40,778 nt of DNA, taken from positions 1 through 40,778 of IMG/VR virus record IMGVR_UViG_3300022924_000011. One strand, given 5' to 3'. A program made the translations under genes and the position numbers. The notes below the pieces were generated by a model. The model was not told the DNA's origin and ran no database searches. It saw only the letters and a list, made by a program, of their open reading frames with translations. Below, one piece after another: positions 1-40,778 of the stretch. This DNA comes from a virus. Positions within the stretch are counted from its first letter, which is position 1. Every line of letters begins with the position of its first letter.

Positions 1-127
1 CATTTTTTAATAAAAGGCATCCAAAGTTTAAAATCCTTGCCGATGTAAAACAAATATAGCAGGGTCACAATTACGCACAAAACGTAAAATACCCTGCTAT
101 AAAATTTTTTCAAGGAATAAAAAATAT
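1..127. repeat. Left copy of the 127-bp terminal direct repeat
   Basis: Bases 1-127 are identical to bases 40652-40778. A gene for a four-helix membrane protein reads continuously through the join, so the two copies represent one locus in a circular or terminally redundant molecule. The length 127 equals a common maximum k-mer of de Bruijn assemblers. I therefore read the repeat as an assembly overlap rather than a packaged terminal repeat. The unit length is then 40,651 bp. Confidence 0.95.
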
Positions 128-206
128 CCTGCCATTCGACAAACCACAAAAAAATAGTCATTATCGTAATCGATAAAATTATGTATTCTTTAGTGGTTAG
201 TTTCAT
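1..206 (-). CDS. Four-helix membrane protein, N-terminal part (gene crosses the join)
   Basis: This is the 5' part of a gene that leaves the left edge of the window and continues at the right end (40651 down to 40438). Joined, it encodes 139 aa starting MKLTTKEYIILSITIM. The ATG at 204-206 lies one base after the stop of the upstream gene (TAATATG). Four hydrophobic segments are visible at about residues 8-24, 36-55, 69-88 and 116-134, with a charged end KYKRF. It is the second gene of the operon that ends with the endolysin, so a holin or lysis accessory role is possible. No family is recognised. Using only the right-hand copy would give a false TTG start 31 residues too late. Confidence 0.8.
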   Translation of the reverse strand, partial: MKLTTKEYIILSITIMTIFLWFVEWQDIFYSLKKFYSRVFYVLCVIVTLLYLFYIGKDFKLWMPFIKK

Positions 207-207
207 A

Positions 208-393
208 TTACAGTTTTTTAGGTCTTGGCAAAACGTGGTTTGCTACATCTACCGATGTGTTGTTTACTGAAGGGGATTCTCCTTCATAGATTTTTGCTTC
301 GTAGTCTTTAGAGTGCTGATCAACCATTGATTCAAGGTCAATCAATTCTTGTTCTGTGAATCCAGTGAACACAATGTTAACGTTTTTGGACAT
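208..393 (-). CDS. Small hypothetical protein, first gene of the endolysin operon
   Basis: A 61-aa soluble, acidic protein (MSKNVNIVFTGFTEQEL...) with a proline- and lysine-rich end (PRPKKL). No signal peptide or membrane segment is seen. It begins a leftward series of tightly spaced genes that crosses the genome join and ends at the endolysin. It diverges from the plus-strand lipoprotein gene across about 130 very AT-rich bases. I found no exact TAnnTTTG box on its side; the closest is TACATTTA at 418-425. Function unknown. Confidence 0.7.
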   Translation of the reverse strand: MSKNVNIVFTGFTEQELIDLESMVDQHSKDYEAKIYEGESPSVNNTSVDVANHVLPRPKKL

Positions 394-464
394 TTCAAGT
401 GGTATTTAAGTTAGCCGTAAATGTAAGGAAAAAAAATTAAATAAAAATAATTTATAAAAAGTGC

Positions 465-492
465 TTGTAATTAATTATAATGCTTATATTTG
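465..492 (+). promoter_or_regulatory. Bacteroidota-type promoter for the accessory cluster
   Basis: TTG at 465-467, a 17-nt spacer, then TATATTTG at 485-492. This matches the known Flavobacterium/Bacteroides consensus (TTG, then TAnnTTTG). It lies about 30 bases before the ATG at 523 and would drive the plus-strand cluster up to the terminator near 3.2 kb. The tract at 424-460 just upstream is almost pure A/T. Confidence 0.7.
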
Positions 493-522
493 TTGAAGTA
501 AAAACAATTAAAAATATTTATT

Positions 523-885
523 ATGAAAAAACAAAAATCATTTTTATTAATTTTTTTATCTTCAATCTTTATTTTGTCTTGTCAGGAATCTGAAAACAAA
601 ACAAAAGAATACGAAATTCCTAAGGTTGAAAGGTTCGTTACAGATACTATTGAGGATATAAAAATAGTAAAATCAATTAAAGAGGTAAATGAAACCTCAA
701 CTGGTTATGAGTACAAATATGATTGGCTAAATGGTAAATTCCGACAACAACCTACTGTAAATAGTGAAATGAGATATTATATAGTTTTTACTAATGGTCA
801 AATTGAAGAAACAACTAAAAATAAAGGTATGTTTTATTCTCAAGGAGATACAGTTAAAACTTATAGATATGTTTATTCAAATTAA
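523..885 (+). CDS. Predicted lipoprotein
   Basis: 120 aa. The N-terminus has a Lys-rich start, a hydrophobic stretch and a lipobox (FILSC, Cys20), so it should be exported and lipid-anchored. The mature part is polar with no recognised domain. It is the first gene behind a strong promoter, in a cluster rich in envelope proteins. Phage lipoproteins in such positions can alter the host surface or block superinfection, but that role is only inferred here. Confidence 0.75.
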   Translation: MKKQKSFLLIFLSSIFILSCQESENKTKEYEIPKVERFVTDTIEDIKIVKSIKEVNETSTGYEYKYDWLNGKFRQQPTVNSEMRYYIVFTNGQIEETTKNKGMFYSQGDTVKTYRYVYSN

Positions 886-890
886 AAAAT

Positions 891-1034
891 ATGGCACATA
901 ACGAAAGAAACGCAGGGCGTAAATTAAAGTACGGAGAAAAAAAAGTGAGAGTAGTTAGATACTATCCACCAATTGCTATTCCTGAAATAGACGAAAAGGC
1001 AAATGAAATATTAGAAACATATAAAAAGAAGTAG
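891..1034 (+). CDS. Small basic protein with an NAGRK motif
   Basis: 47 aa (MAHNERNAGRKLKYGEKKV...), below the usual length cut-off. It begins 5 bases after the stop of the lipoprotein gene and ends 2 bases before the next ATG. The basic N-terminal half (AGRKLKYGEKKVRVVRYYPP) followed by a short helix resembles small DNA-binding phage or plasmid proteins. Tight spacing on both sides supports it as a real gene. DNA binding is an inference. Confidence 0.6.
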   Translation: MAHNERNAGRKLKYGEKKVRVVRYYPPIAIPEIDEKANEILETYKKK

Positions 1035-1036
1035 TT

Positions 1037-1360
1037 ATGGAATTAATAAGTATGGTTGAGTTTGTAAAATTAGTGGAAAGAAAATCATTAATTTATCAAT
1101 TGAAAAAGATTAGGAAATATGCTGAATTTTTAGCTACTCCTTTAGATAAAAAAATGTTTATTGGAGAAGATTGTTATTTTGAAGGATTCACTGAAACAGG
1201 AAGAAAACACGTTAATAATAAATTTATTTTCATCGGAATAGATTTTAAATACGGAAGGTACAAAACAGTTGAAGATTTAACAAAAGATGATTTTCAAGGT
1301 CAAAAGGTAAAAATAACAAAATCCGGTATTAAAAAAATCGGAATGCAAAACGTATTATAA
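1037..1360 (+). CDS. Hypothetical protein
   Basis: 107 aa, basic, no signal peptide or membrane segment. The segment KKMFIGEDCYFEGFTETGRK resembles the small early proteins of this phage class that carry an 'IGED.Y' string; the 175-aa protein at 23.7-24.3 kb has HYFIGEDIYLTY. A second ATG five codons in (1052) is a possible alternative start. Function unknown. It sits between the small basic protein and two exported proteins in one operon. Confidence 0.7.
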   Translation: MELISMVEFVKLVERKSLIYQLKKIRKYAEFLATPLDKKMFIGEDCYFEGFTETGRKHVNNKFIFIGIDFKYGRYKTVEDLTKDDFQGQKVKITKSGIKKIGMQNVL

Positions 1361-1362
1361 CT

Positions 1363-1680
1363 ATGAAAAAAATAATACTCGCATTACTATTTACTTCGGT
1401 AGGTTATGCACAAAATAAATCTGATTCATATTTTGAAAAAATAAATGAAGAAAGGATTTTAGAAGCAATAAAATATGAATATTCTTTATGCCCTAAATGT
1501 TATTTGGATTCTTTTAAAATATTCTTTGTTGATTTTGAGATTATGGTGACTTTAGGTAATGAAGAAAAAATAGATTACTACATTAATACTTGGGATAATA
1601 TAAAAATAAAACCTAAAAATTTAAAAGAAAATACAAATTTAAAATTAACTAATTTCATCAAATACAAAATAATAAAATGA
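1363..1680 (+). CDS. Predicted secreted protein
   Basis: 105 aa with a clear Sec signal peptide (MKKIILALLFTSVGYAQ, cleavage after YAQ). The mature part is about 88 aa with one CPKC pair (YEYSLCPKCYLDSF), so it may form a disulfide in the periplasm. It overlaps the following gene by 4 bases (ATGA). Its signal peptide is nearly the same as that of the next gene, which suggests duplication. No family recognised. Confidence 0.7.
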   Translation: MKKIILALLFTSVGYAQNKSDSYFEKINEERILEAIKYEYSLCPKCYLDSFKIFFVDFEIMVTLGNEEKIDYYINTWDNIKIKPKNLKENTNLKLTNFIKYKIIK

Positions 1681-2156
1681 AAAAATTAATACTAATGTTA
1701 TTATTAACTTCATCAGGTTATGCACAGGTTGAATTTAATAAATTGGAATATTTTACGGCTTCGGTAATTGCCGATCCTTATGCTTCGGCAAAAGAAAAAG
1801 GCTTGCTTATAGGCGCGGAAATAGAATACGTTGGACTTGTTTACACTCGTGTAGGCATAACGCACTTCTCAAAGCTTAAAGACGGTTATACGGATGCTAT
1901 CGTAGGCATAGGAATAAACTTAACTTCTGGTTATTTCGGAGAGGTAAGATATTACGCTGGTGGCAGAATCGGAGTTATAAAAAGACAGGCGACTAACGCA
2001 ACGGCCGGAGGTGAAGCGGGAATTGACTTCAAGCTAAACGAAACTTTCTTTGTTGGAGTTCGTGGCACATTGGATTACCGAAGCGACCAGGAGTTTTACG
2101 ATGGAGAAAACGGAATGATTCCAAGTGGTTTTATTAGAGTAGGATTTAAATTTTAG
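1677..2156 (+). CDS. Small outer-membrane beta-barrel protein
   Basis: 159 aa. Signal peptide MKKLILMLLLTSSGYAQ, then alternating polar/hydrophobic strands rich in Gly and aromatics, ending GFIRVGFKF. A terminal Phe after alternating hydrophobics is the usual beta-signal for outer-membrane insertion. About 140 mature residues would suit an eight-strand barrel. The coding DNA from about 1740 on is visibly richer in G+C than its neighbours, which hints at a different source. A phage-encoded surface barrel could mask a receptor or block superinfection (inference). Confidence 0.7.
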   Translation: MKKLILMLLLTSSGYAQVEFNKLEYFTASVIADPYASAKEKGLLIGAEIEYVGLVYTRVGITHFSKLKDGYTDAIVGIGINLTSGYFGEVRYYAGGRIGVIKRQATNATAGGEAGIDFKLNETFFVGVRGTLDYRSDQEFYDGENGMIPSGFIRVGFKF

Positions 2157-2160
2157 AGTT

Positions 2161-2370
2161 ATGGAAACAACATTTAGTTTAAAGAAATTCTTAACATTTA
2201 TTTTTATATTTAATATATTAGTTTATTTGGGATGGAGTTTTGTTGAATTTTCTTTTTACGAGCCAATATACCAAACATTTAAGACGACAACATCAAGAGG
2301 AATGTACTTAGTTTTTTTGCTTGTAATTTGTGTTTTTGGAACTCCTTACTATCTACCTTTTAAATCATAA
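2161..2370 (+). CDS. Two-helix membrane protein
   Basis: 69 aa with two hydrophobic segments (about residues 10-27 and 47-65). It follows the beta-barrel gene by 4 bases and precedes another tiny membrane gene. No family recognised. Confidence 0.6.
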   Translation: METTFSLKKFLTFIFIFNILVYLGWSFVEFSFYEPIYQTFKTTTSRGMYLVFLLVICVFGTPYYLPFKS

Positions 2371-2373
2371 ATT

Positions 2374-2490
2374 ATGACAAACGAAGAAATAGACAGACTA
2401 AACGAGCCATTATTTAGATTTGGTTGCTGTTGTATAGTATTTATCGGAATCGCTTTTGTTATAGCGGTGGGTTGGTTTCTTAATTTATAA
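2374..2490 (+). CDS. Tiny single-helix membrane protein
   Basis: 38 aa (MTNEEIDRLNEPLFRFGCCC...) with three consecutive cysteines followed by one strong membrane helix (IVFIGIAFVIAVGWFL). It begins 3 bases after the previous stop. Position and composition support a real gene, but its function is unknown. Confidence 0.5.
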   Translation: MTNEEIDRLNEPLFRFGCCCIVFIGIAFVIAVGWFLNL

Positions 2491-2500
2491 ATTATTTTTT

Positions 2501-2992
2501 ATGACTGATAAAGAAAAAAAAGCAGAATATGATAAAATTTATAGGCTTAAAAATAAAGAATCTATAAAAATAAAAAAAGCTTTGTTTGCTAAATCAGAAG
2601 CAGGAAGGCTAATTCAAAAAAGGCAAAGAGAAAAAAGAGGGCAAAAATATCAAAATGAATATTGTAAAAAACCAGAACAGAGGCAAAAGGAAAGATTAAG
2701 AAGGTATAAGAGAAATGGAACATTAGGAGTTTTAAAATTTTGTATAGTTTGTGAATCAGAAAAACCAATTTTAGATTTTAGAGGTTCAAGAATTTATGAA
2801 GATGGAAGGTATCATCTTTGTGTAGGTTGCGAATTAAATCATCAAAAAGAACTTGGAGTAACAACAAAGGGAATTATTCAAGCTATTATCGTAAGATGCA
2901 ATTACAGATTAACAAGACAGGACGTTGCAAAACATCCTTATTTTATAGAAGCAAATAAATATTTAATCACTTTAAAAAAGTTAGTACAATGA
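2501..2992 (+). CDS. Cys-rich zinc-finger protein, possibly a degenerate HNH-type protein
   Basis: 163 aa. The first 75 residues are highly basic and helical. They are followed by two Cys pairs (CIVC at about 82-85 and CVGC at about 107-110) and then NHQKELG. This layout resembles phage HNH or recombination endonuclease VII-like proteins, where two CxxC knuckles hold one zinc. I do not see a full catalytic HNH set, so nuclease activity is doubtful. It overlaps the next gene by 4 bases (ATGA). Confidence 0.65.
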   Translation: MTDKEKKAEYDKIYRLKNKESIKIKKALFAKSEAGRLIQKRQREKRGQKYQNEYCKKPEQRQKERLRRYKRNGTLGVLKFCIVCESEKPILDFRGSRIYEDGRYHLCVGCELNHQKELGVTTKGIIQAIIVRCNYRLTRQDVAKHPYFIEANKYLITLKKLVQ

Positions 2993-3183
2993 AAAATGTT
3001 AAAGAATTACGTGATGCCTTAGTAGATGTTTTTGAAAAGGTAAAAAGTGGAGATATGGACACCACACAAGGAAAAACGTTAGTAGCAACTAGCAACGCAA
3101 TGTTAAAGTCTGCTCAATTAGAATTAGAACATTCTAAAATGATTGGAAAATCAAAAGAAATTAAATTCTTAAAAACAGAATAA
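2989..3183 (+). CDS. Small conserved phage helical protein
   Basis: 64 aa, helical (KELRDALVDVFEKVKSGDMD...TSNAMLKSAQLELEHSK...EIKFL). The pattern resembles a small family often found in phages and prophages, with a 'RDAL..VF..VK.G' start and an 'EIPFL'-like end, of unknown function. It is the last gene of the plus-strand cluster; the terminator begins a few bases after its stop. Confidence 0.65.
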   Translation: MKNVKELRDALVDVFEKVKSGDMDTTQGKTLVATSNAMLKSAQLELEHSKMIGKSKEIKFLKTE

Positions 3184-3187
3184 AAAC

Positions 3188-3218
3188 AAAAAACGCCCTC
3201 AATTAGAAGGCGTTTTTT
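3188..3218. terminator. Bidirectional Rho-independent terminator
   Basis: Stem AAAAAACGCC (3188-3197) pairs with GGCGTTTTTT (3209-3218) around an 11-nt loop, with T-runs outside on both strands. It ends the plus-strand accessory cluster. It also lies immediately after the stop of the leftward holin-like ORF, so it closes both converging transcripts. Confidence 0.85.
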
Positions 3219-3427
3219 TATTTTTTACTTAAATCTGATATGGTTTCGTCTTTCACGTTAGAGCTTTTAGAACTCCCGAAAAGATAGCCTACTACTATCG
3301 GCATAAGGTTATTAATCTGCTGTGATTCGCTTTCAGATACTTCAACAAAAGATATGATTATATAACCGCCCAATATTACTATAACGGAAATAACATTCTG
3401 TATCTTGAAGTTATTCAGGAATTTAAT
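3218..3427 (-). CDS. Holin-like two-helix protein with apparent AUU start
   Basis: An open frame of 69 codons with no ATG, GTG or TTG near its beginning. Read from ATT at 3425-3427 it gives (M)KFLNNFKIQNVISVIVILG... with two membrane segments (about 12-28 and 41-51), then FGSSKSSNVKDE and KK at the end. The shape (short N-terminus, helix, acidic turn, helix, 'VGYLFGSSK', charged tail) is typical of small membrane proteins at the end of late operons in Bacteroidota phages. The ATT overlaps the stop of the upstream coiled-coil gene, which suits translational coupling. A CTG three codons later is the alternative. Holin function is inferred. Confidence 0.6.
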   Translation of the reverse strand: MKFLNNFKIQNVISVIVILGGYIIISFVEVSESESQQINNLMPIVVGYLFGSSKSSNVKDETISDLSKK

Positions 3428-3860
3428 CGGTTACAGGAATGTTATTGATGAGTTCTTGATTTGCCTTATTCACTTCTACCAACTGCTTATTAGACCTTTC
3501 TAATTCATCTTTTAGTTGCTCGATTTCCGTTTTAGCTTCATCTAATAAACTTGAAGTTTCAGCTAATTTGTCTTTAGTAGATTTCAATTCTGATTCAAGC
3601 GCTTTGTTTACATCTTGCAATTGGTTTACATTTAAGATAAGCTGATTGTTTATTCCCTCAACAACTTCTGATAAATCCATAACCGTAGGGGAATCTTCAA
3701 TTCCAAAATCAACCGGCATTGTATCAAAAGTCTTTTCTCCAAATAACACACCATTTTCAAAAACCTGCTCTTTATACGAATAATCGCAACCCTGTATTTC
3801 TCCGTTTGACTTCCAAGCAATTCTAAATTGCTGTGGTACTGTTTTTTTACTAAAGTTCAT
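3423..3860 (-). CDS. Coiled-coil protein, probable fibre-associated or assembly protein
   Basis: 145 aa. The N-terminal half is a compact domain (FRIAWKSNGEIQGCDYSYKEQ...). Residues 70-140 form a long heptad-rich coiled coil (LKSTKDKLAETSSLLDEAKT...), which usually means a trimeric or dimeric rod. It directly follows the two fibre genes in the transcript, so a role in fibre assembly or as a fibre component is likely. No specific family is recognised. Confidence 0.65.
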   Translation of the reverse strand: MNFSKKTVPQQFRIAWKSNGEIQGCDYSYKEQVFENGVLFGEKTFDTMPVDFGIEDSPTVMDLSEVVEGINNQLILNVNQLQDVNKALESELKSTKDKLAETSSLLDEAKTEIEQLKDELERSNKQLVEVNKANQELINNIPVTD

Positions 3861-3862
3861 AA

Positions 3863-4855
3863 TTATAAATTTATTTCTGTTCCTGTTACATAAGTTACTG
3901 TTCCTGTTCCAACGGTTGCCGTTCTTATTCTTGCCAAGGCGTTTGTCGGTATAACTCCAACTAATGTTCCTGTCTGTGCGTTAGTCAATTGAACGGTTAC
4001 CGTTAACCCCACGCCGCTTGAATTTCCTACTTGTGATGGATTTAGCCAAGTAGTACCACCATTAATTGAATACTCTAAAAAAGCCGTTGCCGTTGATGTT
4101 CCAATCAAAAGTGGATTTGTTACTTGGCACGTAACCGAATAAGACACTATTGTGTTGCGTATAGAAGAAGGTGTAAAGTTAGTATTTAATGGTCTTGTAG
4201 CAATTGAAATTACAGGCTGTGGTAATGTGAAATTTGGATAAGTACCCGTAGCGCCATTTATAATGACTGTCTGGTCGGGAAGCGTATTAGAAATTACATT
4301 TGAAGCTATTGAAATACCTGGTCCTGATGTATAAGTATTTTGTGGAATTACAACGCTATTTCCTGATGAAATGCTCAAATTATTTCCTAAAATGCTCAAG
4401 GTTTGTAATTCATTGGTTATGCTTCCATCAATTTCTGTTGTCAAATATCCTGCGCCATTAGTCAGTTGATTATTGTTTGTGGGTATCGTTGGCTTTCCTG
4501 TTATTTCCGCATAAGTTGGCACGTATGACAAAGGCTTAAATCTTGCATCCGATTGAATTTTACTATAAGTGAATCCTGAATTTTCAGTAACGAAATAATT
4601 CCAACCCGAACCGTTGTTATATTCCGGCAATTGTGTTGTTGAATTAACTTGTATCCTTCCTATTAATGGTGTAGCCGTATTTGATATTGCGTGACCCCTT
4701 ACAGGAACTATCAAAATACTGTCCATTTTCCATCCATTTCTATGAGTATTCAATGTACTTGTATTTCCTGAAACATTAAACACTGTTTGTGATTGCAAAT
4801 TAAAAGCTGTTAGTAGGAAGAAAACGATAATCTTAATTGTTAGTTTGTTTCTCAT
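3863..4855 (-). CDS. Tail-fibre-like protein with Sec signal peptide
   Basis: 330 aa. It begins with a convincing signal peptide (MRNKLTIKIIVFFLLTAFNL, then QSQ). The region TYAEITGKPTIPTNNNQLTN (about 114-133) is the type of spacer repeat seen in many Bacteroidota phage fibres. It is followed by Ser/Thr/Gly-rich beta-strand sequence up to the end. The spacer suggests a trimeric adhesin. A signal peptide is unexpected for a virion fibre assembled in the cytoplasm, so the protein may be exported in infected cells, or the hydrophobic N-terminus may serve in assembly. It lies between the large fibre and the coiled-coil gene. Confidence 0.7.
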   Translation of the reverse strand: MRNKLTIKIIVFFLLTAFNLQSQTVFNVSGNTSTLNTHRNGWKMDSILIVPVRGHAISNTATPLIGRIQVNSTTQLPEYNNGSGWNYFVTENSGFTYSKIQSDARFKPLSYVPTYAEITGKPTIPTNNNQLTNGAGYLTTEIDGSITNELQTLSILGNNLSISSGNSVVIPQNTYTSGPGISIASNVISNTLPDQTVIINGATGTYPNFTLPQPVISIATRPLNTNFTPSSIRNTIVSYSVTCQVTNPLLIGTSTATAFLEYSINGGTTWLNPSQVGNSSGVGLTVTVQLTNAQTGTLVGVIPTNALARIRTATVGTGTVTYVTGTEINL

Positions 4856-4860
4856 TATTT

Positions 4861-6885
4861 TTAGTTTTTGTTGAAATATACAGTTATTAAATCCGTAGCC
4901 ATTACAGCCATTGTAATAGTTCCTGTGGTTGAATTAAATGTGAATGGTCCTTGCGTAATATCTCCATTCAATACCACCATCGATATATTTGTTGCACCTA
5001 TAAGGGCATTGTTTTGATAAGTAGCCGAAGGAGAAGATATTGTTGCATTTATAGACCTTGCCGTTTCTATTGCATTATACACCTCCCAACCCGAAGCGCC
5101 TCCTACCTTAATCTTATTTATAGAAGTATTAAAATACATTGCGCCCTGTTCGTAAGCAGGTTCTGTCCCTGTCGTATATTTTGCTAGTCCTAACAATCCT
5201 GTCATATTACCGCCAGACTTAAGAACTACATTATCAGTTATTGCCAAGAATACCCAAGAACTCCAAGTACCACTCTGCTGTTTTCTTGACGCTATATTTC
5301 CACCAACAATATTAAAAGCTATCTGTGCGCATTCGTCAGGAGCAAAACGAAATGTTTGAACTGTTCCGAAATCGAAAGGTCTGTTTGCTGTAGAATCTGT
5401 AAACCTTCTGATGCAGGACAATTCAATAGCGTTCAAATCAGTAGAAAGTATTCCTGTGCCTTGCTCCCAGCCTGATATAGATTTGTGAACTGTATCAGCA
5501 TCATTTGCTTTTAATGCTAATCCTGCCGTATAAAAAGTATAGTCTATCAATTCCCTGCCTGTAAACCCTGAAGATACTCCTGCCTTATATGCTAATTTTA
5601 AAGACAGTCCTAAAGTATTTGCATCCTGTCTTACAATTGCCGTAGTGCCACCGAAATTAATCCCGTGAATGTTGTCGGAAGGAACTTGAACATTGGCTAT
5701 CGCCACAAGGTCACCTCCCCTGATATTTCCGTTGGTATCAAATCCGTATAAAGAAGGATTAGATAAAATTTGCTTAATAAATTGAGTCATATTGTTTGAC
5801 GAAGCGACTGCGACCTGATCTAACGTTGGAACACTGCTCAACCCTGAAATATTATAGCTAATTAATTCCATCGTATTTGAAAACCTCTTGAAACAGGCAA
5901 CTGAACCGACTGCCATAGTGAAATTTCCAGCCGTTGGGAATTTAAAAGGCATCAGGTTGAAATCATCTATATTGGCGTTTAAATCAAATGGCGTTGTCGA
6001 GCCGTTCTTTATCCAAATCAACTGACCATCATATTCTAATGTATTTGGGAGTCCTGTTGTCTGAACTCCGTCAATAGATACCAAAGCATTATTGACTATG
6101 TTATAAGCGTTAGTGAAGTCTGTAATAGTCAAAAAAGTATTGCTACCTGTGATGTTTTTAGTCGTCCAGCCGAATGATTTTTTTGTGATGTAGTCAGAGC
6201 CTACAGGTGCAGGATCTGAAATATTATCTTCATAAATATTTATTGAGGTCAAAAGCAAAGAACCTATAGGCGTTTCAGGTTGCAATGCGCTTCCTTCTCC
6301 TGCGCTTTCCTGTCCCTGTATTAGTTCAAATCCATCCCCTGAAGTCACTATAATATCTACCCTGCTCTGTCCTGTTTCTGCATCTTCTATTATAAAATCC
6401 TGTGAAGCGTTATTTGAATTTAATACATCGTCAATAATCCAAGAATACCCTGTGCTTACGTTTATTTCATTGCCTACCTTTGTAATTTCTCCATACGTAA
6501 CAAACCTATCGTCTTCTGTATTTTGCTTATTCCATCTTATGCCATTGAACTGCCATAGATACAAAGGGTCTCCGTTAATGTCCTCTTGTATGTAAAAGTC
6601 TGCAGTGTTGTAATTTGCAGGAGGCACGTCATTTGGATTTTCAATACCTGAATGCAGTTTTACAGAATCAGAATCTATATCTTGGAATTGCTGTATTACG
6701 CTATTTATTGCATTGACTAAATTAGATGTATCAGTACTCGCCAAATCATCTAAATCTCCCGTAATATCATTAATCTGATTTACCATAGCGTCCAAAACGG
6801 GATTAAGCACGTTAGCTGTAATCTCATTGTTCCCGTTAGGGTATATATTTTCAGTGATTAGCTGAATTAGTTCTTCTCTACTCAT
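4861..6885 (-). CDS. Large tail fibre / receptor-binding protein
   Basis: 674 aa from ATG 6883-6885 (MSREELIQLITENIYP...). A longer frame to 6960 would overlap the upstream gene by more than 80 bases and begin with an implausible Ile/Leu-rich stretch, so I reject it; the chosen start overlaps by 8 bases. Residues 1-70 look like a helical attachment region. A segment around residues 460-560 (ISGWEQGTGIL... FRFAPDECAQIAF... GTWSSWVFLA) resembles the 'pyocin knob' domain. Near the C-terminus, AMYFNTSINKIKVGGASGWE is a typical fibre tip-proximal segment. It probably mediates host adsorption. Confidence 0.8.
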   Translation of the reverse strand: MSREELIQLITENIYPNGNNEITANVLNPVLDAMVNQINDITGDLDDLASTDTSNLVNAINSVIQQFQDIDSDSVKLHSGIENPNDVPPANYNTADFYIQEDINGDPLYLWQFNGIRWNKQNTEDDRFVTYGEITKVGNEINVSTGYSWIIDDVLNSNNASQDFIIEDAETGQSRVDIIVTSGDGFELIQGQESAGEGSALQPETPIGSLLLTSINIYEDNISDPAPVGSDYITKKSFGWTTKNITGSNTFLTITDFTNAYNIVNNALVSIDGVQTTGLPNTLEYDGQLIWIKNGSTTPFDLNANIDDFNLMPFKFPTAGNFTMAVGSVACFKRFSNTMELISYNISGLSSVPTLDQVAVASSNNMTQFIKQILSNPSLYGFDTNGNIRGGDLVAIANVQVPSDNIHGINFGGTTAIVRQDANTLGLSLKLAYKAGVSSGFTGRELIDYTFYTAGLALKANDADTVHKSISGWEQGTGILSTDLNAIELSCIRRFTDSTANRPFDFGTVQTFRFAPDECAQIAFNIVGGNIASRKQQSGTWSSWVFLAITDNVVLKSGGNMTGLLGLAKYTTGTEPAYEQGAMYFNTSINKIKVGGASGWEVYNAIETARSINATISSPSATYQNNALIGATNISMVVLNGDITQGPFTFNSTTGTITMAVMATDLITVYFNKN

Positions 6886-7516
6886 TATCAAAGTCGTTAT
6901 TAAAGTCGTTATTAAAATCTCCGTTTTCAAAGAAAGGAATATCTGAAAAATTATTGTCAAAATCAGCTATCTCGTTTCCGTCAACAGAGCTTATGTAAAC
7001 AAAAGGGTGGTAATTTTCTAAAGAATCTGGCAGACTCTTTAATTGTATTACTGAACCTCCGCCTCCATTCATAGGATCGTAAGTATAACCTGATGTAGAA
7101 AGTCCAAATTCAAAACCAAATATTTTGACTGTTCCATCATAAAATTGAAGCGCAGCGAAGTAATCCCCATTGTCTAATTGTTCCAATAAGCATTCAGTCT
7201 GCTCATCTACTCCGCTTACAATTATAGTAACGTTATGTAGGTATTGAGCTATGCCTTCCTGTACTGTCTTTTCTGAATTGGCAAATATTGAAGAAGCATT
7301 TTCATTTATTGAAAACCGATATCCGGTCTTTGATTCCATAAGGTTAAATAAAACCCTATGCCTGCAAGTATATTCATCTTCTAATGAAACATTGCTTAAA
7401 AGTACACGCTTGTTTAATAAATCGTCCCGGTTTACCAAAACAACCTGCTGATAGTATTTATTGTTTCTTGGAGGGCAGTCGTTGTTCTGCCCCTGTCTTA
7501 ATTTTTGGCAGGTCAT
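6878..7516 (-). CDS. Structural protein, paralogue of the 198-aa protein at 9.8-10.4 kb
   Basis: 212 aa. It aligns by eye with the 198-aa protein two genes beyond the portal. Both start with C-x10-C and share KYYQQVVLVNRDDLL / KYAQQIVIINKNDID, a central HNV motif, ALQF.D / AMQFGD, and GGGGSV / GGGGSI followed by FVYIS / LVYKS. Its extra C-terminus is a short repeat (DFNNDFNNDFDNE) from a 12-base tandem repeat in the DNA (about 6892-6916). It lies between the head-tail adaptor and the fibre gene. A tail-tube-like or decoration role is inferred. Confidence 0.7.
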   Translation of the reverse strand: MTCQKLRQGQNNDCPPRNNKYYQQVVLVNRDDLLNKRVLLSNVSLEDEYTCRHRVLFNLMESKTGYRFSINENASSIFANSEKTVQEGIAQYLHNVTIIVSGVDEQTECLLEQLDNGDYFAALQFYDGTVKIFGFEFGLSTSGYTYDPMNGGGGSVIQLKSLPDSLENYHPFVYISSVDGNEIADFDNNFSDIPFFENGDFNNDFNNDFDNE

Positions 7517-8148
7517 AATTTTTTGGTTATATTGCCACCCCTTATGCCGTAGCCTTTATTTTTAGTAAAACCTCCGCATTTATCACAAGAACAGCCACAG
7601 CCTACGCAATTTTTAGAATTAAAATCTGTAAATGTTTCTCGTTTGTTGCAAAGGTACATTTCTGTTTTCTTGAACTTATCGTAACCCATAGAACGGTACA
7701 TATCGGCTTGTTTTGATAACTCTTTATCGTTAAGCTGAATTGAAAAGTCATTCGTTTTCTTGACTAATCCGTTTGGAGTATCGTCAACTGAATTTATGAA
7801 AATATATCGAGCATAAGAATAATAGATAAGCACGTTTCTTATTCCTTCAAAGGTTCTTGTTTTACCTGAACAGTTTTCAAAAGCACCTCCGTAAATCAAT
7901 GCTTTTTTTTCAGCATAGTTAACTACTAAAGGAATAGCATTTATACAAGTCTGATCGCCATTGCACTTTAGTACAGCTAAATCATAAGCATCCACTTCAT
8001 CCCAATATTCTTTTATTTCGTACCAAAAATCACAATACAGATTTTCCATATCTGATTCAAGTGCATGCCTTTCGGCTATGCAAAGCTTATCATAGTCGCA
8101 ATGTTTTGCAACAACGCCTATGCAGTTATAATCCTGTTGTGTCAGCAT
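7513..8148 (-). CDS. Probable head-tail adaptor protein
   Basis: 211 aa. Its middle is helical with the string TRTFEGIRNVLIYYSYARYI (about 97-116), followed by a 'LVKKTNDFS...ELSKQADMYRSMGY' helix. This is the pattern of head-completion or adaptor proteins (HK97 gp6/SPP1 gp15-like) in Bacteroidota phages. The C-terminus has a Cys cluster (CVGCGCSCDKC) that could bind metal. It overlaps the portal gene by 23 bases and the next gene by 4. The functional call rests on context and weak similarity. Confidence 0.6.
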   Translation of the reverse strand: MLTQQDYNCIGVVAKHCDYDKLCIAERHALESDMENLYCDFWYEIKEYWDEVDAYDLAVLKCNGDQTCINAIPLVVNYAEKKALIYGGAFENCSGKTRTFEGIRNVLIYYSYARYIFINSVDDTPNGLVKKTNDFSIQLNDKELSKQADMYRSMGYDKFKKTEMYLCNKRETFTDFNSKNCVGCGCSCDKCGGFTKNKGYGIRGGNITKKL

Positions 8149-9334
8149 TTTCAGTTATTGTTTGGGTTTCTAATTTAAAGAAAGGCTTTATCTCGCAAGG
8201 AAAACCTAAATATGTTAGTGTTTCTGATAAGTGCCAACGCTCGTTATCTGTCTGCTCTGTATAGAATAACTTCGCTTGCATATACAAATCTCCCGAAGCA
8301 CCGAATAAAGCACCGTCAGAAGCCTGAAATAAAACAGTAGGCAGGTTATTTGCCTGTCCTAATATAGCAGTTTCTAACCATTTCTTTGTTTCGCTGAATA
8401 TCTTTTCGTCAAATTGAGCTTTAACGTCAATAATATACAAAACTTTTGTAATGTCCTCAACTGAAACAACATCTAAATGATATATTCCTGATGAATTTCC
8501 TGCACCAAGCCACTCAGCAATATCTTTTTCAACTTTTTTAGAAGTTTCTTCATCCAATCCGCTGGTAATTACAGCCTTTTTTCCAAGCATTCCAGAACGC
8601 CATTGTTCGTTTGTGTACAAACCTAAACGGTATTCAGTATCGCAATGGTTATAAACGGCATCGAAAGGACTTAAAGCGTACTTATATTCGGGTGTTAGGT
8701 TGTCGTAAAATACCTGCCCTCTGTAATAAGGCAACATTTCCTGTAATGTTTTTTCGTTAATAACTGCATCAGGGTTTTTTTCTAAATAATCCGCTTTTAT
8801 CTGTTCAATTACTACATCGGCATTAGGATTGAAAGGATAGAATAGTTTTTCTTTTCTTTTTTTAAATCCTGTCCAAGCTTTCTTTTCCTTGAAATCGCTA
8901 TAAACAATCATTCCCTTATTGCCGTCATCATCTTCTTTTTGGAAACGGCATTTAGGATAATCTAAAATGTCAAGTGTTTTTTGCTTTACTGATTTTAGAT
9001 CATCAGTAAGTCCGTAGCCAACGTGAATCCAAGCACCGCCCTGTTTTGAATAATTTTGAGCTATGATATATGCAATCCTTGAAAGAATATAATTCTTTTT
9101 AGGATTTACTATAATATCTTGATTTTCATCAGTCAATCCTTTGCCTGAAATATAATTTCCGAATATCTTTGAAGCACGTACGGCCGTCGGAGAGTTTGAA
9201 ATAACGGTTTCAATTTCGTAAGGGTACATATTGTCCTCTCCGTTCCAATATACTTTGCCTTCCTTGTCCGTATTCACAGGAATCAACCTATGATACATTT
9301 CAACGAGTGTGGCCCTTATTTTTTTAACGTCCAT
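8126..9334 (-). CDS. Portal protein
   Basis: 402 aa, forming the dodecameric ring through which DNA enters the head. Features seen are NSPTAVRASKIFGNYISGKGL near the N-terminus (portal clip/stem-type start), a central PFDAVYNHCDTEYRLGLYTN helix, and a C-terminal GQANNLPTVLFQASDGALFG...QAKLFYTEQTDNERWHLSE region. The last matches the 'wing/crown' pattern of portals from Bacteroidota phages. Portal is the only major head protein otherwise missing. It lies after the capsid gene rather than beside the terminase, which is unusual. Confidence 0.75.
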   Translation of the reverse strand: MDVKKIRATLVEMYHRLIPVNTDKEGKVYWNGEDNMYPYEIETVISNSPTAVRASKIFGNYISGKGLTDENQDIIVNPKKNYILSRIAYIIAQNYSKQGGAWIHVGYGLTDDLKSVKQKTLDILDYPKCRFQKEDDDGNKGMIVYSDFKEKKAWTGFKKRKEKLFYPFNPNADVVIEQIKADYLEKNPDAVINEKTLQEMLPYYRGQVFYDNLTPEYKYALSPFDAVYNHCDTEYRLGLYTNEQWRSGMLGKKAVITSGLDEETSKKVEKDIAEWLGAGNSSGIYHLDVVSVEDITKVLYIIDVKAQFDEKIFSETKKWLETAILGQANNLPTVLFQASDGALFGASGDLYMQAKLFYTEQTDNERWHLSETLTYLGFPCEIKPFFKLETQTITENADTTGL

Positions 9335-9822
9335 TATTTATTTTTTCTTTTACGAGTTTGCTTAACCGCAGATTCTGTTTTGGCCTGAGCATTATCTTTT
9401 ACAACTTCTTCAGTTGTTTTTAATTCTTCTGATTTAGTTTCTTTAGGAAGTTTTGAGAACATTTTTTTACGTTCTTCAATTTCTTCTTCAGAACCGTTTG
9501 AAAGATAACCTAAAACAAATTCTTCTGTTAAGTTGGTATCATATTTCCTGTGCGTAACAGTTCCCTTTTTAAAAGACAATATCTTGCCTTCTGCTTTTTT
9601 TAATTGAAATGTAGCCATTGTTTTTTCTTTTTGTAAAGTTAATAAATTTTCCGTTCCGTTGATACGATTTACCAATTTATACCAATCAGAATTAAAAGTG
9701 CATCCTGCACAGTTTGGAGCATAACCGAACGCATCCTTAAACGTTTCTATGTAAAACAACATAAGGTTAGAATCTCTCCTAACCTTACTTGCATCTAATG
9801 ATATTAATTCTTTGACAGTCAT
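9334..9822 (-). CDS. Hypothetical virion-module protein with basic tail
   Basis: 162 aa. N-terminal helix with two cysteines (CAGC), middle beta-rich segment, then a highly charged C-terminus (about 125-162, ending KQTRKRKNK). It sits between the tube-like protein and the portal with one-base spacing on each side. The basic tail could touch DNA or the acidic scaffold. No family recognised. Confidence 0.65.
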   Translation of the reverse strand: MTVKELISLDASKVRRDSNLMLFYIETFKDAFGYAPNCAGCTFNSDWYKLVNRINGTENLLTLQKEKTMATFQLKKAEGKILSFKKGTVTHRKYDTNLTEEFVLGYLSNGSEEEIEERKKMFSKLPKETKSEELKTTEEVVKDNAQAKTESAVKQTRKRKNK

Positions 9823-10419
9823 TTAAGCTTCATTTAAAAAGTCAGCATCAAAGTCCTCAATTTCTTGTCCGGGAACAGCAGATTTATAAACCAAAGGTAG
9901 AAAGCTTTCAGGACTTTCGTCACGGCTTGATAAAACTCCAATTGAACCACCGCCACCTTCTTGATTATCTAAAGTTCCATCAACCATTGATAAACCGTTT
10001 TCAATACCGTAAATTTCTATGATATCCCCGAACTGCATAGCAACTACGTATTTACCACGAATAAGCGCATCTGTAACGCATTTCTGCGCTTCCGTAGCTC
10101 CTACTGTAATCATCTGTACATTGTGTTTGAAGTCAGGACTTCCGAAAGTTTCCGAAGTAGTGGTATCAACATAACCTTTATAGGTGCTTCCATTTTCTCC
10201 ACCAATAAACTTAAAGCCTTTTTTGTCTGCTTTCAATGTGAAAGTAACATTATAGGCGCAGGTTTCGGGTGTTAATCCTGTAGGAGCTGTAATTGTATAT
10301 GTATCAATATCGTTTTTATTAATTATTACGATTTGTTGTGCATATTTACGAGTTGAAGGAGCGGAGCAAGAATAATCCGCTCCACTCTTTAATGTTCCAC
10401 AAACGCTTGATATAGCCAT
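9823..10419 (-). CDS. Structural protein (tail-tube or decoration candidate)
   Basis: 198 aa, beta-rich, following the major capsid gene by about 20 bases. It begins with C-x10-C (CGTLKSGADYSC) and ends with an acidic tail (EIEDFDADFLNEA). It is a paralogue of the 212-aa protein at 6.9-7.5 kb. The size, beta content and flexible glycine loop (EGGGGSIG) would fit a tail-tube protein or a capsid decoration protein. Sequence alone does not decide between them. Confidence 0.65.
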   Translation of the reverse strand: MAISSVCGTLKSGADYSCSAPSTRKYAQQIVIINKNDIDTYTITAPTGLTPETCAYNVTFTLKADKKGFKFIGGENGSTYKGYVDTTTSETFGSPDFKHNVQMITVGATEAQKCVTDALIRGKYVVAMQFGDIIEIYGIENGLSMVDGTLDNQEGGGGSIGVLSSRDESPESFLPLVYKSAVPGQEIEDFDADFLNEA

Positions 10420-10442
10420 TTTTTAATTTTTTTAAAGGTTAA

Positions 10443-11531
10443 TTAAAGCGCTTCTGCTCCCAAGTAAACATATTCATTTGTTACCAAAGAAGCTCCGATG
10501 TTTGCACCACCTTTGATGTAAATTTGGTCATCATCTTTTGAGTACCAAATATCAAATGCTGGCAATTGGTCAAGCTCTGAAGTACCAATCATAATGTTTG
10601 TATCAGAAGTCAATAAGGCTCTGTAAGGGAATCCTAAGTTCAAAGCTGAAATAACTCCGTCTAATTCTCTATGTACGTGGATTGGAATACCGAAAATACG
10701 TAAGTCAGCATCGATATTAAACGCTCTCATAGCCGTAATTCCATCTGCTGAATAACATTCACAGTTGATTCCGTTTCTGTCGCCCAATCCATTTAACCAA
10801 CCAACTAAAGCTGAAGCCATCGCTGCGGTCATTTCAAAACGTGCAGTAGCCTGGTTGAACCAAGGTTGTAGAACTGCCTCATTATACGCTTGCAATAAGT
10901 AAGCGTACACAGCTTCACCTGTTAATGGAACAGGCGAAGCTGCAGTTCCTGAATTGTTTTGTGTGATTAGGATTTTTGTTCCGTCACCTGCTTCTGCTTG
11001 TGTAAAAATTCCATCGATAGGTCTTAACAATGCGTAGTTTGGATCAGATACTTCAGTAGCACGGTCACCAAAAAACGCTACTCTCCACATTGCCGCCTGT
11101 AAATTAGTCTGAAACTTCTCTACAATGAACTGCATAAGTGCAGAACTTAGGTTTTCATCCCCAAATATTCTTTTGTTTGAACCCCAAAAAACAAGAAAGT
11201 TTTCATTAAAGGTATTGATACAGATTGGAATTTTACAAGCAATCATTCCTAACTGCCACGCTTTTGCGCTGAAGCCTAAATCCAAATCACAAACAGGAAT
11301 AGTACAATCCGCTGGATTTTTGTAAGGGAATGAATTATATTGTGGTGCAGTTGATAGGATTGGAATAATATTTCCATCTCTAACTCCTGTAATCACTTGA
11401 TGATTTTCAGCTAACGGAGAAACCTCAAAAGAAGATTCGTAAACCGCTTCTGACAATCTTACTTTGTCAGCAGTTACCAAGTCAGTAACGAGGTCAAGGA
11501 CTGCTGTTGAAAAGTTTGTAGTTACTGCCAT
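10443..11531 (-). CDS. Major capsid protein, HK97-like fold
   Basis: 362 aa. It follows the protease-scaffold gene by 2 bases, the standard pairing. An N-terminal helical region, a central 'NLQAAMWRVAFFGDRATEVSD' helix and a C-terminal beta-rich domain (FGIPIHVHRELDG... YRALLTSDTNIMIGTSEL) fit Bacteroidota phage major capsid proteins. The clean open frame, size and position make this the best capsid candidate. Processing by the upstream protease would remove part of the N-terminus (inference). Confidence 0.85.
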   Translation of the reverse strand: MAVTTNFSTAVLDLVTDLVTADKVRLSEAVYESSFEVSPLAENHQVITGVRDGNIIPILSTAPQYNSFPYKNPADCTIPVCDLDLGFSAKAWQLGMIACKIPICINTFNENFLVFWGSNKRIFGDENLSSALMQFIVEKFQTNLQAAMWRVAFFGDRATEVSDPNYALLRPIDGIFTQAEAGDGTKILITQNNSGTAASPVPLTGEAVYAYLLQAYNEAVLQPWFNQATARFEMTAAMASALVGWLNGLGDRNGINCECYSADGITAMRAFNIDADLRIFGIPIHVHRELDGVISALNLGFPYRALLTSDTNIMIGTSELDQLPAFDIWYSKDDDQIYIKGGANIGASLVTNEYVYLGAEAL

Positions 11532-11533
11532 TT

Positions 11534-12616
11534 TTATTTCGTTTTAAATTTGTTAAAGTTTAAAGAAGCTTTTGACGCTTCACTCGTTTTTGCACTTGCA
11601 ACTTCTTTAGTATTAGCTTTATCAGCATTTGGAGCAGGTTTAGAAGTAGTCTGTTTTGCGTTTGCAATGATAACCGCTTGTGCTTTGTTTTCCGCTTTCA
11701 AAGTTTCAGCAGAAGCCAAAACGCTTTCCAATGACGCTTTCAATTCTTCATTTTCCGCTTTCAATGCTACCATTTCTTCAGAAGCAGTATCATCTTCAGG
11801 ATCTTTAATTTCCGTCAAGATACCTGCATCATCGAAAATATAATGCTTCCCATCAGTCATAACATATTCGCCACTTGCTGGAGAACCGTCAACTTCTGCA
11901 TAAGCACCTACTTCAATAATTTCATCTTCTTCAAGATTTGTAAAGTCTAGTTCTTTGTCATCTGCCGTATAAACTACTTTGTTTTCGGCTACCAAAGACT
12001 TTAAAAATGAAGCTGTACGTGCCAGAATATTCATTTTTTGGTTTTTGTTTTTCATATTTGATTTTAATTGTGGATTAATAAATCTTTTTAAAGCAACTGG
12101 TCTTAATACCTGTTCTATAGAAGTACAGAAACGCATACTTAAAGCCATTTCTGTATCGATGAATGTATCAGCATCCATCAATGAATACGCTTCATCATAA
12201 GTCAATTCTGTATGGCTTGCGTAATGCGTAGCTATTCTTTTATTTAAAACTTCTAATTCTGCTTTTTGCTTATCCGATATTTCTTCATCTGTATCGAAAA
12301 AAGCTTTGTGAACGAAAGGCTGTAAATCAGTTGTCAATTCTCTTTCATCGCCTGCCAAGAAAATAATTGTAGCAATCGAACCCAAACGGCTTTCTGCAAA
12401 AGTCTTAACTTTAACCTTATTTTCTTTTGCGTATCTTCTTAACTCGTAATAAATTGCAAATCCTTCTTCGGCATCGCCACCGTGTGAATTTATACGGCAT
12501 ATTACAGGCTTTCCGTTTGCTTCTTTAAGCTGTTGCTGTACGTCAAGTAGTGAAACTTCCTTTTCAGACTGTTCCGCAACGTTTGAAATATATCCGTAAA
12601 TCTTGATTTCGTGCAT
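11534..12616 (-). CDS. ClpP-like prohead protease fused to scaffold
   Basis: 360 aa. Residues 1-170 form a ClpP/S14-type serine protease: the INSHGGDAEEG loop (42-52), the nucleophile region LGSIAT with Ser80, His103 in PFVHKAFF, and DTFIDTEMA (150-158) supplying the likely Asp. After about residue 180 the protein is a scaffold: acidic, then a coiled coil (EEMVALKAENEELKASLESV, 280-299) and a Lys/Ala-rich end. An in-frame ATG at codon 188 (MKNKNQKMNILA) could produce scaffold alone, as in other phages with nested scaffolds. It is the first gene of structural block A. Its promoter is not obvious; TAGATTTA at 12640-12647 is one base off consensus. Confidence 0.85.
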   Translation of the reverse strand: MHEIKIYGYISNVAEQSEKEVSLLDVQQQLKEANGKPVICRINSHGGDAEEGFAIYYELRRYAKENKVKVKTFAESRLGSIATIIFLAGDERELTTDLQPFVHKAFFDTDEEISDKQKAELEVLNKRIATHYASHTELTYDEAYSLMDADTFIDTEMALSMRFCTSIEQVLRPVALKRFINPQLKSNMKNKNQKMNILARTASFLKSLVAENKVVYTADDKELDFTNLEEDEIIEVGAYAEVDGSPASGEYVMTDGKHYIFDDAGILTEIKDPEDDTASEEMVALKAENEELKASLESVLASAETLKAENKAQAVIIANAKQTTSKPAPNADKANTKEVASAKTSEASKASLNFNKFKTK

Positions 12617-12665
12617 CTTGCTTAAATTTTGTATAAAAATAAATCTATTATTAGTAATTAATGTT

Positions 12666-12673
12666 TACATTTG
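12666..12673 (+). promoter_or_regulatory. -7 box of the plus-strand island promoter
   Basis: TACATTTG matches TAnnTTTG exactly and lies 20 bases before the ATG at 12693. No good TTG is found at the usual distance, so the upstream half is weak. Its position between the leftward protease gene and the rightward island also supports starting the first island gene at 12693 rather than 12603. Confidence 0.5.
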
Positions 12674-12692
12674 TTGTTATAATATTTACACA

Positions 12693-12959
12693 ATGAAAAA
12701 AGTTAAGTTGTATTCTAAATTAATTAATACTGAATTTGATTTATCGAATAGTATTCATAAATTATATTTAAAAGAGCTTTCTGAACACAAAAAGGTTTCA
12801 AAACTAATTATTAATCCATTGGACTTTGAATTATTAATTATTGAGTGCAGAAAGCTGTTCCCTATTACATACAATAATAGCTATGACAAAGTATATTTAT
12901 TTGGAATAGAATTAGTAAAGGACTATTATTGTGGCTTTGGATGTTGGTATTTCAAATGA
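12693..12959 (+). CDS. Hypothetical protein, first gene of the plus-strand island
   Basis: 88 aa from ATG 12693 (MKKVKLYSKLINTEF...). The frame extends 30 codons upstream, but those codons cover the promoter and run against the protease gene, so the later start is preferred. There is a Cys/aromatic-rich end (YYCGFGCWYFK). It overlaps the next gene by 4 bases. No family recognised. Confidence 0.6.
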   Translation: MKKVKLYSKLINTEFDLSNSIHKLYLKELSEHKKVSKLIINPLDFELLIIECRKLFPITYNNSYDKVYLFGIELVKDYYCGFGCWYFK

Positions 12960-13189
12960 TTATTTTAGTAATATGGATTATATTTAGCTTTTGGTATTCA
13001 GCAAAAAATGAATACATAAAAAGGCATATGGCTAAAAATAAAAATGATTATGACTATAAATATTATTTAAAATGGTGTTTGGATAACGGAGAAATACCAG
13101 CAGATAAAATATCATTTATAAAAGAAGTTGAGGACAAAGAAAATAATATTAAAAATATAATAAGCGGAAGCCGAAAAGCTAAAGAGTAG
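12956..13189 (+). CDS. N-terminally anchored small membrane protein
   Basis: 77 aa from ATG 12956 (MIILVIWIIFSFWYSAKNEY...), overlapping the previous stop as ATGA. One membrane helix at residues 2-14, then a charged cytoplasmic-type tail. An upstream ATG at 12929 would give a longer overlap and is less likely. Function unknown. Confidence 0.6.
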   Translation: MIILVIWIIFSFWYSAKNEYIKRHMAKNKNDYDYKYYLKWCLDNGEIPADKISFIKEVEDKENNIKNIISGSRKAKE

Positions 13190-13211
13190 GCAAATATAAA
13201 TACACAAATAT

Positions 13212-13481
13212 ATGTACACATTAAGAAAGGTTATCGAAGGTCAAGAAGAATGTAATTTTAATCTTGGCAACTATTATTCATTGATTGAAGAATCAAAATT
13301 CCCAAAACATTTTGAACAAACATTTGAAATGGTTTTTAATAATTGCCCTCCTTATACAGATGATAAATGTTATGCTTTTGTAACTTCTGAAAAAGGCAAA
13401 GTTGAACCATTATGGTTAAGCCAAAAAAATTACATTATGACCGAAAACGGAAAAACATTTAGCAACCTTTCAATTAAGTAA
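13212..13481 (+). CDS. Hypothetical soluble protein
   Basis: 89 aa (MYTLRKVIEGQEECNFNLG...), with NCPPYTDDKCYAF in the middle. No signal peptide or membrane segment. It resembles small, uncharacterised phage proteins with a 'YTLRKI..G.E.N..LG..Y' start, but I cannot assign a function. It stands third in the four-gene island. Confidence 0.6.
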   Translation: MYTLRKVIEGQEECNFNLGNYYSLIEESKFPKHFEQTFEMVFNNCPPYTDDKCYAFVTSEKGKVEPLWLSQKNYIMTENGKTFSNLSIK

Positions 13482-13483
13482 TT

Positions 13484-13744
13484 ATGGAAATTTACAAAGG
13501 CGTATCTAAAATAAATAAATATGAATACGACAACATTATAGAAAAAGGCATATTAGATTTAGTTTATAAAAGGCATATAGTAGATTTTCTAATGAGTTTA
13601 GAATTTGAAAAAATAAAAGAATTAGTTAATTTTAAAGAAATAGACCCTTTTAAATTAACTCCAAAAAGTTCTGATGAAGCAGATTATCTATCCAGACTTA
13701 GATTTGAAAACAATATAGAAGTTAAAATGGAAATTAAAATATAG
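13484..13744 (+). CDS. Hypothetical protein, last gene of the island
   Basis: 86 aa, helical and charged (MEIYKGVSKINKYEYDNIIE...). It follows the previous gene by 2 bases and ends about 20 bases before a strong bidirectional terminator. No family recognised. Confidence 0.6.
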   Translation: MEIYKGVSKINKYEYDNIIEKGILDLVYKRHIVDFLMSLEFEKIKELVNFKEIDPFKLTPKSSDEADYLSRLRFENNIEVKMEIKI

Positions 13745-13765
13745 TTTTTTTGGTTGATTGAAACG

Positions 13766-13797
13766 AAAAACCCGCTAATTAATTTTAGCGGGTTTTT
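13766..13797. terminator. Bidirectional terminator between island and late block B
   Basis: A 13-bp perfect stem (AAAAACCCGCTAA at 13766-13778 with TTAGCGGGTTTTT at 13785-13797), 6-nt loop, and a T-run on the plus side. It stops the plus-strand island. It also overlaps the last codons of the leftward 83-aa gene, so it should end structural block B too. Confidence 0.9.
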
Positions 13798-14026
13798 TTA
13801 TGTCCTTTTCCATTTCTCTTACTGCTTTTCGTACCGTGTCTATACTTACCTTTAAATCACTTCCAACCGATCCGTAACGCTTCATCTTTGGCAATAATAT
13901 ATCAGTAGCCAAGAACCGCAAATAAATATCGTAGTCGGTCATTAAAGACAAAGGCACACGGCCCAACTGAACCAACTGCTTTATAACGCAGATATTCTTT
14001 TCAATATAATCAACTACTCTTTCCAT
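13775..14026 (-). CDS. Hypothetical small protein, end of structural block B
   Basis: 83 aa, helical, with a C-terminal region (LKVSIDTVRKAVREMEKDIK) that could form a helix-turn-helix recognition helix. It overlaps the 96-aa gene by 13 bases. Its stop lies inside the terminator stem. No family recognised. DNA binding is only a suggestion. Confidence 0.6.
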   Translation of the reverse strand: MERVVDYIEKNICVIKQLVQLGRVPLSLMTDYDIYLRFLATDILLPKMKRYGSVGSDLKVSIDTVRKAVREMEKDIKKPAKIN

Positions 14027-14304
14027 TTATCACATTTAGTTTTTGACTGCCTTAATTTGTAAGATAATGTGCACCCGCATTCGCCACACATCTTATTTGA
14101 AAGTAAAGGTAATGTTTTATCTTCAACACGCAAAAAGCTTATCGGTTCATCTTCAAAAAATACACACCCCTCGCAGGTTTTTGAACGCTCAGAAGCTAAT
14201 TTTTCAACTTTTGCTATTGGATTATGAAAGTTTAATACGCCTTCTTCCAAAGGCTCTAAACCGTTTTTTACCAATGACTTTATTTTTTTACTAAAACTTT
14301 GCAT
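14014..14304 (-). CDS. Small zinc-binding protein after the tape measure
   Basis: 96 aa. Two Cys clusters (CEGC at about 44-47; CGECGC at about 73-78, with a later Cys in KCDKWKE) suggest a zinc ribbon. It overlaps the tape-measure gene by 14 bases. Short Cys-rich genes at this position occur in other Bacteroidota phages; they may be tail chaperones or assembly factors, but this is inferred from position. Confidence 0.65.
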   Translation of the reverse strand: MQSFSKKIKSLVKNGLEPLEEGVLNFHNPIAKVEKLASERSKTCEGCVFFEDEPISFLRVEDKTLPLLSNKMCGECGCTLSYKLRQSKTKCDKWKE

Positions 14305-17131
14305 TTTCCATTACTTGCCTGTTATCCGTCAAATCGACAATTCCCTTGCTTGCGCCTTGTGCCGTTCCCAATAGCGTAGCTTGGTAAACTGCATCTGCCA
14401 TAATCTGTGCGGTCTGCTGTGAACTTGCATTACTACCTATTTGGTCTTGTATTATTGATGATGTTGAGCCATTAACTCCAACGCCACCCCCAATTTGATT
14501 TATAGCTCCTAATAATTCAGGAAACATCTGCGTAGCTCTTGCAGTTATCACGCTTTCCCCTGCTGATAGGTTTGCCGTTATGCTGTCAGACGTTCCGCTA
14601 CCTATGCCCGGCACTCCGATAACTCCCGAAGCATAACCCGGATTAGCCGGTGCGCCACCTTCAACTTTTGCAGATTTTGTAGATACAATCTTCTTAACGT
14701 TTGCCAAACCTGCCACCACTGCCGCTCCGGCTGCAACAGCTCCCAATGCAGGGCCGACAACAGGTATTCCTGCCAAAGATGAATAGGCAGATGTTGCTGC
14801 CTTGTATGTATCAATAGTAGCCTGTGCAACCGCCGCCGCTTTCCCCGCAGCGCTTTCTTTTCCAAGTATAGATGCCAAGCTCCCAAATGTACTCGAAGCC
14901 AATGACAGCTTATTATTCTGAACTGCTTTTTCAATATCTTGACGTTTCTTGGCTTCTGCTTGTTCGAAAAGAGTCATATCAGCACCGTTTTTTATTGCTT
15001 CCTCTTTTCTTAAAGCGTATTCTTTTTGATTTCGCTCCAACTGTAAAGCTAAATCATAATCAAATCTTTCTTGATTTACTATATCTTGATTTACAAGATC
15101 AGCCGCTTCTTTGTCTTTTTTTGCTTGCTTTCTTTCAGCTTCAGCTTCATCAAGTGACTTCCTGTTTTCATCGTCAATCTGTCTTAAAGCTAAATTATAT
15201 TCCTGCCTTGAAATGAGTCCTAAAATATATCTTTCGTCAATTGATGCCTTTTCAGCTTCTGCAATACGGTTTAATCTTTCAACTTCCTGATTATATAATT
15301 CTTCAGAGAAAAACTTGTTTTCATCAAGCTTTCTTTGATTATTTATCTTGAATAATTCTAATTCTATATTAGCATTTTCAATAGTCTGGTCTAATTGGTT
15401 TTTAGCAAACTCGTTATTTGCTTCCAATACTGCCAATTGGTATTCCCTTAAAGTAGTTTTCTTTGCATCATATTCAGCTTTGGCAATGGCAATTGAACGC
15501 TTTCTAACTTCTTCATCAAATACCAATTGCTGTTCCATAGCACGCTTCTCGTCGCCCATACTCGCAATGTAATAAGCAAGTTCTGTCTGCATAGCCTTAA
15601 TGGCTTTATCGGAACGCTCTTTGGCTTTTGCAATAGCTTCATCCTGCCTTGCTTTTTCTTTATCCGCAGCTTCTTTTCTCAATGAGTTATCATTTGCTAA
15701 TTTTTCAGAACGCTGTCCTTCAATACGTTCTTCAATATCCGCAACTTGCGTAAGAGCTTCGATATAATCGGCTTGTATAGTTACGTCTAATTTAGATGCC
15801 TTTGCTCTTAATTCTGCAACTCTAACGGCTTGGTTTGCTATAGCCAATTCTTTGCGTGCCTGTTCGTCTAATAAGTTACCTAAAAGCCTATTGCTGTCTA
15901 TTCTATCTGCGGTGCTTTTGCTTTCATCATCACGCAACTGTCTTAACTGCTCGGCTGTCTTTTGATATTGTAACTGCGTAAGCCTTGATTTGTTCTGCGC
16001 TATTTCCAACTCCCTTTCGGCTTTTGCTAATTCATACGCAGCCTGTGTCGATGCTTTTGTTTCAGCAATAAGTTCACGTGTATCTTCTGCCGCATCGCCA
16101 AACCCGAAAAACTCCTGCGCATCTGCGAAAGCCTGCGCGGCAACTTCTACTCCATTTGCCAATAATTCAAAAGCTCCTACCAACACATCAATAATATAAG
16201 TTCCTAAAGGCTCGAGTACTTTCAATACTGCATTAAATACAGATGATAGTCCATTGAATACAGAAGTAATCTTATCTGCCGATGCTTTGTTTTTATCCAT
16301 TGCATTTTTAACCAAAAGGAATACAGCAACAACGGCCGCCAAAACTGCTCCGATAGGCGTAAGCAAAAATGCCAATGTAGCTTTTGTAAGTCCAACGGTT
16401 GCAGTTGTAACTGTCTTTAAAGACGTGCCTAATAAAGCACCTGCACCTCCTGCTTCCGATGCTCTTGATGCAAAACCTGATAATCCACCGTTAAATATAT
16501 TAAGCTCGCTGAACGCCCCTTTTATATCTTCCTTGTAATTACCAATATTTATCTTTTGCTGTTCGTAAGCCGAAGCGTTTTGTTTTATGTAATCGTTGTT
16601 TTGGTTTAGCTTGTCATTAAGCTCTGTAATTAATTGTGCTTCTTCTGCTATTGCAGGATTCAATTGATTTCTTACCCTTAATATTTCCGCATTGCTTGCT
16701 CTTGCGTCGTTTATATTGTTTATTTGTTTTGATAAGGCAACGTTTGCCGAATTGGTAAGCGTGGTAAATTTAGCTTCAGAATCCGTATATGCTTTTAACT
16801 GCGTATTGGTAGCCGTAATCTCCTGCCTTACACGGCTCATATTAGTAGCTACGTTTTGAGAGTTTTTATAATTCTGCAACTGCGCTTTATTCAAGTCCTC
16901 GATTGCTTTTGCGTTATCTTCAAAGGCTTCGGTATTTTCCTCTCCTGCATCGGCAAGTCTCAATTGCTCTTTAACCAAGTCATTGATCACTTTTTGAGAT
17001 TCTTTAGAAACAGTATTGTAAAGCTCCTGTTCTTTTTTTAGCTCAAACATTCTATTCTGCAGACGGTCAAGGCTTGATTCCAATCTTGCAGTATCTAATT
17101 CAAAAGTACCTATGTTTATATTTTCTGCCAT
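14291..17131 (-). CDS. Tail tape-measure protein
   Basis: 946 aa, the longest gene. The N-terminal 200 residues and the middle (about 330-700) are long charged coiled coils. Residues about 232-275 are hydrophobic (ATLAFLLTPIGAVLAAVVAV), with a second hydrophobic patch near the C-terminus (GIPVVGPALGAVAAGAAVVA). The end has the typical SAGESVITARATQMFPELLG motif of phage tape measures. It sets tail length (about 140 nm by the usual 0.15 nm per residue) and its hydrophobic parts help DNA cross the inner membrane. Having a tape measure means a long tail. No contractile sheath gene was recognised, so a siphovirus is favoured. Confidence 0.9.
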   Translation of the reverse strand: MAENINIGTFELDTARLESSLDRLQNRMFELKKEQELYNTVSKESQKVINDLVKEQLRLADAGEENTEAFEDNAKAIEDLNKAQLQNYKNSQNVATNMSRVRQEITATNTQLKAYTDSEAKFTTLTNSANVALSKQINNINDARASNAEILRVRNQLNPAIAEEAQLITELNDKLNQNNDYIKQNASAYEQQKINIGNYKEDIKGAFSELNIFNGGLSGFASRASEAGGAGALLGTSLKTVTTATVGLTKATLAFLLTPIGAVLAAVVAVFLLVKNAMDKNKASADKITSVFNGLSSVFNAVLKVLEPLGTYIIDVLVGAFELLANGVEVAAQAFADAQEFFGFGDAAEDTRELIAETKASTQAAYELAKAERELEIAQNKSRLTQLQYQKTAEQLRQLRDDESKSTADRIDSNRLLGNLLDEQARKELAIANQAVRVAELRAKASKLDVTIQADYIEALTQVADIEERIEGQRSEKLANDNSLRKEAADKEKARQDEAIAKAKERSDKAIKAMQTELAYYIASMGDEKRAMEQQLVFDEEVRKRSIAIAKAEYDAKKTTLREYQLAVLEANNEFAKNQLDQTIENANIELELFKINNQRKLDENKFFSEELYNQEVERLNRIAEAEKASIDERYILGLISRQEYNLALRQIDDENRKSLDEAEAERKQAKKDKEAADLVNQDIVNQERFDYDLALQLERNQKEYALRKEEAIKNGADMTLFEQAEAKKRQDIEKAVQNNKLSLASSTFGSLASILGKESAAGKAAAVAQATIDTYKAATSAYSSLAGIPVVGPALGAVAAGAAVVAGLANVKKIVSTKSAKVEGGAPANPGYASGVIGVPGIGSGTSDSITANLSAGESVITARATQMFPELLGAINQIGGGVGVNGSTSSIIQDQIGSNASSQQTAQIMADAVYQATLLGTAQGASKGIVDLTDNRQVMENAKF

Positions 17132-17134
17132 TGC

Positions 17135-19318
17135 TTAAAATGTTATTGTTGAAATATTTGAATACGTATCTTCAAAAACCAATCTTATTTTATAAGTTCC
17201 TGAATTTACAGGAAGCGTAAATGTCTGCGGAGATTGTGAAGGCATATTTTGAGAAACCCAAAACGTATTATTCCTGTTATATTGGAAGCTTAAGAAATTA
17301 GTTTCAAAACCGAAGTACGTGAAGTTTATAACGCCTATTCCTAATGATGTTATTGTTATTCCCCTTTGTCTGTATGGAATTACTGCCACGCATTCCGCTT
17401 TGGACAACTCTCCTTCCTGGAATGAAACCTTATTTATCATATAATACCTGCCCTCCTGTATAAAATAATACATTTTCGTAAGGTCAAGGGTCAAGAAATC
17501 TTTCAATCCTAACTTAAGATCAATATCGTGCGCCCTGAATTGGTTAAATATGTTTTCATACTGTCCGTATCTTAACGGAATAAGTTCGCTAAACAATGTT
17601 TTAGAAGTATTTGCCACCAAGATATTAGATATGTTCTGCTGTGTGTCTGATACCTCTCGGCTGTCGTACCTAAAATTACCTGCTAACTGATCGAACCTTA
17701 TAAAAAAGTACCTGTTATCAAGTGCCTTGTATTCAATTGAAATACTTCCATTCTCATTTTCTTTCGGTGATTTAGTCCACATCGTAAAAACAGGCACTTG
17801 TATTTCAGTATTTCCGTCCCTTGTGGTTATGGTAGATGTAAATGTTTCAGGTGCGTATAATTGAGACTGCGCTAATATCTTTTCAGCATCTATATTTTTA
17901 TTTCCTACCCTTAAAACTCCATTGCTGCCGTCTGCACCTTCCGAGTTATACTTCATATTGAAAGTGTTCCTTTGTGCGTAGCTGTTCTTAACGTATTTTT
18001 CAGAACCCCTCTCGACAAACTTATCGCTCCAATCAATTGCATTGGATTTATTTAATCTTTGCTCGATAGGTATAAACTCTATAATATTGTTATCGTTTAT
18101 TATTGGCGTTGTTCCTGTTCTCCAAATTATCTCTTTAAGAAAGTCCGTAATCTTAAAAGACTTCATCGCATTGGATAAAGATATATTACCCTGATTAATC
18201 CTGTCTATATCTAAAACAGTTGAATTAACGTGAAACTCCCTTAACCTTATTGAACCTATACTATTTCCACCGTATTCAAATTCTGTTACAAAACATCTTA
18301 CTGTTATTTCAGATCCAGCATTTACGAATAAAGTCAGGTTTCTTTCGATTATTTCGTTAGGGTTAGATTGAAACTGAAGTACGGGAATGTTGTCTATTTC
18401 AATGCTTACCGTAAATGGAAGGTAATTTGTAATACCCAAATATATTCCCTTGTACAACGCATATCCTTTTATCTTAATATTGAATTTATAAACAGAAGAA
18501 ACAGGTATAAGGTATCTGTTATTATATACAGTACCCTCATTTATTACCGATGCTGATTCCCAATCCCCCCAAGAAACAGGGATTCTGTAAACTGAATCCT
18601 GAAACAAATAAGGAGCTACATAATTACCCTTTACTAAATTAGCAGACTGAACCGCTTCAGTAATTACGGTTTCAGGCGGTTTAGGATAGGTTATAAAAAG
18701 TCCTTCTATAAAATTATTTATTCCTGTAAAATTAGCTTGAAACCCGAATGTTGAAAATATAAGTTCCAATATCTTCACTACCGAAAAAGACGGAACTAGG
18801 TAGTCTATATTAATGCTTGAATTATTTATAAAGAAACCTGTATTCATCATCGTATTGCCTCCGTAATCAGCTACTATATATTTATAATAATCATTGGTAA
18901 TACTGTTTACGACTGTCTGTACGTTCTTTTCGTGATTGAAATTAGCAAGGTCTAAATCAGCGCCAATGGTTTTATTTTCAAGCGACTTGAATAATTCTAT
19001 TATTCCGTTTATAACTGATACTTTATAATTTTCGTTTGTTTCAGATATGTTTAGCAGTCCTTCACGAACCAAATCGAAACCCTGGTTCTTTAGGGTTGCA
19101 TTTGTTTTTACATATGGAATTTCAGAAGTATCTCCAACAATACCCAACCCTTTTAAAGTTCTAGTATTGTTTGGCGTTTTTGGAATAGTAAAGGCATTGG
19201 TAAAAGACGAAGACACCGAAGCAATATCAAATATATCTGAAATCTGCTTGGTGTACTTTATGTTGTTTGCTTTGCTTTCAAGGTCAATAGGATTGCCTTC
19301 TATATTTAATTCGACCAT
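17135..19318 (-). CDS. Large baseplate / tail-hub protein (Tal-like candidate)
   Basis: 727 aa. The N-terminus (DIASVSSSFTNAFTIPKTPN) resembles the start of large tail proteins common in Bacteroidota phages. The rest is beta-rich, with KSFKITDFLKEIIWRTGTTP (about 385-405), the pattern of baseplate hub domains that load onto the tail tip. The C-terminal 70 residues look like an Ig-like domain. It lies directly upstream of the tape measure in the transcript and overlaps the 282-aa gene by 13 bases. The assignment as hub is from size and context. Confidence 0.65.
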   Translation of the reverse strand: MVELNIEGNPIDLESKANNIKYTKQISDIFDIASVSSSFTNAFTIPKTPNNTRTLKGLGIVGDTSEIPYVKTNATLKNQGFDLVREGLLNISETNENYKVSVINGIIELFKSLENKTIGADLDLANFNHEKNVQTVVNSITNDYYKYIVADYGGNTMMNTGFFINNSSINIDYLVPSFSVVKILELIFSTFGFQANFTGINNFIEGLFITYPKPPETVITEAVQSANLVKGNYVAPYLFQDSVYRIPVSWGDWESASVINEGTVYNNRYLIPVSSVYKFNIKIKGYALYKGIYLGITNYLPFTVSIEIDNIPVLQFQSNPNEIIERNLTLFVNAGSEITVRCFVTEFEYGGNSIGSIRLREFHVNSTVLDIDRINQGNISLSNAMKSFKITDFLKEIIWRTGTTPIINDNNIIEFIPIEQRLNKSNAIDWSDKFVERGSEKYVKNSYAQRNTFNMKYNSEGADGSNGVLRVGNKNIDAEKILAQSQLYAPETFTSTITTRDGNTEIQVPVFTMWTKSPKENENGSISIEYKALDNRYFFIRFDQLAGNFRYDSREVSDTQQNISNILVANTSKTLFSELIPLRYGQYENIFNQFRAHDIDLKLGLKDFLTLDLTKMYYFIQEGRYYMINKVSFQEGELSKAECVAVIPYRQRGITITSLGIGVINFTYFGFETNFLSFQYNRNNTFWVSQNMPSQSPQTFTLPVNSGTYKIRLVFEDTYSNISTITF

Positions 19319-20154
19319 AATAGGCTTGGATTAAATCGTGTGTCATAATCAAATTTAAACGTAACTGAATAAGCACGCTTAACTCGATCTTCTTCAATAC
19401 TGTTTTTAATATTTCTTATGCGGTTAAATAGTCCGTTTTCATAAATATAAACCTCTCCGCTTACTGCCAAGTCTTTAGCCAGAGAAACATATTCTTTTGG
19501 AAATTTAGAATAAGCTTTAAACTGTGTTTGAGATTCGTTTCCTAAATCATCAACATTGTTTAAGCTGTTAATAAAACCTCCCAAATTGCTTCCTGATTCC
19601 GTATTTGAAAAGCTTTCAAAATACCAATACGAATAACCGCCCAATTGATTTAAGAACTTTATATAAGCTCCGTTGCATCCTTTAGCTATTCGGTAATCTA
19701 AAAGGCTTGGCGTTATATCTGTTTCGTTTATTTGGCTTATCTGAAATTCTCCATTTATAAAATCAAATGTTATAGGGTAGCCTTGAAAAACAGGATATTT
19801 ATTTGCCGGATTTAAAAATGTATTTGATGTTGCTTTTTGATTCGTGTATATCGTTCTTAAGCCACCACGTATAAAAGTCTTTTGTAAGCTGATAGAAGCG
19901 TTGTTAGAAGATAATATTCTTGTAATCTTGAATACGTTTGTATTTGATTCGGTAAACATTGATTTTAATATAGGAGATATATTTATCCTTGCCGTTCCAT
20001 TTGGAGAAGCGTAGACCTTATTTACGAAAGGCGTAATGCTTGGATCGGTTACATTCTCAATCCTAACAGTAAAATAAACGTTTCCGGCATAGCTTGGAAA
20101 TGCTACCCATATTTCGTTGTTTATGTAATATCCGTTGCTTTCTAATCCTGTCAT
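19306..20154 (-). CDS. Tail protein, distal-tail candidate
   Basis: 282 aa, beta-rich. It starts MTGLESNGYYINNEIWVAFP and ends with YSVTFKFDYDTRFNPSLLW. Proteins of this size next to the large hub protein often act as distal tail (Dit-like) or baseplate wedge proteins. It shares one base with the 153-aa gene upstream. No specific domain is certain. Confidence 0.6.
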   Translation of the reverse strand: MTGLESNGYYINNEIWVAFPSYAGNVYFTVRIENVTDPSITPFVNKVYASPNGTARINISPILKSMFTESNTNVFKITRILSSNNASISLQKTFIRGGLRTIYTNQKATSNTFLNPANKYPVFQGYPITFDFINGEFQISQINETDITPSLLDYRIAKGCNGAYIKFLNQLGGYSYWYFESFSNTESGSNLGGFINSLNNVDDLGNESQTQFKAYSKFPKEYVSLAKDLAVSGEVYIYENGLFNRIRNIKNSIEEDRVKRAYSVTFKFDYDTRFNPSLLWSN

Positions 20155-20615
20155 TATGCAAATGTATTTTGAATGTTCCTTTTTATTGTAGCCGTTACCT
20201 GTCCTGCTATCTCAACTGAAAAAGCTCCGTAAACATAATTTAAAACTTCCGTACTTTCTAATATTTCTAAAAGGTCTGTGCCATCAGGGTAATAATCCGT
20301 CCCTTCTTTTTCAATCTTCTTGGCAACTGCAAAAGCAACGCTTAATCCTTCCTTTCCGTATATTCCTAACTTATTGCCAACCCAATTAACTAATGGTGTA
20401 ATCGGAGGTCTTGAACCTCCTGCACGCCCGTTGACTAAATAATAAGTATAATCACGCCCCCATATCTCCCCATTGCCGTTATTCGCTCTTGCTTCAAGGC
20501 TTGAAAGCCATTCGCCAGATGCGTTCATTCCTAATTCAATAAACTTCGGTTTAAGGTAGTTGTCAATAACTCCCTGCATTACTTCAATTATCTTTTCATT
20601 AGGAATTATTATCAT
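20154..20615 (-). CDS. Neck / tail-completion protein, HK97 gp10-like candidate
   Basis: 153 aa, with N-terminal helix and a central GRDYTYYLVNGRAGGSRPPI segment followed by PLVNWVGNKLGI and a C-terminal helix. This arrangement resembles HK97 gp10-type head-tail joining proteins in Bacteroidota phages. It overlaps both neighbours by 1-4 bases. Confidence 0.6.
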   Translation of the reverse strand: MIIIPNEKIIEVMQGVIDNYLKPKFIELGMNASGEWLSSLEARANNGNGEIWGRDYTYYLVNGRAGGSRPPITPLVNWVGNKLGIYGKEGLSVAFAVAKKIEKEGTDYYPDGTDLLEILESTEVLNYVYGAFSVEIAGQVTATIKRNIQNTFA

Positions 20616-21106
20616 CTTCTTAAAGTAAACGTATAATTAACCCTCCAACCTGAATAATTATTATCCAAGTAATTATGAACCAATTCAAAATCTGAAACTT
20701 GATTTACGATAACATCATATCCTAATATCCTGCAATAGTCTAAAATGTTATCACAGCTCAAGCAATCCAATAAAGGATTATAAATTGTATTCCATTTGCT
20801 TTCTGATACAGGGTGTTCTTTTATCTCGTTGTAATTATTAGTATCTATTTCGCTTTGAACAACTGCGTGAACCGTAACCGTCCAAGTGCATATTTTTTCA
20901 GTTACTAATTGGCTTGTAGCGTTTCTATTTTCTGTTTTTCTGAAACGGATATTCGTAAGCATAACTTGAACACAGCAAGGATCATTTAGCTTCTGTTTGT
21001 TTATTGCACTGTTAACTAATGGCGCGCCAAACTCCCAACACAAACCGCATTTGTTTTCTGTCTGCCATAAAGCTATTTGCTTACTCCAAAAGTCAACTAT
21101 ATCCAT
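20612..21106 (-). CDS. Putative tail terminator / completion protein
   Basis: 164 aa, Cys-rich (NKCGLCWEFG, DPCCVQVM, CLSCDNILDYC), with a beta-rich core and an ending GWRVNYTFTLRR. Proteins with a 'W...YTF' final strand next to gp10-like genes are often tail terminators. The start overlaps the stop of a 57-aa gene as TAATG. Confidence 0.55.
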   Translation of the reverse strand: MDIVDFWSKQIALWQTENKCGLCWEFGAPLVNSAINKQKLNDPCCVQVMLTNIRFRKTENRNATSQLVTEKICTWTVTVHAVVQSEIDTNNYNEIKEHPVSESKWNTIYNPLLDCLSCDNILDYCRILGYDVIVNQVSDFELVHNYLDNNYSGWRVNYTFTLRR

Positions 21107-21279
21107 TATTTTAAATATACTGTTTCAAATGTAGTTTGAATAGAATCATTTTCTCCAATAATAACTATAACAATATGGCTTTTTATTTCATCTTTATAAA
21201 ATTTAGCTGCATCTTTAAAATCTGCTTCATCATGGTTTGATCCCAGTCTAACAATCAATAAGTCTTTTATTTCATTCAT
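21106..21279 (-). CDS. Small hypothetical protein between two head genes
   Basis: 57 aa (MNEIKDLLIVRLGSNHDEAD...), filling the gap between the 181-aa gene and the tail terminator. Its stop overlaps the next ATG (TAATG) and it begins a few bases after the previous stop, which fits a translated gene. The body is mixed helix/strand (HIVIVIIGENDSIQTTFETV). Function unknown. Confidence 0.6.
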   Translation of the reverse strand: MNEIKDLLIVRLGSNHDEADFKDAAKFYKDEIKSHIVIVIIGENDSIQTTFETVYLK

Positions 21280-21284
21280 AATTA

Positions 21285-21830
21285 TTATTTTTTTGCTTTG
21301 TTTTTCATTATGTTGCCTAACTTTCTTTGAATATCGTTTTCAATCTTTGTCTTGTAAAGCTTATCAAAAACAATATTGTAAGGCAGTGATTCTATTTCTT
21401 TCCACTTGGTAACATCGCCACCTGATAATTGGTCAATAGTATTTATGTTTCCAAATTGGTCAAGGTCTTTAATTCCTGAAGCAATCATATCTATATCGGG
21501 ATCTCCTGAAAGATAATGCTTCTCTAATTTATTAATAGATTCCAATTCATCTTTAATCCATAATATAAAACTCAATAACTTCTTATGGTCTAAAAAATTA
21601 ACCTCGTTATCATGGTAACCTATTGCTCTGTCCCTAAAGCAACTTGCTATAAGTTTTTCAAAGTTAGCGCTTTTTATTAGATTAGGTATTGTTTCCTTGA
21701 TAAATTTATAAGTGAATAGCGTTGCGTCTTTAAAGTCATAATTATCCACTAAAGAAGTACGTTTTCCGTTTTCAATTATAAATAAGAAATCCGTTTCAGA
21801 TATTTGGCTTAATGTATGGTTAAAACTCAT
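21285..21830 (-). CDS. Hypothetical protein next to large terminase
   Basis: 181 aa, mostly helical, with a Lys-rich end (KNKAKK). It contains HKKLLSFILWIKDELESINK, HYLSGDPDIDMIASGIKDLD and LSGGDVTKWKEIESLPYNIV. The pattern is seen in Bacteroidota phages directly after the large terminase and may be a head-assembly protein. It overlaps the terminase gene by 4 bases. Confidence 0.65.
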   Translation of the reverse strand: MSFNHTLSQISETDFLFIIENGKRTSLVDNYDFKDATLFTYKFIKETIPNLIKSANFEKLIASCFRDRAIGYHDNEVNFLDHKKLLSFILWIKDELESINKLEKHYLSGDPDIDMIASGIKDLDQFGNINTIDQLSGGDVTKWKEIESLPYNIVFDKLYKTKIENDIQRKLGNIMKNKAKK

Positions 21831-23059
21831 TTTATATGATCTCTAAATGTGGATGAAGAAGATGAACGAACTTTCATTGAAGGCTTTCCTATTAAATCCC
21901 AAAGCACATAGCCTAATGGATCTAAAAGGTGGTTGTACATATCAACAGGAGTTTCGCTTTTTTTATCGTGCCATACGTAATTATTCAATTCTTTAATTAA
22001 GTTTGAACTTTCTGGATCTACTATAATTTTCCAATCCTGAAGCAATGCGATACGATCAATTATTTTAGGTTTTTCAATTCCTTTAATGTTAAGTCCTCTT
22101 TCTTTAAGTTCTGAAATCAATCTTGGTTCTGCGCTGTCTGCTACTATAAGGCTTTTATTGCCACAGTATTTTATGTTTTCAGTAAATATAGATGAAGTAT
22201 TTAATTTAGGCTTATATAAAAGCTCTTTTGCATATATCTCTTTTTTTGATTTATCAATAGAGCATTTCACCAAAGTAGTAGGATCAAGACTGAAACCGAA
22301 ATCCTGTCCATAAACAGGTGTTGATATTTCTTTAAAAATACCTATTTCCCAATTCCCAAATATAACTCCTTCTGCCCTGTCAAGCCAACCCCCTAAAATA
22401 GTATGTTGGTATTTTTTAGGATTTATATCCTTAATCCTTTCAATCTCATCAATGAAAGACTGATCAAGATTTTCTATATTGTCCTGATAAGTTGTGTGTA
22501 TATAAGTTACATTGCCCTTTATACCATTAAAGCCTTCTTGAACTCCTTCCTGTTCAAAGAATCTTTTATATATCCAATGTTCTTTAGTAGCAGGGTTTAA
22601 GATAAGTATTACTCTATTCTGTTTGCCTTTCTGCCTTATGGATAAATTTATCTTATCGAATACCGTTTCATCGGTAAGCTCTTCTGCTTCGTCTAATATC
22701 CAAGTCGTAACGCCTTGTAACGACTTTAGGTTAGCTGTTTGGTCTCCGCTTGAGGTTCTTATGCCTTTGAATATTATCTTGCTTCCAGAAGCCTTGTTTT
22801 CAATTTCTGATTTATTAACATTGAAGTATTCATTCAATTCCATTAAGTCAATCTTTTCTTGAAACTCTGGAATAATTGAAAGATGTGCAGAAGTCATTGT
22901 TTGCCTTGTGAATAATATCCTATGTCCTGTTTCAAATGAAAGTAGGTTCGTAAAAGTGTTTGCGCCAAAAGACTTTGCAGACCCCCTGCCTCCTGTTATA
23001 ATAAAAAACCTCGTTTCATTTACGAAAAGAGGTTGGTATTTTTCTTTTAGGGTTATCAT
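21827..23059 (-). CDS. terL: Terminase large subunit
   Basis: 410 aa packaging motor. Walker A GGRGSAKS (23-30), Walker B ILDEAEE (121-127) and a coupling segment ILILNPATKE (151-160) mark the ATPase. The nuclease acids are Asp253 in GQDFG, Asp308 in VADSAEP, and Asp380 in HLLDPLGYVLWD, the RNase H-like pattern of the PBSX-type (Terminase_3/6) family. It cuts and pumps DNA into the prohead with the small subunit. The start overlaps the small-subunit stop by 4 bases. Confidence 0.92.
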   Translation of the reverse strand: MITLKEKYQPLFVNETRFFIITGGRGSAKSFGANTFTNLLSFETGHRILFTRQTMTSAHLSIIPEFQEKIDLMELNEYFNVNKSEIENKASGSKIIFKGIRTSSGDQTANLKSLQGVTTWILDEAEELTDETVFDKINLSIRQKGKQNRVILILNPATKEHWIYKRFFEQEGVQEGFNGIKGNVTYIHTTYQDNIENLDQSFIDEIERIKDINPKKYQHTILGGWLDRAEGVIFGNWEIGIFKEISTPVYGQDFGFSLDPTTLVKCSIDKSKKEIYAKELLYKPKLNTSSIFTENIKYCGNKSLIVADSAEPRLISELKERGLNIKGIEKPKIIDRIALLQDWKIIVDPESSNLIKELNNYVWHDKKSETPVDMYNHLLDPLGYVLWDLIGKPSMKVRSSSSSTFRDHIK

Positions 23060-23331
23060 TTTTTAAACTGTACTACATCACTCAATTGAAAGTTATTTAT
23101 ATTTAAGTTTTGGTCAACTGTTTCTTTTGCTTTCCCAAATATATGCTCCGCTATAAATATTTGTCCTCTTTGAGAATCCAATAATGTATTTTTAACAAAC
23201 TGTATTTTAGCTTCATCATCATCTTCTACGTTGTAAAGCTGTTTCAAAGCGTGCATAAATATGGTATTAACTTTAGCTTCGTCTGCTTTAGTTTTTCTTC
23301 CTGCTCCGGGTCTTACTCCACCATTTGCCAT
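23056..23331 (-). CDS. terS: Terminase small subunit
   Basis: 91 aa. It begins MANGGVRPGAGRKTKADEAK, the classic 'GxGAGRK' start of many small terminases, followed by a helical body and the end NINNFQLSDVVQFKK. It lies directly upstream of the large subunit with a 4-base overlap. It recognises the packaging site on phage DNA. It has its own near-perfect promoter about 35 bases upstream and starts the late transcript. Confidence 0.85.
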   Translation of the reverse strand: MANGGVRPGAGRKTKADEAKVNTIFMHALKQLYNVEDDDEAKIQFVKNTLLDSQRGQIFIAEHIFGKAKETVDQNLNINNFQLSDVVQFKK

Positions 23332-23364
23332 ATTGATTTTAGTTATGAATATTCAGTTTAACCC

Positions 23365-23394
23365 CAAAACTATTAAATTAATTCGACATATCAA
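23365..23394 (-). promoter_or_regulatory. Late promoter for the terminase operon
   Basis: On the minus strand, TTG (complement of 23392-23394), 19-nt spacer, TAGTTTTG (complement of 23365-23372), matching TTG-N17-23-TAnnTTTG. It lies about 35 bases before the small terminase start. There is no gene in the 112 bases between the 95-aa gene and the terminase, which contain this promoter. Confidence 0.7.
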
Positions 23395-23442
23395 AATTTA
23401 TATTTAGGTACTCTTTTTCATAATCCCAATGTTTAATTTGTT

Positions 23443-23730
23443 TTACTGTTTAATTAGTTGCTCTGAAAATTTATATATTAGCCTTTTCGAGGTTAGATAC
23501 AAACTACCAAAATCTTCTCTTTTTCGTAGTTCTATCATCCCTTTTGGACTTCTGATTTTGTCTGCAAATCCTAAAATGTATTTTAAAGAAGTATCTTGTG
23601 ATTGATTAGGCAGTTCTCCATTGTGCATTATTCTGAAAATTTCCACACTAAACCAATTATCAAATTTATTGTCCAAAATATTATGAGATTCATTTACATT
23701 GTATTTTTTAAATAGTTGTTCTTTGTTCAT
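23443..23730 (-). CDS. Hypothetical early protein
   Basis: 95 aa, charged, with YILGFADKIRSPKGMIELRK in the middle and a helical end. Last gene of the small-early-gene region before the terminase promoter. No family recognised. Confidence 0.6.
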   Translation of the reverse strand: MNKEQLFKKYNVNESHNILDNKFDNWFSVEIFRIMHNGELPNQSQDTSLKYILGFADKIRSPKGMIELRKREDFGSLYLTSKRLIYKFSEQLIKQ

Positions 23731-23731
23731 C

Positions 23732-24259
23732 TTATTTACTGTTTAGTGTTGATTTGTCTATTGCTAAATTTCGATCCAAAAGTCCGTATAAATCAAAATT
23801 TAGCTCGTGGAGTAATTCAAATAGTTTTAACTGTTTACTTATTCCGACTGAGCGAATCCCTTCTAAAGACCAAAAATCACCTAATTTATTGAATCCAAAA
23901 GTTTTGTTTGTGATTCCAATGATTTCTACTAAACATAGATTTTCATTTAATTCGAAAGTATAATCTTTATGGTCAGGATAATTAATTTTTGCTAATTCAA
24001 CAATCGGAATTATCTCAACTCCATTATGAACTATTGTTTCGGTTAGCATTTCAAGGCTATGAAGAATTAGTTTGCAATCAGTTCCTAATTTCTTTCCGGT
24101 ACTTCCGCCTACATACGTCAAATAAATATCTTCTCCTATGAAATAATGACCGTTTACTTTTGCTCTTTCAATTCCAACATAATCGCACTTGTAGTTTAAA
24201 ATTAAAATTTCAACATCGGGAATGTACCCAGATATTTCTTTAAGTGTAATTTTTTCCAT
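23732..24259 (-). CDS. Hypothetical early protein
   Basis: 175 aa, mixed alpha/beta, no signal peptide. It carries HYFIGEDIYLTYVGG and LFELLHELNFDLYGLLD. The second resembles the 'L.E.HFDV.GLI..GLAI' pattern seen in many uncharacterised small phage proteins of Bacteroidota. It overlaps the DUF551-like gene by one base. Confidence 0.6.
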   Translation of the reverse strand: MEKITLKEISGYIPDVEILILNYKCDYVGIERAKVNGHYFIGEDIYLTYVGGSTGKKLGTDCKLILHSLEMLTETIVHNGVEIIPIVELAKINYPDHKDYTFELNENLCLVEIIGITNKTFGFNKLGDFWSLEGIRSVGISKQLKLFELLHELNFDLYGLLDRNLAIDKSTLNSK

Positions 24260-24654
24260 TAGTAAATTGGTTTTGAAGGTTCTGAAACTATTTGATAGTG
24301 AGTTGCATTGGCTAAAATAAATTTAATTTCTTCTTTACTGTTGTTTAAAAATTCGCCAAGTATAAATCCTTTTTCCTTATCTATAAACCAGCAGTTACAT
24401 CTTTTTTTAGGCAAATCATCTTCTGAATGTATAGAAATCCAATTGTTGTTGGTTTCTATTCCTGCAAGTGATATAGGTCTATAAAAATGGCTAGTTCTTT
24501 TATACTCTATTTCCAATGACTTATAATCGCAAGGTATTGTATTCAACATTCCAGGACTAACAGAATCTGTCCATCCGTTTTCGTCAATTGAATTTCCTTC
24601 TAAATAATAAGTCCCATAAGCCACTTCAATAGCCTTTTGTTTTGCGTTTTCCAT
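24259..24654 (-). CDS. DUF551-like protein
   Basis: 131 aa. The C-terminal half has WISIHSEDDLPKKRCNCWFI and later ATHYQIVSEP. This fits DUF551 (W-I-S-x-x-D-x-LP ... T-H-[WY]), a small domain very common in phages with unknown role. The N-terminal third is a separate helix-rich stretch. Its ATG overlaps the stop of the upstream interrupted gene as TAATG. Confidence 0.7.
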   Translation of the reverse strand: MENAKQKAIEVAYGTYYLEGNSIDENGWTDSVSPGMLNTIPCDYKSLEIEYKRTSHFYRPISLAGIETNNNWISIHSEDDLPKKRCNCWFIDKEKGFILGEFLNNSKEEIKFILANATHYQIVSEPSKPIY

Positions 24655-24932
24655 TATTTTAAATCGTATTTTTTGTTAGTTGTCATAAGTTGCGGATATT
24701 CATCTTTTATTATCTTGATTAAATCAGGATGAAGTTTGTTTTTCCATGTGCCCCAGCAAACTATATTGTGCTCTATAATTTATTGTATGAAATAATGACC
24801 TCCAGCAGTATGCTTAATTCCGTTGTTTCCAAAAATCATCCATAACTTAGATAGATTACTATAATATTCATCATCTTCTAAACCAAAATATTTCCTGAAT
24901 AATTTTCTATTTTCGTACCTATCGTTTTCCAT
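24654..24932 (-). pseudogene. Small early gene interrupted by an in-frame TAA
   Basis: From ATG 24930-24932 the frame gives 50 aa (MENDRYENRKLFRKYFGLED... HTAGGHYFIQ), then TAA at 24780-24782. The same frame stays open for 41 more codons (IIEHNIVCWGTWKNKLHPDL...). It ends at a TAA that overlaps the next ATG, the arrangement used throughout this operon. The second part reads like coding sequence. A point nonsense mutation in a roughly 92-codon gene is the simplest reading; readthrough or two separate products are less likely. Confidence 0.55.
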
Positions 24933-24973
24933 TTTCTTGCTAATTATTAATGTTTTGTCAAGTTTTGTTTAAT

Positions 24974-25183
24974 TTATTTTATAAACCATTTAGCTTCAAA
25001 TATTTTATCCCAATTTTCTCTTTTGAAAATCTCTTTTTCTCTGTCTAAAAAACAAATCCTTATTTTTCCATCATTATAGCTTTTATATTCTATAAAAATA
25101 TTTCTAACTTGTGATACCATATGAACACCTCCTTTTTTGGAAAAAGAAAATAAATCTCCAATTTGTAAATCTGATATTTTCAT
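24974..25183 (-). CDS. Hypothetical early protein
   Basis: 69 aa, beta-rich (MKISDLQIGDLFSFSKKGGV...), resembling small SH3-like 'KI.DL..GD.F' proteins of phages. Overlaps the upstream membrane-protein gene by 4 bases. Function unknown. Confidence 0.6.
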   Translation of the reverse strand: MKISDLQIGDLFSFSKKGGVHMVSQVRNIFIEYKSYNDGKIRICFLDREKEIFKRENWDKIFEAKWFIK

Positions 25184-25377
25184 TTTTTATAAGTTCCAAT
25201 AATAATGCTCACTAAAAACCCGACTGAAATTAAATATCCAAACCCAACCAACCATAAAAATGATAGTGCATCTTTTTCAATAAATACACAAAGTCCAAAA
25301 GCTCCGTACAAAACTGTACACCAAAGAATCATTTTAAAAAATGCAATTCTTAATTCTTTTTTATTATTTTCAGTCAT
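25180..25377 (-). CDS. Two-helix membrane protein
   Basis: 65 aa with two membrane segments (about 13-30 and 37-58) and a Lys-rich end. Overlaps the next gene by 4 bases. Part of the early gene string. Function unknown. Confidence 0.6.
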   Translation of the reverse strand: MTENNKKELRIAFFKMILWCTVLYGAFGLCVFIEKDALSFLWLVGFGYLISVGFLVSIIIGTYKK

Positions 25378-25401
25378 TTAATTCGTACATTAAAGTTTTG
25401 T

Positions 25402-25644
25402 CTATTCCATTATTATTTTAATATTCAGTCCTTTTGAAACCTCTAAACAGTTATTTACGTGTTCAAAATGTTTTTGCAAATTCAGTAAAACGGAATCATA
25501 TTGCACTAAAGTAAAATCTTTTAGTGGATAAACTAAAGTTCCTGTTATTCCCAAATACTCGGTATTTGTTTTAATTTTATTAATCGTGTTCAAAATCAAA
25601 TTTGTTGTAAATTCTGAACTACTATTGAATTGCATTGCTTCCAT
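25402..25644 (-). CDS. Hypothetical early protein
   Basis: 80 aa, helical (MEAMQFNSSSEFTTNLILNT...). A second ATG two codons in is possible. No family recognised. About 70 non-coding bases separate it from the upstream 62-aa gene, and nothing else is seen in them. Confidence 0.55.
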   Translation of the reverse strand: MEAMQFNSSSEFTTNLILNTINKIKTNTEYLGITGTLVYPLKDFTLVQYDSVLLNLQKHFEHVNNCLEVSKGLNIKIIME

Positions 25645-25717
25645 AATCTATTATCTAATCATTAATTTTTGTGATGTACCTCTCTAATCTTTATTGTTGA
25701 ATGTTTCGGAGCAGTAT

Positions 25718-25906
25718 TTAGACGTATTTTTCATAAAGTTCTTGGTATTCTTCTGAATCTTCATCGTATAAATCTAAAATTGCGCTTCTCATTGAAGAAA
25801 GTACGCCTTGCGCTTCCATAGTATCTCTTTGCGCGTAAGGTAAGTTTGCCAATAGATAATCGTATGCCTTAACCAATGCTTTAAACTGTCTTGTTTCTTT
25901 TTTCAT
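25718..25906 (-). CDS. Hypothetical small helical protein
   Basis: 62 aa, helical and acidic at the end (YDEDSEEYQELYEKYV). Its ATG overlaps the stop of the preceding 20-codon frame. No family recognised. Confidence 0.6.
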   Translation of the reverse strand: MKKETRQFKALVKAYDYLLANLPYAQRDTMEAQGVLSSMRSAILDLYDEDSEEYQELYEKYV

Positions 25907-25965
25907 AATTTCTCCAATATAATTAGTTTTACATTTATTACTTTGTTTTCTATTAGTGTGGTCAT
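25903..25965 (-). CDS. Possible 20-aa peptide, maybe a coupling leader
   Basis: A 20-codon frame (MTTLIENKVINVKLIILEKL) fitted exactly between two genes. Its ATG follows the previous stop by 2 bases, and its TGA overlaps the next ATG (ATGA). It may serve only to carry ribosomes to the 62-aa gene. Very short, so weakly supported. Confidence 0.3.
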   Translation of the reverse strand: MTTLIENKVINVKLIILEKL

Positions 25966-25967
25966 CC

Positions 25968-26291
25968 TTATTCGTTTTTAAGTGTTATTCCGTAATCTCT
26001 TTCTAATATTTTAATTACATTTTTTTTATTTAATGAAGATATGTAAATACAATTTTCTTTTTTGGTAATCTTCTTTTTAACAGATATATTCCCTGTTACA
26101 GCATCACTCCATTTTAAGGCAGGTAATTCATCAAATAATGCTGCATTTATTTTAAAATCAACCAAATTAATTTCAAATAGCGTATGATTTTTTTTAGGCA
26201 TTAATCTTTTTTCAAATATTTTTTGTATCTCTAATATCTGCTGTTTTGTTATTTCTATTTTGTCTTTTGACTTTATTTCAATTTCTTTCAT
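25968..26291 (-). CDS. Hypothetical early protein
   Basis: 107 aa from ATG 26289-26291 (MKEIEIKSKDKIEITKQQIL...); a TTG two codons earlier is less likely. Charged, with Lys-rich strands. Overlaps the 294-aa gene by 14 bases. No family recognised. Confidence 0.6.
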   Translation of the reverse strand: MKEIEIKSKDKIEITKQQILEIQKIFEKRLMPKKNHTLFEINLVDFKINAALFDELPALKWSDAVTGNISVKKKITKKENCIYISSLNKKNVIKILERDYGITLKNE

Positions 26292-27162
26292 TCTCAAGTG
26301 TTATTGGTTCGGTGCATAGTTTGAATTTATCTTTGTCCCATCCTCTTGGCTCAAAATCATTTTTCGTTTTTGGATGTTCTTTTATTTTTAATAGAACTCC
26401 TTTGAAATGTTGCTGACTTATACTCATAATAACTCCAACTACATAATCATCGCTTTCAACCAACTGCCCAGCCTTGCTCCAATCTATTTCTTTTGACTTA
26501 CCGAAACGCTCTCTGTATTCTTGGATTGATATTTCTTTTTTACTTTCGGTTCTTTTACCTAATATAAAACAACCTCCTGCATTATTAAGTCTAAAATAAG
26601 TATTTAAATAGTCAAAAGATCTAGATATAATAAGTTCGCCACACCCCTTAGCAATTTCAGTGCATTCGTTAACTTCTTCTTGTGATGTTACTTTTACCTG
26701 AACTTTTCGGATGGATAGGCTGGTATCGGTATTACCGAGGTCAGGTCGTTCTTCCTCTTTCAATACCCATTTATTGAATTGATCGAAAGTTATTTCGGTG
26801 TAATTTGGATATGACCATAAAGAACCCTTGTATATTTTATGAGTTTCTAAATGAGTACCTGAAGCAGGATAACAAACATAATTTCCTTCTTTGCACCAAG
26901 TAATTATTTCTAATAACCCTAATCCCCAAGTAGTGTTTTTATTTTCTTTGAGCCAATTGTAAACAGCTTCCGCTTCTTCTTTATTTTTTGCTGAAATACA
27001 CCACTTTTCAGGAAGTTCGGTTAATTCAGGTTTCATACCTTTCATAAATCCAGGAGTAGGTAATTGAACACGTAAAAATTTACTAACACTCACTTCCGTA
27101 TTCAAACCCAAATGCTTTTCTATTTTATCTAAACGCTTTGATAATTCTTTATGATTTTTCAT
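26278..27162 (-). CDS. Uncharacterised early protein with repeated phage domain
   Basis: 294 aa, largest of the small-early-gene region. It begins with a short coiled coil (KELSKRLDKIEKHLGL). Then come ELPEKWCISAKNKEEAEAVY (about 49-68) and ITFDQFNKWVLKEEE (about 123-137). These two elements form a recurrent module in proteins of Bacteroidota phages. The C-terminal third has a separate fold ending in PITLENERN. Function unknown. It overlaps the 95-aa gene by 4 bases. Confidence 0.65.
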   Translation of the reverse strand: MKNHKELSKRLDKIEKHLGLNTEVSVSKFLRVQLPTPGFMKGMKPELTELPEKWCISAKNKEEAEAVYNWLKENKNTTWGLGLLEIITWCKEGNYVCYPASGTHLETHKIYKGSLWSYPNYTEITFDQFNKWVLKEEERPDLGNTDTSLSIRKVQVKVTSQEEVNECTEIAKGCGELIISRSFDYLNTYFRLNNAGGCFILGKRTESKKEISIQEYRERFGKSKEIDWSKAGQLVESDDYVVGVIMSISQQHFKGVLLKIKEHPKTKNDFEPRGWDKDKFKLCTEPITLENERN

Positions 27163-27446
27163 AGCTCTGTTGTTTGTTTTATTAATTCACGAGCATTGTT
27201 GATTGCTGTAGAATGGTTATAACCGTGAAATTCCAATTCTTTAATTAATTCTGATACAGCTTCTAATAATTCAGGAGATTTTGAAATTAGCAAGGCATTT
27301 GCTTTTCCTTCTGTATCTGAAATATACCTTCCTCTTAAATCATGTGTAAATTTCATAATATAGCAACCGCATATTTGTCTGTTTGTATCTGACATAACTG
27401 CTAATTCTTTACTTTTCCACTTTCCTTTGGTTCCTTTAAATTCCAT
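27159..27446 (-). CDS. Small conserved phage protein
   Basis: 95 aa. The string KANALLISKSPELLEAVSEL (about 48-67) matches the 'ANA.LI..APELL.AL' helix of a widespread group of small phage proteins of unknown role. The N-terminus GTKGKWK is also typical of that group. Confidence 0.65.
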   Translation of the reverse strand: MEFKGTKGKWKSKELAVMSDTNRQICGCYIMKFTHDLRGRYISDTEGKANALLISKSPELLEAVSELIKELEFHGYNHSTAINNARELIKQTTEL

Positions 27447-27448
27447 AA

Positions 27449-27625
27449 CTATTTATTTTTATCGATTTCAATTAATTCTACCAACTCTAAAATGCTATTC
27501 AAAATAAATGCAGGCTGACCTTTAAAAGTTGCCATAACCTTACCATTTGACTTAAATGTGATTCTTTTTAATTCAGGATTCTCTTTGTAAAGAGTGTTGA
27601 TATTCTGTTGTATTTCTTCCCACAT
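27449..27625 (-). CDS. Small hypothetical protein
   Basis: 58 aa (MWEEIQQNINTLYKENPELK...), just below common length cut-offs, filling the gap between two early genes with a 2-base space downstream. It has strands ITFKSNGKVMATFKGQPAFI then a helix. The fit of the gap supports it as real. Function unknown. Confidence 0.55.
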   Translation of the reverse strand: MWEEIQQNINTLYKENPELKRITFKSNGKVMATFKGQPAFILNSILELVELIEIDKNK

Positions 27626-27639
27626 ATTTTTATAATTAA

Positions 27640-27846
27640 TTAGTTGTTTTTTTGACCTTCACAATAATAATTAGGATTTAGTTTCTTGTATTTTACGTGC
27701 CAAATTCCAATTGTATTTTTACCATATTTTCCATCACTTGGAACCCTATAATCTGTTCTGGTTTCATATAAATGTTCTTCTAATTTAATAATTTCAATTA
27801 CTGTTGGAGGAAAATAATTATCACAAAATATAGCTTCAATTTTCAT
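27640..27846 (-). CDS. Hypothetical early protein
   Basis: 68 aa, beta-rich (MKIEAIFCDNYFPPTVIEII...). No family recognised. In line with its neighbours. Confidence 0.55.
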   Translation of the reverse strand: MKIEAIFCDNYFPPTVIEIIKLEEHLYETRTDYRVPSDGKYGKNTIGIWHVKYKKLNPNYYCEGQKNN

Positions 27847-27855
27847 AATGTATTT

Positions 27856-28140
27856 TTAAGGAAGTTTAGAGTAAAATTTAATTTCTCCATTATCAATAGA
27901 AACTGTGTCAATTGAATTTTGTTTCTCAATAAAACTCTTTAGAATTACGTTTTCATTTTTAAGACGGTTTAATTCTTTTTGCAATGGATTAACGTATTCT
28001 GTTGGCTTATGAGATTCAAACTGTGTGTATTCATATTCCATTTCAGAAATACCAATTAACTTTTCAATTAGCTTATCCGTGATTTCTTCTTTTTCAAGAA
28101 CATTCTCTAAACTTTCTCTCCAATATTCTATATTTTTCAT
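27856..28140 (-). CDS. Hypothetical early protein with C-terminal coiled coil
   Basis: 94 aa. Helical N-terminus and a coiled coil at about 52-76 (LQKELNRLKNENVILKSFIE), then a short beta tail. Follows the 60-aa gene by 3 bases. Function unknown. Confidence 0.6.
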   Translation of the reverse strand: MKNIEYWRESLENVLEKEEITDKLIEKLIGISEMEYEYTQFESHKPTEYVNPLQKELNRLKNENVILKSFIEKQNSIDTVSIDNGEIKFYSKLP

Positions 28141-28143
28141 AGC

Positions 28144-28326
28144 TTATTTTTTTAATGCTTCCTTTTCTACTCTTAATAATGCTTCGTCTGTAAGCTCTTT
28201 TGATTTTCTTGCAGTTACTAATTGATTGATTGTAGCGTGCATTTTTAAATCCGTGTAATAAGGCTTTTGCACGTTTCCTGTTCTTTTACGTCCAGCACCT
28301 TCTCTTTTCCCACCTCTATTTTCCAT
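28144..28326 (-). CDS. Small GAGRK-motif DNA-binding-like protein
   Basis: 60 aa starting MENRGGKREGAGRKRTGNVQ. The 'GGxRxGAGRK' start is shared with the small terminase at 23.1-23.3 kb, but the body is only a short ribbon/helix. Similar small proteins in phages are likely DNA-binding regulators. It could also be a shortened copy of a terminase N-terminus. Function inferred. Confidence 0.6.
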   Translation of the reverse strand: MENRGGKREGAGRKRTGNVQKPYYTDLKMHATINQLVTARKSKELTDEALLRVEKEALKK

Positions 28327-28338
28327 ATTGTATTTTTT

Positions 28339-28638
28339 TTAATCTCCGTTATAAACTCCGATTCCGTAATAATGTTCAGCACCTGAATTGTTATAAGACT
28401 TTTTAACGAATGATATTTCGCAAGGCATTAAAGTATTCAATGTTTTAATAAAACCGTTTAATTTAGCTTCTATTTTGTTTACAGCAGGTCTGTTAAAAGC
28501 AATTCCCTCTGCAATATCTCTTTCAATAGACAATTTATCTGCCATTGCGTTTGCCCAAGATAATTTTAATGCTGATGAAAAAGTAATTCCTAATTCTCTA
28601 AACATTTTCCAAGCTGATGTAAATACTGCTGATTTCAT
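28339..28638 (-). CDS. Small conserved phage protein (KSAVF..AW family)
   Basis: 99 aa from ATG 28636-28638 (MKSAVFTSAWKMFRELGITF...). The first helix with 'FSSALKLSWANA' matches a common small phage protein that begins at this Met. The frame runs 21 codons further upstream, but that part overlaps the promoter at 28660-28690, so I reject it. First gene of the transcript running down to 23.4 kb. Function unknown. Confidence 0.65.
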   Translation of the reverse strand: MKSAVFTSAWKMFRELGITFSSALKLSWANAMADKLSIERDIAEGIAFNRPAVNKIEAKLNGFIKTLNTLMPCEISFVKKSYNNSGAEHYYGIGVYNGD

Positions 28639-28659
28639 AATTGTTTCATTTTGATATAG

Positions 28660-28690
28660 CAAATATACAATCATATTTTGAATACACAAA
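28660..28690 (-). promoter_or_regulatory. Promoter for the small-early-gene operon
   Basis: Minus strand: TTTG (complement of 28687-28690), 19-nt spacer, TATATTTG (complement of 28660-28667). An exact match to the Bacteroidota consensus. It lies about 25 bases before the ATG at 28638, so the leader is very short, and it probably drives the leftward genes to about 23.4 kb. Confidence 0.75.
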
Positions 28691-28729
28691 TAATATTTCA
28701 AACTTTAACATATTCCCCAATTCACATAT

Positions 28730-28918
28730 TTAATCAAACAAACTTAATTGTTGTGATTTTTTCCAATTAGGTATTCCTGTTTTTATATTAATCAAATTAT
28801 TAAAAACATTATCTGTAAACCAATGTCCACATTTAAAAAAAGCTGTTCCGTTTTCATTAAAACACTTTAAAACAAATATCTTGTTTGAATTAGGGTACTT
28901 ATATTTATTTTGCGCCAT
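28730..28918 (-). CDS. Small hypothetical protein
   Basis: 62 aa (MAQNKYKYPNSNKIFVLKCF...), one WFTDNVFNNLINI segment, last gene of the replication operon. Overlaps the 50-aa gene by 14 bases. No family recognised. Confidence 0.55.
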   Translation of the reverse strand: MAQNKYKYPNSNKIFVLKCFNENGTAFFKCGHWFTDNVFNNLINIKTGIPNWKKSQQLSLFD

Positions 28919-29057
28919 AATATATATAGTTTAATTTATTTTCTATTTCATTTATTCTTTCGTTGTATATATCTGTCTTTTCAAGGGTTCGCTTTACTTT
29001 TAAGGCGTTTAGTTCTTTTTGTAGGTCGTCTATTGTGGGCGTTTGTTGTTTAGCCAT
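28905..29057 (-). CDS. 50-aa coiled-coil peptide
   Basis: MAKQQTPTIDDLQKELNALK... A short, charged, strongly helical protein with heptad pattern (about 10-43). Its ATG overlaps the NinG-like stop (TAATG), the arrangement used by its neighbours. Too short for default gene finding. Function unknown. Confidence 0.55.
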   Translation of the reverse strand: MAKQQTPTIDDLQKELNALKVKRTLEKTDIYNERINEIENKLNYIYYGAK

Positions 29058-29713
29058 TATTCTATTTTAAATTGCGTATATTCGTCAGGATAAATCGATA
29101 ATTCTTTGTTTATCGAATTTCTCAGTTCTAAGCGTTCCTTTTTTGAATAATGAGAAAATGTAAGCTGAAGCCTTTTTATTACCGCTAACGCCTTAAAATG
29201 ATACTCCTTGTACTCGTTTTGCTTTATTTTTGGAAGCGGTTGTGATTTTAATGATTTTATGAAGTTAAAATATTCGATTCCATATTCATAGATTAAGCCG
29301 TCTCTAAATTCCTCATCATAGACTAAAGCCATATTAGATTTAGCACCCTGGCGGTGAAGATTGTGGAGATTAAATCGCATTTGCTCGTTATTTTTCTTTG
29401 AGTAAACATGACCTGATTGGATTATTCCTGTATCATTTGGCGTTTCGTGAAGTCCTCTTAATCCGTAATCAATTAGCTTTGATATTTTCTGAACATCATC
29501 CTGGAGAAACTTTTTATAATCGGTTACGTTTTCTTTTATTTTAGCGTAATTTTCTTTTTTGGATGTTTCTATATTTTTCCTGCCTTGTTCTATTGCTTTT
29601 TTTATTTTAAAATCCGTTCCAGCTTCTTTGCATTCAGGAGTTGATTCACAATAACGGTAGTTGAATATTTTTTGCTCGAATTTTACTTTGCAAAATATAC
29701 AGTTGCTTTTCAT
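29057..29713 (-). CDS. NinG-like recombination protein
   Basis: 218 aa from ATG 29711-29713. N-terminal zinc knuckle CIFCKVKF...CESTPEC (about 5-26), a long helix, then SGHVYSKKNNEQMRFNLHNL with HRQ following. This is the layout of lambda NinG (Rap), a Holliday-junction endonuclease. Unlike NinG, the Cys residues usually found after the last His (QCxxCN) are replaced (HRQGAKSN), so the second metal site may be lost. It follows the methyltransferase and belongs with ERF and the SSB-like protein in recombination. The 8-codon longer start overlaps the methyltransferase and is not preferred. Confidence 0.65.
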   Translation of the reverse strand: MKSNCIFCKVKFEQKIFNYRYCESTPECKEAGTDFKIKKAIEQGRKNIETSKKENYAKIKENVTDYKKFLQDDVQKISKLIDYGLRGLHETPNDTGIIQSGHVYSKKNNEQMRFNLHNLHRQGAKSNMALVYDEEFRDGLIYEYGIEYFNFIKSLKSQPLPKIKQNEYKEYHFKALAVIKRLQLTFSHYSKKERLELRNSINKELSIYPDEYTQFKIE

Positions 29714-29714
29714 A

Positions 29715-30383
29715 TTAAAATAATTTAGTCTGTCCAACGTGGTTTTTTATTCTTTTTATTGATGAATCGTAATAGTCTTTATCAAGTTCGCAAGCAGTCA
29801 GCTCAAACCCGTAATCGTGGCAAGCTATGGCAATTGAACCAGAACCTAAATGAGTGTCTAATATTTTATCATTTTCTTTTGCGTAGTTATCTAATAGCCA
29901 TTGGTATAACTGAATAGGCTTTTGAGTTGGATGATATTTTTTAGAAGCAGATGTTTTCCCATCTAAATTACCATAATAACGGTAATCAAATTGTTTTGCC
30001 ACCTTATTAAATGAAGTGTAAGCAAGTTCTCCGTCGCTAAAGTTAGGTACAGGATTTCCTTTAAACCAAAATATAAATCCTTTACAACCTTGTTTCCATA
30101 ATATAGGAAAATAATTTCCCCCCCAAACTATTTGATTTTTAGATACACGTATAAGCTCCTTAAAATATTCATCTGTTGGTATTTCATTATCCCATTCTGC
30201 GTTTTTATACTTATTTTCTTTAATGCGTTCTCCATTTGTTGCTTTGTTAGTCCTATTGAACTCTCCAAATCCAATCCCATACGGCGGATCAACAATTGCC
30301 AAATCAAAATAATTATCAGTATAACGAGCCATTAAAGCCATATTGTCTTCGTTGGTAATCTGTATTTTATCTGTTACATGCAT
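29715..30383 (-). CDS. DNA adenine methyltransferase
   Basis: 222 aa. Catalytic motif IV DPPYG at 32-36, and the S-adenosylmethionine-binding motif DTHLGSGSIAIACHDYGFEL late in the protein. This order (DPPY before the FxGxG-type motif) marks the beta-class N6-adenine/N4-cytosine group, and DPPY favours N6-adenine. Near-complete domain length and no partner nuclease nearby suggest a solitary phage methylase, probably protecting phage DNA from restriction. The gene begins 2 bases after the previous stop. Confidence 0.85.
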   Translation of the reverse strand: MHVTDKIQITNEDNMALMARYTDNYFDLAIVDPPYGIGFGEFNRTNKATNGERIKENKYKNAEWDNEIPTDEYFKELIRVSKNQIVWGGNYFPILWKQGCKGFIFWFKGNPVPNFSDGELAYTSFNKVAKQFDYRYYGNLDGKTSASKKYHPTQKPIQLYQWLLDNYAKENDKILDTHLGSGSIAIACHDYGFELTACELDKDYYDSSIKRIKNHVGQTKLF

Positions 30384-30384
30384 C

Positions 30385-30687
30385 TTATTTATTTTTTAAG
30401 TTATAACCCAAATCCTTTTTTACTTTTTCTGTTTTACGCTGGCGTTCGTTCCATTTTACGCCCCGAAGTTCAATATATTTTTCCTGAAGTTCCCTTGAAA
30501 ACCTGCAAATCGTTTCGATGCTCGGTATTTCTTTGTTTACGATCTTATCGAAAAACTTTCCTACTTCCGTTTCGTGTTCTATTCCGTGGTTTATCTTGTA
30601 GTATAATATGCATAGTGAAGCGTTGCAGTCGGAAGTGGCTGGGTAGCTTTGCAGTATTGTCTTTACTTGAAGTCTTATGTGTTTCAT
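30385..30687 (-). CDS. Small conserved phage protein (ILQSYPAT family)
   Basis: 100 aa. ILQSYPATSDCNASLCILYY (about 11-30) and SIETICRFSRELQEKYIELR (about 56-75) match a widespread small phage family of unknown function whose usual form is 'L...P..R..D..L...W... S..R..R.LQ...P.LRG'. It is found near replication genes in many phages. Overlaps the DnaA-like gene by 4 bases. Confidence 0.65.
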   Translation of the reverse strand: MKHIRLQVKTILQSYPATSDCNASLCILYYKINHGIEHETEVGKFFDKIVNKEIPSIETICRFSRELQEKYIELRGVKWNERQRKTEKVKKDLGYNLKNK

Positions 30688-31319
30688 AGCCTGAACATAT
30701 TATTTGAACGTGTTTTTCTGACTTCTATATTATGCTGTTTTCGTATATTGTCGGAAATATTAAATAATTCAACTCCATCTACTTTTACAAAGTTTTTATC
30801 TAACCGGTCGATGAATAAATACAACTTATTGCTTTTTTTATCGTTTACCGATTCTTTAAATTCTGATTCTTTTAGGATTTTGCATATTTTATCAATATCG
30901 GTGTTTGCGTAAAAGAACCTTCTATTTGGCTTAATCTGTATTTCTTTGTAAAAGATAGTATTGTTATTTGAAAGTTCCAAAAGGTCAAATTCATAAGGAA
31001 TAAGAGTGTTGAGGTTGTTGAAAAGGCTTTCTATAAGACTAAGCTGTTTATCAACTTCAATATCATTTTTTCTTAAATCAGCTATGAAGTAATTATGATG
31101 CGTAAGATTTGCGTGATTAGTTCCATACTTCATTCCTTTTTTCTTCATAAACTCACCTAATGATTTATAAGTGCATTCTGCGTTATTGTAAGCTAAATAA
31201 ATAAAGTACTGCCTATATTTTATGCTTGGATATTTTCTGTTATTGGTAAAGATCATTTTTGCATCTATCTTGAAATACTCGCACATTGCGGAAGCTATAT
31301 CTTGTAAGTTTGTTTTCAT
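30684..31319 (-). CDS. DnaA-domain-IV-like protein
   Basis: 211 aa. Residues about 5-85 (AMCEYFKIDAKMIFTNNRKY... IKYRQYFIYLAYNNAECTYK...YGTNHANLTHHNYFIADL) follow the pattern of the DnaA C-terminal DNA-binding domain: 'YF.v....l.s..R....ay.RQ...YL', then a second helix pair with 'G..HanV..A.k.i'. There is no ATPase domain. The rest is uncharacterised. It may bind the phage origin or recruit host replication factors. It is packed among initiator-like genes. Confidence 0.65.
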   Translation of the reverse strand: MKTNLQDIASAMCEYFKIDAKMIFTNNRKYPSIKYRQYFIYLAYNNAECTYKSLGEFMKKKGMKYGTNHANLTHHNYFIADLRKNDIEVDKQLSLIESLFNNLNTLIPYEFDLLELSNNNTIFYKEIQIKPNRRFFYANTDIDKICKILKESEFKESVNDKKSNKLYLFIDRLDKNFVKVDGVELFNISDNIRKQHNIEVRKTRSNNMFRL

Positions 31320-32035
31320 TATTTTACATTTTTACGTTTTTGTTTCAAGTAATCTAAATAAGGCTTCATTTCTTCTTTTGATGACCAATCAGAAATTAAA
31401 TCTTCTAACATCTGCCTATCGATATTTTTACACATTTCATCAATTTCTTTTTTAGCTTTTTCGTCTTTTTCCTTTTGTGCTTTTTGTTGTCTTATTTTGG
31501 CGTAATATTTAGAAACTGCATCATCATCATCATTTTTTGCATTTAATTCTGATAATTCTTTTTTCTTTTGGCGTTCCATTTCTTCATATTTTTTATCCAA
31601 ATATTCAGGAAACCATTTTGTCATTACGTTTTGTCCGTCCAGCTTGTAATCTTTTCCATCGCCAATTATTCCCTGCCTAACTTGTTTAAGCATTAAAACA
31701 ACATCTTCAATGGTTTCATAAGGGTATTTTTCTACAATATCCGAAGCTAAAATAGCTGACTGTTGATTACTCAAAGATTTACCGAAATTAAAATGCAGGT
31801 TAAAACGATTCAAGAGAAAACAAATTGCAGTTATTGTAGGTATATCTCCTGCGTATCTTGATAGCTTTGAAAGTTTCAATCCGTCAATAGCGTTTTCAAT
31901 TTTAAGGTTCTTTTCAAAAACAAGAAGATCAACCTCATTGTTATCTGCCATACAACGCATTAACTGCATCGATTGCGGATTGCTTTTGTTCAGCATTTGT
32001 ATTGCCTGTTGATTTTGTATTTCCTGATTTTGCAT
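31319..32035 (-). CDS. Replication-module protein (DUF6633-like)
   Basis: Up to 238 aa. Helical core LSKLSRYAGDIPTITAICFL ... LSNQQSAILASDIVEKYPYE followed by LDGQNVMTKWFPEYLDKKYE and a long charged coiled-coil tail. Proteins like this lie next to initiators in Bacteroidota phages and may act as helicase loaders. The coordinates give the longest ATG frame, which overlaps the previous gene by 95 bases. Internal ATGs at 31996, 31969, 31960 or 31951 would reduce the overlap, and one of these is probably the true start. Confidence 0.65.
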   Translation of the reverse strand: MQNQEIQNQQAIQMLNKSNPQSMQLMRCMADNNEVDLLVFEKNLKIENAIDGLKLSKLSRYAGDIPTITAICFLLNRFNLHFNFGKSLSNQQSAILASDIVEKYPYETIEDVVLMLKQVRQGIIGDGKDYKLDGQNVMTKWFPEYLDKKYEEMERQKKKELSELNAKNDDDDAVSKYYAKIRQQKAQKEKDEKAKKEIDEMCKNIDRQMLEDLISDWSSKEEMKPYLDYLKQKRKNVK

Positions 32036-32672
32036 TGCTATCGTTTTTTATGTTATCAATCCAAGTGTATTTAAAACCGCTCCAACTGTTTGTTACAATT
32101 ATTTTTAGTACATCATTTATATTTGAAGGCCTTGTTTCTATTTCTTTTATAAATTGTTCAAAAGCCGTCTGCGTGTTTGTTGCTTTTTTATTTTTTCTGA
32201 TTAATAACCATTCTGAAACTAATTTTTCTTCAAAACCGTAATCGATCATTTTTTTCTTGAAACTAAATATATTTCTTTTTGTTTCTTTTTCTAAAAGAAT
32301 AACATTCACATTATCACTAACACTTACATTTACATTATCATTTACATTAACACTATCAGTTGAATTTCGTTCGTTTTCGTTAAACGAATTTGAACGCTCG
32401 TTGATTTTCGTTAAAGCTCTTTGCTCTGCTGATTTCTTACCAGCTTCACGTCTTTGCTCTAACTGATTTTCCCATTTATCCAAATCACGCTTTAAAGCAT
32501 TCTTTATATTAGCAAAAACCGCATTAATAACAAAGTCATCACTATTTGGGTTTTCGTCGTTTACGTAGGCGAAAATGTGCTTTATAAGCTTTCCAGCAAC
32601 TTCATTCGGCAAGTTATCGAATGTGTCTTTCCAGTCTGCATAAGCAATAAAAGATTTTTTACCTTGTGCCAT
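31941..32672 (-). CDS. Replication initiator-like protein (DUF6291-like N-terminus)
   Basis: 243 aa. N-terminus KSFIAYADWKDTFDNLPNEV...LIKHIFAYVNDENP is a DUF6291-type winged-helix-like domain. A low-complexity linker follows (SVNVNDNVNVSVSDNVNV, about 105-122). The C-terminal helical domain resembles primosomal tails (IVTNSWSGFKYTWIDNI). This two-domain shape fits phage replication initiators. The DNA for the linker holds repeats and a palindrome that may be the origin. Overlaps the HNH gene by 14 bases. Confidence 0.7.
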   Translation of the reverse strand: MAQGKKSFIAYADWKDTFDNLPNEVAGKLIKHIFAYVNDENPNSDDFVINAVFANIKNALKRDLDKWENQLEQRREAGKKSAEQRALTKINERSNSFNENERNSTDSVNVNDNVNVSVSDNVNVILLEKETKRNIFSFKKKMIDYGFEEKLVSEWLLIRKNKKATNTQTAFEQFIKEIETRPSNINDVLKIIVTNSWSGFKYTWIDNIKNDSNAKSGNTKSTGNTNAEQKQSAIDAVNALYGR

Positions 32673-33168
32673 TTCGATAGTCTTTAGTTTTTTTACCTTT
32701 GCTTGAATTGCATTTTTTGCAAAGAGGTTGTAAATTATCTATAATATTAAGACCCCCTACAGATACTGGAACTATATGATCTATGGATATATTATTTAGA
32801 GAACCACAACGCAAACATAATTTACCGTATAATTCAAAAATAATATTCCTTACTTCTGATTTACTGATATATTTAGATCCTTCAATTCTTTCTTTAGATT
32901 GCTGTTTTTTCTTTTTTTTATATTGTTCGTCAAGAAAAGAAATGTTTATATTTTTATCATTAATGCTGATTATCTTTTTAGAAACTAAAACATCGTAATG
33001 TTCCTGATCTATTTCTATAACCGCATCATCAATTGATATTTCGCAGTCTTTATTCCAATATAAACAGCACAGTCTTAAAAATCTTGCTTGTGTTATTTCA
33101 GGGCATCTTTGTATCTTGCCAATCATCCAATCACTTGGAGTGAATTTAAACCATTGTAGCTTATCCAT
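32659..33168 (-). CDS. Initiator N-domain fused to HNH endonuclease
   Basis: 169 aa. Residues 1-90 (WFKFTPSDWMIGKIQRCPEI...RFLRLCCLYWNKDCEISIDD) are of the type found at the N-terminus of phage replication initiators. Residues 115-160 form a full HNH nuclease: CLRCGS, SIDHIVPVSVGG (catalytic His), NLQPLCKKCNSSKGKK. The fusion could be a homing nuclease lodged in an initiator gene or a nicking initiator. Overlaps its neighbours by 8 and 14 bases. Confidence 0.75.
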   Translation of the reverse strand: MDKLQWFKFTPSDWMIGKIQRCPEITQARFLRLCCLYWNKDCEISIDDAVIEIDQEHYDVLVSKKIISINDKNINISFLDEQYKKKKKQQSKERIEGSKYISKSEVRNIIFELYGKLCLRCGSLNNISIDHIVPVSVGGLNIIDNLQPLCKKCNSSKGKKTKDYRNGTR

Positions 33169-33562
33169 TTGAAACCTCGCTTCCGTCCATTAAATCATAT
33201 AAAATAGAAATATCTATTTCTTTATGATTTTCTTTTATGTAATTTATTACAACGCCTAATTTTGTTTTGTTTCTTACACTGTTGACAGCTCTATTTGCTA
33301 CAGACTTTTTGTGTTTTGCAATTGCTAACTTATATCCAAGATCAACATATTTTTTAGAACCTGCTTTATTATTTGACTGTTCAAACAGAAGTTTTAAATA
33401 ATTTGACTCTGCCACCTCAACATTTGATAAAAGTATTTCTAACATACTTTCGTTTAACCTAAAATTTATAATTCCTGATATTTCTTGCACATCAAAATTA
33501 GGTCTTGTAATAATTTCTTTAGCTATATCCGTAGATACTTTTCTAATAATGTCTTTCATCAT
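33161..33562 (-). CDS. Hypothetical protein, first gene of the replication operon
   Basis: 133 aa, basic and helical (MMKDIIRKVSTDIAKEIITR... KHKKSVANRAVNSVRNKTKL). It follows a promoter and a structured leader, so it seems individually controlled. No family is certain. It may be a DNA-binding replication accessory protein (inference from charge and position). Confidence 0.6.
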   Translation of the reverse strand: MMKDIIRKVSTDIAKEIITRPNFDVQEISGIINFRLNESMLEILLSNVEVAESNYLKLLFEQSNNKAGSKKYVDLGYKLAIAKHKKSVANRAVNSVRNKTKLGVVINYIKENHKEIDISILYDLMDGSEVSNG

Positions 33563-33591
33563 TATTTTTTTTTAAGTTTTTAAAAACGAAA

Positions 33592-33684
33592 ACTCCCTAT
33601 TCGCTGGCTGATGTGGTACGCCTTAAAATAGAGAGTCTGTTAAATATCTTTAGTAGTTTAAATTCAGTACCACGTGAATTACTA
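33592..33684 (-). ncRNA. Structured leader RNA with terminator (attenuator or small RNA)
   Basis: Minus-strand RNA from about 33684. Segment A GUGGUAC (complement of 33667-33673) is complementary to segment A' GUACCAC (33613-33619). A' sits in the loop of a 10-bp hairpin formed by ACUCUCUAUU (33627-33636) and AAUAGGGAGU (33592-33601, one G-U pair), which is followed by UUUUCGUUUUU. So the leader can form a pseudoknot or switch between A:A' and the terminator. Transcription of the 133-aa gene, 30 bases further on, would depend on readthrough. It shares its topology with the element at 38.6 kb. Confidence 0.6.
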
Positions 33685-33690
33685 CATCAA

Positions 33691-33720
33691 CAAATTTACA
33701 ATAATATTCCGAACATACAA
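33691..33720 (-). promoter_or_regulatory. Promoter for the 33.6-kb leader and replication operon
   Basis: Minus strand: TTG (complement of 33718-33720), 19-nt spacer, TAAATTTG (complement of 33691-33698). Exact consensus, placed immediately after the stop of the HTH gene. Transcription should begin about 7 bases after the -7 box, so the RNA starts just before the first complementary segment. Confidence 0.75.
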
Positions 33721-33975
33721 CTAAACCATAAAATTTATTTTGCTTTCGTATATGTGGTAGGTTTGGGTTACGTAGATAACGTCAACACGCTTAACATCTA
33801 TTGAATTATTTCTTATCAAAATATATTCCAGCTCCGAAAAAAAACGTTGTCTTCTTTTAGCGGTTCTAATGCCTTTTACGCCCGTATTATTTATTCTTTG
33901 GTTTACGGCTTGCCTTGATATATTAAGCAACTCGCAAATATCATTTATGCTATATTTATATTTTTTTTCTTTCAT
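33721..33975 (-). CDS. Helix-turn-helix regulator
   Basis: 84 aa. Residues about 8-30 (YSINDICELLNISRQAVNQR) form a clear helix-turn-helix like those of MerR/excisionase-type small regulators. The next part (GIRTAKRRQRFFSELEYILI) is basic. It lies between a terminator upstream and a promoter-leader downstream, so it may control the early or replication operons. No ligand domain is present. Confidence 0.7.
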   Translation of the reverse strand: MKEKKYKYSINDICELLNISRQAVNQRINNTGVKGIRTAKRRQRFFSELEYILIRNNSIDVKRVDVIYVTQTYHIYESKINFMV

Positions 33976-33984
33976 AATTTAAAA

Positions 33985-34000
33985 CCCCCGATTTCGGGGG
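33985..34000 (-). terminator. Terminator after the SSB-like gene
   Basis: Minus strand stem CCCCCG / CGGGGG (complement of 33995-34000 and 33985-33990) with a 4-nt loop, followed by UUUUAAAUU. The U-tract is short, so some readthrough into the HTH gene is likely; no separate promoter for that gene was seen. Confidence 0.7.
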
Positions 34001-34014
34001 AATTATATTTAATA

Positions 34015-34311
34015 CTAAAAAGGAAGATCGTCTGCGTCTGGAATAGAATTATCATTTTCAGATAATGATTCGGGTTCTTTAAACTCGCTTATTTTTATAT
34101 TTCCGAAATAAATCTTTTCATCTTTAGTAGCTTCCTTAAAATTTGTTTGCAATGAAGCATCATTTCCATATTGGTCTTTTTCGTCATTTAACCAAACATT
34201 TATGTTTACATAAATTTTTCCATTCTGCGCTTTTGAAAATGCTTTGTTTCCTGCTTTTGCAAGTTCTAATAGTTTTGAGAAGTCAATGCTTCCGTAAAGT
34301 AATTTACTCAT
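34015..34311 (-). CDS. SSB-like protein with acidic DDLPF tip
   Basis: 98 aa. A short beta-rich core (GSIDFSKLLELAKAGNKAFS, then KIYVNINVWLNDEKDQYGND... IYFGNIKI) and an acidic tail ending DADDLPF. The tail copies the DDDIPF tip by which bacterial SSB recruits partner proteins. The core is shorter than a standard OB fold (about 110 aa), yet small phage SSBs of this form exist. It is adjacent to DUF1367 and ERF genes, which suits single-strand annealing recombination. Confidence 0.65.
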   Translation of the reverse strand: MSKLLYGSIDFSKLLELAKAGNKAFSKAQNGKIYVNINVWLNDEKDQYGNDASLQTNFKEATKDEKIYFGNIKISEFKEPESLSENDNSIPDADDLPF

Positions 34312-34330
34312 TTTTCTTATTTATTAATTG

Positions 34331-34744
34331 TTAAAAATACTGCTCAATATTCGATAATATATCTTCTTTTTCAAACTTAAAGTACTTCACGATTACATCG
34401 ATAACCCTATTATAAAGTTCTGAAAATTCTATTTCATCCATTGAAGCGAAAGATATGCTTTTGGCTTCTTTTAATTCCTCTCCGTGAAGTCCGTGACGTA
34501 TTTCGTAAAACCCTGCTTCAATAGTCAAATCGTTTCTTAAATGGTCTAAATTTGAATATTGTTCTTGGTTATCAAAAACCATATTAAGCAAAGCGAAAAA
34601 CTTTTTGTGGAAAAGGTAATTTCTTGGCTTTTTATAGATAAACACAAAAGGTTCGTTTAAGGCAATCTTTTTAGCTTTGTCATAGTCGGTATCATAAGCT
34701 GGCTTAAACGAACCCGATAATGTTTTAATTAAGGTTATTTCCAT
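34331..34744 (-). CDS. DUF1367-like protein
   Basis: 137 aa. PRNYLFHKKFFALLNMVFDN (about 40-59), LTIEAGFYE and SFASMDEIEFSELYNRVIDV match the DUF1367 pattern, a family found next to phage recombination genes with unknown exact role. Overlaps the 86-aa gene by 20 bases. Confidence 0.7.
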   Translation of the reverse strand: MEITLIKTLSGSFKPAYDTDYDKAKKIALNEPFVFIYKKPRNYLFHKKFFALLNMVFDNQEQYSNLDHLRNDLTIEAGFYEIRHGLHGEELKEAKSISFASMDEIEFSELYNRVIDVIVKYFKFEKEDILSNIEQYF

Positions 34745-34985
34745 CTTTTAAAGCTTCCTTACGTCTTAATTCCCGAAGTTGGTACTCACGTTCTTCTAAA
34801 AGTTTTTTAGCCTTCTTAGACTTTGAATATAAATCAGCAAACATTTCATCCTGCATATTTATTTTCCAGTCGTTTGTTTCGCGTGTTATATTTTTAGAAG
34901 TAAAAAAACGTTCTTTTATTTCTGACGGAACAAGTGCATATTCTTCTTCCGTCATTTTTATAAATACTTCTTTTGAGCCTTCCAT
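34725..34985 (-). CDS. Small charged helical protein
   Basis: 86 aa, with a C-terminal coiled coil (KSKKAKKLLEEREYQLRELR). It lies between ERF and DUF1367 genes. Function unknown; an accessory to recombination by context. Confidence 0.6.
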   Translation of the reverse strand: MEGSKEVFIKMTEEEYALVPSEIKERFFTSKNITRETNDWKINMQDEMFADLYSKSKKAKKLLEEREYQLRELRRKEALKDGNNLN

Positions 34986-34987
34986 AA

Positions 34988-35548
34988 TTATTTATTATTT
35001 AAAATTGATAATTGGTTTTCTAACTCTAAAATCTGTTCGGTTGTAGCTATAATGGTTTTATCTGAAATTCTTGATAATACGGCTTTAATTTGGCTTTGTG
35101 AACCGCTTAAACTCTTTAGGAAGTTTTCTGTTGTAAGTGTAATTACCTCTTTTGCCGGTTCTTGTTTTTTATGTGGTTGGATGGCTTTATTTCCGTCATC
35201 ATCTTCTGCTCCTACACCGCAAATTGATTGCAAACCGTAACGTCTTGCATAAGTTATTCCGCTACCTTGTGCCTGTGCATCATTTGGTTTTGAAAATAAT
35301 ATCTCAGTAAATCCTTCTAAACGCTCTCCACTTTCGTGAAGCAATACCGTATTAACAAAACTCTTACCGTCAATAAATACTGTTGGCTGTAATATTGCTA
35401 TTCCATTATTGTGTAAAGCTTCCAAAACAGCTTCTAAAACAGAATTTAAATCGGCGTATTTAGATTTAAAAAAAGGATTTGAATTTCCTTTCTTTGGCGT
35501 TCTCATTTCTGATTGCGATTTTATAAATGCTTTTGCTATTTCTGACAT
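34988..35548 (-). CDS. erf: ERF-family single-strand annealing protein
   Basis: 186 aa. The ERF core is clear: NSNPFFKSKYADLNSVLEAV (22-41), then GIAILQPTV, HESGERLEG and AQGSGITYARRYGLQSICGV with AEDDDGN. ERF proteins bind single-stranded DNA and anneal complementary strands, helping recombination and genome circularisation. The C-terminal part (about 130-186) is variable, as usual. It lies in the early operon with the SSB-like protein, which probably supplies the DNA substrate. Confidence 0.88.
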   Translation of the reverse strand: MSEIAKAFIKSQSEMRTPKKGNSNPFFKSKYADLNSVLEAVLEALHNNGIAILQPTVFIDGKSFVNTVLLHESGERLEGFTEILFSKPNDAQAQGSGITYARRYGLQSICGVGAEDDDGNKAIQPHKKQEPAKEVITLTTENFLKSLSGSQSQIKAVLSRISDKTIIATTEQILELENQLSILNNK

Positions 35549-35550
35549 AA

Positions 35551-35775
35551 CTAATATATTTTATTTAACTCGCTCAACGGTTTGTCGAAGCCTGGATTAA
35601 TAATTACCTTGATGTTCTCGGATTTTTTTGTGGTTGTTTCATACTCACGCTTTATTGAATTGTTTATTAAATCTATCCAGGCGTTGAATTTTTGTGATTC
35701 TTTTTGCAAAGGCGTTAGCTTTGTATTTGAAGCTATTGACCTTTTTTGCATTAGGTATATTTCTTGTGCTTTCAT
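35551..35775 (-). CDS. Small hypothetical protein upstream of ERF
   Basis: 74 aa, basic, helical (SIASNTKLTPLQKESQKFNA...). Begins 4 bases after the tiny membrane gene and ends 2 bases before ERF. Function unknown. Confidence 0.6.
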   Translation of the reverse strand: MKAQEIYLMQKRSIASNTKLTPLQKESQKFNAWIDLINNSIKREYETTTKKSENIKVIINPGFDKPLSELNKIY

Positions 35776-35779
35776 ATTT

Positions 35780-35890
35780 CTATTTATTAATAATTAATGC
35801 TATTCTAATAATTATACTGTCTATTATTTGTAAAATAACCATAGTTAAAACACCGAATAAAAAACCTAAAATAAAATCTTTTGTTTTCAT
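35780..35890 (-). CDS. Tiny single-helix membrane protein
   Basis: 36 aa (MKTKDFILGFLFGVLTMVIL...), one long hydrophobic helix with a Lys end. Its ATG overlaps the previous TGA (ATGA), and it fills the gap before the 74-aa gene. Too short for ordinary gene calling. Function unknown. Confidence 0.5.
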   Translation of the reverse strand: MKTKDFILGFLFGVLTMVILQIIDSIIIRIALIINK

Positions 35891-36162
35891 AACTTATTCA
35901 ATCTATGTGTTAATGTTGCTTTCAATTTTATGTATTCAATAACCGAATCGTTATCTTCATTTGCTGAAGCTATAAGCATAACTGATTCGTTAAATCTTCG
36001 CTCCATATTTTGCCAAAGATTCTTGATATTTTTTATTTCTTCAAGTTTGTTCTCGATCCAAATTTCTTGAGGTGAATAAATTTCTTCATCGAAAACCTCA
36101 ATATCTAATGCCGGGTGTGAAGTGTTTTCTAATCCTGTTGTTTTATCTTCGTAGCTGTTCAT
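35887..36162 (-). CDS. Hypothetical early protein
   Basis: 91 aa, acidic N-terminus and helical C-terminus (IKNIKNLWQNMERRFNESVM...). Overlaps both neighbours by 4 bases. No family recognised. Confidence 0.6.
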   Translation of the reverse strand: MNSYEDKTTGLENTSHPALDIEVFDEEIYSPQEIWIENKLEEIKNIKNLWQNMERRFNESVMLIASANEDNDSVIEYIKLKATLTHRLNKL

Positions 36163-36413
36163 AGTTTAATCGATTTAATGATTAAAGAAACTTGATTTAG
36201 CTTTTCAATAAGTTCATCAATTGATTTTGAAGTTTTACCCGACTGATTTACATATTTTCCTAAACAACCCTGAATAGTAGGATAATGCCATTCATCTGTT
36301 GATTTTACTTCTTTTTGTTTTTCTTCGTCGAATCTTACCGATTCAAATTCTAAAGTCCAATTATGGTTATCCGAAACCATTTTGTAATTTTCATCTAATT
36401 TAATTGTCGCCAT
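36159..36413 (-). CDS. Hypothetical early protein
   Basis: 84 aa. The N-terminal half is beta-rich with WTLEFESVRFDEEKQKEVKS and WHYPTIQGCLGKYVNQS, then a helix. This resembles a small family of phage proteins ('..W.L......D...K....T..WYYPTL..AL..Y') next to SSAP genes. Function unknown. Confidence 0.6.
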   Translation of the reverse strand: MATIKLDENYKMVSDNHNWTLEFESVRFDEEKQKEVKSTDEWHYPTIQGCLGKYVNQSGKTSKSIDELIEKLNQVSLIIKSIKL

Positions 36414-36415
36414 AA

Positions 36416-36664
36416 CTATCTAATTTTTAAAGTTCCTTTTACTTCCGAATCATAATCAATTCCTTCAAAATCTACGTACTTTAATCTCAATATTTTTCCG
36501 TAGAAATTAATCTTTTCTAAACCGTGTTTGCTGTTGTAATCTCGGCTTAATTTTGACTGCGTAATTTTAGCTTTCTTAATTTTTTCATTCTTAAGCATTT
36601 CCGATTGACTTTCAAACTCCTTGTCAACCCAATTTTGAAAAGTTGTTTTTTCTTCTTGTATCAT
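36416..36664 (-). CDS. First gene of the early recombination operon
   Basis: 82 aa, highly charged (MIQEEKTTFQNWVDKEFESQ... KIKKAKITQSKLSRDYNSK), with a possible short helix-turn-helix. It follows a near-consensus promoter by about 30 bases. Function unknown. Confidence 0.6.
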   Translation of the reverse strand: MIQEEKTTFQNWVDKEFESQSEMLKNEKIKKAKITQSKLSRDYNSKHGLEKINFYGKILRLKYVDFEGIDYDSEVKGTLKIR

Positions 36665-36694
36665 TTTTTATATTTTAATTATTAATTGATAATG

Positions 36695-36727
36695 CAAATA
36701 TATACATAATTGCATTTACGCATACAA
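36695..36727 (-). promoter_or_regulatory. Early-operon promoter with overlapping inverted repeats
   Basis: Minus strand: TTG (complement of 36725-36727), 22-nt spacer, TATATTTG (complement of 36695-36702). Two inverted repeats overlap it: TGCAA (36693-36697) / TTGCA (36710-36714), and ATAATTG (36706-36712) / CAATTAT (36725-36731), each with a 12-nt spacer. They would be natural operators for a repressor such as the HTH protein, but this is inferred. Confidence 0.6.
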
Positions 36728-36756
36728 TTATTTATGTTAAAGTTTTAAAAATAAGA

Positions 36757-36778
36757 AACCCACTCGTTAGAATGGGTT
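36757..36778 (-). terminator. Terminator after the u-spanin gene
   Basis: Minus strand 8-bp stem AACCCAUU / AGUGGGUU (one U-G pair), 6-nt loop, followed by a U-rich tract. Ends the spanin operon just before the promoter of the early operon. Its right arm (CGAGUGGG) resembles the right side of the 38.6-kb element. Confidence 0.75.
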
Positions 36779-36784
36779 GATTTG

Positions 36785-37312
36785 CTATGCTATGTACTTC
36801 CTATAAAGCCAATATCCTAAAGGAATAAGGAGCAGTAAAAGCCACCATAAACTAACTACTTCGGTTTGCTTTGACTTAGTTTTAATATTCGTTTCTTCTT
36901 TTTTGCGTATTGCTGATTCTAATTTGTGGTTTATATATTCTGTTTTATTTGCCGTTTCTTTTTTATCCGACTGAATATTTGATACTGACTTGTCAGATTT
37001 AGTTTTAGAAGTTACGTTTGCATTTTCCCAAACCGTTTTAGTCGTGTTTCCTTCTTTGGTTACGGTCTTTGTAACAGGTTTTAACGGATCGATTGCCTTT
37101 ACATCTTCTTCTACTTCTGAAATATCGCTGTTGATAGTTGTTTTATCGGTTGTAACGGATTCTTTTTTGTTTTCCGTGTTAGTAGATGTTTCTTCTTTTA
37201 CGACCGATGTAAGCTCTGATTTTGATTCTGTATTGTTTATTTCCGTGTTTACTTTCCGTGAAGCGCAGGAGCATAAAATAATAGCTGATAATAATAGTAT
37301 TGATTTTTTCAT
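36785..37312 (-). CDS. Unimolecular spanin (u-spanin)
   Basis: 175 aa. N-terminus is a lipoprotein signal (MKKSILLLSAIILCSC, lipid on Cys16, LCSC box). The last 22 residues (from SLWWLLLLLIPLGYWL) form one membrane helix with a positive end. Between them is a polar, Ser/Thr/Lys/Glu-rich span. A lipid anchor in the outer membrane and a helix in the inner membrane in one chain is the layout of u-spanins such as T1 gp11. They fuse the two membranes in the last step of lysis. The preceding 59-aa two-helix protein may be its holin. Confidence 0.75.
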   Translation of the reverse strand: MKKSILLLSAIILCSCASRKVNTEINNTESKSELTSVVKEETSTNTENKKESVTTDKTTINSDISEVEEDVKAIDPLKPVTKTVTKEGNTTKTVWENANVTSKTKSDKSVSNIQSDKKETANKTEYINHKLESAIRKKEETNIKTKSKQTEVVSLWWLLLLLIPLGYWLYRKYIA

Positions 37313-37324
37313 TTGTAATATTTT

Positions 37325-37504
37325 TTAATTAATTTCCATTTCTTCAAAAAACCAAACAAATACCCAATATGTAAAACATAAAATTTGTATAGAAATACAA
37401 AAAAAAGTGAACGTTTTATTGTCAGATATAGGATAATAAAATAATCCAAAAATCCAAAAACCTAAACACCATAAAATAGTTAGTAAATATTTTAATCTTT
37501 TCAT
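37325..37504 (-). CDS. Holin candidate upstream of the spanin
   Basis: 59 aa (MKRLKYLLTILWCLGFWIFG...) with two membrane helices (about 6-24 and 32-52), a basic N-terminus and an acidic end (EEMEIN). Its ATG overlaps the previous TGA (ATGA). Missed by common length limits. Size, topology and position directly before the spanin support a holin or antiholin. No homology was checked. Confidence 0.6.
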   Translation of the reverse strand: MKRLKYLLTILWCLGFWIFGLFYYPISDNKTFTFFCISIQILCFTYWVFVWFFEEMEIN

Positions 37505-37686
37505 AATGTTACGTATTCGTCTGTAAAATAAAATTGCCTAACTAAATCTGGTTTTCCTTGTCTTGGAGTTACTTTTAAAACTCTATGACCTCTGTAATAT
37601 CTTAATAAAGCATCTTGAAATGTTTTAGCGTAATTATCCCTTATAGATATTTCTTTTTTGTAGATGTTTTTTTTCTTTTTTTCCAT
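37501..37686 (-). CDS. Small basic protein
   Basis: 61 aa, very basic N-terminus (MEKKKKNIYKKE...), then DALLRYYRGHRVLKVTPRQG. Soluble. Function unknown. Overlaps the holin candidate by 4 bases. Confidence 0.55.
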   Translation of the reverse strand: MEKKKKNIYKKEISIRDNYAKTFQDALLRYYRGHRVLKVTPRQGKPDLVRQFYFTDEYVTL

Positions 37687-37687
37687 A

Positions 37688-37963
37688 TTATCTTTCTTCT
37701 ATTAATCTCCAATAACATTCGTTTATATCCCTTAATCTGTACCAATTCTTGTAGTGTTTTTCATAATGCTCTTCTTTTATCCACTTGAATCCATGTTCTG
37801 TTTCTTCGAATTGGGAATAATAATTCTTCCACTTTTTTAAAAGCCGTTTAAACTTTGTCACATACCTGGTTGCTTTTTTCTTGTCACTTGTAGCAAAAAT
37901 AATAGTTTCGTGGTAACTGTCATAAACACCCGAACTGTATGATACTAAATATAATTCTTTCAT
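37688..37963 (-). CDS. Hypothetical protein, first gene of the spanin operon
   Basis: 91 aa. N-terminus MKELYLVSYSSGVYDSYHET and Lys/Tyr/Trp-rich helices. It resembles small phage proteins of the type 'WlvS...G.YDs...i.vF.t...e.A..y'. An 86-base space upstream holds a weak hairpin and an imperfect promoter-like box. Function unknown. Confidence 0.6.
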   Translation of the reverse strand: MKELYLVSYSSGVYDSYHETIIFATSDKKKATRYVTKFKRLLKKWKNYYSQFEETEHGFKWIKEEHYEKHYKNWYRLRDINECYWRLIEER

Positions 37964-38048
37964 AATCCATTTATTAAGTTATACACAAATACTAATCCTT
38001 AAAATGAAAATACTATCTTCCAATAGTTAGATGCGTGGGTGTATTTAT

Positions 38049-38603
38049 TCATTTTCTTTGTAATCCGAAATCAGACTTTCTTAATTTACACATTCTACCG
38101 TCTTGCAAGTTATGGAAAACTATTCCTTCATAATCGTGATTTTCTAACCAATTTTTAGCTGAATTAAATGACCAATCTCTGTTTATTGAAAATTCAGAAC
38201 CGTGCTTCAATAATTCATGACCTTTTATTTTTTCAGGATTGCCTTGAATCTTTTCTCCGCATAATTCATAAGTACCATCTTGTTTGTATTTCAATAAGTC
38301 AAAGGCTTCAAAATGATATTTATCAGATGACTTATCTCTTTCGCATAATATCCAATGTGGATGATGACCTGTAATTAAATCAGGTTCTTGACAAGGTATC
38401 GCTCCAATAGGTGCTTGTTTTCCTTTTTTAGCATCATAACGTCTATATAATTTTCCGTTTATTATCGCACAGCTTGTTCCGTCAAATTTAAGTGAAGCTA
38501 ATGTTTTTTGATTAAAAACCCAAGAGTTTTCCTCGTTAACTTCATTAATAACCCTACTCAAGTCGTTTGGATCTTTTTTAAATAAAGTTGTGATTTTTTC
38601 CAT
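38049..38603 (-). CDS. RNA-ligase-like nucleotidyltransferase
   Basis: 184 aa from ATG 38601-38603. Motif I is LKFDGTS with Lys39 as the AMP-accepting lysine (KxDG). A YELCGEKIQGNP segment at about 112-123 fits motif III. Motif IV is EGIVFH (159-164) and motif V KLRKSDFG with Lys173/Lys176. Together these define the covalent nucleotidyltransferase core of the RNA ligase 1/DUF5565 type. The chain is short, with no extra C-terminal domain. It could repair or circularise RNA, for example tRNA cut by host defence. It follows a structured leader, described separately. Confidence 0.75.
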   Translation of the reverse strand: MEKITTLFKKDPNDLSRVINEVNEENSWVFNQKTLASLKFDGTSCAIINGKLYRRYDAKKGKQAPIGAIPCQEPDLITGHHPHWILCERDKSSDKYHFEAFDLLKYKQDGTYELCGEKIQGNPEKIKGHELLKHGSEFSINRDWSFNSAKNWLENHDYEGIVFHNLQDGRMCKLRKSDFGLQRK

Positions 38604-38668
38604 AATATAAAAAAATAATGCCCCCACTCGCTACAAATGAAGGCATTAATAAATTTTAGTTGTAGCGA
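38604..38668 (-). ncRNA. Structured leader RNA of the RNA-ligase gene
   Basis: Minus-strand RNA: A = UCGCUACAA (complement of 38660-38668), B = UAAUGCC (38642-38648), A' = UUGUAGCGA (38628-38636), B' = GGCAUUA (38616-38622), then seven U and the ATG at 38603. A:A' pairs over 9 bp and B:B' over 7 bp, and they interleave, so they make an H-type pseudoknot or exclude each other. B:B' plus the U-run is a terminator placed just before the start codon. Possible roles are attenuation or a short stable RNA. Confidence 0.65.
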
Positions 38669-38672
38669 ATTA

Positions 38673-38703
38673 CAAATCTAATATAAATTACGGGTTAATC
38701 CAA
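38673..38703 (-). promoter_or_regulatory. Promoter for the RNA-ligase leader
   Basis: Minus strand: TTG (within TTTTG, complement of 38701-38705), 20-nt spacer, TAGATTTG (complement of 38673-38680). Exact consensus, overlapping the stop of the 55-aa gene. The predicted start is at the first complementary arm of the leader. Confidence 0.75.
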
Positions 38704-38845
38704 AATTATTTTTGTAAGTGCTCTTTTGAAACTTTATCTTACGTCTTTCGGATCTATTTGGTTTAGCTTCAGGAACATAATTATTCTCAATAGGAATGTA
38801 TTGAAGTCCCAAAACAGGATCGTAGTAAAAGTTATCTTGTGCCAT
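38678..38845 (-). CDS. Small basic protein
   Basis: 55 aa (MAQDNFYYDPVLGLQYIPIE..., then RSERRKIKFQKS). Tyr-rich N-terminus and a basic C-terminus. Clean open frame between a promoter upstream and the ligase promoter at its end. Missed by length limits. Function unknown. Confidence 0.5.
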   Translation of the reverse strand: MAQDNFYYDPVLGLQYIPIENNYVPEAKPNRSERRKIKFQKSTYKNNFGLTRNLY

Positions 38846-38856
38846 ATTTTTAAAAT

Positions 38857-38943
38857 TTATCCTTCCCAGCTTGAACCATTTTTAAATCCGTGAACTATAT
38901 CGCCAATAATTAATTCATTTCCATACCAAGTTGAATTTTTCAT
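38857..38943 (-). CDS. Possible 28-aa peptide
   Basis: MKNSTWYGNELIIGDIVHGF... A 28-codon frame that follows a TATATTTG box by about 20 bases. Length makes it uncertain, but the sequence 'ELIIGDIVHGF..G' looks like a small structured domain start. Confidence 0.35.
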   Translation of the reverse strand: MKNSTWYGNELIIGDIVHGFKNGSSWEG

Positions 38944-38965
38944 AATATTTATTTTTAAATTTTAT

Positions 38966-38973
38966 CAAATATA
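38966..38973 (-). promoter_or_regulatory. -7 box before the 28- and 55-aa genes
   Basis: TATATTTG on the minus strand matches TAnnTTTG. No clear TTG is found at the normal distance, so this is a weaker promoter candidate. Confidence 0.45.
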
Positions 38974-39023
38974 CTTAAATTATAATTTCCTTATTTAATT
39001 TTTTTGGTGTTTTATTAAATATA

Positions 39024-39092
39024 AAAGCCTTGACAAATCAATGCAAGGCTTTAGTATTGGAAACTTAAATGCGTGTCGTATGTATTTAAGAA
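39024..39092 (-). ncRNA. Possible short non-coding RNA with terminator
   Basis: After a TATATTTG box (39098-39105) the minus strand carries no plausible gene. It has hairpin 1 CUUAAAU/AUUUAAG (complement of 39084-39090 and 39064-39070, 13-nt loop) and then a 9-bp terminator stem AAAGCCUUG/CAAGGCUUU (39044-39052 and 39024-39032) followed by UAUAUUU. The predicted RNA is about 70 nt. Its function is unknown. Confidence 0.45.
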
Positions 39093-39097
39093 GTGTT

Positions 39098-39105
39098 CAA
39101 ATATA
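39098..39105 (-). promoter_or_regulatory. -7 box of the 39.1-kb RNA
   Basis: TATATTTG on the minus strand. The upstream TTG is not at a standard distance (11 nt), so the promoter is only moderately supported. It lies just after the endolysin terminator. Confidence 0.4.
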
Positions 39106-39125
39106 CAAAACTATTCCAAATAAAA

Positions 39126-39159
39126 AAACCGCTTTCTATATTTTACAAAGAAGCGGTTT
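39126..39159 (-). terminator. Terminator of the endolysin operon
   Basis: Minus strand stem AAACCGCUU / AAGCGGUUU (complement of 39151-39159 and 39126-39134), loop of 16 nt that can close by one more wobble pair, followed by a U-run. It begins about 30 bases after the endolysin stop. Confidence 0.8.
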
Positions 39160-39191
39160 AAATATTTTATTATGAATTGTAAATGTAATGA

Positions 39192-39806
39192 TTATTTTAA
39201 TAGCGAGTAAAAATAATTTACTTTAGCGTAAACATCATCTAATCCTATCGATCCACCGTTTATTGCCTTACGTACTTTTTTAATGCTGTCATAATTTACA
39301 GTCGAAGCCATTGACCATAACTTATTAGAATCAAAATAAAACTTTGCAGATTCCAAAGCGTATTCTTTCGAAACTAAATCCGGGTTCTTAATTAGGTCAA
39401 CTCCTAAATATTTGCCTAACAATGTATAGTTGTTTTTCCCTGTTGTCTGCAATGCACCACGACCACGAAACTTATAACCCTCTCCTGAATTAAAGTTACC
39501 ATTACCCATACGGTTAGCATAAACTACATTTGCAATATCTTTAGGCTTGCGTGCGTATTCAATAGCAGTATTTTGATTGAAGTATTTAGGAAATATTTTT
39601 AATAGTCCAGGAGCTGAATAGTTTAAGTTTTCCTCAAACACTTTAAAACCTCCTGTTTCGTGCCAAGTGTTGCCGACAAAATGTGCCGTAGCTTCTATTG
39701 TCGGAATGCCTACAACTTCTTTAATTTTAAGAAGCGTATTTTTACCTATAACACCATCAGCATTTAATCCATTTAGCCTTTGGAATGATTTTATAAATTC
39801 GCTCAT
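39192..39806 (-). CDS. Endolysin, glycoside hydrolase family 19 type
   Basis: 204 aa. Short N-terminal peptidoglycan-binding half-repeat (FQRLNGLNADGVIGKNTL, 8-25). The GH19 catalytic domain follows: HETGGF (Glu50), EENLNYSAPGLLKIFPKYF (Glu59), and YKFRGRGALQTTG (111-123). It cleaves the peptidoglycan sugar backbone. No signal peptide, so it needs a holin. It is the last gene of an operon whose other members are membrane proteins and which crosses the genome join. Confidence 0.9.
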   Translation of the reverse strand: MSEFIKSFQRLNGLNADGVIGKNTLLKIKEVVGIPTIEATAHFVGNTWHETGGFKVFEENLNYSAPGLLKIFPKYFNQNTAIEYARKPKDIANVVYANRMGNGNFNSGEGYKFRGRGALQTTGKNNYTLLGKYLGVDLIKNPDLVSKEYALESAKFYFDSNKLWSMASTVNYDSIKKVRKAINGGSIGLDDVYAKVNYFYSLLK

Positions 39807-39808
39807 AA

Positions 39809-40024
39809 TTATTTATTTATAGTTTTTAATATGCTGTCCTGCTTAATAAGCATCATATCCATTCGCTGTTCTGTCTTTGAAATATTCCTGTTGAATTTAT
39901 TCTTTGCCATTGGCACAACGGTAGTATTTAAAACGGAAGGTGTTTGTGTATAATAAGTATTCGGAGAAGAACCCATTATTATATAAAATAACATTATCGA
40001 TATTGTACCTATTACGTATTTCAT
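39809..40024 (-). CDS. Small exported or anchored protein of the lysis operon
   Basis: 71 aa. N-terminal hydrophobic segment (MKYVIGTISIMLFYIIMGSS) then a polar, helical tail. No lipobox Cys, so it is not a lipoprotein; probably an N-terminal anchor with the tail in the periplasm. It overlaps the 105-aa gene by 4 bases. A spanin-like or lysis regulator role is possible. Confidence 0.6.
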   Translation of the reverse strand: MKYVIGTISIMLFYIIMGSSPNTYYTQTPSVLNTTVVPMAKNKFNRNISKTEQRMDMMLIKQDSILKTINK

Positions 40025-40338
40025 TTTTTCATAAGTTTTTCTTCATTCTTTTCCACCTTGTCTAACTTTTGGCTTATCCTGTCAACACGATCGTTGCAAT
40101 TATCGTAGTTTGTAGAAACTTCCAACCTTAACCCGTTTATGGTAACATCTTTTTTAATATTGTCTTTTTCTAAATAATCAATCCTTGCATTCAAAGCAGA
40201 AACATATAAATTAAAAAGGTTCACGCAAACATAACATAATGCCATAATACCAACTAAAAAAATAAACCTATTTAACTTTGTCGGAGTTAGATTTACAACC
40301 TTTAAAAGTAAATCTATTTTTGATATTTTTTCCTCCAT
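40021..40338 (-). CDS. Membrane protein with periplasmic coiled coil
   Basis: 105 aa. One membrane helix (about 26-46) then a coiled coil to the end (RIDYLEKDNIKKDVTINGLR... DRISQKLDKVEKNEEKLMKK). This looks like an inner-membrane spanin subunit or lysis accessory. The start overlaps the 64-aa gene by 71 bases, which is long; no better in-frame start preserves the helix. Confidence 0.6.
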   Translation of the reverse strand: MEEKISKIDLLLKVVNLTPTKLNRFIFLVGIMALCYVCVNLFNLYVSALNARIDYLEKDNIKKDVTINGLRLEVSTNYDNCNDRVDRISQKLDKVEKNEEKLMKK

Positions 40339-40462
40339 TGACTATTATGTATTTTAAAGCCTTAATTATTTCTTCTCTAAATATAGTTATAAAATAAACG
40401 GAAGTCAAAACAAAAAATCTGTACTCCCAAATGAATGCTAAAAACGCTTGTATTTCCACCAT
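40268..40462 (-). CDS. Single-helix membrane protein
   Basis: 64 aa, hydrophobic N-terminal half (FLAFIWEYRFFVLTSVYFIT) and basic C-terminus. Overlaps the four-helix gene by 25 bases and the 105-aa gene by 71 bases. Holin or antiholin possible. Confidence 0.55.
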   Translation of the reverse strand: MVEIQAFLAFIWEYRFFVLTSVYFITIFREEIIKALKYIIVNGGKNIKNRFTFKGCKSNSDKVK

Positions 40463-40778
40463 AAGCTTAAGAGTATTGCGATTATAAATATAAGTATGGG
40501 AGTTCCGTAATCTATTATATAATTATCGTGTGATTGTTCTATGATTTTATCTACTTCATAAGGTGTTGAATTCCAATTAATCAACCCTATAAAAGTGCTA
40601 TGAAAGGCAAAAAAAAGGTTTACTACTGCAAATGAAAATACAAGGGCGTAGCATTTTTTAATAAAAGGCATCCAAAGTTTAAAATCCTTGCCGATGTAAA
40701 ACAAATATAGCAGGGTCACAATTACGCACAAAACGTAAAATACCCTGCTATAAAATTTTTTCAAGGAATAAAAAATAT
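40438..40778 (-). CDS. Four-helix membrane protein, C-terminal part (continues at window start)
   Basis: 3' portion of the 139-aa gene described at 1-206; the right-hand 127 bases are the duplicated overlap. In the joined gene the frame runs without interruption through the join, which supports a circular map. The final helix is TPILIFIIAILLSLWW. An apparent TTG start at 40762-40764 is an artefact of the window end. Confidence 0.8.
   Translation of the reverse strand, partial: IFYSLKKFYSRVFYVLCVIVTLLYLFYIGKDFKLWMPFIKKCYALVFSFAVVNLFFAFHSTFIGLINWNSTPYEVDKIIEQSHDNYIIDYGTPILIFIIAILLSLWWKYKRF
40652..40778. repeat. Right copy of the 127-bp terminal direct repeat
   Basis: Exact second copy of bases 1-127. 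It should be trimmed before counting genes, because the membrane-protein gene at the join would otherwise be split and its start misplaced. Confidence 0.95.

Follow-up and report, generated by a model that had tools for sequence, protein, structure and literature searches.

The window analysed here, that is, the whole 40,778-nt stretch of virus DNA in IMG/VR record IMGVR_UViG_3300022924_000011, holds on its minus strand a short leader between a gene of 55 aa (38845-38678, -) and the gene of an RNA ligase (PHROG 14301, E 1e-62). Along this strand the elements follow each other in the order TTG-N20-TAGATTTG-TAAT-A(TCGCTACAA)-CTAAAATTTAT-B-TTCAT-A'(TTGTAGCGA)-GTGGG-B'-TTTTTTT-ATATT-ATG (Table 1), every element lying where the preliminary description placed it, and the coordinates given there are all exact. 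The -7 box (38680-38673) overlaps the stop codon of the upstream gene. A and A' are perfect 9-bp complements, and neither occurs exactly elsewhere in the 40.8 kb; an 84% match at 30090-30121, considered as a second copy, lies inside a methyltransferase gene and was dismissed as chance. The interleaved A:A' and B:B' pairings noticed earlier are both present, B and B' being only the base of a larger structure: their pairing extends inward through G.U and Watson-Crick pairs to form a 15-bp hairpin (38648-38616) with the loop UAG. Since A' is part of the apex of this hairpin, A:A' and the complete hairpin are mutually exclusive.

Table 1. Leader elements and cargo gene in the window.
Feature	Positions	Strand	Remarks
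Putative Bacteroidota-type promoter	38673..38705	-	TTTTG 38705-38701, 20-nt spacer, -7 box TAGATTTG 38680-38673
A strand, TCGCTACAA / TCGCUACAA	38660..38668	-	predicted RNA +1 to +9; putative antiterminator 5' strand
B strand, TAATGCC	38648-38642	-	read from sequence
A' strand, TTGTAGCGA / UUGUAGCGA	38628..38636	-	terminator apex and partner of A
B' strand, GGCATTA	38622-38616	-	read from sequence
Terminator hairpin, 15 bp, TAATGCCTTCATTTG-TAG-CGAGTGGGGGCATTA	38616..38648	-	from folding and covariation; B/B' form its lower part
Triloop UAG within A'	38633-38631	-	loop of the 15-bp hairpin
U7 tract	38609..38615	-	immediately 3' of the hairpin
Cargo gene, RNA ligase, 184 aa	38049..38603	-	ATG 38603-38601, 5 nt past the U tract
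Leader block, ~80 bp	38594..38674	-	identical in two other phages; unrelated sequence on either flank

Folding of the 69-nt leader gives an MFE of -18.2 kcal/mol (z = -3.9), a stability equalled by none of 200 shuffles. The A:A' stage reaches -9.9 kcal/mol, whereas the mean is -1.5 after shuffling just the 9 nt of A, with 1 of 500 shuffles as low. The feature is beyond chance even in this single sequence, and the comparative evidence confirms it.

Other RNA elements are found in the same window. A DUF805b RNA (RF02914, 45.9 bits) at 13161-13192 (+) lies just before a small gene at 13212-13481 (+), in an accessory block that interrupts the late operon in reversed orientation; at this place, the relative G011 has the putative attenuator cassette. 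A simple strong terminator hairpin, AAACCGCTT..AAGCGGTTT TTTT (39121-39173, -), is located directly behind the lysin gene, and a weak covariance-model match at 39116-39198, considered as a second leader, was set aside as this ordinary terminator. A palindromic GC hairpin, CCCCCGATTTCGGGGG, at 33985-34000 has a terminator-like score on both strands and is possibly a bidirectional terminator.

Conservation of the leader among viruses

Scanning 2.9 million viral contigs with sequence patterns, and then filtering for the hairpin, the -7 box, and the T-rich tail, yielded a family of 63 loci (the window and 62 IMG/VR contigs) with 27 distinct hairpins, carried by about 60 different uncultivated viruses. 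BLAST clustering sorts the cargo into 38 families. The patterns and filters require the A and A' core, the TA of the -7 box, and the T-rich tail, and thus partly fix membership; the TA that opens the -7 box in 63/63 loci is a selection criterion, as is in part the T-rich tail found behind the stem in all members. Both the type of promoter and the closest ligases suggest that the hosts are Bacteroidota. A single strong covariance-model match was obtained in each of 28/28 virus records (66-97 bits, with the runner-up at or below about 30), a result to be read as one copy per record rather than per genome, as the contigs may be incomplete.

No leader match was obtained in 50,697 deposited phage records and 72,556 plasmids, 0 of 395 sampled Bacteroidota genomes carried the leader, and no clear member emerged when 84,980 species genomes were scanned with a strict pattern. 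Five genome matches to the strict pattern were rejected: four of them are near-palindromes matching both strands, and the covariance model gave no match in the four genomes searched. Matches to the pattern GCTACAA..TGCC..TTGTAGC were mostly chance, and identical 8-mers in a NusG paper proved to be synthetic scaffold oligos. None of the Rfam covariance models reached its gathering threshold on the element, the best being NsiR1, with 34.5 against a cut-off of 39 in one member, and the leader was not found described in literature searches. As far as these searches reach, the RNA leader family is undescribed.

The preliminary description considered the leader to be promoter-driven, in agreement with the putative sigma-A-type promoter architecture kept in the 63 loci. 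In 61/63 of them, exactly 4 nt separate the -7 box (TAnnTTTG) from the start of A, and since the -7 box of Flavobacterium psychrophilum spans -12 to -5 (PMC9723704), A is predicted to correspond to RNA +1 to +9. The architecture common to the family consists of this promoter, A as the predicted 5'-terminal nine nucleotides, a covarying hairpin, a U-rich tract, and a start codon within about 10-20 nt. The U tract directly follows the stem in most members, while one subfamily has a 3-nt spacer (GGGGCT-AAC-TTTTTT) that would weaken termination.

The hairpin has a covariation score of 0.577, compared with 0.174 in shuffled alignments (0/500) and 0.06 to at most 0.164 in slid controls. Across the 27 distinct hairpins, 90.6% of the cells pair, and 11/15 pairs have changed on both sides, including two pairs beside the invariant apex; those directly under it (columns 12-26 and 13-25) covary as CA/UG, UG/CA, UC/GG, and UA/UA. 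The compensatory changes anticipated among relatives were, therefore, found for B/B' and the upper stem, but not for A/A', where none was detected among the family members and a 7-bp core is invariant. Positions 8-9 of A vary, some loci having mismatches there (AC, TT), and the A:A' helix may be only 7 bp long.

Scans in which one strand was left free gave the same picture of constancy, with A' present in 20/20 matches, and A present in 29/29 with at most one change. When it was the triloop and the middle of A that the scan left free, no covariants were recovered and both were invariant. This invariance of the triloop and the A centre exceeds what pairing explains, and points to a sequence-specific trans factor. 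The span from A to A', in turn, varies between 40 and 47 nt with all eight consecutive values represented, which speaks for a pairing in the RNA and against a phased DNA operator.

Cargo genes and insertion sites

Regulation linked to the ligase, suggested earlier for the window, has been abandoned, because the leader is missing before homologous ligases and precedes 37 other gene families. Ligase relatives from IMG/VR and Cellulophaga phage phi10:1, with 55-61% identity, have unrelated upstream sequences, and the leader covariance model gave no significant match on the records carrying six ligase relatives. The cargo of the family includes lipoproteins, NUMOD4/HNH endonucleases, small membrane proteins, an endolysin-like protein, and the RNA ligase, together with many genes without assignment (the membrane-protein and endolysin-like calls were made by eye). 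The cargo ORF begins 18-34 nt past GCGAG in 59/63 loci, i.e., in all loci with a cargo ORF.

The leader moves jointly with the oriented cargo gene. In three phages the 80-bp leader block is identical and both flanks are unrelated, while G002 and the window agree in the neighbouring genes and differ in cargo. Gene maps of 18 contigs, built with a simple ORF caller, place the cassette in between structural genes or replication genes, or else behind the lysis region. In 5/18 of these contigs it lies antisense inside late genes, where it needs a promoter of its own. An idea that the leader heads an early operon fits the window, but was discarded, as other phages carry the cassette between structural genes and in either orientation. 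Gene families 8 and 14 flank the cassette in G003, G012, G019, and G026, and are adjacent or one small gene apart in G001, G002, and G009; similarly, families 5 and 40 are adjacent or one gene apart in G008 and G022. All five of these genomes have the cassette elsewhere. Some carriers, such as G004 and G001, have no gene cluster in common. By its gene context, the element behaves as a moron-like accessory cassette: it has a promoter by sequence and a variable gene between conserved genes, and the site is empty or nearly so in relatives. No integrase was found in the window.

Several cargo genes deserve a comment of their own. The commonest is a small lipoprotein (MKKVLLILGLSISLLSCND..; L144, L163, L164, L178, L180, L192, L193, L203, L287, and L288), which lies antisense between late genes in both such contigs, G007 and G020, and is a candidate for superinfection exclusion. 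The 100-aa cargo of L150 starts like the P-loop of EF-Tu (KVGTIGNVDHGKTTLSADI), with PF00009 below the cut-off, and is possibly an elongation factor Tu mimic. The first cargo gene of L304 looks by eye homologous to the second cassette gene of G021 (L273, 16223-16582), a likeness which suggests that cargo may move between positions.

Predicted switch and alternative readings

The leader is probably a transcription attenuator acting in cis, with a single exchangeable moron-like gene per virus genome under its control, and, in the best reading of the sequences, its antiterminator strand would be the very 5' end of the RNA. As the polymerase advances, the nascent 5' end (A) would pair with A' and keep the hairpin open, so that the polymerase would pass into the cargo gene. 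If A were unavailable, or A' were recaptured by the hairpin, transcription would end at the U tract after ~60 nt of RNA, and no mRNA for the cargo would be made. With the hairpin reaching up to the start codon, hardly any cargo mRNA would escape this decision. As in attenuators based on intrinsic terminators, a covarying 15-bp hairpin with a U tract precedes the gene, and the alternative helix A:A' excludes the terminator whose apex holds A'. As for attenuation by a leader peptide, no conserved short ORF was found, and an ATG precedes the end of A' in only 8/51 leaders.

Folding by transcript length is consistent with this attenuator. In 41/41 distinct leaders, A:A' is the MFE structure once A' has emerged and until B' emerges, and the terminator hairpin takes its place when the stem is complete, 6-10 nt after A:A'. 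These modelled, mutually exclusive folds support the antiterminator/terminator switch against a start codon envisaged in the preliminary description. The swap falls 4-13 nt ahead of the end of the U tract in these leaders. RNA polymerase hides roughly the last 8-14 nt of the transcript, and with such a footprint the predicted swap point would be about where the polymerase decides. The A strand folded alone adopts no structure. The apical G.U pairs of the hairpin, invariant except in one locus, entail A.C mismatches in the complementary A strand and thereby leave A unfolded, an arrangement that would fit strand exchange.

A switch based on pairing alone should let the triloop and the A centre covary, and the absence of such changes counts against it. 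The invariant A core and UAG triloop rather suggest that a sequence-specific trans factor, either a host protein or an RNA, sets the balance between both folds. No phage gene family is common to all carriers (the maximum is 13/18 contigs), which would make a host factor, or else the short RNA, the more likely candidate. An extension of this idea, to which we give little credence, is that the terminated ~60-nt RNA acts in trans through its free A, pairing with A' of other leaders in sister genomes or in a co-infecting unrelated phage, and switching the cargo by viral genome dosage. The invariant A and A' would, in that case, act as a shared RNA signal among phages that otherwise have few genes, if any, in common.

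Other regulatory mechanisms could be assigned to the same elements. A translational switch or mRNA-stability element, in which the hairpin would hide the ribosome landing site and A:A' would open it or cap the 5' end of the mRNA, is rather unlikely, even though the hairpin base lies ~10-20 nt before the start codon (with the start 18-34 nt past GCGAG) and a spacer separates the stem from the U tract in some members. A precedent is the short RNA IsrK of Gifsy-1, which acts in trans on the translation of its own read-through mRNA (PMC4825925). However, T-rich tails like those of intrinsic terminators follow every stem, and a hairpin with a translational role needs none. It is also improbable that the locus is in essence a small-RNA gene, whose promoter and terminator would yield a stable ~60-nt RNA acting in trans through the free A, with the downstream gene expressed by read-through. 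One copy per genome, variable sites and orientations, and the invariance of A and the triloop would be expected of such a gene, but an independent small RNA would not need the cargo ORF that lies within 18-34 nt in 59/63 loci and moves together with it.

The invariance of A and A' could likewise reflect a DNA operator or, given the GTAGCG core, which we take (as a lead only) to resemble the E. coli ops core, a pause site in the non-template strand that recruits an RfaH/UpxY-type NusG paralogue to suppress the terminator. About half of Bacteroidota possess divergent NusG paralogues (PMC7593976). This reading is nevertheless doubtful, since the repeat spacing takes every length in an 8-nt range, with no helical phasing, an ops-like site alone leaves A unexplained, and no NusG-like gene was found in the window. 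The least probable reading, and a very improbable one, is the static H-type pseudoknot contemplated in the preliminary description, in which A:A' and the lower B:B' would coexist in a leader that binds a protein or ligand. Both pairings are available in every member, and the loop lengths suggest that the loops could span the stems sterically in most of them. As the sole structure, however, the pseudoknot would leave open the upper-hairpin pairs beside A' (columns 12-26 and 13-25), and these covary; moreover, in 28/29 leaders the nested A:A' alternative is less stable than the full hairpin (in the other, L152, both are equal, but its sequence was taken there from the wrong strand, which the 63-locus set corrects).

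As an attenuator, the leader would represent a common expression gate for accessory genes, in a family shared by several virus groups with different structural genes (the single copy having been checked per record), which suggests that cargo can be swapped without a change of control. The leader also flags accessory genes for the discovery of their function, and raises the testable question of which factor reads the invariant CGCUAC / UUGUAGCGAG.

Comparison with known systems

The DUF805b RNA (RF02914) resembles the leader in being a conserved leader RNA that precedes another accessory gene in the same window, although it differs in sequence and structure, and its model gives no match to the A/A' leader. 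The moron cassettes of tailed phages share with the cassettes described here the autonomous promoter, the insertion between conserved genes, the variable cargo, and the sometimes antisense orientation. To our knowledge, the promoter of classical morons is not separated from the gene by a conserved attenuator like the one proposed here.

Among phage RNAs, IsrK from the Salmonella prophage Gifsy-1 combines a phage promoter, a short terminated RNA, and a read-through mRNA on which the short RNA possibly acts (PMC4825925). However, IsrK is a single locus with no sequence relation shown, unlike the 63 loci with internal A/A' complementarity. The CI RNA / seqA immunity of satellite phage P4 also relies on RNA-mediated premature termination of phage genes, but through a processed antisense RNA and several sites (PMC4825925), whereas here both strands are within one leader. 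In mechanism, the leader would resemble antiterminator/terminator attenuators, where the first helix to form prevents an intrinsic terminator, located right before the regulated gene, from folding later. Contrary to these, no aptamer, leader peptide, or tRNA site was found in the leader, the antiterminator strand would be located at the extreme 5' end of the RNA, and one invariant switch would serve dozens of unrelated genes in unrelated viruses.
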